Shown here piece by piece: positions 1 to 64,000 of a stretch of DNA of 64,000 nt. How positions within the stretch are numbered: position 1 is the stretch's first letter; the number at the start of each line of letters is the position of its first letter. Source of the stretch: Shouchella clausii (GTDB taxonomy: Bacteria; Bacillota; Bacilli; Bacillales; Bacillaceae_D); the NCBI RefSeq assembly GCF_001598215.1, contig NZ_BCXJ01000006.1:124001-188000 (forward strand). The letters are read 5' to 3'. Below the pieces are notes generated by a model that did not search any database, had not been told where the DNA came from, and worked only from the letters and a program-made list of their open reading frames with translations. Both the position numbers and the translations under genes were made by a program.

Positions 1-109
1 CCATTATTTCTGTAAGCTTTTGTTTCATTGTTTCTGGAAACGCATCTAAACGGTTTTTAGGCGCTGTCCCCCGAATATGGGTATCGGTAAAATATAAAAA
101 CGTGACCAT
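1..109 (-). CDS. metallophosphoesterase, N-terminal part (cut by window edge)
   Basis: Only the first 36 codons are inside the window; the gene continues beyond base 1. The start is an ATG at 109 preceded by AAAGGAG at 123-129. The N-terminus reads MVTFLYFTDTHIRG, a beta-strand followed by D-T-H, the DxH metal-binding motif that opens calcineurin-like phosphoesterases (a family that includes SbcD-like nucleases). It is downstream of recA on the same strand with about 200 bp between. The substrate cannot be inferred from this fragment. The family call rests on one motif, so it is moderate. Confidence 0.6.
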   Translation of the reverse strand, partial: MVTFLYFTDTHIRGTAPKNRLDAFPETMKQKLTEIM

Positions 110-307
110 TTTATCCCGTCGGCTCCTTTTGCAAGTGAAACTGCTTCTTAATCCTTATAAAAAAAGCCCCCTCAACGGTTGCAGCCACTGAAATCCCGTT
201 TTTTTCAAATACAGAGGAAAGAACATGGCGTAGGCCAGATCTTTCCTCCTCTTGTATGGGCGTCTATCAGCGGACTCTGTTCGGGAGCCTCGTAAATGTT
301 GTTCGCT

Positions 308-1360
308 TTATTTTAAATCTAAAGGCACATCTTCAAAAGCTTGTTCTTCAGCTGCCTCTTCCAGCTTCGCTTCCCCGTCGAGCCCGTGGTGGTCACGAAT
401 CAAACGCTCAATTTCAGCGGTAATTTCCGGGTTTTCTTTCAAGAATTGTTTTGAATTTTCGCGGCCTTGCCCGAGGCGGTCGCCTTTGTAAGAATACCAA
501 GCACCGCTTTTTTCGACAATATCGAGTTCCGACGCAATGTCAAGCATCGAACCTTCCCTGGAAATGCCTTCTCCGTACATAATGTCGACTTCCGCTAAAC
601 GGAAAGGCGGAGCTACTTTATTTTTGACGACTTTGATTTTGGTACGGTTGCCGACAATCTCATTCCCTTGCTTCAACGCCTCGGCACGGCGCACTTCCAA
701 GCGGACGGACGAGTAAAATTTAAGGGCGCGCCCCCCTGGCGTTGTTTCTGGATTGCCGAACATAACACCGACTTTTTCACGGATTTGGTTGATGAAAATC
801 GCAATCGTTTTCGACTTATTGATCGCTCCTGATAATTTCCGAAGCGCTTGTGACATTAAGCGTGCTTGCAAGCCAACATGCGAGTCGCCCATTTCCCCTT
901 CAATTTCCGCTTTTGGCACGAGCGCAGCTACACTATCAATGACAATAATATCAAGAGCACCACTGCGGACGAGCGCTTCAGCAATTTCAAGTGCCTGTTC
1001 GCCTGTATCAGGTTGGGACAGCAGGAGCTCATCGATATTAACGCCTAGTTTGCTCGCATAGACAGGATCAAGGGCATGCTCAGCATCTATAAAAGCTGCT
1101 TGGCCACCATTGCGCTGCACTTCAGCAATTGCATGGAGGGCAACGGTCGTTTTACCGGAAGATTCCGGGCCATATACTTCAATGACTCTTCCTTTTGGAT
1201 AGCCGCCTACACCAAGGGCAATATCAAGGGCAAGGGCGCCGCTCGAGACCGTCGATACGCGCTGTTCAGCCTGTTCACCTAGCTTCATGACAGAGCCTTT
1301 GCCAAATTGTTTTTCAATATGGCGTAAAGCCATGTCAAGCGCTTGTTTTCTATCACTCAT
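308..1360 (-). CDS. recA: RecA recombinase
   Basis: RecA is the ATP-dependent strand-exchange protein of homologous recombination and the co-protease that triggers LexA self-cleavage in the SOS response. The 350-residue product has the Walker A loop GPESSGKT at about residues 64-71, the usual central ATPase core and an acidic C-terminal tail. An in-frame ATG two codons upstream (1366) lies only 2 nt from the AAGGAG at 1369-1374, whereas the ATG at 1360 is 8 nt away and gives the family-standard MSDRKQ start, so I chose 1360. It has its own promoter and an SOS box upstream, and a terminator separates it from the helicase gene before it. Confidence 0.98.
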
Positions 1361-1439
1361 GTTCATCTCTCCTTGTCAATTCGCTCATTTCTATCGTTAT
1401 CCATGTAAGGGACAATGTTGTAAGTCTTCGCATGAGTCT

Positions 1440-1468
1440 ATCATAACGCGTTTTGCTTCGTTTGCCAA
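1440..1468 (-). promoter_or_regulatory. recA sigma-A promoter
   Basis: Read on the minus strand there is TTGGCA (1463-1468), a 17-nt spacer and TATGAT (1440-1445), a near-consensus vegetative promoter about 75 nt upstream of the recA start. It lies after the terminator of the preceding gene, so recA can be transcribed independently. Confidence 0.75.
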
Positions 1469-1477
1469 TAGTTTTTG

Positions 1478-1491
1478 CGAACATTTATTCG
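1478..1491 (-). promoter_or_regulatory. LexA (DinR) SOS box upstream of recA
   Basis: The minus strand reads CGAATAAATGTTCG, close to the Bacillus SOS operator CGAAC-N4-GTTCG with one half-site mismatch. It sits 9 nt upstream of the -35 hexamer of the recA promoter, as expected for LexA repression of recA in Bacillus. Operator function is inferred from position and similarity. Confidence 0.75.
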
Positions 1492-1510
1492 TCTTTTTTT
1501 ACGACAAATA

Positions 1511-1539
1511 GGAAAGACCGGGCGGAACCCGGCCTTTCC
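1511..1539 (-). terminator. terminator after the DEAD-box helicase gene
   Basis: A 12-bp stem (GGAAAGGCCGGG with CCCGGTCTTTCC on the minus strand, one G-U pair, 5-nt loop) lies between the helicase stop and the recA promoter. The T-tract behind it is short (TATTTG), so termination may be partial. Confidence 0.65.
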
Positions 1540-1596
1540 GACTGTAAATACTACGTGTTGTGGCCAAAGCAACCCAGCAAGCTTTGGTCAAGGAGT

Positions 1597-3210
1597 CTAT
1601 GAACGGCGTGAGCCTGCTGGCGTGCGCCGCTCCCGTTTCGGGCGAGGCTTAGCAGGTTCAAGATTGACGCGCGCTCCATTAATACGGGAATAGCGCAAGC
1701 CTTCATACACAAATGGCGCAGCCTCTTCTGGTACATCGACAAAGGAAAAGTTTTCAAAGATGTCGATGCGGCCAATCGATTTGACAGGAATGCCGACAAG
1801 GCGACCGATCTCTTCGCCAAGAATTTTAGGCGTTAAATTGACGTTTCGCCCAACATTGATGAAGAAGCGGACCATTCCTTTGGCACCGCCTGTGTCACCA
1901 AAGCTGTAGCCAGCATCTTCGGTTGCCGTCTCTGTCGAAAACTTTAATTTCAATAGCGCCGCAACCACTTGTTTAGGGTCTTGCTCAGCAAGAATTTCAT
2001 CTACAAGGGGCAAGAACAACTCCATTTCTTTGCCACCTTGCTCAATTGTATCCTCGATTAAGTTTTTCCAAGAGCTTTGCTGTTTTTCAACAACTTCTTC
2101 AATCGTCGGCACGCTCGCTGACGGAATGTGCATCTTGATTTCTTTTTCAATAGAACGGAGATGCTTCATCTCCCGTGGTGTCACCAACGTAATCGCTGCG
2201 CCTGTCCGGCCCGCTCGCCCTGTACGCCCAATCCGGTGCACATAGCTTTCAGGATCTTGTGGAATATCGTAGTTGATTACATGGCTGACATTTTCCACGT
2301 CGATGCCCCTGGCAGCTACGTCTGTAGCAATGAGGAACTCGATCGATGAGTCGCGGAATTTTTTCATGACCACATCACGCTGAGATTGTGTCAAGTCGCC
2401 ATGGAGACCATCAACAAGATAGCCCCTTGCTTGGAGCGCTTCTGTCAATTCAGCGACGCCTTTTTTCGTGCGGCAAAACAAAATGCCGAGCTCCACATCA
2501 TCGCTATCAATGATGCGGCAAAGGGAGTCAATTTTATTCCGCTCCAATACTTTATAATAAACTTGGTTGATCGAAGGCGCTGTCACCTCGCCCTTATTAA
2601 TCGTCACTGTTTTCGGATCGTTCATGTATTTTCGTGACAGCTTGCGGATCGCAGGCGGCATCGTGGCAGAAAACAACAACGTTTGTCGAACTTGATTGAC
2701 TTCCTTTAGAATCGCTTCGATGTCATCGACAAAGCCCATATCGAGCATTTCATCGGCTTCGTCAAGGACAACGGTATGGACCGAATTAAGCTTGAGCGTT
2801 CCACGCCGCAAATGGTCAAGCATCCGCCCTGGGGTACCAATCACTACTTGCACTCCTTGGCGCAACGCTTTGATTTGGTGGCCGATTGATTGCCCGCCGT
2901 AAATCGGCAACGTCCGAATCCGTTTATGAGCCGATAGCTTTTGCAGTTCTCCGGAAACTTGAATGGCCAATTCCCTTGTTGGCGTCAAAATTAACGCTTG
3001 AATGTAACGCTCTTCGGTCACTTTATCGACAACTGGTATCCCAAAAGCAGCTGTTTTTCCAGTACCTGTTTGCGCCTGGCCAATTACATCGCCACCTGTC
3101 AAAATAGCAGGAATCGCTTTTTCTTGGATAGGGGATGGTTCTTCAAACCCCATATCTTGGATTGCTTGTTTCACTTGGTCCGAAATATCAAAGTCTGTAA
3201 AATAGGTCAT
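1597..3210 (-). CDS. DEAD-box RNA helicase with C-terminal DbpA-type RNA-binding domain
   Basis: ATP-dependent RNA helicase of 537 residues, probably acting in ribosome assembly or mRNA turnover. Visible motifs in order: Q motif near 21-31, motif I AQTGTGKT at 46-53, DEAD at 150-153, SAT at 181-183, RGIDV at 301-305, HRIGRTGR at 325-332. Residues about 446-518 look like the RRM-fold DbpA/CsdA RNA-binding domain, and the last 25 residues are Arg/Lys-rich. The start overlaps the cinA stop in an ATGA arrangement, so the two genes are translationally coupled. In B. subtilis cinA and recA are direct neighbours, so its position here is unusual. It is closest to CshA/CsdA (deaD) proteins; I cannot say which paralogue. 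Confidence 0.93.
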   Translation of the reverse strand: MTYFTDFDISDQVKQAIQDMGFEEPSPIQEKAIPAILTGGDVIGQAQTGTGKTAAFGIPVVDKVTEERYIQALILTPTRELAIQVSGELQKLSAHKRIRTLPIYGGQSIGHQIKALRQGVQVVIGTPGRMLDHLRRGTLKLNSVHTVVLDEADEMLDMGFVDDIEAILKEVNQVRQTLLFSATMPPAIRKLSRKYMNDPKTVTINKGEVTAPSINQVYYKVLERNKIDSLCRIIDSDDVELGILFCRTKKGVAELTEALQARGYLVDGLHGDLTQSQRDVVMKKFRDSSIEFLIATDVAARGIDVENVSHVINYDIPQDPESYVHRIGRTGRAGRTGAAITLVTPREMKHLRSIEKEIKMHIPSASVPTIEEVVEKQQSSWKNLIEDTIEQGGKEMELFLPLVDEILAEQDPKQVVAALLKLKFSTETATEDAGYSFGDTGGAKGMVRFFINVGRNVNLTPKILGEEIGRLVGIPVKSIGRIDIFENFSFVDVPEEAAPFVYEGLRYSRINGARVNLEPAKPRPKRERRTPAGSRRS

Positions 3211-4460
3211 TTACTACCATTGCTCCTTTTCAATTCTTCCAGTAAATAAAAATAGCCAAATTTCACCGCCCGCATTCGTACGGCATTGCGTCCTCCGGAT
3301 AAAGACAGCGTGTATACGCGCTCTTTCCCTCCTGGCAAAAGAAGCGCCAGAAAAACGGTGCCCGCTTCGTGGCCCTCTTGCCCCCCAGGGCCAGCCACTC
3401 CTGTAAAAGAGATGGCAATATCAGAACCGCAACGTGTTTTGACGCCACGTGCCATTTCCAACGCACATGCTTCGCTGATGGCGCCGTCGCTAGCAAGGGT
3501 GGCGCTTGAAACATGAAGCAATTGCTGCTTCAGTTCATTGGAGTAAGCAGTCACGCTCCCTTTTAGCACGTCCGATGCGCCAGCGAACGCAGCCAATTCG
3601 CTTGAGAAAAGCCCGGCAGTCACGCTTTCGGCACTGGCAATTGTCAAGCCGCTCGCCTGCAAACGCAAAAACGTTTCCTTGACCAGCGTCGTTTCGTTGT
3701 AGCCGTACAAATATGAACCGACCCGTTTCCGAATCAATGCTTCCGTTTCATCAAGCAAACGGGCAGCTTCATTTTTATCTGCATGCTTTACAGTCAAGCG
3801 CAGTTTCACTTCCCCATCACCAGCCAATGGAGCGATTGTTGGGTTCGTTTGCGTCGCAATCAAGTCCAAAAGGTCTGTTTCTAATTGTGATTCCCCAATT
3901 CCAAAAAAATGAAGCACACGGGAAGTGATTTCTGTATGTTCAGTTGCACCTAACAGTTTAGGCAAAAGCTCGTTGACGAACATTGGCTTCATTTCGCTCG
4001 GTGGCCCAGGCAAAAGCGCCAATTTTTTCCCGTTTTCAAGCTGGCATAGCATTCCCGGAGCCATGCCATGACGGTTTGCAAGGACGGTGCAGCCTTCAAT
4101 CACATAGGCTTGCTTTTTGTTGTTAGGCGTCATGACACGGTTGTGGCGCTTAAAATAATGTTCAATTTCATGAAGAGCGGCTTCATCGTATACAAGCCTT
4201 TTCCCACAAAACGCCGCGACCGTTTCTTTCGTCAAATCATCCTTTGTCGGGCCAAGCCCGCCCGTTAAGATGACGAGATCGGCACGCTCGTGCGCTTCTT
4301 GAAGTGCCTTTTTTAGCCTGTCCGCGTTATCTCCCACAACTGTGTGCCGGTACACGTCGACACCAATGCTTGCTAGCTGTTTAGAAATAAACTGGCCATT
4401 TGTATTGGCGATCTGGCCAAGAAGCAGCTCTGAGCCAACGGCAATTATTTCTGCATTCAA
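3207..4460 (-). CDS. cinA: CinA, competence/damage-inducible protein (nicotinamide nucleotide amidase family)
   Basis: Protein of 417 residues with an N-terminal MoaB/MogA-like domain (TGGLGPTKDD near residue 66) and a C-terminal CinA domain containing the S-A-E-S segment (near 278). The C-terminal domain is associated with nicotinamide mononucleotide deamidation and the N-terminal one with ADP-ribose pyrophosphatase activity in characterised relatives. In B. subtilis cinA is induced in competence next to recA. The start is TTG with GGGAG 8 nt upstream. It follows pgsA by 13 bp and overlaps the helicase gene by 4 nt. Confidence 0.95.
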   Translation of the reverse strand: MNAEIIAVGSELLLGQIANTNGQFISKQLASIGVDVYRHTVVGDNADRLKKALQEAHERADLVILTGGLGPTKDDLTKETVAAFCGKRLVYDEAALHEIEHYFKRHNRVMTPNNKKQAYVIEGCTVLANRHGMAPGMLCQLENGKKLALLPGPPSEMKPMFVNELLPKLLGATEHTEITSRVLHFFGIGESQLETDLLDLIATQTNPTIAPLAGDGEVKLRLTVKHADKNEAARLLDETEALIRKRVGSYLYGYNETTLVKETFLRLQASGLTIASAESVTAGLFSSELAAFAGASDVLKGSVTAYSNELKQQLLHVSSATLASDGAISEACALEMARGVKTRCGSDIAISFTGVAGPGGQEGHEAGTVFLALLLPGGKERVYTLSLSGGRNAVRMRAVKFGYFYLLEELKRSNGSK

Positions 4461-4473
4461 TCCATCCTCTCCC

Positions 4474-5052
4474 TTACATCGATTTTAGAATGACGTGTTT
4501 GTTTTTCACAAAATATTCGATTCCAGACCAGATCGTTAACAGAGCCGCGATCCACAGCATTATGGAAGCAAATGGAAATGAAAGAGCTGAAAAAGGGATA
4601 TTATGTAAAAGACTAGCAATAATAGCGATAATCTGGGTGAGCGTTTTCCATTTGCCCAGTTTGCTCGCCGCTATAACATCGCCTTCTGCTGCAGCAACTA
4701 AGCGAATGCCCGTTACCGCAAACTCACGACTAATAATGATAATGGCAATCCAAGCTGGCACGAGCTGCGCTTCCACTAACCCAATTAGGGCAGCGGTCAC
4801 AAGGAGCTTGTCGGCCAAAGGATCGAGAAATTTGCCGAAGCTAGTGACAAGGTCAAGCTTCCGTGCATAGTAGCCGTCTAGCCAATCCGTGGCAGAGGCA
4901 ACGATAAAAATCGCTGTGGCCACAAGCATGCTGTATGTAATAGGCTGTTGAAACCACTCCGTTTCACCGAGTGGCCAATCGACAAGCAAAAACAGCATAA
5001 ATGCCGGAATTAAACAAATCCGCGCTACGGTGATTTTATTTGCTAAATTCAA
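4474..5052 (-). CDS. pgsA: CDP-diacylglycerol-glycerol-3-phosphate 3-phosphatidyltransferase
   Basis: Membrane enzyme making phosphatidylglycerol phosphate, the committed step to phosphatidylglycerol. It carries the CDP-alcohol phosphotransferase signature D-G-x2-A-R-x8-G-x3-D-x3-D, visible as DGYYARK followed by GKFLDPLADK, and several hydrophobic helices. The open frame extends upstream to 5106, but alignment with B. subtilis PgsA (MFNLPNKITLARI) places the start at the TTG at 5052 behind a GGGA-rich ribosome site, giving 192 residues, the family length. It has its own promoter after the rodZ terminator and probably begins the pgsA-cinA-helicase transcript. Confidence 0.95.
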   Translation of the reverse strand: MNLANKITVARICLIPAFMLFLLVDWPLGETEWFQQPITYSMLVATAIFIVASATDWLDGYYARKLDLVTSFGKFLDPLADKLLVTAALIGLVEAQLVPAWIAIIIISREFAVTGIRLVAAAEGDVIAASKLGKWKTLTQIIAIIASLLHNIPFSALSFPFASIMLWIAALLTIWSGIEYFVKNKHVILKSM

Positions 5053-5112
5053 AAGCTTCCCGTCCCTTCCTTTTTGCCAGTTTGCATGAAACCAGTCTGG
5101 ACTCACTTTTTT

Positions 5113-5141
5113 ATTGTACCATAGTTGGCACCGTACTGAAA
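5113..5141 (-). promoter_or_regulatory. candidate pgsA promoter (extended -10)
   Basis: On the minus strand TTTCAG (5136-5141), 17 nt and TACAAT (5113-5118), with TG one base before the -10. The weak -35 is offset by the extended -10. It lies directly after the rodZ terminator. Confidence 0.5.
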
Positions 5142-5173
5142 AAAACAGCGCTTAATCAAAGACAACAACAACG

Positions 5174-5199
5174 AAAAAGTCCCCGGAACTAAGCCGGGA
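5174..5199 (-). terminator. terminator after rodZ
   Basis: On the minus strand TCCCGG-loop-CCGGGGA followed by CTTTTTCG, 8 nt after the rodZ stop codon. A GC-rich stem and T-run typical of an intrinsic terminator. Confidence 0.75.
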
Positions 5200-5207
5200 A
5201 CGATTGG

Positions 5208-6116
5208 TTATTCTTGTTCTTCAACGGTAATGGTCACATATTGGTGATCCGTTTCCAAGAGTTCGACTTCAATGCCGTTCACTTCCACCCTTTCAACTCC
5301 ATAACCGTTGCCGATATTAAGCTCAAGGGCATCAAGACCGCTCACGTCTGGCTCAAAGTCATCTTTGTAGTCTCCGCCGTTTTCTTCAATTGCCTGCCCA
5401 TCGCGGTCACGGACTTGCACATAGGAGCCTTCTCCCATTTCCATTTTGAGCGTTTCAATTGCCTCCACGTTTGAAAGGATATAAGTGGAGACGTTGCCAG
5501 ATGTCTCTTCTAATGAAAGTTCAGGCTCTGCATCTGTTTGCTCTTCTTCCGTTCCGCTTTCCTCGTCAGCTGCTTCGTCTTCGCCAGCTTCGTCTTTGTC
5601 AGCTGCTCCTTCGCCTTCCTCTTCATCGCCAGCATTCTCAGGCGGATCATACGTATCTGTTTGCCCGACTTCTTGCTCATTCTGAACTTCGCCTCCGCTG
5701 TCACGGCCGCTCACGTTCCAAATAAGAACGACGACGAGCACGACAGCAGCAATGAGTAGAATCGGTACTAAAATGGAAGCCAGCGATTTCCCACGCCCTT
5801 TTCCTGGCCTTGAAGGCGTTGTACGTGCGCTTGTTTTTACCCGTTCAGAGCGTGAAGGCAAATCAACTGCTTCCGTTTGCGGATTGGGCAGTTCGTTTTT
5901 ATACGTTTCCAGCACTTCATCGGCATCAAGGCCAATCGCTTCTGCATACGTCTTGACAAATGCCCGCGCATAAAAAATGCCCGGGAGCGTATCAAAATTG
6001 CCCTCTTCAATCGCTGCCAAATAACGTTTTTGAATTTTGGTCGTACGCTGCAGATCATCAAGCGTGATCTGTTTTTCCTCACGCGTCTCTTTTAAGTAAT
6101 TCCCTAATTCTGACAT
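5208..6116 (-). CDS. rodZ: RodZ/YmfM-like cell-shape protein
   Basis: Bitopic membrane protein of about 302 residues that links MreB-type filaments to the cell-wall elongation machinery. Residues 1-70 form a Cro/C1-type helix-turn-helix (LGNYLKETRE start), a basic stretch follows, then one transmembrane helix at about 112-133 and a C-terminal beta-domain (about 206-302). Between them, residues about 138-205 form a strikingly acidic, low-complexity linker rich in Glu, Asp, Ala and Gly that would face outside. The ATG at 6116 is chosen over a GTG two codons upstream because AGGTG lies at suitable distance. It is followed by a terminator; ymfK is 21 bp upstream. Confidence 0.9.
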   Translation of the reverse strand: MSELGNYLKETREEKQITLDDLQRTTKIQKRYLAAIEEGNFDTLPGIFYARAFVKTYAEAIGLDADEVLETYKNELPNPQTEAVDLPSRSERVKTSARTTPSRPGKGRGKSLASILVPILLIAAVVLVVVLIWNVSGRDSGGEVQNEQEVGQTDTYDPPENAGDEEEGEGAADKDEAGEDEAADEESGTEEEQTDAEPELSLEETSGNVSTYILSNVEAIETLKMEMGEGSYVQVRDRDGQAIEENGGDYKDDFEPDVSGLDALELNIGNGYGVERVEVNGIEVELLETDHQYVTITVEEQE

Positions 6117-6137
6117 GGTCACACCTACCTACAAACT

Positions 6138-6905
6138 TTAGCTTATGTCAAATGAAGAAAAGCCTGGCTCGACGACGTCATACGTAATTTGCTCACTATC
6201 GTCATTGCGCAATTCAATAATGCAGTCAAAGTCTTCAAGCTCGTACTCCGACTCACGGATAAAAATGTCAGGGTGTTCAACCACTTTTACCGCAGGAAGC
6301 CGCATGATGTCGTCAACAAGCATACGGTGCTTTTCAGTGGCCCTCATCGTTGACACAATGCCGTCAATAATAAAAATGTTGTCCCCATCCATTTCATCTT
6401 CAGCCAACTGGCTCCGCACAGTCTGCCTAAGAAGCGTCGAAGAAATAAAGCTCCAGCGCTTGTTCGCACAGACGCTTGCTGCTACTACCGATTCGGTTTT
6501 GCCGACTCTCGGCATGCCGCGAATGCCGATTAAATAATGGCCTTCTTTTTTCATTAATTCAGCCATAAAATCAACTAATAGCCCTAGCTCTCTGCGAATA
6601 AACTTAAATGTTTTTTTCTCCGTGGCATTTCGCTCGATATAGCGACCATGACGAATCGCCAATCGGTCTCTAACTCGGGGCTCGCGGAACTTTGTAACTG
6701 TTACGTTGCCAATTGTATGTAAGATGGCTTTAAACCTTTTTACGCTGTCATCGTCAGAAGTGCGCAAAAGCATGCCTCTTCTCGTGTCGTCAATGCCGTT
6801 AATTGTGACAATATTAATGGACAGCATGCCAAGAAGAGAAGAAATATCCCCGAGAATCCCCGGGCGGTTTTCGTGGAGCTGGTACTCAAAATACCATTCT
6901 TTCAC
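6138..6905 (-). CDS. ymfK: YmfK, DUF3388 protein with P-loop
   Basis: Protein of 255 residues, conserved in Bacillaceae at this locus; function unknown to me. The N-terminal 75 residues resemble an ACT-like ligand-binding fold (ENRPGILGDISSLL), and a Walker A-like loop GMPRVGKT is at 130-137, followed by a possible Walker B (NIFIIDG). This suggests a nucleotide-binding regulator with a small-molecule sensing domain, but that is inference. The start is GTG with a GAAAGGAAG ribosome site. It lies between ymfJ and rodZ; a strong terminator precedes it, so it probably starts a ymfK-rodZ unit, though I found no convincing promoter at 6906-7055. Confidence 0.88.
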   Translation of the reverse strand: MKEWYFEYQLHENRPGILGDISSLLGMLSINIVTINGIDDTRRGMLLRTSDDDSVKRFKAILHTIGNVTVTKFREPRVRDRLAIRHGRYIERNATEKKTFKFIRRELGLLVDFMAELMKKEGHYLIGIRGMPRVGKTESVVAASVCANKRWSFISSTLLRQTVRSQLAEDEMDGDNIFIIDGIVSTMRATEKHRMLVDDIMRLPAVKVVEHPDIFIRESEYELEDFDCIIELRNDDSEQITYDVVEPGFSSFDIS

Positions 6906-7055
6906 CGCGGCACTTCCTTTCTTAAGTGTGAAAAATGGACCAAATCAGCTATTCTTCTTGGGTCTATGATATAGGATACACTACTAAAAGGAAAGTATTT
7001 TCCTATGTAAAATTGCAAATTTCCGCAAATCGCCAAACAAACCGCCGTTTTTTGT

Positions 7056-7091
7056 AAAAAAACTGCCTGTTCACATATCGCGAACAGGCAG
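7056..7091 (-). terminator. strong terminator after ymfJ
   Basis: A perfect 10-bp stem (CTGCCTGTTC/GAACAGGCAG, 9-nt loop) followed on the minus strand by seven T residues, 8 nt beyond the ymfJ stop. Confidence 0.9.
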
Positions 7092-7098
7092 GGGCGCC

Positions 7099-7347
7099 TT
7101 ACTGTTGTTCTACCAATTTTACCATCATATTAGCGATAGCATGCTGTTCTTTCTCATCAGCGACTTTCCAAAGGTCGGCAAGAACACGCTCTTGTTCGTT
7201 TTTCGGCTCAACTTGCCCAGCCAAATATTCGCCAACTTGGTAAGCAAGGTCACTTACGACATGTTCATTCATGCCCTCTTTTTTTGCTTGGTCAAGACGC
7301 CCTCCTAAAAAATCTTTCCATTGTTCCCAGTTGTCAAGTACTGACAT
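7099..7347 (-). CDS. ymfJ: YmfJ, DUF3243 small protein
   Basis: Small soluble protein of 82 residues (MSVLDNWEQWKDFLGGRLDQ...), mostly helical with many charged residues and ending EQQ. It matches the conserved Bacillaceae DUF3243/YmfJ family in sequence style, length and position between ymfI and ymfK. No catalytic motif is visible and its biochemical role is not known to me. The ribosome site TAAAGGAGG is a few bases upstream of the ATG. It is the last gene before a strong terminator, so it probably ends the ymfF-ymfH-ymfI-ymfJ transcript. Confidence 0.88.
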   Translation of the reverse strand: MSVLDNWEQWKDFLGGRLDQAKKEGMNEHVVSDLAYQVGEYLAGQVEPKNEQERVLADLWKVADEKEQHAIANMMVKLVEQQ

Positions 7348-7419
7348 GTGAATCCCTCCTTTAGAATTTAAAAAGATTCACACTTAGTATGCCGGATTCA
7401 CTTGCCTTTATGCGCTGAC

Positions 7420-8133
7420 TTAACAGTACCAGCCGCCATTGACAGAAAGAATTTGCCCATGTATGTAAGACGCTTTATCGCTAGCCAAAAAGGCAATCGC
7501 CTCTGCGACTTCCTCAGCTGTCCCAAGCCTACCGTACGGAATGTCTTCAGCAAGCAGACGAAGATCAGCCTCGCTGTAGCCTCTAAGCATGTTTGTATCG
7601 ATCGCTCCAGGAGCAACCGCATTAATGCGTATGCCGCTCATGGCCGTTTCTTTTGCCATGCTTTTAACAAACCCATTTAAACCGCTTTTTGCTGCAGCAT
7701 AGATGCTTTCCATGCTTGCTCCTGTGAGCCCCCAAATGGATGATGTGAGCACGATCACGCCATCGCGTTTTCTAAGCATTTCCGGCAAAAAGGACCGTAC
7801 TAGTTTGATCGGGCTAAGCAAATGCACATGCATTTGTGCCTCAAGCATATCGTCGCCAACGTCTTGCAAGAGCGCAGGTGCAGCGGTGCCAGCACAATCG
7901 ACAAACACATCAGGCACGGCAGGTAGTTGCTTTGCAAGTGCGGCAGCACCGTCCGCTCTAGACAAATCGGCTTTGATGGCAACGCAAGGACAAGGAACGG
8001 CTGCCGCTAAGGCGTTGGCTGCCTCGATGTTTTCCGAGTAGTGGATATAAAGCTCAGACGCCTCTTGTGCAAAGACCGCTGCCGTTGCTTGCCCGATTCC
8101 TCCAGTTGCCCCTGTTATTAAAATGCGCTTCAT
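7420..8133 (-). CDS. ymfI: YmfI, short-chain dehydrogenase/reductase (FabG-like)
   Basis: NAD(P)-dependent oxidoreductase of 237 residues. The Rossmann glycine motif TGATGGIG is at 7-14, the structural N-A-G segment is altered to C-A-G (near 80), the catalytic Ser is in LTSSIWG, and the Y-x3-K pair is in YAAAKSG. It most resembles 3-oxoacyl-ACP reductases, but the substrate is unknown. The start overlaps the ymfH stop by 4 nt (ATGA), giving translational coupling with the peptidase pair; YmfI-YmfF-YmfH clusters occur widely in Bacillaceae. Confidence 0.92.
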   Translation of the reverse strand: MKRILITGATGGIGQATAAVFAQEASELYIHYSENIEAANALAAAVPCPCVAIKADLSRADGAAALAKQLPAVPDVFVDCAGTAAPALLQDVGDDMLEAQMHVHLLSPIKLVRSFLPEMLRKRDGVIVLTSSIWGLTGASMESIYAAAKSGLNGFVKSMAKETAMSGIRINAVAPGAIDTNMLRGYSEADLRLLAEDIPYGRLGTAEEVAEAIAFLASDKASYIHGQILSVNGGWYC

Positions 8134-9422
8134 GACATGTCTTTGTCTTTGACTGTCGCCACTGTCCGGTACTCGCTCTTAAAATGGTGATGGAGCACTG
8201 TTTCCAAATCAGATGCTTCTAACGATTCAAGCATCAGCACGACATCAAATAAATTCATGCCATTAAACGCATAGCGTGTAAATTCATTGGCAATGTTTTC
8301 AGGCGAGTTCAAGGAACGAAGAAAAGCGCCAATTTTTTTCTTAATGGCCCGATCCGCTTCGTCTTTCGCTAGTGGACGCTGCTTGAATGCCGCAATGGTC
8401 TCGATTATTTTTTCTTTTAGCTCCTCTGGCTTTGTACTGTCTCCGCCGATAATCGAAAAACCGAACCCATATTCTGCAGTATAGTCAAACGCAAACGTCT
8501 CATTGATGATCCCTGCCTCATACATGGCCTCGTATGCCTCGGAACTTGGGCCGAACATAAGATCGAGCAAAACATTTAACGACAGTTCGTATTTTAGCAG
8601 TTCTTCCCCTTGGCGCGTTGGGTTTGACTCTTTAAAACCAACAAATACCTTTGGTGTATGGACAGGCATAGCGACAACATGTTCAGCTCTGTCGACTGGC
8701 GTTCCTTCAGGCTTCACGTGACGCTCAATCGGTTTTGGTTCGGCAAATTCCTTTTTGCTTTGGTTCGCCCGGACGAGTTTCATCATTTCATTTACGTCCA
8801 CCGAACCGACAATAAACAGCAACATGTTGCTAGGGTGGTAGAACGTCTCATAGCATGTGTACAAGTCCTCTTTCGTAATTTTGCTAATTGACGGGATCGT
8901 CCCAGCAATGTCAATTTTGACAGGGTGGGATGAATACATGTTTTCAATCGTCCCAAAGTATGCGCGCCAATCAGGATCATCATCATACATCGTAATTTCT
9001 TGGCCAATAATGCCTTTTTCTTTTTCCACTGTTTCATCAGTAAAGTAAGGGTGCTGAACAAAATCAAGCAAAGTTTCAACATTTTGATTGACGTTGGATG
9101 TGCTAGAAAATAAATAAGCTGTGCGAGTAAAGCTTGTAAATGCGTTCGCTTGTGCCCCTTGTTTGCCAAATGTATGGAAAACATCGCCTTCTTCGCTTTC
9201 AAACATTTTATGCTCTAGAAAGTGGGCAATGCCGTCTGGGACTTTGACTGGCTCTGTTTGTCCAAGAGGGACAAAATGATTATCAATCGAACCGTATTTG
9301 GTTGTAAAAGTGGCAAACGTTTTGTGGAATCCTGGTTTTGGAAGAATGTAAACATCAAGCCCGTTATCAAGTTGCTCATAATAAAGCGTCTCTTCTAGCT
9401 GTTTAAATTCAAGCGGCTTCAT
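8130..9422 (-). CDS. ymfH: YmfH, M16-family zinc peptidase (active-type subunit)
   Basis: M16 (pitrilysin/insulinase) peptidase of 430 residues. The inverted zinc motif HFLEH is present near residue 67 (HxxEH), with the downstream glutamate expected in the EKGIIGQEI segment. M16B peptidases work as pairs of one active and one inactive half. Its partner here is YmfF, upstream, whose stop shares one base with this start (TAATG). The natural substrate in Bacillus is uncertain; the pair resembles peptide-processing proteases such as AlbE/AlbF. Confidence 0.93.
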   Translation of the reverse strand: MKPLEFKQLEETLYYEQLDNGLDVYILPKPGFHKTFATFTTKYGSIDNHFVPLGQTEPVKVPDGIAHFLEHKMFESEEGDVFHTFGKQGAQANAFTSFTRTAYLFSSTSNVNQNVETLLDFVQHPYFTDETVEKEKGIIGQEITMYDDDPDWRAYFGTIENMYSSHPVKIDIAGTIPSISKITKEDLYTCYETFYHPSNMLLFIVGSVDVNEMMKLVRANQSKKEFAEPKPIERHVKPEGTPVDRAEHVVAMPVHTPKVFVGFKESNPTRQGEELLKYELSLNVLLDLMFGPSSEAYEAMYEAGIINETFAFDYTAEYGFGFSIIGGDSTKPEELKEKIIETIAAFKQRPLAKDEADRAIKKKIGAFLRSLNSPENIANEFTRYAFNGMNLFDVVLMLESLEASDLETVLHHHFKSEYRTVATVKDKDMS

Positions 9423-10699
9423 TACTCACTCTCCCCTTTCAAAAAGTAAATCGTGTCCAATTCCCATTTGTTGGCTGCATTGACAATGTCTGTTTTGCTG
9501 ACTTTCTTTAACGCTTCAATCCGTTCGCCAATTGGATAAGTTGTTCCTGCAACCATTTCATGGTAAGACAGTTCGACAAATCCTCTTGGTGTATCAATCG
9601 CTTCAAGCATTTGGTTGATGAGCATCGCTTTTGTCTGTTCAATCGTTTCCTCGTCAAACTCCCCTGTTTTCATGGCCTCTGCCTGTTCCTTAATAATGGC
9701 AACCGCACGTTCGAATTTATTAAATTCAATCCCAGCCATTACCATTAACACGCCTTTATGACTTTCCAGGCGAGATGCTGCATAATAGGCAAGACTTTCT
9801 TTTTCGCGGACATTTCGAAACAACTTTGACGACGGGAATCCGCCAAAAATGCCATTGGCGACTTGCATCGCCTCGTAATCTTCATCGCCAAACGTAGTAT
9901 GTGTCCGAAAGCCAATATGCAATTTGCCTTGTTTGACTTTTTGTTTTTCAGTCACGAGTTTTTCGGTTATGTGAACCGGGCTCTTGGCTGCTGCTTGCAC
10001 TTCCGCTTTTGGATGGCGTTTTTGAGTGAATAGCTCTTCGATGTAGTTAGTCAACTCTTTGTCGTCGTAGGTACCAATGATATAAAGGTCGAAACGGTCT
10101 TCGGCGACCATGCGTTCGTACGCTTGATAAATCGCCTGTTCATCGAGTGTATCAAGGTCGCTAATGCGTCCATAAGCTGGAAGGGCGAACGCTTCATCTT
10201 TGAACATTTCCTCTGTGATCCGAACGTTGGCATAACGCATTTTATCATCATAAATCGTAGCAATCCGCTGGGACAAGGCGCGTTTTTCTTGCTCAACAAT
10301 CGCTTTAGTGAAAGACCCATCTTCCAGCCTTGGTTCAAAGACAACTTCTTTAAAAAGGGAGAGCGCTTCTTTCAACAATGGCTGTTGACCTGTTAAAAAC
10401 CGTTCACTGGCTATTTCCATGCGAAAGCTTAGTACGTGCTGCTCGCCTTTTTTTTGAACGTCGCCCGTTAAAATCGCTCCATACATATCATCAAGTTTTC
10501 GCCTAAGCTGTTTGCGATTGCTATAGTTTTTTGTGCCACTTTGCAAAATAGAAGGTATAAGTGCTCTTGCTGTTAGTGTACGTTCATTCAATGGCGCTTT
10601 CGCCATTAATAAAAATGTAACAGTTTTAAATTTGTCCGTTTTCCAATAATGGATATTCATTCCTGCCCGCTGCGACGAGCTCACTTGTAAATCAACCAT
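9422..10699 (-). CDS. ymfF: YmfF, M16-family peptidase homologue lacking the zinc motif
   Basis: M16 fold protein of about 425 residues. The HxxEH motif seen in YmfH is absent from its N-terminal domain, so it is the likely non-catalytic half of a YmfF-YmfH heterodimer. The C-terminal M16 domain is recognisable by IGFRTHTTFGDEDYEAMQV and a GGFPSSKLF segment. The frame is open to 10750, but the ATG at 10699 has AAAGGAAG 8 nt upstream and gives MVDLQVSSSQ, so I chose it. About 150 bp separates it from the GntR terminator; I saw no clear promoter there. Confidence 0.9.
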   Translation of the reverse strand: MVDLQVSSSQRAGMNIHYWKTDKFKTVTFLLMAKAPLNERTLTARALIPSILQSGTKNYSNRKQLRRKLDDMYGAILTGDVQKKGEQHVLSFRMEIASERFLTGQQPLLKEALSLFKEVVFEPRLEDGSFTKAIVEQEKRALSQRIATIYDDKMRYANVRITEEMFKDEAFALPAYGRISDLDTLDEQAIYQAYERMVAEDRFDLYIIGTYDDKELTNYIEELFTQKRHPKAEVQAAAKSPVHITEKLVTEKQKVKQGKLHIGFRTHTTFGDEDYEAMQVANGIFGGFPSSKLFRNVREKESLAYYAASRLESHKGVLMVMAGIEFNKFERAVAIIKEQAEAMKTGEFDEETIEQTKAMLINQMLEAIDTPRGFVELSYHEMVAGTTYPIGERIEALKKVSKTDIVNAANKWELDTIYFLKGESE

Positions 10700-10849
10700 T
10701 TGCCCACTTCCTTTACAAACTAAAATTTGTCGTTCACATCCTTCTCGCATGCTGCAATGAGCTCATCGCCTTTGCGCGAAGTAAGGAGGACGATGCAACA
10801 GCGGCCTTCTTAGTGTGCCAACAAAGGCGGCAAATCATCCGCAACGGCT

Positions 10850-10875
10850 AAAAACCGCCGGTGGTGGCGGTTTTT
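10850..10875 (-). terminator. terminator after gntR
   Basis: A perfect inverted repeat AAAAACCGCC/GGCGGTTTTT with a 6-nt loop, 4 nt past the gntR stop. The A and T runs on both sides would let it work in either direction. Confidence 0.88.
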
Positions 10876-10878
10876 AAC

Positions 10879-11589
10879 TTATTTGCTTTTTCTTACAACA
10901 TTAAACTTAAATTTGTCAGAACGAAAATAATTGACAGAGTGGAGCACCGCTTGATCATGGTGATCATAATGGGTTTGTCTTAAAAGAAGAAGCGCCGTTT
11001 CCGGAGTGCACTCCAGCACTTCCGTTACATGCTCATGGTAGCCGATCGGCTCAATCGAGGCAAGCGCATACGCAATTGGTCGGCCTGCCTCTTCTAAAAA
11101 ATGAAAGATCGACTTCATTTCATGAATAGAGCGGTTGCCGACTAAATCTGCCGGAAGCTGGTCAAGACAATAAACGACAGGCATGCCGTCTGCTGTCCGT
11201 ACACGCTCAAGTTGCAGCAGTTCAAACGATTCCGGTCGATTAAAACGCGCTCTGTCTTCCTCTGCCGAGACTTCGATCGTTGACGACAAATAAATCGTGC
11301 CTGGCGTCATATTTGCTGACGCAATCATGTTGGTTACACTTTGCAGCTCTTCGATTCCCGCTGAAAACAGCGGCTTTGAAGGCACAAATGTGCCTACGCC
11401 GTAGCGCCTTACGACAAGTCCATCTTCTTCTAGCAGGCGCAGCGCTTCCCGCAATGTCTCTTTGCTCACACCTAGCTGCTTGGCAAGCTCATATTCAGAT
11501 GGGAGCTTACTCCCCTCACTATAGTGGCTGATTTCTTCCTTTAACTGATCGATCACTTGTATATAAAGCGGCCGATGATCCGCCTTCAT
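10879..11589 (-). CDS. ymfC: GntR-family transcriptional regulator (YmfC-like, UTRA domain)
   Basis: DNA-binding regulator of about 236 residues. Residues 1-70 are the GntR winged helix ([43 protein letters not shown]), followed by a UTRA ligand-binding domain of the HutC subfamily. The ligand is unknown. ATG codons occur at 11601 and 11589; the AGAGAGG upstream abuts the first and is 12 nt from the second, so I favour 11589 (MKADHRPLY). It is 41 bp after spoIIIE, the last gene of the tepA-ylzJ-spoIIIE group, and ends in a terminator. Confidence 0.9.
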
Positions 11590-11630
11590 CACCGATTCCA
11601 TCCTCTCTATCGCAACCCTTTCTTTCTAGT

Positions 11631-13973
11631 TTATGAAGTTGCCTCTTCATCATTACGGCTGATCAGTACTTCCCTAGGCTTACTGCCTTCATATGGGCCG
11701 ACAACGCCTCTTGCTTCCATTTCATCAATAATGCGCGCTGCCCGTGTATAGCCGACGCGAAAGCGGCGCTGGATCATCGACACGGATGCAGTACCAACTT
11801 CCACGACTAAGTCAACAGCGTCGTTGTATAATTCATCTTCAGGCGCGCTGTTCGTTGCCTGATCAACCGAAGGCGTCATTTCTTCTACATATTGGGCTTT
11901 TTGCTGAGAAATGACATATTCAACAACTCTTTCAACTTCCTGATCCGATAAAAATGCCCCTTGTATACGCGTCGGCTTGGTTGCGCCCATTGGCAAATAG
12001 AGCATATCCCCGCGGCCTAGTAGCTTTTCGGCCCCGCCAGAGTCCAAAATTGTCCGCGAATCGGTTTGCGACGAAACGCCGAAAGCAATCCGCGATGGGA
12101 TGTTTGCCTTAATGACGCCAGTAATCACGTCTACTGACGGCCGCTGCGTAGCAATAATCATATGAATGCCCGCTGCTCGTGCCATTTGCGCAAGGCGAGC
12201 GATTGAATCTTCGACATCGCCAGACGCCACCATCATTAAGTCGGCGAGCTCGTCCACAATGACGACAATATAGGGCAACAATGGCTGCTTGCCTTCTTCC
12301 GTTTCATTGTGGCGGCGAATATAGTCATTATAGCCTTCGATATTGCGTGTGCCAGTATGAGAAAATAAGTCATAGCGTCGTTCCATTTCAGCGACAACTT
12401 TTTTTAGTGCTTGAGACGCTTTTTTCGGTTCTGTGACAACGGGTGTCAACAAATGGGGAATGCCGTTGTACACGTTTAACTCGACCATTTTTGGATCAAT
12501 CATCATCAGCTTCACTTCATGGGGTTTTGCTTTCATTAAAATACTTGTAATGATGCCGTTAATGCAGACACTTTTGCCACTGCCTGTTGCCCCTGCGACA
12601 AGCAAATGGGGCATTTTATTTAGCGGCGCCAGCACAGGTTCCCCTGAAATGTCGCGGCCAAGTCCAACGGAAAGTACTTCATGTTGTCGTGAAGAAGCCC
12701 CTTCAAGCACTTCCTTTAAAGAAACAATGGCAATTTCCTGATTGGGAACTTCAATGCCGACAGCTGATTTCCCCGGGATTGGTGCTTCAATGCGAATGTC
12801 TTTTGCAGCAAGTGCCAAAGCAAGGTCATCTGCCAAGTTGACAATTTTGCTTACTTTTACGCCAATGCTCGGATTGACTTCATACTTTGTGACGGCTGGA
12901 CCTAAATGAACTTTGGACACTCGCACGTTCACGCCGAAGCTGGCGAGTGTTTTCTCCAATTTGCGTGCATTCGAGGTCAACTGTTGCTTTTCCTGCTTTT
13001 GTTCTGGCTTATCAGGCGTCAGCAACAAATCGAGACTTGGCAATGTATAGGATTCATTCGCTTGTTCCATCTGCACCAAGCCAGCCGACATCAGGGCTCC
13101 ATCCCCATCTGTGTCGCCAGCCTCGACCACTTCGCTAGCGTCTTCTTTTTTTCCTTGCTTAACAGGGTGGACCGTTTGTTCTTCAGGCTTAGCTTGTGCA
13201 TTTTGCGTAAAATCGACGATTTCTGGCTCGGTCTGTTTATCCCATGGTTCGAGCTCCTGTTCTTCTACTTCCTCGTTTACTTGCTGTTTTTTCTTCTGGC
13301 GCACTTTCTTTTGTTGGCGTTCCTCATTCATTTTCACTTTTGCCTGTTTCCGCCAAGAAGCAAAGTCTTGCCATGCTGCTTTCACAAAATCAGTCACAAA
13401 CAAATACGTGCGCCGGTACGCTTTTCCGACCATTTCTCCAAAGGAGCGACCGGAAATTAAAATAGCGCCAATCATAATGAGGATAAAGCAGAACAAATAT
13501 GTACCCGCGTTGGCAAACAAAAAGTGGCTTACTGCATAGCCAACTGCCCCAACCATACCGCCGCCGAGATCGACTGACTGGCCAGACGTCATTTCCTCCC
13601 AATAAAGGTTCCACGTGCCCCGCAAAACCGATTCATCGTTAACGTTGCCAGTTAGCTGAAGTTCACGGAATAAGCTGATGTGCGCCAAAATCGCCATCGA
13701 AATCACGATTGTGTACAATCCAGCTAAACGCCTTCCCCACAAGGCTGGTTTTTTCCGTTTAATCATGATGTACAATGCGCTTACAAAAAAACCAAGCGCC
13801 AAAACGACAAACCATTCTCCTAAGAAGAAACGAAATAAACGGACAAATGCTTCCCCTACGCTCCCTAATCGGGCCAGCGTTACAAGAGCCACTACGAGTA
13901 GGCCTAATCCTACAAGTTCAAAAGTCAGCTGGGACTTCCACTGGTTTTTTTTTCGTTTCTTGCGTTTTGCCAT
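11631..13973 (-). CDS. spoIIIE: SpoIIIE, FtsK-family DNA translocase
   Basis: Membrane-anchored DNA pump that moves the chromosome into the forespore and clears DNA from division septa. It has four hydrophobic helices in residues about 15-175, a long charged linker (about 190-320), a RecA-like motor with Walker A GATGSGKS at 461-468 and Walker B region LMMIDPKM, and a C-terminal winged-helix gamma domain that reads polar sequences ([18 protein letters not shown]). I chose the ATG at 13973 because AGAGGG lies 7 nt upstream, giving 780 residues, near the B. subtilis length. Synteny with tepA and ylzJ supports SpoIIIE rather than the paralogue SftA. Confidence 0.96.
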
Positions 13974-14004
13974 GGAGTCACCCTCTAGAAAATCATACTC
14001 GAAC

Positions 14005-14029
14005 AAGCAGCCTAAACGCGAGGCTGCTT
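14005..14029 (-). other. stem-loop in the spoIIIE 5' leader
   Basis: A perfect 9-bp stem (AAGCAGCCT/AGGCTGCTT, 7-nt loop) lies between the candidate -10 and the spoIIIE ribosome site. No long T-run follows, so it is more likely an mRNA-stabilising 5' hairpin or weak attenuator than a full terminator. Confidence 0.55.
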
Positions 14030-14045
14030 AAAATCGACTGTTGTT

Positions 14046-14054
14046 ATTATATCA
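14046..14054 (-). promoter_or_regulatory. candidate spoIIIE promoter (extended -10)
   Basis: On the minus strand TGATATAAT, a consensus -10 (14046-14051) with an extended TG-n element. No good -35 is visible at 17 nt. It lies between ylzJ and spoIIIE, about 75 nt before the spoIIIE start. Confidence 0.45.
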
Positions 14055-14106
14055 TACCATGTTTCAGGCGCCCACCACTACAGCGATTCCGTTTTTTAAC
14101 GGTTTT

Positions 14107-14328
14107 TTATGGAATCCATCTTGCTGAAAGCAATGAGCCCGGAGCGTATTCAGGTTTTAAAAAGGCATTTGGATCACTCGAAAGGAGGCGGATGACTCGA
14201 AAGCTGCCATCGTCAATCCGTTCAACGACAAGCTGACCAGCATCACAGTCAATCAGTTGTTGACTTTGGTAAACCGTATCTTCTTCTGGAAAAAGAAGTT
14301 CATAAGGAGTCGTCGTGTACAAAATCAT
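14107..14328 (-). CDS. ylzJ: YlzJ-like small protein
   Basis: Small protein of 73 residues ([17 protein letters not shown]...) matching the YlzJ family found between tepA and spoIIIE in Bacillaceae. It contains tyrosine/proline-rich and acidic segments and no recognisable catalytic motif; its function is unknown to me. The ATG has GGAGG 7 nt upstream, and its start overlaps the tepA stop by 4 nt (ATGA), indicating translational coupling. A gap of about 130 bp with a promoter follows before spoIIIE. Confidence 0.85.
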
Positions 14329-15056
14329 TGGATAACCTCCCCGTCTGCCTTCTGTTCCTCAATCATTTCATTCAGCTTTCTAATCGCTTGGCCAATGCCG
14401 CCCACTTCATTGATAAGCCCATATTCGACCGCATCTGTGCCAATCACATTCGTGCCAATATCCCGGGTGAGATTGCCCTTTGAAAACATTAATTCTTTAA
14501 ACTTTTCTTCCGATATTTGCGAATGGGACGTGACAAATCGAATGACGCGGTCTTGCATTTTATCTAAATACTCAAATGTTTGCGGTACGCCAATGACGAG
14601 GCCAGTCAGGCGTACAGGATGGATCGTCATCGTCGCTGTTTCAGCAATAAACGAATAGCTTGCCGCTGTAGCAATCGGCACGCCGATGGAATGCCCACCG
14701 CCAAGCACAAGTGTAACGGTTGGTTTTGAAATCGAAGCGATCATTTCCGAAAGGGCCAACCCCGCTTCAACATCGCCGCCTACTGTGTTTAAAATAATTA
14801 ACAACCCTTCAATTTTCGGATTCTGTTCGACGGCCACTAACTGTGGAATCATATGCTCATATTTTGTCGTTTTGTTTTGCGGGGGCAGTTGCATATGTCC
14901 TTCAATTTGACCAACGACCGTCATACAATGGATGTTGGAAGCGCCCATATCCGGCACATTCGATTGCCCGAGCTGCTGGATTTTTTCGACAAGCGTGCTT
15001 TTCTCTTCTTGTTTCTCTTTCGGCTCTTCTGGAGCAGGTTGCTCTTCATTTTCCAT
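14325..15056 (-). CDS. tepA: TepA/YmfB, ClpP-like serine protease
   Basis: ClpP-fold peptidase of about 243 residues, called translocation-enhancing protein in B. subtilis and linked to signal-peptide/SASP processing. A charged N-terminal tail (about 1-25) precedes the crotonase/ClpP core; the oxyanion GGDVEAG and nucleophile region GGGHSIG are visible. A GTG at 15065 lies against the AAGGGG ribosome site, while the ATG at 15056 is 10 nt away, so I chose the latter. It is the first gene after the rnjB terminator and is coupled to ylzJ. Confidence 0.9.
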
Positions 15057-15131
15057 CTTGTCCACACCCCTTCTCTTTACATAAAAGTAGTATGGGGCGA
15101 AGCATTCATTATTATGTGTTGCCGCTCTAAG

Positions 15132-15168
15132 AAAGCCTGAGCCCCATTCAAGGAGGGGCTCAGGCTTT
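15132..15168 (-). terminator. terminator after rnjB
   Basis: A perfect 14-bp inverted repeat (AAAGCCTGAGCCCC/GGGGCTCAGGCTTT, 9-nt loop) 44 nt past the rnjB stop. The T-tract is short on the minus strand. Confidence 0.8.
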
Positions 15169-15212
15169 TAGCATATTCATCCATATAAACGCTTTTTTCA
15201 ACAAACTTACGG

Positions 15213-16880
15213 CTACACTTCCATAATGATCGGCAAGATCATTGGCCGCCTTTTTGTTTTTTCAAACAAGTAGCGGCTTAAGCCTTCACGAATGTTGCTT
15301 TTTAAGCTTGACCATTCATTGACATTTTCTGTCACGCATTTTTGCAAAATGGAGGTCACAAGCTCATTTGATTTTTCGAGAAGCTCTTCTGATTCTCGCA
15401 CATAGACGAATCCCCGAGAAATAATATTCGGTCCAGATACAATCGTGTTTGTCTTTTTGTTCAATGTGACAACCACGACTAAAATGCCATCTTTAGAAAG
15501 CAAGCGGCGATCGCGCAAGACAATGTTGCCGACATCGCCGACACCAAGTCCGTCAATTAGCACATGGCCCGATGGCACTTTTGGCCCGCGCCGTGCTTGT
15601 TGTTTTGTGAATTCAATGACTTCCCCTTTTTCGACTATATAAATCCGTTCTTTTTTCATGCCGACTTGCAAAGCCAATTGCCGGTGAGCATGCTGCATGC
15701 GGATTTCTCCGTGTATCGGCAAGAAAAACTTTGGTCGCATCAAATTCAGCATCAACTTTAGTTCTTCTTGTGAACCATGACCAGAGGCATGGACAGCTTG
15801 GTTGCCATAAATCACTTCAGCGCCGATCCGGTAAAGCTGGTCGATCACGGCGGATACGCTTGTCTCATTTCCAGGAATCGCTGTAGCAGCAATAATCACT
15901 GTGTCATTTGGCGTAATCGTAATATGGCGGTGCGCCCCTTTTGCCATCCGCGTTAGCGCTGACATCGGCTCCCCTTGGCTCCCTGTTGTCAAAATCGCCA
16001 CTTTTTCTGGTTTATGCTTGTTCACTTCATCCATATCAATTAATAAATCTTTCGGTATTTTCAAGTAGCCAAGCTTTCCAGCGATGGAAATAACGCGCAC
16101 CATGCTTTTGCCCACAACCGCAAGCTTTCGATTGGTAGCGGAAGCCGCTTGAATCACTTGCTGGATTCGATGGACATTTGAAGCAAACGAGGTGACAATA
16201 AGGCGCCCTTTTGTACGAGCGAACACGTCTTTTATGCCTTTGCCGGCCTCAGCTTCCGATTTTGTTGTCCCTGGCCGCTCTGCATTCGTGGAATCAGACA
16301 TGAGGCAGAGCACACCTTTTTGGCCAATTGCTGCCATTTTTCCGATATCAGCATGCTTTCCATCGACTGGTGTTTGGTCAAACTTAAAATCACCTGTATG
16401 GACAATAGCGCCTTGGGCCGTTTCCACGCAGACACCAACGCAATCTGGAATGCTATGGCTGACACGAAAGAAAGATACTGGTGTATTTCCTAACTTAATG
16501 CGCGAGTTGGAATCGATTAAGCGCAGTTCTGCGTGCCTATGAATGCCTGCCTCTTTCAATTTCTCCTCAACGAGCCCTAACGTTAACTTTGTGGCATACA
16601 CAGGTACGTTGATTTTCTTCAGCACATACGACAACCCGCCTATATGGTCTTCGTGTCCATGTGTCAAAATAATTCCCCGTACCCGTTCTTCGTTTTCCAC
16701 TAAATAAGACACATCTGGAATAACGATGTCGACTCCAAGCATATCGTCATCAGGGAACATTAAACCCGCGTCAATGACAATGATATCCTCATCTACTTCA
16801 ATGCCGTACATATTTTTGCCGATTTCGCCGACTCCGCCGAGGGCAAACACACGCACTTTTTCTGTTTCTTGCTTAGACAA
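15213..16880 (-). CDS. rnjB: Ribonuclease J (RNase J2 position)
   Basis: Beta-lactamase-fold/beta-CASP ribonuclease of 555 residues with 5'-3' exonuclease and endonuclease activity in mRNA decay and rRNA maturation. Metal site HGHEDHIGG near residue 75, further metal histidines in SFFRVSHSIPD and HTGDFKFD, beta-CASP segment TGSQGEP, and C-terminal KRRPMILPIIMEV. By synteny (dapA upstream, tepA downstream) it is B. subtilis rnjB/ymfA. Unlike what I recall for B. subtilis J2, the catalytic HxHxDH motif is fully intact. The start is TTG with GGAGG 7 nt upstream. A long upstream region may be its leader. Confidence 0.95.
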   Translation of the reverse strand: MSKQETEKVRVFALGGVGEIGKNMYGIEVDEDIIVIDAGLMFPDDDMLGVDIVIPDVSYLVENEERVRGIILTHGHEDHIGGLSYVLKKINVPVYATKLTLGLVEEKLKEAGIHRHAELRLIDSNSRIKLGNTPVSFFRVSHSIPDCVGVCVETAQGAIVHTGDFKFDQTPVDGKHADIGKMAAIGQKGVLCLMSDSTNAERPGTTKSEAEAGKGIKDVFARTKGRLIVTSFASNVHRIQQVIQAASATNRKLAVVGKSMVRVISIAGKLGYLKIPKDLLIDMDEVNKHKPEKVAILTTGSQGEPMSALTRMAKGAHRHITITPNDTVIIAATAIPGNETSVSAVIDQLYRIGAEVIYGNQAVHASGHGSQEELKLMLNLMRPKFFLPIHGEIRMQHAHRQLALQVGMKKERIYIVEKGEVIEFTKQQARRGPKVPSGHVLIDGLGVGDVGNIVLRDRRLLSKDGILVVVVTLNKKTNTIVSGPNIISRGFVYVRESEELLEKSNELVTSILQKCVTENVNEWSSLKSNIREGLSRYLFEKTKRRPMILPIIMEV

Positions 16881-16903
16881 TGATTTTCCTCCTAGTTACA
16901 ACG

Positions 16904-17080
16904 CTAGTCATACTTAACTGGTTGTTCTTGTAATCGTTTCAAATTCCGTTTAGTGCGTACTTCAGGCTTCATGGACGCCAATCTCGCACGACAAACAACA
17001 CGCGGCTTCAAACATTCAACCATTCCCTGTTTAAAGCGACCGTGGCGCTTCTTGGAAACACACATTAACTGATTGAACAT
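16904..17080 (-). CDS. possible 58-residue basic small ORF upstream of rnjB
   Basis: An open frame of 58 codons from ATG (17080) to TAG, ending 23 nt before the rnjB TTG start. The product would be strongly basic (about 14 Lys/Arg), with three Cys and no hydrophobic helix. No convincing ribosome site precedes the first ATG or the internal ATG at 17065. It could be a chance frame inside a structured leader or a genuine short protein; I do not recognise it. Confidence 0.2.
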   Translation of the reverse strand: MFNQLMCVSKKRHGRFKQGMVECLKPRVVCRARLASMKPEVRTKRNLKRLQEQPVKYD

Positions 17081-17096
17081 TTAGAGAACCGAGCTA

Positions 17097-17159
17097 TCAT
17101 TTTCCGATTTCGTTCCGTTCCAATGCCGATTTTTCTTTTTTAACAATGGCGGCTTCCAT
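17097..17159 (-). CDS. possible 20-residue leader peptide in the rnjB leader
   Basis: ATG (17159) to TGA, 20 codons encoding a Lys/Glu-rich peptide beginning MEAAIVKKEK. AAAGGTGG lies just 2-3 nt upstream of the ATG, closer than normal for initiation. It starts about 30 nt downstream of a candidate promoter. Low confidence; a leader-peptide role is speculation. Confidence 0.15.
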   Translation of the reverse strand: MEAAIVKKEKSALERNEIGK

Positions 17160-17193
17160 GACCACCTTTACCCGAACGCATCACTTGGAACTT

Positions 17194-17223
17194 AGTATAC
17201 CTTAATTTTCAAGATAAAAACAA
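17194..17223 (-). promoter_or_regulatory. candidate rnjB promoter with long leader
   Basis: On the minus strand TTGTTT (17218-17223), 18-nt spacer, TATACT (17194-17199). It lies between the dapA terminator and rnjB and implies a 5' leader of about 300 nt. This accounts for part of the 536-bp region 16881-17416, which otherwise holds two short open frames and no confident gene. Confidence 0.45.
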
Positions 17224-17257
17224 GGGGGATTTCATTGCCCACGTTCGCACACAGCTA

Positions 17258-17293
17258 AAAGCCCCTATTGCAGCCAGCTGCAACAGGGGCTTT
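17258..17293 (-). terminator. terminator after dapA
   Basis: A 16-bp stem (minus strand AAAGCCCCTGTTGCAG pairing with CTGCAATAGGGGCTTT, one G-U, CTGG loop) followed by TTAGC, about 125 bp past the dapA stop. The stem is strong and the T-run short. Confidence 0.75.
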
Positions 17294-17416
17294 AGACGAT
17301 AGACAAACGCTCGCTTTCTTTATTGCTCACCTCATATGCTTAGAAACAGTTGTTCTAGTTGCATCTCACTCGGTTTCCCATCTCGGTATCAAGCGTTAGT
17401 AGCATTCAAATGAGGT

Positions 17417-18307
17417 TTATGACGATTTGATTTTCGCCAGCGCCTGGTCAACCACCGCTTTTTCCTGATCGTTTACAGGTGCAAGAGGGGGTTTCACTTC
17501 GCCAACATCAATGCCGCTTTTGTTAAGTGCATATTTGACACACGCTGGATTTGGAGCTAGGAAAAGAGCTTGCATGACAGGCAGCAGCTTACGGTGCATC
17601 GTTGCCGCTTTTCCATTTTCCCCTGCCTGAAACGCGCCAATCATCGCTTGCATTTCCTTACCGATCAGATGGGAGGCAACAGAAACGATCCCATCGCCGC
17701 CAAGCGCTAAAATCGGTAGTGTCATGCTGTCGTCACCGCTATAAACAGCAAATGAGGCTGGCGTGTGCTCAATGATGGCAGCAATTTGTTCCAAATTGCC
17801 ACTTGCTTCTTTAATCGCCACGATATTTTTGACATTCGCAAGGGCAATCGTTGTTTCCGCCTCGAGGTTGACTCCCGTCCTGCCTGGAACGTTGTACAGC
17901 ATAACTGGCAAGTTTGTCTCGTTGGCAATTTCCTTGAAATGGGAAAAAAGCCCTTGTTGCGACGGTTTATTGTAATACGGAGTGACAAGCATAACCCCAT
18001 CGACACCTGTCTTTTCCGCCGCCTTTGTTAGCTCAACCGAAGCATGTGTATCATTGGAGCCTGTGCCAGCTACGACGGCCGCACGCCCATTGGCCTGTTT
18101 GACACAAAAAGCGAACAGCTCTAGTTTTTCTTCTTTGGACAGCAGCGGTGATTCTCCGGTTGTCCCGGCTACAATGAGGACGTCGGTTCCGTTTTCAATC
18201 AAATGCTCGATGAGCTGCTCTGTCTGCTTATAATCGATTGCGCCCGTTGATTGAAACGGCGTTACCATAGCTGTCCACACTGGGCCGTATTTTCCTGTTG
18301 GTTTCAC
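17417..18307 (-). CDS. dapA: 4-hydroxy-tetrahydrodipicolinate synthase
   Basis: Condenses pyruvate with aspartate semialdehyde, the branch point to diaminopimelate, lysine and spore dipicolinate. TIM-barrel protein of 296 residues; the Schiff-base lysine is in VAIKEASGN (near 163), the catalytic tyrosine in YNVPGRTG (near 137), and GTTGESPLL (near 48) is the family N-terminal motif. The start is GTG with GGAGGGG upstream. It closes the asd-dapG-dapA unit, 25 bp after dapG, and feeds DpaA/DpaB encoded just upstream. Confidence 0.97.
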   Translation of the reverse strand: MKPTGKYGPVWTAMVTPFQSTGAIDYKQTEQLIEHLIENGTDVLIVAGTTGESPLLSKEEKLELFAFCVKQANGRAAVVAGTGSNDTHASVELTKAAEKTGVDGVMLVTPYYNKPSQQGLFSHFKEIANETNLPVMLYNVPGRTGVNLEAETTIALANVKNIVAIKEASGNLEQIAAIIEHTPASFAVYSGDDSMTLPILALGGDGIVSVASHLIGKEMQAMIGAFQAGENGKAATMHRKLLPVMQALFLAPNPACVKYALNKSGIDVGEVKPPLAPVNDQEKAVVDQALAKIKSS

Positions 18308-18332
18308 ATGCGCCCCCTCCGTTTATGGGAAA

Positions 18333-19550
18333 TTACACAGTTGTCGCTTCACTGAGCTGAAACATTTTGTGCAGAGCATTCACTGCCTTTTTCATATCTT
18401 CATTTTTGACCAACACCCAAATCGTTGTATGGGAATCTGCCGATTGCAAAATTTGTACATTCTCGCCACTTAAGGCGCTGACAATTTTCGCAGCAACGCC
18501 AGGTACACCGCTCATTCCTGCTCCCACAGCGGACACTTTCGCGCACCCGCGTCGAAGCTCGGGCGTGTATCCAAGACGCTCAAGCACTTGTTTTGCTTTG
18601 TCTGCCGCCTCATCACTGACAGTATAGGTCACCCCACTCGGGCTAATGTTAATAAAGTCTACGCTAATCTTAGCTTGGGCCATAGACTTAAACACATTTT
18701 CCTGTAAGTCAAGCTGGCCTTCTTTTGCAGCAACTTTGATTTGCGTCACATTCGCCACATGGGCAATTCCTGTAATCATCCGTTCGTTTACATCCATTGA
18801 ATGGGAAGCGCCAAGGGCAGTGACGAGCGTCCCCTCGTTGTCTGAGTATGTGGAGCGGATGCGGATCGGAATTTTCGCTTGCATGGCAATTTCCACCGCA
18901 CGAGGGTGGATGACTTTTGCGCCTTGGTACGCCATGTTGCATATTTCATTGTAAGACATGGCTTCCAATGCTCTCGCGTCGCTAACAATCCGGGGATCAG
19001 CGGTCATAACTCCTTCTACATCGGTAAAAATGTCAACCCACTCCGCGTGAAGTGCTGCCCCTAGAGCCGTTGCCGATGTATCGCTGGCACCACGCCCGAG
19101 CGTCGTTACGTCGCCACTTTTCGACTGTCCTTGAAAACCGGCAACGACGACGACATCTTCTGTCTCTAGCTTTTTAAGCAAATACTCGCATTTCATTTCT
19201 TTAATTTTCGCATTGCCGAACTCCTCGTTTGTACGGAATCCTGCTTTCGCCCCGTTCATGGCCGTCGCTTGGACACCGTGTGCATTGAGGAGATCTGAGA
19301 ACACAACCGCCGAAATCGTTTCTCCGCAAGAAACGAGCAAGTCTTGTTCCCGCTTCGTAATGCGGGATTTGCTAACGAGGCTAAGGAGCGTATCTGTTGC
19401 ATAAGGATCGCCTTTTCTGCCCATCGCTGAGACAACAACGACAACTTTGTAGCCGTCATTAACTGCTTTTTGAACATGGCGCACCGCTTGCAGCCTCGAT
19501 TCGTCCGTTTTTACAGATGTACCGCCAAATTTCTGGATAATGATTTTCAT
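18333..19550 (-). CDS. dapG: Aspartokinase I (diaminopimelate-sensitive type)
   Basis: Phosphorylates aspartate, the first step of the aspartate pathway. The N-terminal kinase domain begins KFGGTSV (residues 6-12), with GRGASDTSA near 170 for substrate/nucleotide contact, and two C-terminal ACT domains follow (about 265-404). The open frame runs to 19619, but ATG 19550 gives the family start MKIIIQKF and 404 residues, as in B. subtilis DapG. The upstream asd stop lies 11 bp away. No lysine riboswitch is seen, consistent with feedback by diaminopimelate rather than by lysine. Confidence 0.96.
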   Translation of the reverse strand: MKIIIQKFGGTSVKTDESRLQAVRHVQKAVNDGYKVVVVVSAMGRKGDPYATDTLLSLVSKSRITKREQDLLVSCGETISAVVFSDLLNAHGVQATAMNGAKAGFRTNEEFGNAKIKEMKCEYLLKKLETEDVVVVAGFQGQSKSGDVTTLGRGASDTSATALGAALHAEWVDIFTDVEGVMTADPRIVSDARALEAMSYNEICNMAYQGAKVIHPRAVEIAMQAKIPIRIRSTYSDNEGTLVTALGASHSMDVNERMITGIAHVANVTQIKVAAKEGQLDLQENVFKSMAQAKISVDFINISPSGVTYTVSDEAADKAKQVLERLGYTPELRRGCAKVSAVGAGMSGVPGVAAKIVSALSGENVQILQSADSHTTIWVLVKNEDMKKAVNALHKMFQLSEATTV

Positions 19551-19561
19551 GTTTGATTCAC

Positions 19562-20614
19562 TCACTTGTTCAATAGGTTCAGCTTGATGAGGCTTTCTGC
19601 GATTTGCACGGAATTCCAAGCTGCCCCTTTTAAAAGATTGTCAGACACAACCCAAGCATGGTAGCCATTGTCACGATCTAAGTCACGGCGCACTCTACCA
19701 ACAAATACGTCGTTTTTGCCAACCGCATTTGTGACGAGGGGATAAAGTTGTTCTGCTGGGTTATCTTGGAGTGTGATGCCTGGCGCTTCGCTTAGCAAAG
19801 CTTGGATTTCTTTTACGCTTGCTCCAGACTGCTCCGTTTCGAAGTAGACAGATTCTGAGTGGCCCGTTTCAATTGGCAATCGCACGCATGTAGCAGCCAC
19901 TTCAAGTTCAGGCATATGCATGATCTTCTTCGTTTCATTGATCATTTTCATTTCTTCGAACGTATAGCCATTGTCTTGAAACACATCAATTTGCGGAATT
20001 GCGTTAAAAGCAATTTGGTAATGGTGTTTCTCTTTCGCGACCGGCAGCACTTCTGCTGTTGCTTCTTTCCCGTCCAAAATGGCCCGTGTTTGCTTTTCCA
20101 TTTCCTCGACTGCTTCAAGCCCTGCACCTGAAACGGCTTGGTAGGTGGACACGATCACTTTCTTTAGTCCAAGCTTTTTGCGGATCGGCTCTAACGCGAC
20201 TACCATTTGGATCGTGGAACAATTTGGATTGGCGATCACACCTTGGTGATTGTGCAAATCGCTTTCATTGACTTCAGGCACGACAAGGGGCACGTCAGCG
20301 TCCATGCGAAATGCACTCGTGTTGTCGACGCAAACAGCTCCGCGCTTAATCGCTTCAGGAACAAGCGCTTTTGACACTGAACCACCTGCCGAGAAAAGGG
20401 CTAATTGTACACCTTGAAACGACTCAGGCGTCGCCTCTTCGACTGTATAAGATTGGCCTTTAAACGTTATTTGTTTTCCAGCCGAACGTTTCGATGAAAG
20501 GAGCTTTAGGCTCTTAATTGGAAAATCACGTTGTTCTAATGTTTTCAGCATTTGCTGGCCCACTGCGCCGGTTGCCCCGACGACAGCGACGTCAAAGTGT
20601 TGTTGTTCGTTCAT
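19562..20614 (-). CDS. asd: Aspartate-semialdehyde dehydrogenase
   Basis: NADPH-dependent reduction of aspartyl phosphate to aspartate semialdehyde. 350 residues; Rossmann motif VVGATGAVG at 11-19, active-site Cys in NPNCST (near 132), catalytic His in the ETGHSES segment (near 250). The ATG is preceded by GGGAGG. It stands 92 bp after dpaB and has its own promoter, so it can be expressed in vegetative cells independently of the sporulation-type dpaA promoter. Confidence 0.97.
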
Positions 20615-20666
20615 GGTTTCGTATCCTCCCTCAAAGTTCAGCTATCTATCTCTTATCCTCTACTAA

Positions 20667-20695
20667 ACTTTACGGGATTTCCCGACGATACGCAA
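20667..20695 (-). promoter_or_regulatory. candidate asd sigma-A promoter
   Basis: On the minus strand TTGCGT (20690-20695), 17-nt spacer, TAAAGT (20667-20672), about 50 nt before the asd start. It fits separate vegetative expression of asd-dapG-dapA. Confidence 0.55.
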
Positions 20696-20706
20696 CTGTC
20701 CAAAGC

Positions 20707-21288
20707 CTATTTTTGTACAAGAACAGGCTGAAGTTGGTTACCAAGCATGGCTGCTTCTGCTGCTGGAATTAGTTGATCCATATGGGCGACAAGGGAATTC
20801 GGCTTTTTTACATGGTCATCTTGGCCAAATGGAATAAAGTAAATATTTTTTGTCGCCATTAAGCGCATGATGTTGACGCCGTTCAATCCAAGGCCATCGT
20901 TTGTAGAAATTCCAAGCAAGACAGGCTTGCCGTTGCGCAATGTCGCTTTAGCCCCCATGAGTACTGGGCTGTCTGTCATCGCATTCGCAAATTTGGAAAT
21001 CGAATTTCCTGTCATCGGGGCAATAATCATTAAATCGAGAGGGGTTTTCGGCCCAAAGGGCTCTGCTTTGACCATCGAATTGACAAATGGCTCAGAAGTT
21101 ATCGTTTGCAGCCGTTTCATCCAATCCCCACTGTCGCCGAACTTGGTGTCTGTCGTCTCTACTGTATAGGTTAAAAAAGGGGTTACTTTCGCGCCGAGCT
21201 CAACCAAATTCTCAATTTGCGGATAAACAGCGTCAAATGTGCAATGTGAGCCAGTCAGGCCAAACCCTATATGTTTGCCTTTAAGCAT
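20707..21288 (-). CDS. dpaB: Dipicolinate synthase subunit B
   Basis: Flavoprotein-like subunit (spoVFB) of dipicolinate synthase, which makes the spore-core dipicolinic acid in the mother cell. 193 residues from ATG 21288, chosen because AAGGAG lies 9 nt upstream; the open frame extends to 21336 inside dpaA. The N-terminus GKHIGFGLTGSHCTF and the internal PMTGNSISKFANAMTD match the UbiX/PPC-DC-like flavoprotein fold. It follows dpaA by 16 bp. Confidence 0.95.
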   Translation of the reverse strand: MLKGKHIGFGLTGSHCTFDAVYPQIENLVELGAKVTPFLTYTVETTDTKFGDSGDWMKRLQTITSEPFVNSMVKAEPFGPKTPLDLMIIAPMTGNSISKFANAMTDSPVLMGAKATLRNGKPVLLGISTNDGLGLNGVNIMRLMATKNIYFIPFGQDDHVKKPNSLVAHMDQLIPAAEAAMLGNQLQPVLVQK

Positions 21289-21304
21289 CGCGCACGCTCC
21301 TTCA

Positions 21305-22189
21305 TTATGATTGTGTTTGTTCATGAAGCAAATCACTTAAAACATTTGCTAAAATTTTGCCTGCTGTTTTCGGGGCGACCATGCCTGGAAGACCAGGAAC
21401 AAGCATGGCTTTCAAGCCTCTTTTTTTGGCGTACGCAAAATCGACGCCACCAGGTTTTGACGCTAAGTCAAGGACAAAAGCATGTTGTGGTAATTCGGCG
21501 AGGACGTCAGACGTGACAATTCTGGCTGGAATGGTATTGATGACGAGATCGATGTTTTTTAACGTTTCTTTTAGTGCGGTAAGGGGAAAAGGCTCGACGC
21601 CAAGTTCGAAGGCACGGGCGAGCAATGCGGTATCCTTTGCACCGACAAAAACACTCGCACCAAGGGCATGGAATGTACGGGCAATGGTCATACCGATCCG
21701 GCCAAGGCCGAGCACCGCCACTTTCGCATGGTGGATCGTATGGTCTGTATGCTGGATCGCCAGCATGACTGCGCCTTCAGCCGTTGGAATCGAGTTGTAA
21801 ATCGCCACATCATCGCGGTCCATTAATAAGACAATTTTGCACTTCGCTTTTGCTGCCAATTTTTCTAATCGGTCTGTAGAAATGCCCGTATAAATCGTAC
21901 AATGGTCGGGCGTTTCATTTAAGTAAGCTGCTTTCAACTTTAATTGCTGGTTTGAGAAAACGCTGGCAATGAGGCCATCATTGGACATGCCGCCCACCGG
22001 CAACAAAATCGCATCCACTGTCGACCACTCGATATCAGGCAACTCTTGCTTGCTTGTGCCAATGAAGCCATCGTTTAACTGTTCAAAACCGACAAGGGAA
22101 ACTTTTGCATCTAGTGCCGATAATTTGCGAATGATCTCAAGCTGGCGTGCGTCGCCGCCAATCATGACCACATGGGTTCCAGTGAGCAT
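21305..22189 (-). CDS. dpaA: Dipicolinate synthase subunit A
   Basis: NAD(P)-dependent subunit (spoVFA) of dipicolinate synthase; oxidises dihydrodipicolinate to dipicolinate during late sporulation. 294 residues with an N-terminal domain (VVMIGGDARQLE) and a second Rossmann motif VLGLGRIGMTIA near 155. AAAGGAGG precedes the ATG. A strong terminator isolates it from ymxH, and a sigma-K-like promoter lies immediately upstream, in keeping with mother-cell expression known for B. subtilis spoVF. Confidence 0.96.
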   Translation of the reverse strand: MLTGTHVVMIGGDARQLEIIRKLSALDAKVSLVGFEQLNDGFIGTSKQELPDIEWSTVDAILLPVGGMSNDGLIASVFSNQQLKLKAAYLNETPDHCTIYTGISTDRLEKLAAKAKCKIVLLMDRDDVAIYNSIPTAEGAVMLAIQHTDHTIHHAKVAVLGLGRIGMTIARTFHALGASVFVGAKDTALLARAFELGVEPFPLTALKETLKNIDLVINTIPARIVTSDVLAELPQHAFVLDLASKPGGVDFAYAKKRGLKAMLVPGLPGMVAPKTAGKILANVLSDLLHEQTQS

Positions 22190-22221
22190 GCTGATCCTCC
22201 TTTTATGCGTTGCTTCTTTTA

Positions 22222-22250
22222 AAGCATATGACTAAGTGAACCAATCGGTG
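22222..22250 (-). promoter_or_regulatory. candidate sigma-K promoter of dpaAB
   Basis: On the minus strand CACC (22247-22250), 16-nt spacer, CATATGCTT (22222-22230), close to the sigma-K pattern AC-N16-CATAnnnTA. It lies 33 nt upstream of dpaA, after a strong terminator. B. subtilis spoVF is sigma-K dependent. Confidence 0.5.
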
Positions 22251-22262
22251 CAGGCACAAAAA

Positions 22263-22284
22263 AAAGCTTGCAAATGCAAGCTTT
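22263..22284 (-). terminator. terminator after ymxH
   Basis: Inverted repeat AAAGCTTGCA/TGCAAGCTTT with a 2-nt gap, followed on the minus strand by TTTTTG. About 80 bp past the ymxH stop. Confidence 0.85.
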
Positions 22285-22364
22285 CAGACTGTAGGCAAAC
22301 GACGACGTATGGAAGAGTTTTCTATCAGCCTCATTGAGGTGGTCGACTTTGGCGACCACCATTC

Positions 22365-22604
22365 TTAGGTTTCAATAATAATCATGTCTTGGCCGATTTT
22401 TTTGATTTGCTGCCAATAAACCGTCACTTCTTTGTCTTTGCGGTTAAATTGGTACCAGCGGCTCGTCGGCACAACAAAGGCGTGAATTTCCCCTGTGTGC
22501 TCATCAAACAGCACATCTGTCTGTCCTAAAACACCAAGACGTTCGCCTTTCTCAAAATCAATGATTTCTTTGTTAGCAATTTCACTTAGCCGCAAGCCCA
22601 TCAC
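22365..22604 (-). CDS. ymxH: YmxH, PRC-barrel/YlmC-like protein
   Basis: Small protein of 79 residues with a PRC-barrel-like beta-fold (MGLRLSEIANKEIIDFEKGERLG...), of the YlmC/YmxH family common in spore formers. In B. subtilis YlmC/YmxH-type proteins are linked to sporulation, but no biochemical activity is known to me. It follows mlpA by 38 bp and is followed by a strong terminator, closing the ylxY-mlpA-ymxH group. Confidence 0.87.
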   Translation of the reverse strand: MMGLRLSEIANKEIIDFEKGERLGVLGQTDVLFDEHTGEIHAFVVPTSRWYQFNRKDKEVTVYWQQIKKIGQDMIIIET

Positions 22605-22642
22605 CTCTTATTCCAATGTATGTACGTCGGAAAGAAAGTAGA

Positions 22643-23887
22643 CTAGTTGCTGAAAATCGTTGGCGGCATTGTTTCGCTTGAAGAGACAAGCGAAACGGCC
22701 GGCGTCTCCCCAAGGAGCTGGCAAGCTAGATCATTGACCATCTCTAGACTGACAGCATTAATATCCGCGATCAACTCGTCTAATGTTTTATGTTCTTGCA
22801 AGAGCAATTCATTTTTGCCATTACGTGTCATGCGGCTGCTTGTGCTTTCAAGCCCAAGCATAATGCTGCCTTTGAGCTGCTCTTTGCCATTTTCCAACTC
22901 TTTTTTGCTAAGGCCTTCTGCACGCACCGCTTTCGTTACTTCAGCAAGAGCTTCCGTTAACTTTGGCAACTGTGCCATTTGCGTACCTGCATAAATCGTA
23001 AGCGTACCAATCTGTTCATACGAAGAATGATAAGAGAAAACAGAATAGCATAAGCCTTGTTCTTCGCGAATCGTTTGGAATAAACGGCTGGACATGCTGC
23101 CACCAAGGGCGTTGTTAAGCAAAATCAGCCCGAATGAACGGTTTGAACCAATTTCCAGGCCAGGGTAGGCTAAACATAGATGGGCTTGCTCGGAATCTTT
23201 CTGGCGATATTTCACCGTTGGTGAGAAAGTCGCTTTTGGCACAGCAAACGGTTCCGGTGCTCGTTTCACGCGGGAAAAGGTTTGTCTGATTTGCTCAAGC
23301 AGCGCATCGTCAAAATGGCCGCAAACCGACACGACTACCCGTTCCCCTGCGTAGAAACGTTTCATGTAAGCACTGATTTGCTGACGGCTAAATGTTTGGA
23401 GCGTGTCTTCTGTGCCAAGAATTGGGTTCGCCAGCGTGGAACGGCCAAATACAGCTTGGCTAAGCAAATCGTGGACAAGATCGTCTGGCGTGTCCTCCAC
23501 CATTTTAATTTCTTCGAGCACCACTTTTTTCTCGCGCTCAATTTCTGTTTCATCCAATATAGAGTTAAAAAACATATCTTGTAGTACATCAAGGGCAAGT
23601 GTAGCATGCTCATCTAGGACTTTAGCGTAGTAGCATGTGTATTCTTTTGCCGTAAACGCATTGACCTGTCCGCCAATGCGGTCAAACGCTTCTGCAATTT
23701 GTTTGGCTGAACGCGTTTTTGTTCCTTTAAACAACATATGTTCAATAAAATGGGAAATGCCATTTTCCTCATTTGTTTCATTGCGGGAGCCTGTTTTTAC
23801 CCAGATGCCAATGGCAACAGACCGAATGGTCTCGTTGGCCTCCGCAATAATCCGCACGCCGTTATCCAGCGTCTCTTTTTTAATCAC
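22643..23887 (-). CDS. mlpA: M16-family zinc protease MlpA (YmxG)
   Basis: Processing-peptidase-like M16 protease of about 414 residues. The inverted zinc motif HFIEH is near residue 47, followed by the downstream Glu in EREKKVVLEEIKM. Characterised relatives degrade or process small peptides; in B. subtilis mlpA affects extracellular protease levels. The frame runs to 23941, but the GTG at 23887 has GGGGG 8 nt upstream and aligns with the B. subtilis MIKRYTCPNG start, so I chose it. That start overlaps the ylxY stop by 8 nt. Confidence 0.93.
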   Translation of the reverse strand: MIKKETLDNGVRIIAEANETIRSVAIGIWVKTGSRNETNEENGISHFIEHMLFKGTKTRSAKQIAEAFDRIGGQVNAFTAKEYTCYYAKVLDEHATLALDVLQDMFFNSILDETEIEREKKVVLEEIKMVEDTPDDLVHDLLSQAVFGRSTLANPILGTEDTLQTFSRQQISAYMKRFYAGERVVVSVCGHFDDALLEQIRQTFSRVKRAPEPFAVPKATFSPTVKYRQKDSEQAHLCLAYPGLEIGSNRSFGLILLNNALGGSMSSRLFQTIREEQGLCYSVFSYHSSYEQIGTLTIYAGTQMAQLPKLTEALAEVTKAVRAEGLSKKELENGKEQLKGSIMLGLESTSSRMTRNGKNELLLQEHKTLDELIADINAVSLEMVNDLACQLLGETPAVSLVSSSETMPPTIFSN

Positions 23888-24881
23888 GTTTTGTACCCCC
23901 ATTGCTCTCAGCTGCCATTTTTGCGGCAATTCTTGTTTCATCCATTAAATCGCTAACAGTCCCGATCTGCAACTGTTTTTCTTGCATCCCTTGTATAATC
24001 GCTTCAAGCCCTTTTGACGACGATTCCGTAGGATGCATCAACAACATCGAGCCTGCCTGCATTTGATTGACAACCCGTTCAACCATAACAGATGGTTCAG
24101 GCTTTTTCCAGTCAATTGTATCAACTGTCCATAAAATGGTACGCATATCGTATGCAGCAGCTCGTTCAACCACCAATTGATTAAATTCACCGCTTGGGGG
24201 AGCGAACCATTTTGGTGTGACATCCAATGTTGCTTCAATCACTTCCGTCGTTTTTGTCAACTCTTCGTCAATTTCCGCCTCAGAGAGGGCATTCATGTGG
24301 GGGTGCGAGTAAGCATGGCTGCCTATCTCATGGCCTTCTTCTTTAATCATGACAGCAAGTTGTGGATTTTTTTTCACCCATGATCCATCTAGAAAAAACG
24401 TCGCTTTGACATCGTACTGCTGCATCACTTTTAACATATCAGGCAAATAATCATTGCCCCAGGCGACATTGATTAAAAAGCTAACCATCGGCTTTTCCTC
24501 ATGACCTTTATACGTAGGAGCTGGTGGCAGATCCTCAAGATGGACACTCGGTTTTGTTTCTTTAAAGACGAGTTTCGACTGGTTGAAACTTCCAGACTCT
24601 TTCATTTTATTATAAGATTGTTCAATGTCGACCTCAAGCCCATTGTAACCTGGCAACGCTTTCCAGACTTTATCAATACGTGCGTTTGTTGCTGGAATCG
24701 CCACTTTTTCCGCATGCTCTTCAATTTGTTTTAACAGCTCATTCTCTTCCGTATCTACATCCTCCGTTGCGTTTGTTTTCAAGGTGTCGATATACTGAAG
24801 CGAAAATGGATTTTGAATCGCCCCTATTGCCAGCACAACCATGACACCACACAAACAGAAGTGAAGCCATTTTTGTTTCAT
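23880..24881 (-). CDS. ylxY: YlxY, polysaccharide deacetylase-like sporulation protein
   Basis: Exported or membrane-anchored NodB-fold protein of 333 residues. An N-terminal hydrophobic segment (about 5-22) is a signal or anchor. The NodB core keeps the HxxxH metal pair (H189, H193) and FAPPSGE, but the usual first motif TFDDGP is replaced by a segment ending WGND (141-144), so the catalytic acid pair is not canonical. B. subtilis YlxY has a similar deviation as I recall. The ATG has AGGAGG upstream. It overlaps mlpA, its downstream neighbour, and a terminator separates it from pnp. Confidence 0.9.
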   Translation of the reverse strand: MKQKWLHFCLCGVMVVLAIGAIQNPFSLQYIDTLKTNATEDVDTEENELLKQIEEHAEKVAIPATNARIDKVWKALPGYNGLEVDIEQSYNKMKESGSFNQSKLVFKETKPSVHLEDLPPAPTYKGHEEKPMVSFLINVAWGNDYLPDMLKVMQQYDVKATFFLDGSWVKKNPQLAVMIKEEGHEIGSHAYSHPHMNALSEAEIDEELTKTTEVIEATLDVTPKWFAPPSGEFNQLVVERAAAYDMRTILWTVDTIDWKKPEPSVMVERVVNQMQAGSMLLMHPTESSSKGLEAIIQGMQEKQLQIGTVSDLMDETRIAAKMAAESNGGTKRD

Positions 24882-24955
24882 TGTGTCCCCTCCTGCTAGA
24901 TACTTACTAGCATGTCTATGAGCAAAGGAAGAGGACTAGACGTTTGCCTATAAAA

Positions 24956-24982
24956 AAAGACTAGGAATTTTCCCCAGTCTTT
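24956..24982 (-). terminator. terminator after pnp
   Basis: Stem AAAGACTGGGGAA with TTCCTAGTCTTT (minus strand, one G-U and short AT loop) followed by TTTTATAGG, 5 nt past the pnp stop. Confidence 0.8.
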
Positions 24983-24987
24983 GTTTC

Positions 24988-27117
24988 TTATTCGTTGGCT
25001 GTATCTTTTGCTTCTTTTTCCTGCTTTTCCCGTTGTTCTTTTAACAGGACTTTGCGAGACAAATTGACTCGTCCTTGATTGTCAATTTCAGTGACGCGTA
25101 CGTCTACTTCATCACCAAGCTTGAAGACGTCTTCGACTTTGTTGATCCGTTCTTCAGCAATTTGTGAGATATGGAGCAAGCCATCTTTGCCTTTAAACAG
25201 TTCCACAAAGGCACCAAACTTTTCAATTCGTTTGACTTTCCCGTGGTACGTTTCACCGACTTGCACTTCTCGAACAAGATCTTCAATGATTTGTTTCGCT
25301 TTTTGGTTCATGGCGGTATCTAGGGAAGAAATGTAGACAGTGCCGTCTTGCTCAATGTCTATTTTCACGCCTGTTTCCTCAATGATTTTATTGATGACTT
25401 TGCCGCTTGGACCAATGACATCGCGAATTTTGTCAGGATTGATCGTTAGCGTCAGGATTTTTGGCGCGTACTCTGACAACTCGGTACGAGGTTTGTCAAT
25501 GGCCTCCATCATGTTGCTTAAAATTTTCAGTCGTCCTTGTTTTGCTTGTTCAAGGGCTTGTTCGAGCACTTCGCGGTTAATGCCGGAAATTTTTATATCC
25601 ATTTGCAGAGCTGTAACGCCATTCGCTGTACCAGCGACTTTAAAATCCATATCGCCAAGAGCGTCTTCCATGCCTTGGATATCAGTGAGCACCGTCATGT
25701 GCTCCCCTTGTTTGACAAGTCCCATCGCAATGCCGGCCACTGGCGCTTTAATTGGCACACCTGCGTCCATCATGGCTAACGTGCTTGCACAAATGCTCGC
25801 TTGTGAAGTTGATCCATTTGATTCCAACACTTCAGATACGAGCCGGATCGTATAAGGAAACTCTTGCTCACTTGGAATGACTTGCTCAAGCGCACGTTCA
25901 CCAAGGGCTCCATGACCGATTTCCCGACGTCCTGGTGCGCGGATCGGACCGGTTTCCCCGACGCTAAACTGCGGGAAATTGTAGTGGTGCATAAACCGCT
26001 TCGTCTCTTCTATGCCCAAGCCATCTAGCACTTGCACATCACCAAGGGCACCAAGCGTACAGACACTAAGTGCTTGTGTTTGTCCTCTTGTAAATAGACC
26101 AGAGCCATGTGTACGCGGCAGCAGCTTGATTTGTGACGATAACGGGCGAATTTCATCAACGCCACGCCCATCAGGACGGATTTTTTCAACTGTAATTAAG
26201 CGACGGACTTCTTCCTTCACGAACATTTGCAAAATCTCTTTTACTTCATCAACATCGACGCTGTCATCGTCTGAATATTGTTCCACTTGTTCAGCAATAA
26301 TCTCATCGATGGCATCTTGACGTGCGTGTTTTTCCGCAATCCGAACCGCTTCTTTAATGCTAGCTTCGGCGCTTTCGCGCAAGCGCGCTTCCAATTCAGC
26401 GTCAAATGTTTTCAGCTGCACTTCACGTTTTTCTTTGCCGCAAACTTCAACGACTTTTTCTTGGAAAGCAATCATTTTTTTAATGTTCTCATGCCCGGCT
26501 AAAATCGCTTCTAACATCACGTCTTCTGGGACTTCTTTTGCACCAGCTTCCACCATATTGATTGCTTCTTTTGTTCCAGCAACAGTTAGGTCAATATCGC
26601 TCTCTGCAAGTTGAGCTGGCGTTGGGTTCATAATGAATTCGCCGTCAATTCTTCCAACAGTCACACCAGCAATCGGGCCCTCAAACGGAATGTCAGAAAC
26701 ACAAAGAGCCAGTGATGAACCGATCATTGCTGCCATTTCAGGAGATGCGTCTTGGTCAGAGCTCATCACAATGCTGATCACTTGGACATCGTTACGGAAA
26801 CCCTCTGGAAATAGCGGTCGAATTGGACGGTCAATCAAACGGCTTGTTAAAATCGCCCTTTCGCTTGGACGCCCTTCCCGTTTAATAAACCCTCCTGGAA
26901 TTTTTCCCGCTGCATATAAACGTTCTTCATAATTGACCGTTAACGGAAAGAAAGGAAGGTCTTTCGGTTCTTTTGAAGCAGTAGCCGTTGATAGAACAGC
27001 TGTTTCGCCATAACGGACGAGAACCGCTCCGTTGGCTTGTTTGGCTAATTGACCGACTTCGACGCTTAATGTCCGTCCAGCCCAGTCAATTGAAAACTCA
27101 TGACGTTCTTGATCCAT
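24988..27117 (-). CDS. pnp: Polynucleotide phosphorylase
   Basis: 3'-5' phosphorolytic exoribonuclease of 709 residues, the main 3' mRNA degrader in Bacillus. Two RNase PH domains (about 10-140 and 300-460) flank a helical linker; the catalytic segment [11 protein letters not shown] is near 355. C-terminal KH (about 550-610, [16 protein letters not shown]) and S1 (about 620-690, [15 protein letters not shown]) RNA-binding domains follow. The charged tail ends KEAKDTANE. It lies downstream of rpsO as in most bacteria, separated by a terminator. Confidence 0.98.
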
Positions 27118-27249
27118 GAATGTGTACTCCTCTCGTACAACTAAAATTCTTCTTTCTTATTATGACCGAATCAGAACAAGTTTAAAAGAGTGAAATTAGG
27201 GTTGTCTACATTTTTCTAAGCTTGTCTCCTGCTAATGGAAGGCATGAAG

Positions 27250-27280
27250 AAAAAAGCGGGAGATCATCCCCCGCTTTTTT
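27250..27280 (-). terminator. rpsO terminator
   Basis: Stem AAAAAAGCGGG/CCCGCTTTTTT with a short loop, 6 nt after the rpsO stop and upstream of pnp. Partial read-through to pnp is likely, as in other bacteria. Confidence 0.9.
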
Positions 27281-27286
27281 GCAAAA

Positions 27287-27556
27287 CTATCGACGCAAGC
27301 CAAGCTTGTCAACAAGGTTACGGTAACGCGTTACGTCTTTATTACGTAAATAAGTTAGCAAGTTGCGACGTTGACCGACCATTTTCAAAAGGCCACGACG
27401 AGAGTGGTGATCTTTTTTATGCGTGCGCAAGTGATCGTTCAAAGTGTTAATTTGCTCCGTAAGAATAGCGACTTGGACTTCTGGAGAACCAGTGTCTGTC
27501 TCATGCGTTTTAAATTCTGCAATCAATTCGTTTTTACGCTCTTGTGTCAATGCCAT
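27287..27556 (-). CDS. rpsO: 30S ribosomal protein S15
   Basis: 89-residue ribosomal protein that binds the 16S central domain and helps nucleate platform assembly. Sequence [12 protein letters not shown] ... TGSPEVQ ... [13 protein letters not shown] is the standard S15 signature. The open frame extends upstream to 27691, but the ATG at 27556 has AGGAGG 8 nt upstream and gives the family length. It has its own promoter and a leader of about 100 nt containing a strong hairpin. Confidence 0.98.
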
Positions 27557-27633
27557 CAGAGCCACCTCCTTTTCCCTAAAACCCCAATTTCTGAGCAAAC
27601 GGTGGTGAGTCGTTTTGCCAAGAAACGGGTGTC

Positions 27634-27657
27634 GTGTCCGCATGGGGATGCAGACAC
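27634..27657 (-). promoter_or_regulatory. hairpin at the 5' end of the rpsO leader
   Basis: On the minus strand GTGTCTGCAT pairs with ATGCGGACAC (one U-G) around a CCCC loop, starting about 6 nt after the -10 hexamer. S15 autoregulates by binding its own leader in several bacteria including Geobacillus; a similar role here is inference. Confidence 0.4.
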
Positions 27658-27662
27658 TTTCT

Positions 27663-27691
27663 ATGATAGCTTGATTGATCTGGAAATGCAA
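27663..27691 (-). promoter_or_regulatory. rpsO sigma-A promoter
   Basis: On the minus strand TTGCAT (27686-27691), exactly 17 nt, TATCAT (27663-27668), directly after the ribC stop at 27701. It gives a leader of about 100 nt. Confidence 0.7.
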
Positions 27692-27700
27692 GCGTTCATT

Positions 27701-28660
27701 TTAGCTTCTTTGCCTATAACCATGTTGCTTGAAAAACTGCACCGCCGTTGCGCGGTCACGGCCAAGCTGTGCTTTGATTTCGTCAATGCCGCTAAATTTT
27801 TGTTCCGAACGAATCCGTTCGTAAAACGCGACTTCCACCGTCTCCCCGTATATCTCCTTATTGAAGTCGAAAATGTTCACTTCCACGATTGGCTTTGCTA
27901 AATCATCGACAAATGTTGGTTTATAGCCAATGTTCGCCATTCCTTGGTATGTGTTGCCCCCATGTGTCAATGTGACAACATAGACACCTGTTTTCGGCAC
28001 AATAAACCGCTCTTTTGCAACGATGTTTGCAGTCGGATAGCCAATTAGCCGTCCTCGTGCGTCCCCATGGACAACTGTTCCAGAGAAAACATACGGGTAG
28101 CCGAGGAGCCTGGCCGCTTCGCTGACATTTCCTTCTAACAGCTGTTTGCGAATACGCGTTGACGAAATCTTTTCTTGCTCATCGCTCACTTGTTCGACCG
28201 TTGTATGCGTAAAGCGTCCATTAGCATAACGGTCAATATCGTCCATCTTGCCTTCCCCTTTAACGCCGTATGTAAAGTCAAAGCCTGCCACCACATGCTT
28301 GACGTTTAAACCAATCACGAACCGCTCGATAAACGCTTGCGGCGTCAGTTTCGAAAACGCCTTAGTAAAATTGACAACGTAGACAACGTCGACCCCTAAC
28401 GCCTTTAAGCGCGCCACTTTTGCTTGCAAAGGCGTCAAATAATCAATTGGCTGATCCGGTTTCCCAAGCACTTCTTTCGGATGGGGGTAAAACGTCATCA
28501 CCGCAGACTGAATGCCCCGTTTTGCCGCTTCCGCTTTAGCGGTTTCGATGACCGCCTTGTGCCCTTTATGAACGCCGTCAAAATAGCCAAGAGCCATAGC
28601 TGTTGGCGCTGGGGCCTCTATGTGGCTAATCGAATCTAGATCTAGCTCCACTACCACCAC
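27701..28660 (-). CDS. ribC: Bifunctional riboflavin kinase / FAD synthetase
   Basis: Converts riboflavin to FMN and FAD. 319 residues: N-terminal nucleotidyltransferase domain with GYFDGVHKGHK (near 25-35) and later SSTRIR, then the flavokinase domain from about 185 with GYPTANI (near 208). The frame is open to 28792, but the GTG run at 28660-28651 follows AAAGGGGG and matches the family start; I chose 28660, with 28657 as an equal alternative. It follows truB by 16 bp. Confidence 0.94.
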   Translation of the reverse strand: MVVVELDLDSISHIEAPAPTAMALGYFDGVHKGHKAVIETAKAEAAKRGIQSAVMTFYPHPKEVLGKPDQPIDYLTPLQAKVARLKALGVDVVYVVNFTKAFSKLTPQAFIERFVIGLNVKHVVAGFDFTYGVKGEGKMDDIDRYANGRFTHTTVEQVSDEQEKISSTRIRKQLLEGNVSEAARLLGYPYVFSGTVVHGDARGRLIGYPTANIVAKERFIVPKTGVYVVTLTHGGNTYQGMANIGYKPTFVDDLAKPIVEVNIFDFNKEIYGETVEVAFYERIRSEQKFSGIDEIKAQLGRDRATAVQFFKQHGYRQRS

Positions 28661-28676
28661 TTTTCCCCCTTTACCG

Positions 28677-29585
28677 TTAAACATGACAAAATAACGTCTC
28701 TGGTTTAATAAGCCCAGCCTTTGTTGGATGTGCTTGATACAATGCCAAGCAATCTCCTTGTTCATTATAAAACAAAAAACGCCTGTCTCCAAAAGAAGCG
28801 CTTTTCTTCAGGACAGCCCCATTGCGTATTCGCTTTTCCAGCTCCTTATCGGCAATGACCCGTGGAAAATGTTGGAGAGCCGTATCAAGGGGGCGCAACT
28901 TATTCAGGCGCTCATCGAAATGCATTTCCGCAAATGCGGATAAAGGAATGGCATCTGCTTGTGTAAACGGGCCAGATGCTGTCCGTGTCAGCTTTGACAT
29001 ATGGGCAGGGTAGCCTGCTTTTTTGCCTATATCGACGGCAAGCGTACGGATGTAAGTACCTTTTGTACACGTGACAGAAAAGGCAAACGAAAAACAACCT
29101 GGCTTCGCAGTTGTTATTTCCGTCAATGTCAACGCTTTTATTTCCACTGTGCGCGTTGGCCGCTCGACTTCGAGGCCAGCTCTGGCGTATTCATACAAGC
29201 GTTTGCCGTTTACTTTTACAGCTGAATAATAAGGGGGTGTCTGCTCGATTTTGCCGATAAAGGCTTGCAGCAACGCCTCTATTTCCGTTCTCGTAAACGG
29301 TTTATCGACGCGTTTCTCTTCTATCACTTCACCATGTGCGTCTTCCGTAGTCGTCGCCACGCCGAATGTGACTTCCCCTATATACGTTTTATCGTAATCG
29401 GACATGTATTTAACCACTTTTGTCGCTTTGCCGATGCAGATCGGCAAAACGCCATCCACTTCGGGATCGAGCGTCCCTGTATGGCCGACTTTCCGTGTTT
29501 GAAACCATTTCCGCATTTGGTGGACACAATCGTGGGATGTCCATCCTTTCGGTTTGTCTAGCACCACAATCCCTGTTGGCTCCAT
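28677..29585 (-). CDS. truB: tRNA pseudouridine-55 synthase
   Basis: Makes pseudouridine 55 in the T-loop of tRNAs. About 302 residues with the catalytic aspartate in GTLDPEVDGVLP (near 40) and the SAVKVNGKRLYEYAR motif (near 122); a C-terminal PUA-like region is present. The first in-frame start codon, GTG at 29594, is inside the ribosome site, while the ATG at 29585 is 8 nt from AGGGAG, so I chose 29585. A terminator separates it from rbfA, and ribC follows closely. Confidence 0.95.
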   Translation of the reverse strand: MEPTGIVVLDKPKGWTSHDCVHQMRKWFQTRKVGHTGTLDPEVDGVLPICIGKATKVVKYMSDYDKTYIGEVTFGVATTTEDAHGEVIEEKRVDKPFTRTEIEALLQAFIGKIEQTPPYYSAVKVNGKRLYEYARAGLEVERPTRTVEIKALTLTEITTAKPGCFSFAFSVTCTKGTYIRTLAVDIGKKAGYPAHMSKLTRTASGPFTQADAIPLSAFAEMHFDERLNKLRPLDTALQHFPRVIADKELEKRIRNGAVLKKSASFGDRRFLFYNEQGDCLALYQAHPTKAGLIKPETLFCHV

Positions 29586-29607
29586 CAACATCACTCCCTG
29601 TCGTACG

Positions 29608-29640
29608 AAAAAAAGAAAGGATAGCGTCAGTGCGCTACCC
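29608..29640 (-). terminator. terminator between rbfA and truB
   Basis: On the minus strand GGGTAGCG-CACTGA-CGCTATCC (8 bp, one G-U) followed by TTTCTTTTTTT. It lies 37 nt past the rbfA stop and suggests that the nusA-infB operon mostly ends here. Confidence 0.8.
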
Positions 29641-29676
29641 TCAGGACAGCGTCGTCTGCGCGCTCTCCTTTTGCAA

Positions 29677-30033
29677 CTACTTGTTCGTATCGTTTTTGTT
29701 CAAATCGCGCAATAAGCTTTCAATTCGGTTGCCGTATTGGATCGATTCATCGAACGAAAAACTGAGCTCCGGTGTTTTCCGAAGGCGAATGCGCTTGCCC
29801 AATTCCGTTCGGATAAACCCCTTTGCCTTTTCAAGGCCAGCAAGGGTCGCTTTGCGTTCTTCATCATCACCGAGCACCGTAATAAAAGCCGTTGCTTGTT
29901 GTAAATCCCCTGTGACATCTACCCCGGTCACCGTGACAAAACGGACACGGGGGTCTTTAATGTCGCGAATAAGGATGTCACTCAATTCTTTTTTCATTTG
30001 TTCGCCGACACGAACAGCACGGTTATTCGCCAC
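29677..30033 (-). CDS. rbfA: Ribosome-binding factor A
   Basis: Small KH-fold factor of 118 residues that binds the 5' helix of 16S rRNA late in 30S maturation and is important at low temperature. Starts [18 protein letters not shown] and contains [17 protein letters not shown], both family typical. The start is GTG with AGAGGTG upstream. It lies 25 bp after ylxP and precedes a terminator. Confidence 0.96.
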
Positions 30034-30058
30034 AATCGATCACCTCTACTAATGGGAA

Positions 30059-30337
30059 TCACGCCCACTCCCAGTTGGTCAATGTGCGCTCAGCCGCTTC
30101 TGCCTGATCAATTATCGCCAATGCGCGTAATAGTTCAGCTTCAGCGCTTTTTTTACTAGCAGCAACCGCGCAAAGCGACAGCTCTGCGCGTTGCCAAGTT
30201 TGTTGGAAATCTGTTTCTGCTGCTGAAACATTGCAACGTTGCCTCACTTTGCGAAGCACGCTTTGCAAGACGGATCGTTTATCCTTTAGTGACTGTGCCT
30301 CATAGATGAACAGCTCGCAGCGGACACAGGCCATCAT
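30059..30337 (-). CDS. ylxP: YlxP, DUF503 protein
   Basis: Small protein of 92 residues of the YlxP/DUF503 family, encoded between infB and rbfA in many Firmicutes and thought to act in ribosome maturation. The N-terminal strand CELFIYEAQSLKDKRSVLQS is characteristic. Its ATG shares a base with the infB stop (TAATG), so translation is coupled; a second ATG at 30334 is equally possible. Confidence 0.9.
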   Translation of the reverse strand: MMACVRCELFIYEAQSLKDKRSVLQSVLRKVRQRCNVSAAETDFQQTWQRAELSLCAVAASKKSAEAELLRALAIIDQAEAAERTLTNWEWA

Positions 30338-32601
30338 TAGGCGCGTTTCACTTCTTCCATGACATACGCTTCAATCATGTCGCCTTCTTTAATGTCATTG
30401 AATTTATCAAGCGTAATCCCGCATTCATAGCCAGCTTGCACTTCTTTGGCATCGTCTTTGTAGCGTTTAAGAGCGTTCAGTTCGCCTTCATAAATGACAA
30501 TGCCGTCGCGGATCAAGCGGACAGAAGAATTGCGGGTGATTTTTCCTTCTGTTACATAAGAACCGGCGATCGTGCCGACTTTCGAAACTTTAAATGTCGT
30601 CCGTACTTCCACTTGCCCGATGACTTTTTCTTCAAACTCAGGATCAAGGGCACCTTTCATTGCCTGTTCGATTTCGTCAATCGCATTGTAAATGACGCGG
30701 TGGAGACGAATATCGACGTTTTCCGCTTCAGCCACACGTTTGGCGTTCACATCAGGGCGAACGTTGAACCCGATGACAATCGCGTTGGAAGCAGACGCCA
30801 AAATAATGTCTGATTCTGTGATCGCGCCAGCGCCAGTGTGGATGATATTGACTTTTACGCCTGCCACATCAATTTTTTCCAACGACCCTTTCATCGCTTC
30901 AACTGATCCTTGGACGTCGGCTTTGATGATGACATTAATGTCTTTGACATCCCCTTGCTGAATTTGGTTAAACAAGTCATCCAAGCTTACTTTTGACGAT
31001 GCCGTTAAGTTTTGCTCCCGATAACGGGCCATTAGCCCTTCGCCTAATTGGCGTGCTTTTTTCTCGTCTTCAAATGTTTGGAAACGGTCCCCCGCTTGTG
31101 GCACTTCGTTTAAGCCTGTAATTTCCACTGGGGCAGACGGTCCTGCCGTTTTGACGCGGCGGCCTACATCATTAACAAGCGCCCGCACGCGGCCATAGGT
31201 GCTGCCGACAACGACTGCGTCCCCAACATGCAACGTCCCGCTTTGGACAAGAAGCGTGGCAACTGGGCCGCGCCCTTTATCAAGTTGTGCTTCTACAACG
31301 GTGCCTGTCGCAAGTTTGTCTGGGTTGGCTTTAAATTCTTCAACTTCGGCAACGAGTAAAATCATTTCAATTAACTCATCAATGCCTTCACCCGTCAGCG
31401 CTGACACATTGACAAAAATCGTGTCGCCTCCCCAAGCTTCTGGGACAAGCTCAAACTCTGTTAACTCTTGCATCACTCGATCTGGACTTGCTGTTTCTTT
31501 GTCAATTTTGTTGACAGCAACAATAATCGGCACTTCAGCCGCTTTCGCGTGGCTGATCGCTTCTTTCGTTTGCGGCATGACGCCATCGTCAGCGGCCACA
31601 ACAAGAATCGTAATGTCCGTCACTTGCGCCCCACGGGCCCGCATTGTTGTAAAGGCTGCGTGTCCTGGTGTATCTAAAAAGGTAATTTTTTTACCTGAGT
31701 GTTCAATTTGGTAAGCGCCGATATGCTGAGTAATGCCCCCTGCTTCCCCCGCAGTCACTTTCGTGTTACGGATTGAATCAAGCAGCGTTGTTTTTCCGTG
31801 GTCGACATGGCCCATAATTGTCACAACTGGCGGGCGCTCTTTTAATTCTTCCTCTTTATCTTCACGATCATACAACTCAATATCGAGCTCATCCACAATC
31901 ACTTCTTCTTCGACTTCCACACCATAATCAGCTGCCAACAATTCAATGGTATCTTTGTCGAGCTCCTGGTTAATGGTAGCCATGACACCAAGACCGATTA
32001 ATTTCTTAATCAATTCAGAGGCTTCACGATGGAGCTTAGCAGCGAGTTCACTGACCGTAAGCGAACCTGAAATTGTAATTTTTTCAGGCAGCGGCATTTG
32101 CTGATGATTGACTTTTGACTGCGGACGACGCTTGCCGCCACGGTTGCCATGGTTCCGGCGATTTTGATTATTGCCTGGACGGCGGTTGCTGCCGCCTGGA
32201 CGCCCTTGGCCACCTGGACGGTTGCCGCCGCGGTTTTGGTTTGGTTTCCCAGCTTGCGATTTTGCAGCGCCACTTTGGTTGTTGCTGCCTTGGCTTGGGC
32301 GTTTCGTTTGCCCTTGAGCTTGATTTTGCTGATTGTTTTGCGGGCGTTGCTTTTGCCCTTGGTTTTGCTGGTTGTTTTGTGGGCGTTGCTTTTGCCCTTG
32401 GTTGTTTTGCTTTTGGTTGCCAGTAGCCTGCCCTTTTGTAGCGGCGGGTTTTCCAGCTTGCTTCGCTTTGTTTAATGTTTCTTCATCAATTGCTGACATA
32501 TGATTTGACACTTCCACACCCATTGATTTTAAACTTTCGATAAGTTGCTTGCTTTGAACATTATTTGCCTTCGCGTATTCATAGATTCGCACTTTTGACA
32601 T
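30337..32601 (-). CDS. infB: Translation initiation factor IF-2
   Basis: GTPase of 754 residues that recruits initiator tRNA and joins the ribosomal subunits. N-terminal IF2N helix (residues 1-50), then a Gln/Asn/Arg/Gly-rich low-complexity linker (about 52-170) with a tandem repeat, a second IF2N (about 175-225), GTPase domain with G1 GHVDHGKT (near 263) and NKID (near 367), and C-terminal beta-barrels. It follows ylxQ by 13 bp and is coupled to ylxP. The linker is longer in Gln/Asn than usual. Confidence 0.98.
32322..32399 (-). repeat. 39-bp tandem repeat in the infB linker (two copies)
   Basis: Positions 32322-32360 and 32361-32399 are two adjacent 39-bp copies differing at three bases. 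Each encodes a 13-residue Gln/Asn-rich unit containing [11 protein letters not shown]. The size is a multiple of three, so copy number can change without frameshift. Confidence 0.85.
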
Positions 32602-32614
32602 ATACGTACCTCCA

Positions 32615-32923
32615 TTATTGGCTCAGTAATGCGGCGATTTTTTTCGCAAACCCTTCACTCCTTATGCCTATTGCAACGCGCGTTTCTTTACCGATCGCTT
32701 GCCCAAGCGCAAAACGGTCGCTCGTTTGATAGACTGGGATTTTATAATAGCCGCATTTGTCCTTGATTTTCTTTTCGGTATTGCTGCTAGCATCGCCAGC
32801 AAGGATTACCATTGACAGCTCCTGTTTGCGAATCGCGGCAAGAACCAATTCTTCCCCTGTAACAAGCTGTCCGGCACGTTGACATAAGCCAAGGAGCGAG
32901 AGCAGCTTTTTGTCGTTGCTCAC
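32615..32923 (-). CDS. ylxQ: YlxQ, L7Ae-family RNA-binding protein
   Basis: 102-residue L7Ae/L30e-fold protein, a kink-turn RNA-binding family often encoded in the nusA-infB operon. Visible features are the N-terminal [17 protein letters not shown] segment and [11 protein letters not shown]. It overlaps the ylxR stop by 4 nt (coupled) and is followed by infB after 13 bp. The RNA target is unknown to me. Confidence 0.92.
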
Positions 32924-33195
32924 CGCTTTTTCACCTTCACCCGCTCCGCAATCAAGCGGTCATAGTCGTCTGCGGTCACTTGCACTTGCAAATGGCGCGT
33001 TAGACTATCGCGCTTTTTAGCCGTGTTAAACACATCTTCACTGTTCGTCAAATAAGCACCGCGGCCATTCCTTTTGCCAGTGGGATCTAATTCGACTGTG
33101 CCTTCAGGTGTGCGTACGATCCGCACAAGTTCTTGCTTTGGTTTCATTTCATTGGTCACAATACATTTTCTCAGCGGTACTTTCCGTTGTTTCAT
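32920..33195 (-). CDS. ylxR: YlxR (RnpM-like), DUF448 protein
   Basis: Small basic protein of 91 residues with the conserved VPLRKCIVTNEM and the GRGAYLT motif near 45, defining the YlxR/DUF448 family. Members act as nucleic-acid-binding regulators; a B. subtilis/Staphylococcus role in modulating RNase P has been reported under the name RnpM. It lies 21 bp after nusA and overlaps ylxQ. Confidence 0.92.
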   Translation of the reverse strand: MKQRKVPLRKCIVTNEMKPKQELVRIVRTPEGTVELDPTGKRNGRGAYLTNSEDVFNTAKKRDSLTRHLQVQVTADDYDRLIAERVKVKKR

Positions 33196-33216
33196 GCGAT
33201 TTTCCGCCTCCTGCTC

Positions 33217-34323
33217 TTAACGTTCATTTTCCTCATTTGTGAATTCTTCTAACTCATCATTTTCATTTTCCTCATCAAGAAGGCCCAGCTCACGGGCTTC
33301 CGATTCGCTTTTGATATCAATTTTCCAGCCTGTCAGCTTAGCGGCAAGTCGTGCATTTTGGCCTCGTTTGCCAATTGCTAAAGACAGCTGGTAGTCAGGG
33401 ACGATGACTTGTGTCATTTTTTCCCCTTCAAGCACATTGACTTTCATTACTTTGGCCGGGCTAAGGGCATTAGCCACATAGACAACAGGGTCTTCTGACC
33501 ACTCAACAATGTCAATTTTTTCGCCTTTGAGTTCGTCGACAATTGTCTGTACCCGCTGGCCCCGTTGGCCTACACAGGCTCCAACTGAATCCACTTCTGG
33601 GTTGTCGGAGTGAACGGCAATTTTCGAGCGGTCCCCCGCTTCGCGAGAAACCGATTTAATTTCCACTGTGCCGTCGTAAATTTCCGGCACTTCTAATTCA
33701 AACAAACGCTTTAAGAGCCCAGGATGCGTGCGGGAGATTAAAATTTGCGGACCTTTTGTCGTTTTTTCGACTTTCGTAATATATGCTTTGATGCGGTCAT
33801 TATGTTTGTACGTTTCATTCGGCATTTGTTCAGACAGCGGCAACAGCGCCTCGACTTTCCCTAAATCAACATAAATAAAACGATGGTCTTGACGTTGGAC
33901 AATGCCGTTCATAATATCTTCTTCACGGTCAATAAAATCAGAATAAATGATACCCCGCTCAGCTTCACGAACACGTTGCGTGACCACTTGCTTCGCCGTT
34001 TGTGCAGCAATTCGGCCAAAATCTTTTGGCGTGACTTCAATTTCGACAATATCGTCGACTTCATAATGTGGATTAATCCGCTGCGCTTCCGCCTCTGAAA
34101 TTTCTAAGCGTTTATCAAATACTTCTTCCACGACTACTTTGCGGGCAAACACGCGGATGCTGCCATTGTCCCGATTCACATCAACGCGCACGTTTTGCGC
34201 TTGGCCGAAGTTGCGCTTATAGCCAGAAATAAGCGCAGCTTCGATTGCTTCAATAATGACTTCTTTTTTGATGCCTTTGTCTGCTTCAAGTGTGGACAAA
34301 GCTTCCATAAATTCGCTGTTCAT
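33217..34323 (-). CDS. nusA: Transcription termination/antitermination factor NusA
   Basis: RNA polymerase-binding factor of 368 residues that promotes pausing and intrinsic termination. N-terminal RNAP-binding domain (1-125), S1 (about 135-200, [17 protein letters not shown] region), KH1 and KH2 (about 230-345, [12 protein letters not shown] and [14 protein letters not shown]), and an acidic tail ending [10 protein letters not shown]. The length is typical of Firmicutes, lacking the E. coli C-terminal repeats. It follows rimP by 30 bp. Confidence 0.98.
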
Positions 34324-34353
34324 GGAAAGGAACCTCCCTTATTTCGCTTGCAA

Positions 34354-34824
34354 CTAGAGCAGGATCGACAGCCGCGCATTTGCCACTTTCGCGTATGGCA
34401 CGGTGTAGGTCACTGTTCTTGTTTTGTTTTTTCCTTCAATAACAAGCGTGGCGTCTTCAAATGAAACAAGGACGCCTTCAAACGCTTTTTGGCCGTCGAT
34501 TGGTTCATACGTTGTCACGTACACGCCTTTGCCGACTGCTTTTTTTACATCCGCTTCTTTTTTTAGCGGCCGCTCTGCCCCAGGGGATGACACTTCTAAA
34601 AAATACGCTTCTTTAATAGGGTCCACATCATCCAGGACTTCGCTCAGCTTTTCACTCACAGCTTCGCAATCATCCAAGTTGACCCCTTTGTCTGCGTCAA
34701 TAAACACACGCAAATACCAATTAGGCCCTTCTTTTTTATATTCTACTTCCACGAGTTCCAAATGAAGTTCGCGGACAATCGGCTCTGCGAGTTGTTCTAC
34801 GATACGAGAAACATTTTTACTCAA
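34354..34824 (-). CDS. rimP: Ribosome maturation factor RimP
   Basis: 156-residue factor for 30S maturation (YlxS in B. subtilis). N-terminal alpha/beta domain with YLRVFIDADKGVNLDDCEAVS and a C-terminal SH3-like domain; the SSPGAERPLK motif is near 80. It is the first gene of the rimP-nusA-infB operon after the polC terminator; I saw no strong promoter between 34825 and 34923. AAAGGAGG precedes the start. Confidence 0.95.
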   Translation of the reverse strand: MSKNVSRIVEQLAEPIVRELHLELVEVEYKKEGPNWYLRVFIDADKGVNLDDCEAVSEKLSEVLDDVDPIKEAYFLEVSSPGAERPLKKEADVKKAVGKGVYVTTYEPIDGQKAFEGVLVSFEDATLVIEGKNKTRTVTYTVPYAKVANARLSILL

Positions 34825-34923
34825 TCGCCAATTCCTCCTTTACATCATTAAAAACGTATCCGCTTCTAGAACAGGCATACACAACGGGAGAGCGCTTTTA
34901 ACGCCGAACCCGCAATGCGAACA

Positions 34924-34949
34924 AAAAGAGTGGGGGCCCCCACTCTTTT
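34924..34949 (-). terminator. polC terminator
   Basis: A perfect 26-bp palindrome AAAAGAGTGGGGG/CCCCCACTCTTTT about 75 bp past the polC stop, with T-run on either strand. The central four bases must form the loop. Confidence 0.88.
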
Positions 34950-35025
34950 CTCCATCATCGTATGCTAACTATTACCATAAACGATTGTACCACATAAGCA
35001 CTATGCTTGCAAGGCGGGCTCGTCT

Positions 35026-38000
35026 TTAAAACAACGATAGCTGGTTAGACTCTGGCAAGCCCTCTAGACAGCCGTGTTCAGACAAGTTCTCGACAACCGT
35101 TTTTGTCAGTTTTGCCCGCTGCTGCAAGTCTTCCTTTGACAAAAAGTGACCATTTTCCCGGGCCTTGACGATGTTGAGCGCCGCATTAGTGCCGACGCCA
35201 TTTAGCGCGTTAAAAGGCGGCAACAGCTTATCGCCATCGACAATGAACTCCGTTGCCGATGATTTATATAAATCAACTTTATGAAAGCCGAAGCCACGCT
35301 CGCACATTTCAAGTGAGAGCTCTAACACCGTTAAAACAGCTTTCTCTTTTGGAGAAGCGTCAAGGCCTTTCGCATTGATTTCTTCCATTTTGGCACGAAT
35401 CGAACTTGCCCCTTTGATCATAATGTCCAGTTCAAAGTCATCGGCACGAACAGTAAAATAGGTTGCATAATACAAAATCGGATGATGCACTTTAAAATAA
35501 GCAATCCGCACAGCCATCAACACATAGGCGGCCGCATGTGCTTTCGGGAACATGTATTTGATTTTCGTGCATGAATCGATGTACCAATCAGGCACATCAT
35601 GCTTTTTCATTTCTTCGACCCATTCAGGCTGCAAGCCTTTGCCTTTACGGACAAACTCCATAATTTTAAAAGCGAGTGATGATTCGAGCCCTTTGTAAAT
35701 TAAGTACACCATAATGTCATCACGGCAGCCAATGACATCTTTCAATTCGCAAGTGCCATTGTAAATGAGCTCATTGGCATTGCCAAGCCAAACGTCAGTC
35801 CCATGGGAAAGCCCGGAAATTTGCAACAGCTCAGAAAAGGTGCTCGGTTTCGTTTCCTCAAGCATTTGCCTAACAAAGCGGGTGCCAAACTCAGGAATGC
35901 CGAGCGTGCCAGTTTTGCACAGTATTTGTTCTTCCGTCACACCGAGTACATCTGGTGAAGCAAATATTTTCATCACGTCTGGGTCATCGGTCGGGATCGT
36001 TTTTGGATCGATTCCGCTTAAATCTTGAAGCATGCGAATCGCCGTCGGATCATCGTGTCCTAGAATGTCAAGCTTAAGTAAATTATCATGAATTGAATGG
36101 AAGTCAAAATGCGTCGTTTTCCACTCTGCATTTTTGTCATCCGCCGGGTATTGGATCGGCGAAAAATCATGAATATCCATATAGTCGGGAACAACGATGA
36201 TCCCTCCTGGGTGCTGGCCCGTTGTCCGTTTAACGCCTGTACAGCCGGCGACAAGACGGTCGATTTCTGCCCCACGCATGAGCAAGTCATGGTCGCTTTG
36301 GTAGCCTTTCACATAGCCGTATGCTGTTTTATCCGCTACCGTGCCAATTGTCCCGGCGCGGTACACATAGTCTTCGCCAAACAATTCCTTTGTATAGGCG
36401 TGGGCGCGAGGCTGGTATTCACCTGAAAAGTTCAAGTCGATATCAGGCACTTTGTCGCCTTTAAACCCAAGAAACGTTTCAAACGGGATATCCTGTCCAT
36501 CTTTTATATACATACTGCCGCATTTCGGGCATTCAGCATCAGGCAAGTCATAGCCAGACGCAACAGAGCCGTCATCAAAGAAATGGGAATGCTTGCATGA
36601 CGGGCATACATAATGAGGCGGCAGCGGGTTCACTTCGGTAATTTCCGTCATCGTTGCCACAAACGAAGAACCGACAGACCCCCGTGAGCCAACAAGGTAG
36701 CCATCATCGAGCGATTTTTTAACTAACTTATGGGAAATTAAATAAATAACAGCAAAACCATGGCCAATAATGCTTTTTAACTCTTTTTGCAAACGGGCTT
36801 CTACAAGTTCCGGCAACGGATCGCCGTAAATCATCTTGGCCCGTTCATAGCTCATATTCCGGATTTCGTCGTCAGCTCCCTCAATTTTAGGAGCATATAA
36901 GTCATCTGGAATCGGGCGGACATCACCAACTTGTGCAGCAATGTCATTAGAAGCAGCGACAACCACTTTCTCTGCCTGTTCTGCCCCGAGAAAGGAAAAC
37001 TCTTCAAGCATTTCCGTGGTCGTCCGGAAATGGACGTCTGGCAACTTCTGCTTATTAAGGGGATTCGCTCCCCCTTGGGAAGCAATTAAAATTTTACGGT
37101 AAATCGCATCTTCCTCGTTTAAATAATGAACATTCCCCGTGGCCACAACCGGCAGCCCTAGCCGCTCGCCAAGAGCAACAATATTGGCGACAATTTCTTG
37201 CAATGCCGTTTCATCTTTTACGAGTTCTCTTTCAATCAAGTGCCCGTAATTGCTGAGCGGTTGGATTTCTAAAAAGTCGTAGAAACCGGCGATTTTTTCC
37301 ACCTCGTCAGCTGATTTTTGCATCATGCCTTCAAAGACTTCACCTTTGTCACAAGCAGAACCAATCAGCAACCCTTCGCGATGTTTATTCAACTGGGAAC
37401 GAGGAATCCGCGGCGTCCGGAAATAGTAATCAACATGGGCCATGGACACGAGCTGGTATAAATTTTTCAAGCCTGTTTGCGATGTAACAAGCAAGGTGCA
37501 GTGGAACGGCCGTTGACGGTGAAAATTCCCTTGCCCCATATGGTTATTTAATTCATCATGGTAAACAATTTCTTTCTCCGCTGCGTCTTTGACCATTTTC
37601 CAAAGCAAATACGCCGTTGCCTGTGTATCATAAATCGCACGGTGATGGCTGACGAGCTCAATGTCAAATTTCTTACATAACGTATTAAGGCGGTGGTTTT
37701 TTAATTCTGGGTATAGAAAACGGCCAAGCTCCAACGTGTCTATGACTGGGTTTGTGACTTCCGAAAAGCCCAGTTTTTTATAACCGACATTCAAAAAGCC
37801 AATATCAAAGCTCGCATTATGGGCAACCAACGTGGCATTGCCGGCAAATTCACGAAACTGCTTTAGCACTTCAGCAGGTTCAGGAGCGCCTTTGACCATG
37901 TCATCGGTAATCCCCGTCAATTCGATGATCGTTGCTGACAGAGGCTCTTTTGGGTCTGCAAACGATTCATATGTATCGATGATTTCGCCGTTTTTGATTT

Positions 38001-39318
38001 TGACGGCAGCAAGCTCAATGATCGTATTGTAGACAGCCGACAGACCCGTCGTTTCCACGTCAAAGACGACATACTCTTCTTCGAGCAAGTGACGGTGGTC
38101 AGAGTTGTAAGCAATTGGTACGCCGTCATCAACGACGTTTGCCTCCATGCCATAAATCACTTTAATGTCATGCTTTTTGGCAGCGCCATATGCTTCTGGA
38201 AACGCTTGGACAACGCCGTGATCCGTAATGGCAATCGCTGGATGGCCCCATTTTGCAGCCTGCTCGATATACCTGCCAACAGAAACGACGCCATCCATTT
38301 GGCTCATTGTCGAATGGGTATGAAGTTCGACTCGTTTTTGTTCAGCGGTATCTTCGCGGACATTTGGCGTTACTTGGTTAAAATCATTGGCGATCATAAC
38401 GAGGTCGCGGACAAATGTATCGTTTTGGATGCCGCCTCGCACTTTTAACCACATGCCTTTTTTGACCGCTTGCATAACGGGCACATCTTCTTTATCCCGG
38501 GAAAACATTTTCACTAAAATCGAATCGGTGTAATCTGTCATTTTAAAGGTTAGCAATGTGCGCCCACTGCGGAGCTCCCGAATATCTGTTGCGAACACAT
38601 AGCCTTGAATGGTAATGCGCCGTTCTTCATCGACAATCGCTTCCAGCGGCGTCGGTTCGTCTTTAATGGGATAACCCATAGACAAGTTGGCTTGTTTTAC
38701 TTGCTTCGCCATTTCCTCTTCAACCCGTTGTTTTTCCAACATCGCTTCGACCACTTTCGACCGGTCTTCTTCAGCACGTTTGCGGACAAACTCATCATAG
38801 GCTTCCTGTGATTGTTGTACGGCGACTGCAAGGGGCAACACAGGCAAGCCAAACTGGCCGCATATGTCTTTAAACGGATCGGCAAGCTTTCGCTTTATCG
38901 CTTCTGCTTCCGCTTCGTTTTGCGCTACTAAAGACAGCTTATTGTCATTGACTGTCGGGGCTTGCTTTTGCAGCGTAGCAGCAAGAGGTGGGGAGACACG
39001 CGCCAATTCGTTGGCGATAAGAGGCCAATAGCTGTGCCATACTGATTCATCCGTCTCAATATTGGCATATGCAAATGAGCAACGTGCATTGGCGATTTCT
39101 CGAAACGTCTGGGCAAGACGCCCTCTAAACAGTTCGCACCATTCGGCTGGCAGCAACCGTTCTAATCGAATGAAAAAATGCCAGATTTTCTGTTCTTTTG
39201 AGATTGCTAGTTTTTCAATGTAGCCGTCTTGAAAATGGGGGCGGCCGTCATCTGGAATTTGCAGCTGGTCAAGCAATAGTTGAAGGCGCTCTTTTCTCGT
39301 CTCTTTCGCTTGGCTCAT
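35026..39318 (-). CDS. polC: DNA polymerase III alpha subunit PolC, Gram-positive type
   Basis: Replicative polymerase with built-in proofreading, about 1430 residues. N-terminal domain (1-220), OB-fold (about 230-315), PHP domain ([14 protein letters not shown], near 330) split by a DEDDh exonuclease ([31 protein letters not shown], about 415-575), a four-Cys zinc site (CPSC...CPKC, near 905), the catalytic PDIDLNFSG (near 945), and a helix-hairpin-helix near the C-terminus. The first start codon, GTG at 39327, lies inside the ribosome site; ATG 39318 is 8 nt from AAGGAG, so I chose it. Confidence 0.98.
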
Positions 39319-39345
39319 TTGTTTCACTCCTTGCTAAAGCGTAAA

Positions 39346-39368
39346 CAGGCTGACGACTAGCCAGCCTG
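39346..39368 (-). terminator. possible weak terminator after proS
   Basis: Inverted repeat CAGGCTG/CAGCCTG with a 9-nt loop, between the proS stop and polC start. Only TTTAC follows on the minus strand, so it may attenuate rather than stop transcription. Confidence 0.4.
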
Positions 39369-39377
39369 CATTCCGCA

Positions 39378-41078
39378 TTATTCACATAAAAAATCGTTAA
39401 GCCAACGAACTAGCTCACTAGCTGTCAACTCTAGCTGTTCGCCCGTTTTGCGGACTTTCACTTCGACGATGCCTTCTCCGGCCCGTTTGCCAACGGCTAC
39501 CCGTACTGGCAAGCCAATTAAGTCAGCGTCTTTAAATTTAACGCCTGCCCGTTCTGGCCGATCATCATACAATACGTCGATTCCAGCTTGGCGAATGTCG
39601 CTGTATAGCTGTTCAGCAAGTGTTTTCTGGTCTTCATTTTTCACATTTAACGCTAATAAGTGGACGTCGAACGGCGCCACTGCCTTCGGCCAAACAATGC
39701 CCGCCTCGTCATGATGCTGTTCAATCACAGCGGCAAGCGTCCGCGATACGCCGATACCATAACAGCCCATTAGAAAAGGCTGTGCTTTTCCTTGGCCATC
39801 TAAATATTTCGCATCGAGAGATTCAGAGTAACGGGTACCCAGCTTAAAGATTTGCCCAATTTCAATTCCTTCAGCAAAGCGCAACGTCCCTTTGCCGTCT
39901 GGAGACGGATCGCCTTCGCGCACAGTGCGCAAATCTTTATAGGCGGTCACTTCATAATCGCGGCCTGGGCCGACATTTACATAATGGTAGCCTGTTTCAT
40001 TGGCGCCGCAAGCAATGCGCTCCATGCTGCGAATCCGGTAGTCGGCATAAATCGGCACATCCTTTACGCCTACAGGGCCAATCGATCCAGGAGTCGCACC
40101 GAAAGCGGCAACGACTTCTTCTTCACTCGCCATGCGCAGCGTTTTTGCGCCAAGTTCATGCAATGCTTTGACTTCATTAAGCTCATCGTTGCCACGCAAG
40201 ATAAAAAGGGATAGCACATCATCGACGACAACAACAAGGGCTTTAAAAATGTCATCGGCATCAAAACCTAGTGCTTCAGCGGCTTCGTCGACCGTTTTTG
40301 CTTCCGGTGTTGCTCTCTTTTCAAGCAAGCCATGTGCTTGTACACTTGGCGCCTCTGGCAGCGCAGCTTTTGCCATTTCCAAGTTCGCCGCGTAATCAGA
40401 TCCGTCGGAATAGACGACAGTATCTTCCCCTACGCTTGCAAGCGCCATAAATTCGTGCGTATCTTTGCCACCCATCGTCCCAGAATCGGCAATCACGGGC
40501 CGAAATTCGAGGCCAACTCGCGTGAAAATGCGGCTATAGGCGCCATGCATTTGCCAGTATGCTTCATCAAGGCTTTCCGGCGAGTCATGGAACGAATAGG
40601 CATCTTTCATGATAAACTCACGCCCACGGAGCAAACCGAAACGAGGCCGGCGCTCATCGCGAAACTTTGTCTGAACTTGGTAGACGCAAAGAGGCAGTTT
40701 TTTATAGGAAGCAATTCCATCTTTAATTAAAGAGGTGATGACTTCCTCATGTGTCGGGCCGAGGGCAAAATCGCGGTTATGGCGATCCTTTAAGCGCACT
40801 AACTCATCTCCCATTGCCTCCCAACGGCCGGAAGCTTGCCAAAGTTCAGCTGGATGCAAACTCGGCAACGTCAATTCTTGGGCGCCAATGGCATCTAATT
40901 CTTCGCGGATGATCGCTTCAATTTTCGCGATTGTCCGCTTTGCTAGCGGCAAGTACGCATAAACACCTGCGGCAATTTGCCGCATCATTCCTGCGCGCAG
41001 CATGAGCTGGTGGCTAATCGCCTCTGCGTCTGCAGGCACATCCCGCATTGTCGGGGCTAAGTAAGTAGATTGTCTCAA
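39378..41078 (-). CDS. proS: Prolyl-tRNA synthetase, bacterial type with editing domain
   Basis: Class II synthetase of about 566 residues that charges tRNA-Pro and clears Ala-tRNA-Pro. Motif 1 region LPSLHPAELW, motif 2 FRDERRPRFGLLRGREF (near 140), an inserted YbaK-like editing domain (about 225-400), motif 3 GCYGIGVSR (near 440), and the anticodon-binding domain at the end. A GTG at 41087 touches the ribosome site, while the TTG at 41078 is 9 nt away and gives MRQSTYLAP, matching B. subtilis ProS, so I chose it. It follows rasP by 34 bp. Confidence 0.96.
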   Translation of the reverse strand: MRQSTYLAPTMRDVPADAEAISHQLMLRAGMMRQIAAGVYAYLPLAKRTIAKIEAIIREELDAIGAQELTLPSLHPAELWQASGRWEAMGDELVRLKDRHNRDFALGPTHEEVITSLIKDGIASYKKLPLCVYQVQTKFRDERRPRFGLLRGREFIMKDAYSFHDSPESLDEAYWQMHGAYSRIFTRVGLEFRPVIADSGTMGGKDTHEFMALASVGEDTVVYSDGSDYAANLEMAKAALPEAPSVQAHGLLEKRATPEAKTVDEAAEALGFDADDIFKALVVVVDDVLSLFILRGNDELNEVKALHELGAKTLRMASEEEVVAAFGATPGSIGPVGVKDVPIYADYRIRSMERIACGANETGYHYVNVGPGRDYEVTAYKDLRTVREGDPSPDGKGTLRFAEGIEIGQIFKLGTRYSESLDAKYLDGQGKAQPFLMGCYGIGVSRTLAAVIEQHHDEAGIVWPKAVAPFDVHLLALNVKNEDQKTLAEQLYSDIRQAGIDVLYDDRPERAGVKFKDADLIGLPVRVAVGKRAGEGIVEVKVRKTGEQLELTASELVRWLNDFLCE

Positions 41079-41112
41079 GTGACACACTTCCCTTTCTTAT
41101 GCAATTGTCTCA

Positions 41113-42369
41113 TTATGAAAACAGCTTACTTATATCGTTCCATGTCACTACAATCATCAACAACATCACAAGGGCGAAGCCGATAAACTGAATCGCGCCT
41201 TCTTTTTCTGGCGAAACAGGCTTGCCACGGATCCCCTCATAGGCTAAAAACATGAGGCGCCCGCCGTCAAGGGCAGGAATCGGCATTAAGTTGATGACGC
41301 CTAGGTTGATGCTTAACAATGCAGCAAAGTTAATAACGGTCAACATGCCAAGAGAAACGGCTTGGTCTGTAATATCATAAATGCCGACAGGCCCTGAAAT
41401 ATAATCAAGGGAAAACTGGCCGGTAAAAATTAAACCAAGCGTATCAAAAATAGATGTTGCCATCGTAATAAATTGGTTTCCAGCTTGTTGAAAGGAACCA
41501 AGAAGCGAGAATTCAGTTACACCGCCAACGCCTAAAAAGCCTTCGTACTCATCAGGCATGACTTCGACTTGACTAAGAGTGGCATTTGTCTGCAGCGCTT
41601 CTCCATTGCGCTCATAATCAATGCTCACTTCTTCACCAGGATATTTTTTGACTTCTGTTGTCATTTCTTTCCAAGAATCAACTTCTACACCGTTGACCGC
41701 TGTAATAACGTCGCCGTCTCGAAGTCCAGCTGCTTCAGCAGGAGAGTCCTCCACACTTATAACAATTTCTGAGCTAAGAGGCACGCCTTGGTACAAACTT
41801 AAGCCGAGTAAAATCACAAAACCAAGTATAAAATTCATCAACGGTCCAGCAAAGATCGCCATCGCCCTTTTTGGCAGTGGTTTTGAGCCAAATTGGCGGT
41901 TCCATGGGGCGATGATTTGCGCCACTTCATCTTGGACGATGAACGCTTTTTCATCAATTTGGTAACGGACAAGTTCGCCAGTGTCTTCGTCGATCGTTTC
42001 CACAAACAAGTCATGGACCAAATCAATCCGTTCCACTTGCACGACTTGTGCTTCTGGGTGTTTTGACTTGTTGTTAACGATAATTTCCTTTACAGTTTCT
42101 TTCTCGTCAAGCACCAGTCCAATTTCATAGCCTGGCCGGATCGTTGGCTGCTCAGGCTCTTCGCCTGCCATGCGAACATAACCGCCAATTGGCAATAAAC
42201 GAATGGTGTAAATCGTGTCATTTCGCTCAAAGGCAAATAGTTTCGGCCCCATGCCAATCGCAAATTCATAGCAGAGAATCCCTGCTTTTTTGGCAAAATA
42301 GAGATGGCCCCATTCGTGGACAAAGACAAGCACACTAAATATCGCAATAAAAGCAAGTAATGTATTCAA
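41113..42369 (-). CDS. rasP: RasP, site-2 intramembrane zinc metalloprotease
   Basis: Membrane protease (RseP/YluC) that cleaves transmembrane segments of anti-sigma factors and leftover signal peptides. 418 residues; HEWGH metal site in the first helix (residues 18-22), a PDZ domain at about 185-270 (SPAEAAGLRDGDVITAVNG), the second metal ligand motif NLMPIPALDGG near 370, and a C-terminal helix. The start is TTG with GAGGCGG upstream. It lies 24 bp after dxr in a uppS-cdsA-dxr-rasP-proS run. Confidence 0.96.
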   Translation of the reverse strand: MNTLLAFIAIFSVLVFVHEWGHLYFAKKAGILCYEFAIGMGPKLFAFERNDTIYTIRLLPIGGYVRMAGEEPEQPTIRPGYEIGLVLDEKETVKEIIVNNKSKHPEAQVVQVERIDLVHDLFVETIDEDTGELVRYQIDEKAFIVQDEVAQIIAPWNRQFGSKPLPKRAMAIFAGPLMNFILGFVILLGLSLYQGVPLSSEIVISVEDSPAEAAGLRDGDVITAVNGVEVDSWKEMTTEVKKYPGEEVSIDYERNGEALQTNATLSQVEVMPDEYEGFLGVGGVTEFSLLGSFQQAGNQFITMATSIFDTLGLIFTGQFSLDYISGPVGIYDITDQAVSLGMLTVINFAALLSINLGVINLMPIPALDGGRLMFLAYEGIRGKPVSPEKEGAIQFIGFALVMLLMIVVTWNDISKLFS

Positions 42370-42393
42370 AAACGATACCGCCTCTCGGGTTTG

Positions 42394-43533
42394 TTATGCT
42401 TGGAGCTGTTTGCGGATTGAAGCATCGACAGCTTGGATCTCTTCGAGCGATGGATCCGCGATCGGCGAGTGGGCGCTTAATGCTTCTTCAATGATGCGCT
42501 CAATTTCCAAGAAAGTGATCTCGCCTTGCAAAAAGCGGAATACAGCTACTTCATTGGCTGCGTTAAGCACGGTCGTCATTGTTCCACCAGCGCGCCCTGC
42601 TTCGTAGGCGAGTTTCATGCACCGGAAACGCTCCATATCCATTTTTTCGAAGTGGAGTTTGCCAAGCTCCGCTAAGTCTAAACGGTCATGTTTCGGGCGG
42701 GCAAAACGCTCTGGATACGTTAAGGCATACTGGATGGGGACGCGCATGTCGGGAGTGCCTAGCTGGGCAATGACGCTGCGGTCTACATATTCAACCATGG
42801 AGTGGATGATGCTCTCTTTGTGGATTAGCACATCGATTTGATCATAATCCAAACCAAACAACCATTTCGCCTCAATCACTTCCAAGCCTTTATTCATCAT
42901 TGTAGCAGAATCGATCGTCACTTTCGCCCCCATGGACCAATTCGGGTGCGCCAATGCTTGTTCGACTGTCACGCCATCAAGCTCCGCCCGGCTCTTGTCG
43001 CGAAAACTGCCGCCAGAAGCAGTCAAAATCAAACGGTCGACCGCTTTCTTTGGTTCGCCATTCAGCGCTTGGAAAATTGCGGAATGCTCGCTGTCCACAG
43101 GAATGAGCGGCACATTGTTTTCCTTTGCCGCACTGACAACAAGATGGCCCGCGCTGACAAGTGTTTCTTTATTGGCAATGGCAACAGCTTTTTTCGCCTT
43201 GATGGCACTGAGCGTCGGCAAAAGCCCGATCGAGCCAGTAATGGCTGTAACGACGATGTCAGTTTCGCTATAACGCGCCACCTCTTTTAAGCCTTCTTCT
43301 CCATATAAGAATTCAATAGATTCACCGAATTCCCCTGCTAATGTTTGTGCGTCTTCCGGGCGTTGTACTGAGACGAGCTTTGGTTGAAATTCCTTTATTT
43401 GGTTGCGGCATAACTCTAAATTTGTCCCGCACGCGAGCGCCGAAAGCGTAAATTCGTCTGGATAATCACGGATCACATCCAGTGTCTGTGTGCCGATCGA
43501 CCCTGTCGATCCAAGCAAACTGATTTGTTTCAC
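42394..43533 (-). CDS. dxr: 1-deoxy-D-xylulose-5-phosphate reductoisomerase
   Basis: NADPH-dependent second step of the MEP isoprenoid pathway, supplying the precursor of undecaprenyl phosphate. 379 residues; NADPH motif LGSTGSIG at 6-13, metal/substrate motifs [10 protein letters not shown] (near 145) and [19 protein letters not shown] (near 198). It sits between cdsA and rasP as in B. subtilis; its product pathway feeds UppS encoded two genes upstream. Confidence 0.97.
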
Positions 43534-43600
43534 TATACTCGCCTCCCTTATGAAAGATTCATGTTTGCTAAACAGTTTGTTCTATAGCTAGCTTTTCGGA

Positions 43601-44398
43601 TTACAAAAGCTGTAGCAAATGGAGAATCGGCATAACATAAATCAAGCTGTCGAACCGATCGAGGATGCCGCCATGTCCTGGCAGAACATTGCCTGAATCT
43701 TTTACAGCATAATGCCGTTTTAAGGCTGACTCAACAAGATCGCCCAATTGACCAAACACGGCCGTAACAAGCATGATGCAAAGCGCAATTATGTATGAGT
43801 TGAAAAATGGATGGATCATATAAAAAATCGTACCGACGACAACAGCAAGGACAATCCCGCCGATCGAACCTTCAATCGTTTTATTTGGGCTAATATCTGG
43901 CCACAATTTGTTCTTGCCGATTGCTTTTCCGACAAAGTAGGCCCCTGAATCGGTTGTCCAAATTAATACAATCACAAATAAGACAAGCCATACGCCTACG
44001 TCTGGAATCGCTCTCGTCAAAATTAAGTAATGGAAGCCAAAGCCAATATAGACGCTTGATACGATCACGAAACCAACTTCATCAAATGTAAATTTGTTTT
44101 TCGTCAATACTGTCAGCAATAATAAACCTAAGATTAAAAATAGGAACAGCTCTACTTTTGTCACATTTAGGGGAATGACGCTATGAAAAAGCGTGTCAGG
44201 AATGAGCAACAACCACATTGAAACGAGGCCGACGATGCCACGCAAAGAAAGAGCGCTAATTTTTTTCATTCTTAATAGCTCGGCCATAGCGATGGTGGCC
44301 ATCAAGCTCACAAAAGTCGTAAACCACCAGCCGCCAAGTGCGATCATAGCCAAGATGATGGCACCAATAAATAAGCCTGTAACTACTCGTGTCTTCAC
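43601..44398 (-). CDS. cdsA: Phosphatidate cytidylyltransferase
   Basis: Makes CDP-diacylglycerol, the precursor of all phospholipids including the PgsA product. 265 residues with about seven to eight transmembrane helices; the CdsA signature near the C-terminus is visible as KRHYAVKDSGNVLPGHGGILDR (shown in parts: KDSGNVLPGHGG, DRFDS). The start is GTG with GGAAGGGG upstream. It follows uppS by 15 bp. Confidence 0.96.
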   Translation of the reverse strand: MKTRVVTGLFIGAIILAMIALGGWWFTTFVSLMATIAMAELLRMKKISALSLRGIVGLVSMWLLLIPDTLFHSVIPLNVTKVELFLFLILGLLLLTVLTKNKFTFDEVGFVIVSSVYIGFGFHYLILTRAIPDVGVWLVLFVIVLIWTTDSGAYFVGKAIGKNKLWPDISPNKTIEGSIGGIVLAVVVGTIFYMIHPFFNSYIIALCIMLVTAVFGQLGDLVESALKRHYAVKDSGNVLPGHGGILDRFDSLIYVMPILHLLQLL

Positions 44399-44413
44399 TT
44401 ACACATCCCCTTC

Positions 44414-45187
44414 CTACACGCCGCCATAGCGCCGCCCCCTATTCTGATACGTTAAGACCGCTTTATAGAAGTGGTGCTCAGTAAAGTTTGGCCAATACAC
44501 ATCCATAAACAAAAATTCACTATATGCGAGCTGCCACAACATAAAGTTGCTTAAACGCAACTCTCCGCTCGTACGAATAAGCAAGTCTGGATCACGTAAA
44601 TGGTTGCTCATTAAGTGGGCGCTAATCGTTTCTTCTGAAATGTGCTCTGGCATCAACTCGCCTTGCTGTACCTTTTTGGCAATTTGTTGCATGGCACTCG
44701 TAAGTTCGAACCTGCTTCCATAGTTTAAAGCAAAATTTAAAATCAGTCCCGTATTATGCTTTGTCTTTTCAATTGCTTCATCCACTGCATGGAGTGTATA
44801 CGAAGGCAAACCGTCCTTTGAACCCATTAAACGCACTTGCACATTTTCCTCTATTAGCGTCGGCAATTCGCTTTTCAAATAGCGTTCTGGCAATTTTAGC
44901 AGAAATTCGACCTCCGCTTTCGGGCGTTTCCAGTTTTCTGTTGAAAAAGCATAAAGCGTCAATATTTCAATATTGAGGGTATTGGCAGCACGAACAATCT
45001 TATTAACCGTCTTCATGCCTTCCCTATGCCCAGCAATACGCGGTAGCCCTTTCTCTTTGGCCCAACGGCCATTTCCATCCATAATAATGGCGACATGCCT
45101 CGGTATATTCTGAGGGTCTATTGATGTAGGCTCCTCATCTTCTGTATCCGTAAAGGCTTGCCTCCATTTTGAAAATCTCTCAAGCAT
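44414..45187 (-). CDS. uppS: Undecaprenyl diphosphate synthase
   Basis: cis-Prenyltransferase producing the C55 lipid carrier for cell-wall synthesis. 257 residues; the pyrophosphate-binding motif IMDGNGRWAK is at about 34-43, HREGMK follows, and the C-terminal RTSGELRLSNF and W-Y motif are present. The frame extends to 45229, but ATG 45187 has GGAGGG upstream and gives MLERFSKW, so I chose it. It is preceded by the frr terminator without a clear new promoter. Confidence 0.96.
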   Translation of the reverse strand: MLERFSKWRQAFTDTEDEEPTSIDPQNIPRHVAIIMDGNGRWAKEKGLPRIAGHREGMKTVNKIVRAANTLNIEILTLYAFSTENWKRPKAEVEFLLKLPERYLKSELPTLIEENVQVRLMGSKDGLPSYTLHAVDEAIEKTKHNTGLILNFALNYGSRFELTSAMQQIAKKVQQGELMPEHISEETISAHLMSNHLRDPDLLIRTSGELRLSNFMLWQLAYSEFLFMDVYWPNFTEHHFYKAVLTYQNRGRRYGGV

Positions 45188-45245
45188 TTTACGCCCTCCA
45201 TCTCGCTGGCGCTCTAGGCCAGCCTGCATCCAGCTGGAAAAGTGT

Positions 45246-45271
45246 AAAAAACCCCCTTGCTTAAGAGGGTC
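45246..45271 (-). terminator. terminator after frr
   Basis: On the minus strand ACCCTCTT-AAGC-AAGGGGGT (8 bp, one wobble) followed by TTTTTAC, 33 nt past the frr stop. Confidence 0.8.
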
Positions 45272-45303
45272 TCCTACTACTCTTCATCATACACATAAAC
45301 GTG

Positions 45304-45861
45304 TTACACTTCCATGATTTCTTGTTCTTTCTGTTTTGCTTTTTCGTCGATTTTTGCAACGTACGTGTCAGTCAGTTTTTGGATATCGTCAGTGGCGCTG
45401 CGAAGTTCATCCTCCGTCATTTCCCCGTCTTTTTGCTGCTTTTTCAATTCATCATTGGCATCACGGCGAATGTTGCGGACGGCCACTTTTGATTCTTCAG
45501 CGGTTTTGCTAACCAATCGCACAAGCTCTTTCCGGCGTTCTTCCGTAAGAGGCGGAATCGCAATGCGAATGACTTGACCATCGTTTGATGGCGTAAGGCC
45601 TAAATCGGATTTTAAAATCGCCTTCTCAATTGAAGCAACAGCCGTCTTGTCATACGGTGTAATAAGCAATAGGCGCGCTTCTGGCACCGTGACTGAAGCA
45701 AGCTGGTTGAGCGGCGTTTGCGCTCCATAATATTCTACCGTTACGCGGTCGAGCAAAGCTGGGTTGGCACGGCCTGCACGCAATTTCGCTAATTCACGTG
45801 ACAGCACGTCAATGGCTTTGTCCATCCGTGTTTTTGCATCTGCCTTGATTTCCTTTGTCAT
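45304..45861 (-). CDS. frr: Ribosome recycling factor
   Basis: 185-residue tRNA-shaped factor that, with EF-G, splits the post-termination ribosome. It shows the family pattern [14 protein letters not shown] (near 28) and the C-terminal helix ending [12 protein letters not shown]. It starts 3 bp after the pyrH stop and is followed by a terminator, closing the rpsB-tsf-pyrH-frr group. Confidence 0.97.
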
Positions 45862-45864
45862 TGG

Positions 45865-46575
45865 TTATTTCCCCCTTACAGTTGTTCCGATTTTTTCGCC
45901 TAACACGGCGCGTTTTATGTTTCCTTCTTCCATAATTGAGAATACGATAAGCGGAATGTCGTTGTCCATACATAAAGACGACGCCGTCGAATCCATGACT
46001 TGCAAACCGTCTTTGAGGACATCCATGTACGTAATCGTGTCAAATTTCTGCGCCTTGTCGTCCACGCGCGGATCTGCGTTGTAGACGCCATCGACGTTGT
46101 TTTTCGCCATTAAAATCACTTCTGCCTCAATTTCAGCTGCCCGTAGAGCAGCGGTAGTGTCTGTTGAGAAATACGGGTTGCCTGTTCCTGCTGCGAAAAT
46201 TACAACACGTTTTTTTTGTAGATGGCGAATCGCTTTGCGACGTATGTATGGTTCTGCTACTTGCCGCATTTCAATCGACGTTTGCACACGGGACTCGACG
46301 CCAATTGCTTCGAGGCTGTCTTGTAAGGCAAGGGAATTCATAACTGTAGCAAGCATTCCCATATAGTCTGCTGTTGCCCGATCCATGCCTTGAGCGCTTC
46401 CAGCCATGCCCCGCCAAATGTTGCCGGCGCCAACGACGACTGCCACTTCAATGTTCAGTTCGGTAATCTCTTTAATTTGCCTAGCAATCGATTGGATGAC
46501 AGTTGGATCAATGCCATAGCCTTGCTCTCCTGCTAATGCTTCTCCGCTTAATTTTAAAACGACACGATTATACAC
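45865..46575 (-). CDS. pyrH: UMP kinase
   Basis: Hexameric amino-acid-kinase-fold enzyme converting UMP to UDP, allosterically controlled by GTP and UTP. About 236 residues; [10 protein letters not shown] at the N-terminus, [17 protein letters not shown] (near 68) and [16 protein letters not shown] (near 130). An ATG at 46593 has no ribosome site; GGAGG overlaps its second and third codons and lies 11 nt from the GTG at 46575, so I chose GTG. It is between tsf and frr. Confidence 0.96.
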
Positions 46576-46622
46576 GCTTATCTTAACCTCCATTATCCGT
46601 GACTTTCAAAAAACAGTCTTTG

Positions 46623-46656
46623 AAAAAAGGGACACAACTTCTCGCAGTGTCCCCTT
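46623..46656 (-). terminator. terminator after tsf
   Basis: On the minus strand AAGGGGACAC-loop-GTGTCCCTTTTTTC, 19 nt past the tsf stop. GC-rich stem and long T-run. Confidence 0.85.
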
Positions 46657-46674
46657 CCCACGTTCTCTATCGAT

Positions 46675-47559
46675 TTACTTTTTCACTTGCGACATAACTT
46701 CTTCCGCAAAGTTGTCTTCGCGTTTTTCGATGCCTTCGCCAACTTCATAGCGGACAAACGATTTAACAGAAGCTTGTTTGCTCTTCACATATTTACCGAC
46801 TTTTTGGTCGCCATCTTTAACAAACGGCTGGTCTAGCAAGCAGACTTGTTCAAAGAACTTACTTAGGCGGCCTTCGACCATTTTTTCAACAATGTTTTCA
46901 GGCTTGCCTTCGTTAAGGGCTTGTTGCTTTAGCACTTCCCGCTCACGGTCAACAACGTCTTTTGTCACTTCATCGCGTGAAATGTAAGTCGGGTTGATCG
47001 CTGCCACGTGCATAGCAATGTCTTTCGCCAACTCTTGATCGGAAGAGTCGCCAATAACCGTTAGAACGCCAATGCGGCCACCCATGTGAAGGTAAGAACC
47101 AAACACGTCAGCGTCTTCTTTTTCCACCACTGTAAAGCGGCGCAATGAAATCTTTTCGCCGATTTTAGCAATTGCTGTATTAATGTGATCTTGCACGGTT
47201 TCGCTCCCACCGTTGAATGGTTGCGCAAGAGCCGCCTCTACGTCAGCAGGCTCCTCAGCCAAAATATGTCCAGCTAATTCTTTTACAAGCGCTTGGAAAT
47301 TCTCGTTTTTGGCAACGAAATCCGTTTCAGAGTTTACTTCAAGAATAACGGCTTTGTTTCCTTCTGTCACAACAGAAGCAAGGCCTTCCGCGGCAACGCG
47401 GTCTGCTTTTTTCTCTGCTTTTGCAATGCCTTTTTCACGAAGATAATCAATTGCTTTTTCCATGTCTCCGTCTACTTCGACAAGCGCTTTTTTACAATCC
47501 ATCATACCTGCGCCTGTTTTTTCGCGCAGTTCTTTTACCATACTAGCTGTTACTGCCAT
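46675..47559 (-). CDS. tsf: Elongation factor Ts
   Basis: Guanine-nucleotide exchange factor for EF-Tu, 294 residues. UBA domain at the N-terminus with [19 protein letters not shown], core [11 protein letters not shown] (near 80), coiled-coil and C-terminal domain ending EEVMSQVKK. It follows rpsB with a hairpin between and is followed by a strong terminator. AAGGAGG precedes the ATG. Confidence 0.98.
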
Positions 47560-47600
47560 TAAGTATTGCCTCCTTCAGTACGTGTTTTCCCTTTTTCCAC

Positions 47601-47635
47601 AAAAAAAGGGAAGTAAAGGGTTCATCTCCCTTTAC
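47601..47635 (-). terminator. attenuator-type hairpin between rpsB and tsf
   Basis: On the minus strand GTAAAGGG-loop-CCCTTTAC (47613-47635) followed after five bases by a run of seven T. Downstream tsf would need read-through, so it likely lowers tsf expression relative to rpsB. Confidence 0.55.
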
Positions 47636-47657
47636 CACCCTTTTTGGAGTCCGTCAT

Positions 47658-48386
47658 TTACGCTGTTGTTGTTTCTTCTTCAACGTCGACTTCTTCTTCT
47701 GATTCACCAGCTGTCGCTTCAATCACAGCGTCAGCCATTTTGCCAGTTAATAGTTTTACAGCGCGGATGGCATCATCGTTACCAGGGATGACGTAATCGA
47801 TTTCGTCAGGATCACAGTTTGTATCGACAATCGCCACGATTGGAATGTTTAATTTATGCGCTTCGGCAATTGCAATCCGCTCTTTACGAGGGTCGATAAC
47901 AAACAGCGCATCCGGCACGCCGTTCATGTCTTTAATTCCGCCTAGGAATTTTTCTAGACGGTCCATTTCTTTTTTCAGCAAGATGACTTCTTTCTTTGGA
48001 AGCACATCAAAAGTGCCGTCTTCTTGCATTTTTTCAAGGTTTTTCAAGCGCGTAATCCGCTTTTGAATCGTCTCAAAGTTTGTAAGCGTTCCGCCAAGCC
48101 AGCGTTGGTTAATGTAGAACATGCCGCAGCGGATTGCTTCGTCGCGAACAGAATCTTGCGCTTGTTTTTTCGTGCCGACAAAAAGGATTTTCCCTCCATC
48201 AGCCGCAAGATCGCGAACAAAGTTGTACGCTGTTTCGACTTTTTTGACCGTTTTTTGCAAGTCAATAATGTAAATTCCGTTTCTTTCTGTGAAGATGTAG
48301 CGATCCATTTTAGGGTTCCAGCGGCGCGTTTGATGGCCAAAGTGGACACCCGCTTCAAGCAATTGCTTCATGGAGATTACTGCCAC
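47658..48386 (-). CDS. rpsB: 30S ribosomal protein S2
   Basis: Ribosomal protein S2, about 242 residues: [28 protein letters not shown] and [10 protein letters not shown] are family signatures; an acidic C-terminal tail ([12 protein letters not shown]) follows. The first open codon (GTG 48395) is part of the AGGAGG ribosome site; the GTG at 48386 is 8 nt from it and gives [10 protein letters not shown], close to B. subtilis S2, so I chose it. A promoter lies at the end of the upstream swrB gene. Confidence 0.97.
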
Positions 48387-48509
48387 ATCGAACACCTCCT
48401 TAGGTTGGTTTTAGTTTCCTCCGCACTCTTCATTTTTTGACGACACTCAGCGCAATTGCCTAAGCACCTTCGCCAAAATCCAAGGCGTGTGTATTTAACA
48501 CCGTCAATT

Positions 48510-48538
48510 ACTATACCATATTGTCCGATTCCCTGCAA
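48510..48538 (-). promoter_or_regulatory. rpsB promoter overlapping the 3' end of swrB
   Basis: On the minus strand TTGCAG (48533-48538), 17-nt spacer, TATAGT (48510-48515). The -10 includes the swrB stop codon. It gives rpsB a vegetative start and a leader of about 120 nt, separate from the fla/che transcript. Confidence 0.6.
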
Positions 48539-49392
48539 CTGGATACATGCGGATTTTCATCATTTTTTTCATGGAAGCGAAGCAGCAAGCTCACTTCCGT
48601 TACGCCGATTCCCAAGTCACGGGCAATTTCTTCCACCGTCAGCCCTTGCTTCCTTAGCGAAAATACTTGGCTGTACGTAGTCGAGTGGGCAAATTCCTCT
48701 TTCTCTTCAACAGACTCCAGCCTGCTGTCTTGCCCGTTGCCGTCTTTATTTTCGTTATGGTGGTTATGCTCGTTGTGCCTGTCGCTTCTTTCCTCATCAC
48801 CATTTGTTTTGTATTTGCTGCGGTTGTCAACGATACTACGATCAACGGGTTTGTCATAGCTCTGGTCTTTCTCACGTTGATTGCCATTGACTTGATTAAC
48901 GAGATTCCCGTCTTTATTCTGATTAGCGGACTTATCCCACTGACCACCTTCCACTTGATTGACAAGTTTCGCGTGTTTATCACTTTTGCCTTGATTAACG
49001 AGGTTCATACGTTTATCGGCCTTAGCCTGATCAGCAAACTTAACATCTGGATCACGTTTGGCTTGACTGGCCAGTTCCCCATATGTAACGCCTTTAGCTT
49101 TATTGACAAGCTTAACACCCGAATCGTCTTTGACTTGACTGGCCAGTTTTGGCTGTTCCCCTTCTTTCGCTTGATCGGCGTCAACATCTTGTTCACAACT
49201 GTCGCTTAACACCGTAAGCAGCTGGTCGTTGCTTTCTTTTACTTCAGCTAAAAATTGCTCAAGCGCTTCTTCTAGTTCGCCTTTATCTACATGCCCCTCT
49301 TTAAGCGCTTTTACTTTGCTTTCAAGGGCAACCTGTTTCATGAACAAATAGCCGCACAGTAGCAAAAGGGCAAATACTAAGATTTCCGTCAA
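48511..49392 (-). CDS. swrB: SwrB/YlxL-like membrane protein with expanded repeat linker
   Basis: Homologue by position (after sigD, before rpsB) of B. subtilis SwrB, which activates flagellar type III export and motility. The TTG start at 49392, 8 nt from AGGGGG, gives 293 residues against about 167 in B. subtilis. It has one N-terminal transmembrane helix (about 4-20), a coiled-coil-like segment (25-65), then about nine copies of a 12-residue repeat (about 71-175), a charged Asn/His/Asp stretch, and a C-terminal helix-turn-helix-like domain (LRKQGLTVEEIARDLGIG). The ends match the family; the middle is specific to this lineage as far as I can tell. Confidence 0.8.
   Translation of the reverse strand: MTEILVFALLLLCGYLFMKQVALESKVKALKEGHVDKGELEEALEQFLAEVKESNDQLLTVLSDSCEQDVDADQAKEGEQPKLASQVKDDSGVKLVNKAKGVTYGELASQAKRDPDVKFADQAKADKRMNLVNQGKSDKHAKLVNQVEGGQWDKSANQNKDGNLVNQVNGNQREKDQSYDKPVDRSIVDNRSKYKTNGDEERSDRHNEHNHHNENKDGNGQDSRLESVEEKEEFAHSTTYSQVFSLRKQGLTVEEIARDLGIGVTEVSLLLRFHEKNDENPHVSSCRESDNMV
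48868..49182 (-). repeat. 36-bp tandem repeat array in swrB (about nine degenerate units)
   Basis: The array encodes units of pattern [LF]-[VA]-[NSD]-Q-x-K-x-D-x-x-x-K: DADQAKEGEQPK, LASQVKDDSGVK, LVNKAKGVTYGE, LASQAKRDPDVK, FADQAKADKRMN, LVNQGKSDKHAK, LVNQVEGGQWDK, SANQNKDGN (short by three) and LVNQVNGNQREK. The frame is kept throughout. Confidence 0.85.
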
Positions 49393-49405
49393 CTTGCTCT
49401 CCCCC

Positions 49406-50170
49406 TTAACGGACAAACTCTTTCTTTTGCAAACCTTTCCGTAGTTTAGCAATTGCCCGGGCATGGATTTGTGAGATGCGTGAAGTCGACAAATTTAAAA
49501 TGCGCCCGATTTCCGTCAATGACAATTCTTCGTAATAACTAAGTTGGATGACAAGCTGTTCATTACGTCCTAGCTCTTTAATCATTTCTGCTAATTCTTT
49601 ACGTGTATCTTCTTCGACTAATTTATCATCAGGCATAATCGCTTGTTCATCTTCAAATTGGTAAGCAACAGCGCTAGGGTCCAAGTGGTCGTTCATATGC
49701 ATAACGTCGTCCAAGGAAAGCGTATGGCTGGCAAATTGTTCCCGTTTTAACGCTTCAATCTCTTTTTCTGGCAAACCCATTGCTGCTGCCACTTCGCCAG
49801 GAAGAACAGACCGCCCTTTCTCCTGTTCTAGTTGTTCTGTTATTTGTTCCAATTTTTTCACTTTATCACGGATTGTCCGTGGCAGGCGGTCTTCTTTGCG
49901 GAGCCCATCGATAATCGCTCCCCGGATTCGAAACGATGCATATGTATCAAATTTTAGCGCTCGCTTGGAATCAAATTTGGCAATTGCATCTAGCAGGCCG
50001 CTTAACGCGTGGCTTTTCAGTTCATCCTTTGAAATCGATGACGGCAAGCCATTCGAAATTCGTTGCACATGGTAAGCAACTAGCGGCATATAGTGTTCGA
50101 TCAACGCTTCAGCAGCTACTTCTGAATGTTCGTCATCCCATTGTTTCCATAACTCTGCAGCATTTGCCAT
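49406..50170 (-). CDS. sigD: Flagellar/motility sigma factor SigD
   Basis: Sigma-28 family factor of 254 residues directing late flagellar, chemotaxis and autolysin genes. Region 2 with FDTYASFRIRGAIIDGLRKED (seen in parts near 75-95) and region 4 with LTEIGRILNLSTSRISQIHARA (parts, near 215-235). The open frame extends to 50293, but ATG 50170 has AAAGGGG about 10 nt upstream and yields the B. subtilis length. It lies between cheD and swrB; proximity to the end of the long operon is known to tune SigD levels in B. subtilis. Confidence 0.96.
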   Translation of the reverse strand: MANAAELWKQWDDEHSEVAAEALIEHYMPLVAYHVQRISNGLPSSISKDELKSHALSGLLDAIAKFDSKRALKFDTYASFRIRGAIIDGLRKEDRLPRTIRDKVKKLEQITEQLEQEKGRSVLPGEVAAAMGLPEKEIEALKREQFASHTLSLDDVMHMNDHLDPSAVAYQFEDEQAIMPDDKLVEEDTRKELAEMIKELGRNEQLVIQLSYYEELSLTEIGRILNLSTSRISQIHARAIAKLRKGLQKKEFVR

Positions 50171-50195
50171 AAAGCCGCACTCCCCTTTCAAAGTA

Positions 50196-50666
50196 TCATT
50201 TCCCGTGATGGACCGTACGGACGGCCAATTCGCCTGTTTTGACGTCATATTGGATCGTCCGTCCCTTCGTTCCACCTGTATCTTCTGCAACAAGTGTGAT
50301 GCCTAGGCGAGCGAATGTCTCTCTGGCAGCCGCCGCGTTGCGCTCGCCGATTTGCATGAATTCACGTTTCACTGCGTGCTTAAACATTTGTGCACCTCCC
50401 GCCATCTTTGCGCAAAGGTTCCTAGCGCCCTGCTTTTTCAACTCTGCTTGCAAGGAGGCGATGGCAGTGTCCGCATAGCGCCATGGATTCGCCCCTTTTC
50501 GCGCCTTCGTCGAATCGGGGAGCATCACATGAACCATGCCTGCGATGAATCGTTCCTGATCATACAAGACAATGCCAATACAAGAGCCTAGGCCGCACGT
50601 CCGTAGGACACCTTCGCCTTTGACAATTTTCCACTCTCCGATTGAGATGGTTTCGCCCTTAGTCAT
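50196..50666 (-). CDS. cheD: CheD, chemoreceptor glutamine deamidase
   Basis: 156-residue deamidase that modifies receptors and stimulates the CheC phosphatase. The catalytic Cys-His pair is visible: Cys in [14 protein letters not shown] (residue 29 region) and His in GMVHVMLP (residue 46). It overlaps the cheC stop by 8 nt, matching the functional CheC-CheD pairing. sigD follows after 25 bp. Confidence 0.95.
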
Positions 50667-51273
50667 GGCAACTAGCCTCCAACACCTGCGTTAAGGTAAC
50701 ACTCGCATTTTTATCGGGTATGAACAGCAATAAGCCATCAAGGGGCTGCGTCGATTGCGGAAGGCAAATGTCCGTTTCCATCACAATGCATTCTTCGTCA
50801 TCGATTAAATGTAGCGCCCCTTCTGCGAGAACAGCGCTTGCTAAATCAATGGAAAGCTCAGTCACAAGCGGGTAGCATTTTAAGTCTGTCAGTTTTGATA
50901 AAGCAGTCAAATAAGCACCGATCAACAGATTTCCTACTTCTTGGAAGGCTGACTGGGCCAGCTCACTTGCGGCAAATACATGTGGCTTTAGCTTGAGCTT
51001 TTCTTCGAGCAAATAAGCGGAGAAAGCAGCAGCTGCTTTTGTGGTCGCCAAAAAGAACATTCCGCCGCCAAGCTCACCGCCTAGGGGGGCATAGACAGCA
51101 GCAATTTCTTCATCCTCAGCAAAACGGAAGCGGGGCAGTTCAGCCATGCATAAGTAGTGGGCTGTTGGAACGTCCATGACAACATTGACGCCAAGAAGGC
51201 TGGACAGCGCTGTCGCCGCGTAGCCTGTGCCGATATTGGCCATTTCCTTCATTGCGTCTAATCGATTACGCAT
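50659..51273 (-). CDS. cheC: CheC, CheY-P phosphatase
   Basis: 204-residue CheY-phosphate phosphatase of the CheC/FliY/CheX family. Both active-site helices are intact: D-x3-E-x2-N in [10 protein letters not shown] (N-terminus) and S-x3-E-x2-N in [10 protein letters not shown] (near 108). It therefore should be active, with CheD as partner. It overlaps cheB by 8 nt; in B. subtilis cheA and cheW lie between cheB and cheC, and these are missing here. Confidence 0.94.
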
Positions 51274-52195
51274 AAAATCCCCCTTCCCGTTTATCTTTTT
51301 TGGCTAAATATCGCCCGATCTCATCCTTGTCCATGACAGCGTCGACTTGATTGCTCGCAATCGCAGCCTTAGGCATTCCAAAAATCGCCGCCGATTTTTC
51401 CGATTCTGCCAAGATTTCACAACCGCCGCTTTGTTTGACCATTTCCAATACTTGTGAGCCATCATTCCCCATGCCCGTTAACACAACAAGTGTTTTCGTC
51501 GCACACGCAATCGTGGACTGAAAAAGCAGAAACACACTAGGATGGTACAAATCATTTTTGCCAGCAGGTGATATGTGTGCGTATAAGCCAGCGCTACGTT
51601 TATTCAGTTCCAACTGCGCGCCGCCTGGGGCAATATAAGCAGTCCCCGGTTGTAGTGCTTCCCCATGTGATGCTTCTCTGACGCGAATCCGACATAAGCG
51701 GTCAAGCCGAGCGGCCAGCGATTTCGTAAAACCTGCTGGCATATGCTGGGCAATGACGACTGGAGCTGAAAAGTCAGGGGCTAGCTTTGTCAGTACATGT
51801 GTGAGAGCAAGAGGGCCGCCTGATGATGCACCAATGGCAACCACTTCCCCTAATGGCTGCAATGATGCTTCCTCTCGTTTGCCACATGGCAACAGTTTGG
51901 CGGCAAGGGCTTTGGTTAGCGCTTTGGCATTTGCCGTTTGCCAGAAGACGGTTCGTTCGCTGTCAACCACTCGCTGATGCCGTTCTAGTATAAACACTGT
52001 CTGGCGAGGCAACTCCACGACGTCCATTTGCTCCCATTCGTCACAAGGCGCATATAAAAATGCATCAACAGTCACAATCGCCTCTTCCCAGTTTGAAAAA
52101 GCAGCATTTGCCTCGATTCCCTCTACTTGACGTAGCACCGTTTGTAGAAATTGCTGCTTAAACAAGGAAGGGCTCACAACGGCCACGGTCACCAT
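51266..52195 (-). CDS. cheB: CheB methylesterase with degenerate receiver domain
   Basis: Receptor methylesterase, 309 residues against about 357 in B. subtilis. The C-terminal catalytic domain keeps its triad: Ser124 in GASSGG, His151 in AQHMPAG, Asp245 in GMGNDG. The N-terminal 105 residues occupy the receiver position but the acidic pair is replaced by Ser8-Pro9 (VVSPS), the phospho-acceptor strand reads DAFLYAPCDEW with no acceptor Asp, and the conserved Lys is not seen. Regulation by CheA phosphorylation is therefore unlikely. The gene overlaps flhG by 7 nt and cheC by 8 nt. Confidence 0.9.
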   Translation of the reverse strand: MVTVAVVSPSLFKQQFLQTVLRQVEGIEANAAFSNWEEAIVTVDAFLYAPCDEWEQMDVVELPRQTVFILERHQRVVDSERTVFWQTANAKALTKALAAKLLPCGKREEASLQPLGEVVAIGASSGGPLALTHVLTKLAPDFSAPVVIAQHMPAGFTKSLAARLDRLCRIRVREASHGEALQPGTAYIAPGGAQLELNKRSAGLYAHISPAGKNDLYHPSVFLLFQSTIACATKTLVVLTGMGNDGSQVLEMVKQSGGCEILAESEKSAAIFGMPKAAIASNQVDAVMDKDEIGRYLAKKDKREGGFYA

Positions 52196-52764
52196 TCCAA
52201 CAAAAATTCCTTTACAAGCACGCTTACACTCTCATATATGCTATCAACGTACGCTTCTCGAGGCTCGTTTTCAATAACACCGAGGATTGTTGTCTGTTTT
52301 TCTAAAAATGCCGTAATCGTGTCCGCCATGTTGCAGGCAGCACGCTTCGCTTTCTCTGAATCTCCTTGTGACAAGCCAAGGAGCAAAACAGAATGGGGCA
52401 TTTCTTGTTTCACAAACTGATAATGGGCAAGAAGCGCCTCTTTATCAGGCACTGTCAACAACAACAAAGGAACGTCTTGGCGCAATTGTTTTTTCTCGCC
52501 AGCAGTACGGATGTAAAACAGTACTTGTACATTGGCAGCAGATAGCGTTTTACTCGATTCACGGGTAAATAGATGGTCTTGTTTGTGTGCTGAAAAAAGT
52601 TGTTTTGCGGCATCGGTTGCGATAATAACCGCTTGAAACCCATAACGATCGAGAGCTTGACAAATTTCTTCTATCATCATTGTTTCTTGCACGCTTGAAA
52701 GTTGGATTTCAAACGCTTTTGTTTTCCTGCTTGCAAGCATACGCAAGCCTTCTGCTTGATCCAT
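52189..52764 (-). CDS. flhG: degenerate FlhG (YlxH) lacking the Walker A loop
   Basis: Occupies the flhG position between flhF and cheB. FlhG is a MinD-type ATPase of about 290 residues that limits flagellar number and placement. This product has 191 residues. It keeps the N-terminal DQAEGLR motif (residues 2-8), which in FlhG stimulates the FlhF GTPase, but the following KGGVGKS nucleotide loop is absent (IQLSSVQETMM in its place). The central VPLLLLTVPDKEALLAHY and later ILGVIENE segments still resemble the MinD fold. The frame is open and overlaps both neighbours, so it is not a simple frameshift. Confidence 0.8.
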   Translation of the reverse strand: MDQAEGLRMLASRKTKAFEIQLSSVQETMMIEEICQALDRYGFQAVIIATDAAKQLFSAHKQDHLFTRESSKTLSAANVQVLFYIRTAGEKKQLRQDVPLLLLTVPDKEALLAHYQFVKQEMPHSVLLLGLSQGDSEKAKRAACNMADTITAFLEKQTTILGVIENEPREAYVDSIYESVSVLVKEFLLEW

Positions 52765-53744
52765 TAGTCACCCCCGGTAAGCCACTTCAGCAATTGTTCT
52801 TTATCAGGCCAGCAAATGTCTTCTGGCACATTTTGCCCGGTCGTCACACAGGCAACTGGAAGAGCCTCGCTGTACAAAAGCTCACAAAGCGTTCCAAGTG
52901 AGGCCGTTTCATCCAATTTTGTTAAGATCAGTCCATTGACAAGCTCTTTTGGAAAACGGCTAAGCATATGCCGGGCATCTTCTGCTTTGGCTGCCAAACT
53001 AAGGGCAACCAAAAGGTGGCATGATGCGCTCTCTTGTATATAATCAACAAGCTCAGCAGGCATTTGCTCGTGCAAATAATTGCGCCCAGCTGTGTCAACT
53101 AAGACAAGATCAGCCGTTTGACGGCTGCACAAATCGATTAATTCTGATTCATTGTATGCTGTATAAATAGGGCAATCGAGAATATGGGCATATGTTTTTA
53201 ACTGTTCGACTGCGGCAATCCGATACGTATCGAATGTGATGAAAGAAACCGTTTTGTTTTCCTCAAACATGGCTTTTGCAGCAAGCTTGGCGATTGTCGT
53301 TGTTTTCCCTACCCCCGTTGGCCCAGCGATAATCAGTGTTTGTTGCCGTTTTTGCTCGAAGGGTTGCAGATGCAAACTGGCTCGAAATGTTTGCATAAGC
53401 AACTCTTCTCTCGTGCGGGCGTTGCCTTGCTTCTCTGCCATTTGCGCCGTCAACTGCAAATTTTTAAGAACACGGTTCGACACGCCCAGCTGTTGCAAAT
53501 GGCGGTTCGCTTCTCTTAGAAGCGGCGACTGCTTTTCATCACCACCGCGGTCAACGCTGTTGTTACGGTGATCCGGTCCGTCAATGCCAGCGGTCACTTG
53601 GACTTGCTTTTTACCAAAAAAACCAAATAACCCTCCTGTCACCACTTCTTTTACGTGCAATATGACAGCATCCTTGCCCAACTGCTTGCGGATATCTTTA
53701 GCCGCTTCCTCTAGCGTCGGGGCTACAAATCGTTTTACGTTCAT
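52764..53744 (-). CDS. flhF: FlhF, SRP-type GTPase for flagellar placement
   Basis: SRP54-family GTPase of 326 residues that sets flagellar position and number. N-terminal B domain (MNVKRFVAPTLEEAAKDIRK), N domain (about 75-130), G domain with P-loop GPTGVGKT at 141-148, DTYRIAAVEQLKTYA (G2), DTAGR (G3) and TKLDE (G4). The B domain linker is shorter than in B. subtilis (366 residues). It shares its stop with the flhG start (TAATG) and overlaps flhA by 4 nt. Its GTPase-activating partner FlhG is degenerate here. Confidence 0.95.
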   Translation of the reverse strand: MNVKRFVAPTLEEAAKDIRKQLGKDAVILHVKEVVTGGLFGFFGKKQVQVTAGIDGPDHRNNSVDRGGDEKQSPLLREANRHLQQLGVSNRVLKNLQLTAQMAEKQGNARTREELLMQTFRASLHLQPFEQKRQQTLIIAGPTGVGKTTTIAKLAAKAMFEENKTVSFITFDTYRIAAVEQLKTYAHILDCPIYTAYNESELIDLCSRQTADLVLVDTAGRNYLHEQMPAELVDYIQESASCHLLVALSLAAKAEDARHMLSRFPKELVNGLILTKLDETASLGTLCELLYSEALPVACVTTGQNVPEDICWPDKEQLLKWLTGGD

Positions 53745-55777
53745 TCGGCATTAACCACTCCTACGCTTTGGACTTCCACATCCGGTTCCAGTTCGTTATA
53801 AGAAACGACAGGGACATGAGGCAAATGGCGCTCGATTAATTGGCGCATGTGCATTCGTACTGCCGGCGAACATAAAATCACGGCCTGCCTGCCGAGTTCA
53901 GCCACTTTTTGTACTTCCTTGGCTGTGTTTTGTAAAATCGTTTGTGAATCAGCAGGCGCGAGTGCCAAAAAGCTGCCATTCTCATTCTGGCCAATGGCAT
54001 CGGCGAGTTTCTTTTCAACGGCAGCGGCTAGCGTGATGACGAACAATTCGTTCCCGCCGTTTGTCAATTGTGTTGTAATTTGCCGTGATAAAGCTTGGCG
54101 CACATACTCCGTGACGACGTTCATGTCTTTTGTAAGCGGGCCGTAATCAGCGAGCGCTTCAAAAATAACAGGCAAATTCCGAATCGATAATTGTTCGCGC
54201 AACAAATTGCGGAGCACTTTTTGAATATCGCCCGTTGTTAGCGGGTTTGGCGTTACTTCTTCAACAAGCGTCGGGTACGATTCTTTCAGATGGTCGATAA
54301 GCTGCTTCGTTTCTTCTCGCCCAAGCAGCTCATGAGCATGTGCTTTTAACACTTCCGTTAAATGTGTGGAAATCACTGTTGGCGGATCGACGACTGTGTA
54401 ACCGGCCATTTCAGCGCGGTCGCGCATGTCTTCGTCTACCCATAAAGCAGGCAGTCCGAATGCAGGTTCAATCGTTTCAATGCCGACAATCGAGTCATCT
54501 TGTTCCCCTGTGCTCATAGCCATGTAATGGTCGAGCAGCACTTCTCCTTTTGCTGCAACAGTGCCTTTAACTTTGATCGTATAACTGTTTGGCTCAAGCG
54601 AAATGTTGTCGCGGATTCGAATGACAGGGATGACGGACCCAAGCTCAAGCGCCATTTGCTTGCGGATCATCACCACACGGTCGAGCAAATCTCCTCCTTG
54701 ATTGGCATCTGCTAACGGAATCAAGCCATAACCGAATTCAAATTCAATCGGGTCCATTTGTAGAAGTTGGACCACACTCTCAGGGCCAGACGGCTCTTCT
54801 GGTGGCGCTTCTTCTAAAAGAGCTTCTTCCAAATTCGCTTTTGCCAAGCTTGCTTTTGACAGCCGATAGCCTGCAAAAGCGAGTAACCCTGCGATCGAAA
54901 ACGTGACAACTTTTGTAATCGGCGTTACTAAACCAAGCAGAAAAATAGTGGCCGCTGTCACATAAAGAAGCTTCGGGTAAGCGAGAATTTGCCCCGACAG
55001 ATCGGTGCTTAAGTTTCCTTCTGAAGCGGCTTTTGTAACAATGACGCCTGTAGCTGTAGAAATAAGCAATGCCGGTATTTGCGTGACCAAGCCGTCCCCG
55101 ACTGTTAGAAACGTGTATGTATTTGTCGCTGTGCCAATGTCCATGCCCATTTGCATCATGCCAATCATGAGACCGCCGAGCATATTAATGATGACAATAA
55201 TGATGCTGGCAATGGCATCACCTTTTACAAATTTGCTAGCACCGTCCATCGAACCATAAAAGTCAGCCTCATGCTCAATTTTTTCCCGGCGCTGTTTCGC
55301 CTCACGGTCAGAAATGAGCCCGGCATTTAAATCCGCATCAATGCTCATTTGTTTTCCTGGCATGGCATCAAGCGTAAAGCGGGCGCCGACTTCCGAAACA
55401 CGCTCTGCCCCTTTTGTAATGACAATAAACTGGATAACGATGAGGATTAAAAAGACAATAAATCCAACTACAGCATTGCCGCCAATGACAAAACTCCCGA
55501 ACGTATCAATCACATTCCCTGCTTCAGCATTACCGAGAATCGACCGTGTCGTCGACACGCTTAATCCTAAGCGAAACAGTGTAACGAGCAATAGCATTGT
55601 TGGAAAGATTGAAAACTCAAGGGCATCTTTTGTGCTAATGGCTACTAGCAAAATCAGCAACGACAGTGAAATATTGAATATAATTAAGACATCGAGCAAA
55701 AAAGGCGGAAGCGGGATAATCAGCATGACAATAATTAAAATCACGCCTGCTAAAACCGTTAAATCCCTCGCTTTCAT
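53741..55777 (-). CDS. flhA: FlhA, flagellar type III export gate protein
   Basis: Large export-gate component of 678 residues. Eight or so transmembrane helices in residues 1-320, including the conserved FHIPEP region seen as MPGKQMSIDADLNAGLI, then a large cytoplasmic domain (about 345-678) that docks chaperone-substrate complexes. A GPESVVQLLQMDP linker joins the parts. It follows flhB by 21 bp and overlaps flhF by 4 nt. Confidence 0.97.
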   Translation of the reverse strand: MKARDLTVLAGVILIIVMLIIPLPPFLLDVLIIFNISLSLLILLVAISTKDALEFSIFPTMLLLVTLFRLGLSVSTTRSILGNAEAGNVIDTFGSFVIGGNAVVGFIVFLILIVIQFIVITKGAERVSEVGARFTLDAMPGKQMSIDADLNAGLISDREAKQRREKIEHEADFYGSMDGASKFVKGDAIASIIIVIINMLGGLMIGMMQMGMDIGTATNTYTFLTVGDGLVTQIPALLISTATGVIVTKAASEGNLSTDLSGQILAYPKLLYVTAATIFLLGLVTPITKVVTFSIAGLLAFAGYRLSKASLAKANLEEALLEEAPPEEPSGPESVVQLLQMDPIEFEFGYGLIPLADANQGGDLLDRVVMIRKQMALELGSVIPVIRIRDNISLEPNSYTIKVKGTVAAKGEVLLDHYMAMSTGEQDDSIVGIETIEPAFGLPALWVDEDMRDRAEMAGYTVVDPPTVISTHLTEVLKAHAHELLGREETKQLIDHLKESYPTLVEEVTPNPLTTGDIQKVLRNLLREQLSIRNLPVIFEALADYGPLTKDMNVVTEYVRQALSRQITTQLTNGGNELFVITLAAAVEKKLADAIGQNENGSFLALAPADSQTILQNTAKEVQKVAELGRQAVILCSPAVRMHMRQLIERHLPHVPVVSYNELEPDVEVQSVGVVNAE

Positions 55778-55798
55778 CGCATCTCCCTCCTTTTCATG

Positions 55799-56887
55799 TT
55801 AATGTTTGTTTTTCTTTAACCGATACACATAGGCAAGCACTTCGGCGACAGCTTGGAACATGTCTTCATGGATTGGCTGCATCAGATCAACAGACGCATA
55901 CATTGCTCTTGCTAACGCAACGTTTTCAACAAGTGGAATATCGTGGCTTTTGGCAACAGCTTTAATTCGTTCAGCCATATAATCGACGCCTTTGGCAACG
56001 ACGATTGGCGCATCGGCTTGTTCTTGGTCGTAGCGAAGCGCTACCGCGTAATGGGTCGGGTTTGTGATGACGACATCGGCTTTTGGTACTTCTTGCATAA
56101 TCCTGTTCATCGACATTTCCAATTGCCGTTGTTTCCGGCGCGCCCTAATTTTCGGGTCGCCTTCCATCGTTTTATGTTCATCACGAATATCTTTTTTGGA
56201 CATGCGGATTTGCTTTTCATGATCATAGCGCTGGTAAAGATAATCTGGAATAGCAAGAACCATTAACAATACTGCTGCAAACAGCCCCATTGTTACTGTT
56301 AAATTGCCAATCGAAGCAGCACCGACCTCAACACTTTTTTGTGATAAAAGCAAAACATCGCCTATATTTGCATAAATCACAAAAGCTACGGCCGCGCCAA
56401 TAAAGACAATCTTTAACATCGATTTACCAAGTTCGACGAGCGCCCTTGTCGAAAATATCCGCTTCGCCCCTTTAATGGGATCTAGTTTTTCCAGCTTCAG
56501 TTTCATGGGCTCGGCTGTGAATAAAGAACCGACTTGCACGAAGCTGGCAAATGCGCCGGCAAGAACAGTCAATGCCATAATTGGCAAAGCAGCCATTCCC
56601 AGCTCCCACGTCAATTCGTTGAACAATGCCGCAATATTTTCAGCCGTCAGCGGCAATGATAGAAAGCGCTGAAACACATCAGCCATCATTTCCTTCAAAG
56701 CAGCAAACAGCATCGGCCCCGCAAAGAGGGAAAGAAGCAAAAATGCGGCAAATAGCATAAAAGCCGTATTTACGTCCTGGCTCTTTGGCACTTGCCCCTT
56801 TTTACGGGTATCCTGCCTTTTCTTGGGCGTTGCTTTTTCTGTTTTCTCCTCGGCAAACCATTGAAGATTCATAGGTAGCCTTGTCAT
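55799..56887 (-). CDS. flhB: FlhB, flagellar export switch protein
   Basis: Substrate-specificity switch of the export apparatus, 362 residues. N-terminal EKTEKATPKKR, four transmembrane helices (about 35-215), and the cytoplasmic domain with the autocleavage motif NPTH (near 270, in VVITNPTHYAVAL). FliK, encoded upstream in the same operon, triggers its switch. The ATG at 56887 overlaps the fliR stop (ATGA); an alternative ATG at 56872 is possible. Confidence 0.97.
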   Translation of the reverse strand: MTRLPMNLQWFAEEKTEKATPKKRQDTRKKGQVPKSQDVNTAFMLFAAFLLLSLFAGPMLFAALKEMMADVFQRFLSLPLTAENIAALFNELTWELGMAALPIMALTVLAGAFASFVQVGSLFTAEPMKLKLEKLDPIKGAKRIFSTRALVELGKSMLKIVFIGAAVAFVIYANIGDVLLLSQKSVEVGAASIGNLTVTMGLFAAVLLMVLAIPDYLYQRYDHEKQIRMSKKDIRDEHKTMEGDPKIRARRKQRQLEMSMNRIMQEVPKADVVITNPTHYAVALRYDQEQADAPIVVAKGVDYMAERIKAVAKSHDIPLVENVALARAMYASVDLMQPIHEDMFQAVAEVLAYVYRLKKNKH

Positions 56888-57666
56888 TGTGGACCACCAC
56901 CCAGTCCTTCTAGCAGGCGCCTCATCGCAAGCAATAATTCTTCAAATAAAACGTTCACGCTCATAAAAAAGACGCCGATATAGATAGCAAACACGATAAA
57001 ACCTACCAACATCTTAATCGGAATCCCGACGACAAACACATTCATTTGCGGAACGGTTCTTGAGATAATGCCTAAGGCCACATCGACTAAAAAGAGCGCA
57101 CCGACTACAGGCATTGCCATCGACACCGCCATCGCAAACAGCATCACCATTACTTGCGTCACATGCTCCATTACATGCCCGTTGCCAAACGGAAGCGCAA
57201 GTTGGTCAAGAGGGACAAACTGATAACTGTAGATCACGCCATCAAGAAGCAGATGGTGTCCGTCTATAATCAGCAAATATAACATGGCGAAAAGGTATAA
57301 ATAACTTCCTGTCAACGGACTTTGCGCCCCGGTTTGCGGGTCAACAACATTGGCAAGCATAAACCCTAAATGAAAGTCAATGACACCACCCGCTACTTGC
57401 ACAGCATAGAGAAGCATCGAAGCCATAAGTCCAGCAGAAATGCCAATCGCAAATTCCTTTAAGGCAAGGAGCAAAAATGGCAAATCTAGCGCTAACTCAG
57501 GCACGTCGAGAGACACCGCAAGAGTAGCAGCCAAAAACGCTGATAGTCCGAGCTTGAGCGGGGCAGGTACCGTTCGGTGGTTGAAAAGCGGCAGCACGAC
57601 GAAAAAAGAGCTGACGCGAATAAATATAAGTAAAAAAGCCGGATAAAGCGTTAGCCATTCATCCAT
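56884..57666 (-). CDS. fliR: FliR, flagellar export gate protein
   Basis: Membrane component of the export gate, 260 residues, mostly hydrophobic with about six transmembrane helices; the segment FHLGFMLANVVDPQTGAQSPL (seen in parts near 98-118) is characteristic. It shares one base with the fliQ stop and overlaps flhB by 4 nt, so fliQ-fliR-flhB are tightly coupled and assemble with FliP. Confidence 0.96.
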   Translation of the reverse strand: MDEWLTLYPAFLLIFIRVSSFFVVLPLFNHRTVPAPLKLGLSAFLAATLAVSLDVPELALDLPFLLLALKEFAIGISAGLMASMLLYAVQVAGGVIDFHLGFMLANVVDPQTGAQSPLTGSYLYLFAMLYLLIIDGHHLLLDGVIYSYQFVPLDQLALPFGNGHVMEHVTQVMVMLFAMAVSMAMPVVGALFLVDVALGIISRTVPQMNVFVVGIPIKMLVGFIVFAIYIGVFFMSVNVLFEELLLAMRRLLEGLGGGPQ

Positions 57667-57935
57667 TAGCCAATAAACCTATACAAATTGTTGTAAATGC
57701 TGTACGCCATCTCAGTTAGTTGCGACAACATCCATGGGCCAAAGAAAACAAGCGCAAGCAGCACGCCAGCAATTTTAGGGATAAATGCTAGTGTTTGCTC
57801 TTGGATTTGCGTTGTCGCTTGGAATATACTTACAATCAGACCGAGCGCCAACGCTACAACCAAAAGCGGACCAGCAACGATCAGTACGGTCCATACACCG
57901 CTTTGGGCTAAGTGTGTAACCATTTCTAAACTCAT
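57666..57935 (-). CDS. fliQ: FliQ, flagellar export gate protein
   Basis: Two-helix membrane protein of 89 residues of the export gate. Transmembrane helices at about 15-40 and 50-75, separated by the conserved IVSIFQATTQIQEQTLAF loop, which is family typical. A gap of 99 bp separates it from fliP, longer than other gaps here; I see no gene or clear signal in it. Confidence 0.95.
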   Translation of the reverse strand: MSLEMVTHLAQSGVWTVLIVAGPLLVVALALGLIVSIFQATTQIQEQTLAFIPKIAGVLLALVFFGPWMLSQLTEMAYSIYNNLYRFIG

Positions 57936-58034
57936 AGCGGCTCACTCCTATTAAATCGGTAATCTCATGGTTCACTCCTGCAACTGCCAGCCTCACTAGA
58001 ATACGAGATGCCCATTACGATTGTTTGCATATTG

Positions 58035-58718
58035 CTATTGATAGCTGATCAGCAAGCTTTGAACGACTAAATACCAGCCATCTACTAATACGAACAAAAG
58101 CACTTTAAACGGCAGTGCGATCATGACAGGAGGCAGCATCATCATCCCCATCGACATTAACACGCTAGCAACAATCATATCGATCACAAGAAAAGGGATA
58201 AAAATCAAAAAGCCGATTTGAAAAGCTGTCTTCAACTCACTAATCGCAAAAGCAGGCACAAGCGCCGTCAACGGCACTTCATCTAATGAAGCAGGCTTGT
58301 CATATCCACCGTAACCCATAAACAACGCCAAATCCTTTTCCCTTGTATGGGCGCTCATAAATTCTTTAATTGGTACAACGGCTGCCTCAAATGCTTCCTC
58401 GCTGGAATACTCCCCTTCTGCTAAAGGTACATATGCTGTCTCATACACTTCTTGAATAACAGGCGCCATAATAAAGGCGGTCATAAACAACGCAAGCCCA
58501 ATTAACACTTGGTTTGGTGGCGTCGATTGGGTTGCAAGCCCTTGACGTACAAAGGCTAGCACAATGATGATGCGGGTGAAGCATGTCATCATAATCAAAA
58601 TTCCTGGTGCAATCGTCAGCACCGTTAGCAATAAGGCAATTTGGACCGTTGTTGCCATTGTCTCGCCATTCGTAAAATCAAACGAGGCAAAAGCAGCTAC
58701 TGCATGTTGTAAAATCAT
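58035..58718 (-). CDS. fliP: FliP, flagellar export gate protein
   Basis: Core of the export pore, 227 residues with an N-terminal signal-like helix and three further helices. MMTCFTRIIIVLAFVRQGLAT (in parts near 43-60) and the C-terminal GMMMLPPVMIALPFKVLLFV region (parts) are diagnostic. It overlaps the upstream fliO stop by 4 nt. FliP, FliQ and FliR form a helical FliP5-Q4-R1 complex in known systems. Confidence 0.97.
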   Translation of the reverse strand: MILQHAVAAFASFDFTNGETMATTVQIALLLTVLTIAPGILIMMTCFTRIIIVLAFVRQGLATQSTPPNQVLIGLALFMTAFIMAPVIQEVYETAYVPLAEGEYSSEEAFEAAVVPIKEFMSAHTREKDLALFMGYGGYDKPASLDEVPLTALVPAFAISELKTAFQIGFLIFIPFLVIDMIVASVLMSMGMMMLPPVMIALPFKVLLFVLVDGWYLVVQSLLISYQ

Positions 58719-59368
58719 CGGCCCTTCCTCTTTTCTATAAAAGCCTGGCGTGTGTCTTGCAGTTCTTGCTTGGAAGCTGCAAGCTTGTCCCTTAAAATGT
58801 GTTGGAACGTCGATGGGGCAGTGCTTGCTTTTTTCGAGAACACCGCTTTCATGCTTCCTAAAGCGTGATCGAAAAATGGCTCCTCATCCCCAGCTTGCTG
58901 TTTGGCGAGAATGGCCGTTATTTCGTCTGGATCTGCGATTTCTTTTAGCAATTGCACTTGATCGCCCACTCCCACAACCAATAATGTTTCCCCGACTTTA
59001 ACCAACTGAACGGATTTGTTTTGGCCAAGAGAAACACCAGAGACGAGGTGAAGCGCCTTTGTTTCTTGAAATGTTTTCGCCCGTTTGTTCACAAAGCGCA
59101 ATAGCCCATATAACAAAGCAATGACAACAATAAGGGCCGCGATCATCTTGACAAAGCTGAGCCAAGGCGGCTCCATAAGCGCTTCTGCCTCAGCTTCAGC
59201 TTCTTTCCCTTCTTCCTTGGCCAGCTCCTCATCGCATTCGCCGTTTTCGAGCACGTCATTGACGCTGCAGTCTTTGGCTTCAGCGGGGCTGAACCCTGCC
59301 AAACCAACGAGCAGCAGGGTCAGCGCGATGATAGACGAAACGTTAACTAAGCGTTTTAGAAATCGCAT
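58715..59368 (-). CDS. fliO: FliO (FliZ), export-gate assembly protein
   Basis: Assists assembly of the FliP complex, 217 residues. N-terminal signal-like helix (about 12-28, ending AEA), an acidic outside segment (residues about 32-66) carrying two cysteines 10 residues apart (CSVNDVLENGEC), a transmembrane helix at about 73-90, and a cytoplasmic domain of beta-strands (KALHLVSGVSLGQNKSVQLVKVG in parts). It overlaps the cheY end by 26 nt. B. subtilis annotation names it fliZ. The two Cys could form a disulfide outside the cell (inference). Confidence 0.93.
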   Translation of the reverse strand: MRFLKRLVNVSSIIALTLLLVGLAGFSPAEAKDCSVNDVLENGECDEELAKEEGKEAEAEAEALMEPPWLSFVKMIAALIVVIALLYGLLRFVNKRAKTFQETKALHLVSGVSLGQNKSVQLVKVGETLLVVGVGDQVQLLKEIADPDEITAILAKQQAGDEEPFFDHALGSMKAVFSKKASTAPSTFQHILRDKLAASKQELQDTRQAFIEKRKGR

Positions 59369-59705
59369 CGATCACTCGATCCGCCTGAAATGGTTTTACG
59401 ATAAAATCTTTTGCGCCTTCTTGGATCGCGTCAATGACCATCGCTTGTTGGCCCATCGCCGAGCACATAATCACTTTGGCGCTCGGGTCATACTGCTTAA
59501 TCTCTTTCAGCGCCGAAATTCCGTCTTTTTCCGGCATCGTAATATCCATTGTCACTAAGTCAGGGGAAAGTTCCTTATATTTTTCAACAGCTTGATTGCC
59601 ATCATTGGCTTCTCCAACTACGTTATAGCCGTTCTTCGTTAAAATGTCTTTAAGCATCATGCGCATAAATGCCGCATCATCAACAACCAATACTTTTTTT
59701 GACAT
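59343..59705 (-). CDS. cheY: CheY, chemotaxis response regulator
   Basis: 120-residue single-domain receiver that binds the flagellar switch when phosphorylated. All key residues are present: acidic pair in VVDDAAF (residues 8-9), phospho-acceptor Asp in LVTMDITMP (near 54), Ser in MCSAMG and Lys in FIVKPF. The frame extends to 59744, but ATG 59705 has AAAGAGGG upstream and gives the B. subtilis length. An intact CheY implies that a CheA kinase exists elsewhere. Confidence 0.97.
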   Translation of the reverse strand: MSKKVLVVDDAAFMRMMLKDILTKNGYNVVGEANDGNQAVEKYKELSPDLVTMDITMPEKDGISALKEIKQYDPSAKVIMCSAMGQQAMVIDAIQEGAKDFIVKPFQADRVIDAISKTLS

Positions 59706-59750
59706 GAAAAGCCCTCTTTCTATATGTTGATTTCTTAAGATCAATAAAAG

Positions 59751-60941
59751 TTAACGCAAGTGGGTGAGGCGGTCTTTTTTGCTCACAATGTCTGTAATCC
59801 GCACGCCAAAGTTTTCGTCAATCACGACAACTTCGCCTTTGGCAATCAGCTTGTCATTGATAAGTACGTCGACCGGCTCACCTGCCAACTTATCAAGTTC
59901 AATAATTGATCCTTGCGCAATCGACAAAATTTCACGGATTGTTTTTTTCGTGCGACCTAATTCCACTTTGACTTCTAGCGGTATGTCTAAGAGCATGTCT
60001 AAGTTTTGCATTTCTGCTTCGTCTGGCTTTGTTGTCTCAAAATTAGAGAATACCGCTTTTTCCACGACTTGTTCAGCGTCTTTTACTCTTTGGCCAATAT
60101 GCTGGTTCACTCGCCCAGCACTTGCGCCATCCCCGTGCCCGCTAGTGGCCAGAGCAGGTTCAGGCAACGGTTCTGCCTCTTGCACTGGCGGTTCTGCTGC
60201 GGTGCCACCGCCAAGCAAAGCGTTTGCGTAATCTTTGCTGAAAGGAACGCTAATAAGTTGCATTAACTTTGAATCAATCAGATCACCGACGCGAAGAGAA
60301 AACGAAATTGCAATCAATTCTTCTCCATCGGGGACATACTCTGTCCGCGACTGTTCATCAAATTCGATGACTTCCACTTTTGGCGGCGAAATGTCGACAC
60401 GACGATTAAATAACGTCGACATCGAGGTTGAAGCAGAACCCATCATTTGGTTCATCGCTTCTTGGACTGCACTTAAATGCATCTCCGACAATTCTGGATC
60501 AGGGCTTTCCCCATTTCCTCCAAGCATGAGATCTGCAATGATCGCTGCGTCATCTGTCGTGATCACAAATAAGTTTGAGCCTTCGAATCCCTCTGTGTAT
60601 TTGACATGGACAATGACGTTCGGCCGTGGAAAAAGCTGGCGTAGCATGCCTGAGCTGACTGCCGATACAACCGGTGTCGTAATTTCCACTTTTTGATTCA
60701 ACAGTGCTGATAAAGCAGTCGCCGAACTACCAAAGGAAATATTGCCGATTTCGCCGATTGTATCTTGCTCCATATGAGTTAAAAACTCGTTAATATCCGG
60801 GGACTCCGTCTGTGTTTCTTCTGGTCTGGATTCGTCTTCACGGACTTCCTGTTGTCCAGCCTCACCGGAAGCTTCGCCGTCCTGGAGCCCCTTTAACAAT
60901 TCGTTTATTTCTTCCTGGGAAAGCAGCTTGTCATTCATCAT
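59751..60941 (-). CDS. fliY: FliY, flagellar switch protein and CheY-P phosphatase
   Basis: Switch component of 396 residues that fuses a CheC-like phosphatase to a FliN domain. N-terminal CheY-P-binding peptide LLSQEEINELL (6-16), two phosphatase helices with E-x2-N (IGEIGNISFG near 58 and VQEAMNQMMG near 155), an acidic/Pro linker, and a C-terminal FliN/SpoA domain (about 310-390). It overlaps fliM by 11 nt. cheY follows after 45 bp. Confidence 0.96.
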   Translation of the reverse strand: MMNDKLLSQEEINELLKGLQDGEASGEAGQQEVREDESRPEETQTESPDINEFLTHMEQDTIGEIGNISFGSSATALSALLNQKVEITTPVVSAVSSGMLRQLFPRPNVIVHVKYTEGFEGSNLFVITTDDAAIIADLMLGGNGESPDPELSEMHLSAVQEAMNQMMGSASTSMSTLFNRRVDISPPKVEVIEFDEQSRTEYVPDGEELIAISFSLRVGDLIDSKLMQLISVPFSKDYANALLGGGTAAEPPVQEAEPLPEPALATSGHGDGASAGRVNQHIGQRVKDAEQVVEKAVFSNFETTKPDEAEMQNLDMLLDIPLEVKVELGRTKKTIREILSIAQGSIIELDKLAGEPVDVLINDKLIAKGEVVVIDENFGVRITDIVSKKDRLTHLR

Positions 60942-61920
60942 CCGTTCCTCCTAATACATCAGTCACTTGCAAAGCCATCCGGTCTCTCTTTACTCCTGGC
61001 TGGCCGCTAAATTTCTTTTCACCGCCTACGAGCACATCAAGTGGTTCATCAATTAGCTGGTTTAAGGCAACGACATCTCCTTTAGCAAGGCGAAGAAATT
61101 CTTCAATCGTAATCGTTGAACGCCCAAGTTCGACGGCAACTTCAAGCGTCGTTTGCCGGACTTGTTTGTTTAACAGGGCCTTATCTTCTGTTGAGAGGGC
61201 ACCACGCTGTTCTTGAAACCAATGGTGGCTCGTTAATTTCGGCAATATTTCTTCTAATACGACATGAGGCAAACAGATTGTCATGAGCCCTGTCGTATTG
61301 GCAATGCTTGTTGATAGCGAAATGACAACAACCGTTTCATTCGGTGACACGAGCTGCAAAAAATGGGGATTCACTTCAATGTTTTCGGTGATCGGCTCCA
61401 TTTCAATTACAGTCGTCCAAGCTTCAGCGAAACTTGCCAGCATCGATTCAAATAGCCCTGATAAAATTTTCGTTTCAATTTCTGTCAAGTTATCAATTTT
61501 ATTAAAGCTCATTCCATGTCCGCCAAGTACACGGTCAAACATGGCGTAGGCGATATTAGGGTTAATTTCAATTAAGACCCGTCCATTTAATGGTAGAGGC
61601 TCGATGACGTTCAAAAACGTCATCGTCGGTATGCTGCGGACATACTCTTCGTACGGAACCTGTTCGACAGAGGCTACTTGGATTTGTACAAGCGAACGGA
61701 GCTTGGCCGATAAATTGGTTGTCAACAACCGCGCGTAATTTTCATGGATGCGGGATAAGTTCCGAATTTGGTCTTTTGAAAAGCGTAGCGCTCGTTTAAA
61801 ATCGTAAACCCGAACTTTCTTCTCTGACTCTAGCTTTAATAACTCTTCGGCATCCATTTCTCCAGTCGTCAAAGCAGAAAGGAGCGCATCAATCTCACCT
61901 TGAGACAGCACATCAGCCAT
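60931..61920 (-). CDS. fliM: FliM, flagellar motor switch protein
   Basis: C-ring protein of 329 residues. N-terminal CheY-P-binding motif LSQGEIDALLSAL (5-17), CheC-like middle domain (about 45-235), and C-terminal SpoA domain (about 245-320, VELGRSTITIEEFLRL). It lies 18 bp after fliL and overlaps fliY by 11 nt. Confidence 0.97.
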   Translation of the reverse strand: MADVLSQGEIDALLSALTTGEMDAEELLKLESEKKVRVYDFKRALRFSKDQIRNLSRIHENYARLLTTNLSAKLRSLVQIQVASVEQVPYEEYVRSIPTMTFLNVIEPLPLNGRVLIEINPNIAYAMFDRVLGGHGMSFNKIDNLTEIETKILSGLFESMLASFAEAWTTVIEMEPITENIEVNPHFLQLVSPNETVVVISLSTSIANTTGLMTICLPHVVLEEILPKLTSHHWFQEQRGALSTEDKALLNKQVRQTTLEVAVELGRSTITIEEFLRLAKGDVVALNQLIDEPLDVLVGGEKKFSGQPGVKRDRMALQVTDVLGGTDDE

Positions 61921-61938
61921 TAGAGCACCTCATTTTTG

Positions 61939-62370
61939 TTATTGGACCACTTTTACTGTCGTATAAACAGCTTTGACAGTGCCTTGTTCTAAATGGTCGT
62001 TTAATTTTGTCTGGATCGTTTCCTGCAGCTCAGCTAGACCATCTTCACCAACGAGGTCCTCTGAAGACGTTTCCGCAAGTGTCAGCAAAATGACATTATT
62101 CACTTGGAACTCTCTTTTATCGATGTCGGCGAGCGTGTCTTTGTGGTCGAGTTCGATCCGAAATTGAGCGCGGATGAATTCCCCTGACTTTAAATTGGTT
62201 GTAATTTCTTCTGTATCAAATGAGCGCTCATTAATGTCCTCTATTGTTGGCGCACCGCTCGCCTTGTTTTGGGCAAATGGGCCAATGCCAAGCATATAGA
62301 GCCCTGCAACTACGACGACTCCGGTGAGCAAGAGGCTGAACGCTACGCCAATTACACGGTTTTTTTTCAA
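61939..62370 (-). CDS. fliL: FliL, flagellar basal-body-associated protein
   Basis: Membrane protein of 143 residues that supports stator function. One N-terminal transmembrane helix (about 6-28) and an extracytoplasmic SPFH-like domain (about 45-143). The start is TTG with GGGAGG upstream, overlapping the swrD stop by 4 nt. Confidence 0.94.
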
Positions 62371-62582
62371 CCTGATAAATCCTCCCTTTTGTAGCTTCCG
62401 ACAAGGCCGATCTCGGCCATGCGGTTGTTGATCGCTTGGCCGACTTGTTCCATGTCATCGGCAACGACAAGCTTTTTTCCATTTACAAGCGTGATCGTTG
62501 TATCAGGCAACGCTTCTACTTTTTCGATCAACAACAAATTTAACAACAGCCGTTGCCCGTTTAAGCGCGTTAACGGAATCAT
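62367..62582 (-). CDS. swrD: SwrD (FlbD-like) small flagellar protein
   Basis: 71-residue protein starting [15 protein letters not shown], the FlbD/YlzI family; in B. subtilis SwrD increases flagellar power for swarming. The first open codon (GTG 62591) precedes the AGGTGA ribosome site partly, so I chose ATG 62582, which gives the B. subtilis length of 71. It follows flgE by 9 bp and is coupled to fliL. Confidence 0.93.
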
Positions 62583-62591
62583 GCCAGTCAC

Positions 62592-63395
62592 CTATCGTTT
62601 CAAGTTTACAAGCTCTTGTAAAATTTCATCTGAAGTCGTAATGATCCGGGAGTTAGCTTGAAAACCACGCTGTGCGACGATCATTTCCGAAAATTCATCA
62701 GCGAGATCCACGTTCGACATTTCTAAATAACCAGACTGAATGTCACCAGTACCTTGTGTTCCTGGGACAACCATATTGGCAGGGCCTGATGCTGGTGTTG
62801 CTGTAAATAACGATCCACCCGCGCTGTTTAACCCTTCTGGATTCGAAAAGCTGGCAACGCCAATTTGTAGTGTTACTGGATCGTCTTGGCCTTGGACGGA
62901 AATAACGATTTCGCCTTGCTTGTTCACAGAAATGCTTTGCATGTTATCAAGAATTTCTGGGTCAATTTGCAACCTGTTGCCATTTGGCCCTAACAAATAG
63001 GCACCTGAGCTATTGACAACATTACCGTCGTGGTCGACATAAATGTTTCCAGCGCGCGTGTAAAAAGTATCGGCTCCGACTTGAACTGCAAAGTAGCCAT
63101 CGCCATTTATCGCTAAGTCCAATTCGCGCCCCGTATATTGGTTGCCTCCTCCAGTATGAACCGTGTCAATTGCGCCAACCATTGAACCAGAACCGATTTG
63201 TTTGCTGTTGACGCCACCACGGTCAGGAGTTGCGGCCATTGGCCCTTGTACTTGCTGGCTAACCATGTCTTGAAACATGACGCGCCCTTTTTTGAAACCA
63301 TGTGTATTGACATTAGCGATGTTATTACCGACAACGTCTAGCTTTGTTTGGAAACCTTTCATACCTGAGATGCCTGAATACATGGAACGAATCAT
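62592..63395 (-). CDS. flgE: Flagellar hook protein FlgE (FlgG-type, short)
   Basis: Hook or hook-like rod protein of 267 residues. N-terminal MYSGISGMKGFQTKLDVVGNNIANVNTHG (in parts) is the flagellar rod/hook signature, and the C-terminus QANSRIITTSDEILQELVNLKR (parts) the matching heptad helix. In B. subtilis the gene at this place (once called flgG) encodes the short hook protein FlgE of similar length. It follows flgD by 15 bp. Confidence 0.94.
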   Translation of the reverse strand: MIRSMYSGISGMKGFQTKLDVVGNNIANVNTHGFKKGRVMFQDMVSQQVQGPMAATPDRGGVNSKQIGSGSMVGAIDTVHTGGGNQYTGRELDLAINGDGYFAVQVGADTFYTRAGNIYVDHDGNVVNSSGAYLLGPNGNRLQIDPEILDNMQSISVNKQGEIVISVQGQDDPVTLQIGVASFSNPEGLNSAGGSLFTATPASGPANMVVPGTQGTGDIQSGYLEMSNVDLADEFSEMIVAQRGFQANSRIITTSDEILQELVNLKR

Positions 63396-63410
63396 AACGG
63401 ATCGTCTCCT

Positions 63411-63845
63411 TTACTCGTTTGATGTTGGTTTAATAATTGAAATTAAATTGCTTGCCTCAATCCACTTGTCATCCTCGATTTGCACGAGCAAGTTGCCTGA
63501 CTCGCTGTATTTAACTCCAGTCACTGTTGCTAGCTCGACTTGGTCTTTTTCGTTAAGCCATTCAACCGATTTACCGATTAACTCGCTTAGCGCCATCAAT
63601 TGCTGGCTTTTTTGCTCATAGTACATGTATTCCATCGTGCTATTCAGTTTCGTGAGCTGCTCCAACTGGGAAAAAGTTGCTAATTGGGCAATAAACTCCC
63701 GATCTTCTATCGGGTTGCTCGGGTCTTGGTTTTGCAATTGCGTAATCAAAAGCTTCAAAAATGCGTCTTGGCCAAGTGAATTGTTTGGTTGCCGCTGTTG
63801 GTTCTGTACTGAGGAAAGCAACAACGATGGGTCAACTTGCGTCAT
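63411..63845 (-). CDS. flgD: FlgD, hook-assembly scaffold
   Basis: Hook cap protein of 144 residues. Conserved LGQDAFLKLLITQLQNQDPSNP (in parts, near 24-45) and FIAQLATFSQLEQL are family hallmarks; the C-terminal region is short as in Bacillus. The ATG is preceded by AAGGAGAAGGAG and overlaps the fliK stop by 14 nt. Confidence 0.95.
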   Translation of the reverse strand: MTQVDPSLLLSSVQNQQRQPNNSLGQDAFLKLLITQLQNQDPSNPIEDREFIAQLATFSQLEQLTKLNSTMEYMYYEQKSQQLMALSELIGKSVEWLNEKDQVELATVTGVKYSESGNLLVQIEDDKWIEASNLISIIKPTSNE

Positions 63846-63999
63846 CCGTTCCCTCTCCTTCTCCTTGTTTTTGGCTCATCCAATCTGAGAATGAATGTTG
63901 CTTCCGTTGTTCGCCAACCTCGTCTTCCGGTTGCTTTCGCTCGCCTTCCTGCCCACTTTCACCATTGCTTTGCTCGTCTCCCTCTTCATCAATTGGCCC
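63832..63999 (-). CDS. fliK: FliK hook-length control protein, C-terminal end (cut by window edge)
   Basis: The last 55 codons of an open frame running in from beyond base 64000 and ending at TGA 63832-63834, overlapping the flgD start. The visible part is a hydrophilic Glu/Gln/Gly-rich tail ending EGEGTDDAS. Such tails follow the FliK C-terminal domain, which is not inside the window. The call rests on synteny (fliK precedes flgD in Bacillus) rather than on a motif. Confidence 0.6.
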   Translation of the reverse strand, partial: GPIDEEGDEQSNGESGQEGERKQPEDEVGEQRKQHSFSDWMSQKQGEGEGTDDAS

Positions 64000-64000
64000 G

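Follow-up and report, generated by a model that had tools for sequence, protein, structure and literature searches.

A reduced FlhG lacking its ATPase site in Shouchella, and apparent parallels in related lineages

FlhG normally uses ATP in helping to place bacterial flagella. In the 64,000-nucleotide stretch of Shouchella clausii DNA analyzed here (the window), the gene directly after flhF encodes a protein of only 191 residues, which an earlier reading of the sequence alone had proposed to be an FlhG that keeps its FlhF-activating motif and has lost its ATPase loop. This raises the question of whether the protein indeed descends from FlhG and, if so, what might be left for an FlhG to do once its nucleotide site is gone.

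The gene between flhF and cheB

The gene is read from the minus strand, from 52764 to 52189 including the stop codon, and its 191-residue product has an ATG start (MDQAEGLRMLASRK...). The details given by the sequence-only reading were confirmed on this strand: the protein begins M-DQAEGLR, has no KGGVGK loop, and its gene shares 1 nt with the 3' end of flhF (52764) and 7 nt with the start of cheB (52195). No other Walker A motif is found in the sequence. Two alignments are used throughout. A1 holds ten of the 12 reduced FlhG proteins of Shouchella, and A2 holds 24 of the 27 open full-length FlhG frames of the family, with two near-copies and the frame of genome G029 left out. The features are as follows.

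52189..52764, minus strand: reduced FlhG (191 residues plus stop), most likely FlhG-derived, without ATPase site; from reading of the open frame and orthologs
52741..52761, minus strand: DQAEGLR, residues 2-8, an instance of the DQAxxLR FlhF-activating motif; invariant in all 10 rows of A1; model helix at 3-11
52684..52701, minus strand: residues 22-27, a short loop and helix start aligned in place of the FlhG KGGVGKS P-loop by global profile alignment (model strand 16-21, helix 25-40); not conserved in A1
52264..52473, minus strand: residues 98-167, C-terminal half homologous to FlhG positions 151-224 (hhalign, A1 versus A2)
52408..52422, minus strand: YxxxK (Y115-K119), counterpart of DAYxxxK; 10/10 in A1 and 24/24 in A2
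52306..52308, minus strand: F153, counterpart of F215 on the FliY/GpsB surface of G. thermodenitrificans FlhG; in A1, nine rows have F and the tenth has Y
52764..53744, minus strand: flhF, 326 residues, GTPase motifs intact (open frame and alignment A3)
51266..52195, minus strand: cheB, 309 residues; Pfam finds the methylesterase domain only, no receiver
59751..60941, minus strand: fliY, 396 residues, presumed C-ring docking partner, named by eye from its sequence and place in the operon

Searches of Pfam and NCBIfam with the reduced protein returned one weak match each, far under the cut-off. The Pfam families ParA, CbiA, and AAA_31 gave no match above cut-off, and all three are above cut-off in the full-length FlhG of a sister genus (L043). 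A scan for promoters and terminators revealed nothing beyond what shuffled sequences gave.

Several observations concern the surrounding genes. The cheB gene is directly followed by cheC (50659-52195), and in 12 Shouchella genomes (loci L031-L042) its product is the only CheB found per genome. Its receiver is normal only in G008 (by Pfam, run on G000 and G008 only); by eye, seven Shouchella proteins have a receiver region without the acidic residues, and four consist of the methylesterase domain alone (207-208 residues). CheW-domain proteins of the size of CheA (665 residues) and CheW (153 residues) are encoded away from the flagellar operon (G000 C4:219497-220333). Beside sigD, a 317-residue open frame (48511-49464) appears by eye to have an N-terminal hydrophobic stretch, loose K/Q/V-rich repeats, and a helix-turn-helix-like end; we take it to occupy the place of swrB in B. 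subtilis.

Descent from FlhG and fixation in the genus

Of the 28 other genomes of the family, seven gave a full-length FlhG match to the A1 profile, at E 6e-9 to 6e-4, and 21 gave none. When A1 and A2 were compared by hhalign, residues 98-167 were placed on FlhG positions 151-224 (probability 91.6, E 8e-7), and a global run gave a probability of 94.3 and an E of 1.8e-8. For the N-terminal half, which shows no significant local similarity, the alignment comes only from the global run and the structural model. AlphaFold, run on A1, produced a model with a pLDDT of 87.8 and a pTM of 0.83, in which residues 1-10 average only 54. The three best Foldseek matches to this model in the PDB are all FlhG chains (4rz2_B, 4rz3_A, and 4rz2_A; E 7.6e-9 to 9.9e-8, TM 0.62-0.70), at rmsd values of about 6-7.5 and identities of only 10-11%. 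The first of them, 4rz2_B, has an E of 7.6e-9, a TM score of 0.70 on the query, an rmsd of 6.1, and 11% identity. FleN and MinD follow, mixed with MeaB-type GTPases.

Given the profile matches and the likeness of the model to FlhG, the 191-residue protein is most likely of FlhG descent, and an unrelated protein in the FlhG slot is ruled out by profile and fold. The earlier observation that MinD-like strands remain is supported: profile comparison and structure prediction both point to an FlhG descendant that has a MinD-like core without a Walker A motif.

Orthologs are present in 12 of the 13 Shouchella genomes searched, which are all 12 that bear flhF, and always directly after that gene. They are 191-198 residues long, all start with DQAxxLR, none carries a P-loop, and their identity to the 191-residue protein ranges from 20% to 93%, with S. 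rhizosphaerae and S. tritolerans at 92-93%. The longest (198 residues) comes from a draft genome, G009, in which the end of FlhG is shifted and flhF is broken. The one Shouchella genome without the gene (G004, 2.6 Mb) gave no FlhF, CheW-type, or CheB match either at the cut-offs used. Across the family, FlhF is found in 39 of 41 genomes (E<=1e-22), the remaining two being G004 and G015, where flhF is broken. In the six other genera, the gene after flhF encodes KGGVGK in all 28 genomes; 27 of these FlhG frames are open (that of G029 with a changed C-terminus), and that of G034 is broken after the P-loop.

Because 12 genomes agree, sequencing error or recent decay can be ruled out. Loss of Walker A is fixed across the 12 flhF-bearing Shouchella genomes searched, none of which has a P-loop. 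A second, full-length flhG, which would have undercut the proposal, was sought in the same genome and not found. The protein as query found one match in its own genome, and the full-length FlhG profile found nothing there at E<=1e-60. Five matches to PF13614 are present, three of which were read: a 270-residue ParA-like protein without DQA, MinD, and a 231-residue CpsD-like kinase. The matches at C1:19524 and C9:9544 are presumably Soj and Mrp.

Selection on the gene was estimated as dN/dS by the Nei-Gojobori method. Among the four closest genomes (G000, G001, G007, and G011), the six pairs give 0.08-0.18, far from the value near 1 expected had the reading been wrong, and flhF gives 0.13-0.16 in the same genomes. 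Elsewhere, values are 0.09 for G005 against both G002 and G003, 0.23 for G006-G009 (flhF of G009 is broken), and 0.28 for G002-G003, a pair that has hardly diverged (dS 0.008). For three distant pairs the values are 0.16-0.21, at dS above 2, near saturation. Selection on the reduced flhG is purifying, and the FlhG-derived pseudo-ATPase is fixed in the genus as sampled.

All five DQAxxLR columns are invariant in A1, although only 13 of the 190 columns after Met1 are (hypergeometric 7e-7, relatedness ignored). Residues kept in 10 of 10 rows include D2, Q3, A4, L7, R8, Y115, K119, N145, and G162, and F153 is kept in nine. The catalytic aspartate and switch residues D53, D55, D134, and G138 are the same in all 24 sequences of A2 and have no conserved counterpart in A1. 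In the global alignment the reduced protein stops at position 261 of a 289-residue relative, so that the C-terminal membrane-targeting helix is absent. With the 4rz2 chain index taken to exceed the residue number by 8, as K36 and D60 indicate, K119 and F153 correspond to K177 and F215 of G. thermodenitrificans FlhG. Both residues are reported to bind FliY and GpsB, with K177 being needed (PMC12327844). At the third FliY residue, R207 (for which PMC12327844 also prints R277), the Shouchella protein has N, and each of the 24 relatives has either N or S.

Losses elsewhere in the order

An evenly drawn set of 249 genomes from the order was surveyed for similar proteins. Of these, 232 gave a match for FlhF (E<=1e-55) and 226 for full-length FlhG (E<=1e-60); G259, G263, and G267 are counted as without FlhG because they are absent among the matches listed. 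Seven genomes have FlhF and no full FlhG: two of Shouchella (G000 and G005), two of genus g41 (G074 and G267), G115, G255, and G259. In G115 the P-loop is intact and the frame breaks further on. The others outside Shouchella, all in different families from it, carry P-loop-less genes after flhF that encode 144 residues with DQAENLR (both g41 genomes), 239 residues with DQAENLR (G255), and 277 residues with DQAESLR (G259). Full-length alignment with FlhG is obtained for both the G255 protein (E 2.7e-24) and the G259 protein (E 1.7e-15).

The 144-residue form is identified as FlhG mainly by its place after flhF and its DQAENLR motif. Compared with FlhG by hhalign, it shows a weak similarity that covers 32 columns in another stretch (probability 66, E 5.5e-5), and it gave no significant match to A1, nor to FlhG in the global run. 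The order of strands and helices is similar in its structural model, which at a pLDDT of 47 is too poor for the fold to be used. The gene has a dN/dS of 0.11.

Among the 226 full-length FlhG proteins, the P-loop was read in 51, comprising the 30 lowest-scoring and 21 others (seven in the family and 14 more). All 21 of the latter have GKGG. The 30 lowest-scoring all have DQAxxLR, in G142 in a different frame from the P-loop, and 28 have GKGGVGK. The two exceptions have an altered Walker A (L111:1504-1620 and L115:1504-1620), reading GKSGLGT in G111 and GVEGEGKS, a plain Walker A, in G206. GKSGLGT is a possible fifth loss.

A quick FlhF tree with SH-aLRT support, built from 51 of 66 rows after near-copies and a few broken sequences (15 in all) were left out, needs four changes, and its starred branches force four. 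Horizontal spread of a single short form is therefore not supported, with the caveat that Shouchella and g41 sit on long branches, a point flagged by the tree program itself. In genus g104, G277 has the P-loop and G255 lacks it, and this loss therefore looks recent. The ATP site of FlhG has thus apparently been lost separately in Shouchella and in at least three related lineages. The sequence-only reading had suggested that activation and ATPase may have been separated in this lineage, leaving a minimal FlhF activator, with changed flagellar number or placement as a consequence. The loss there is confirmed, and the evolutionary claim that the activating motif was kept while the ATPase was lost is supported, since none of the three findings it named as telling against it was made; the phenomenon is wider than suggested, extending to at least four lineages.

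A putative ATP-independent FlhF activator

Work on model FlhG proteins suggests what the reduced form might do. The glutamine of DQAxxLR is a co-catalytic element in FlhF (PMC12826062), and in B. subtilis FlhG the Q8A change resembles a deletion, the ATPase-dead D65A change makes no discernible difference, and without the membrane helix (MTS) the effect is about 10% (PMC12327844). FliY-N36 binds FlhG independently of ATP, whereas GpsB binds only with ATP and no longer binds the P-loop mutant K36A (PMC12327844). Because D65A is described as dimerizing constitutively rather than as failing to bind ATP, it does not mimic loss of the P-loop. Together, these results predict that the short forms keep FlhF activation and FliY binding and cannot contact GpsB.

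We consider it probable, from conserved residues, the structural model, and analogy with these mutants, that the reduced FlhG is a nucleotide-independent FlhF activator that docks on the C-ring via FliY. Nucleotide binding would have been lost and two contact surfaces kept. Through its N-terminal DQAxxLR helix the protein would provide the FlhF GTP dimer with a co-catalytic glutamine, and through its YxxxK...F surface it would contact the C-ring protein FliY, which would bring the reduced FlhG to nascent C-rings. The protein would be a permanently monomeric, cytosolic, ATP-independent activator of the FlhF GTPase. The ATP-dependent contact to GpsB would no longer be made, and flagellar spacing may as a result be uncoupled from cell-wall growth. 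Loss of GpsB itself does not explain the change, because DivIVA-family frames of GpsB size (103-146 residues) are encoded in all seven genomes looked at.

Shouchella FlhF is itself unusual, at 325-340 residues (one broken) versus 364-395 in most relatives and with a long branch in the FlhF tree, so the pair of FlhF and reduced FlhG may have changed its job. The FlhF of g41, partner of the 144-residue form, is on a longer branch still. Such changes in FlhF, and in CheB of the same lineage, would also suit a protein that serves for holding alone, as would the missing ATP site and membrane helix and the kept FliY-contact residues. We regard this as unlikely, because the invariant glutamine of DQAxxLR is not needed for holding only and the GTPase motifs of FlhF are intact.

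Less probable again is slow decay, in which a dying FlhG of little function keeps its frame mainly because its translation is coupled to that of flhF and cheB. Divergence is fast (20-93% identity within the genus), the gene overlaps its neighbors by 1 and 7 nt, FlhF is long-branched too, and the CheB receiver was lost in the same operon. A decaying gene is nevertheless difficult to reconcile with dN/dS values like those of flhF in the four closest genomes (one pair, in which flhF is broken, has a higher value of 0.23), a length held at 191-198 residues in 12 of 12 orthologs, invariant DQAxxLR, YxxxK, N145, and G162, a compact and confident fold, and the dN/dS of 0.11 for the g41 form. That ATP dependence has shifted to another ATPase acting in trans with the FlhG remnant, such as MinD, is very improbable, although the genome encodes a MinD with an intact P-loop and MinD affects flagella in E. 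coli (PMC12826062).

The favored reading, an FlhF activator freed of ATP, can be set against known systems. The reduced protein resembles FlhG (YlxH/FleN, a MinD-type ATPase; 4rz2/4rz3) in its place after flhF, its DQAxxLR helix, its MinD-like fold, and the YxxxK and F of the FliY surface. It differs in lacking Walker A, the conserved switch residues, and the C-terminal membrane helix, and in having 191 residues rather than the 281-297 of the 24 aligned relatives. As in the D65A and MTS-less variants of B. subtilis FlhG, whose flagellar pattern is near normal, the hydrolysis or membrane step is gone and the DQAxxLR helix stays (PMC12327844); unlike them, the Shouchella form is natural, occurs throughout the genus, and lacks the nucleotide site itself. 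The protein would also parallel the SRP RNA acting on Ffh-FtsY, in that a factor other than an ATPase completes the GTPase site in a dimer of SRP-type GTPases, with a protein helix on FlhF in place of RNA (PMC12826062). B. cereus likewise has FlhF without an FlhG ATPase, but there, in the portion of PMC7218170 available, no FlhG homolog is reported at all, whereas Shouchella keeps the activator helix. Seven short forms were scanned and none is above the cut-off of any Pfam family, so annotation-based statements that FlhG is absent could miss such proteins.

The literature searched holds no report of a P-loop-less FlhG and nothing on FlhG in clausii. The words "degenerate" and "truncated" do not occur in the available text of PMC12826062, and the part of PMC7439463 at hand held nothing relevant. 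Flagella in the old genus Alkalihalobacillus are described as peritrichous and Shouchella as "motile, or non-motile" (PMC8543038).

With the phospho-receiver of CheB shed in 11 of 12 Shouchella and the ATP site of FlhG gone, one lineage appears to have stripped its flagellar-chemotaxis operon of two switches that work by nucleotide or phosphate. Loss of the ATP site with retention of the piece that acts on FlhF suggests more broadly that the ATP engine of FlhG is optional. On balance we lean toward the view that the FlhG ATPase is evolutionarily dispensable, that a single order has shed it at least four times, and that what remained in each case, a protein of 144 to 277 residues, activates FlhF without nucleotide. 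The pair of FlhF and DQAxxLR would then be the minimal switch for flagellar placement, and the ATP cycle an added layer linking it to the membrane and to cell-wall growth. From point mutants, PMC12327844 argues that FlhF stimulation is the central function of FlhG. A genus without the FlhG ATPase, together with three apparent parallels of different size, would provide natural evidence for that view, and minimal proteins with which to test it.
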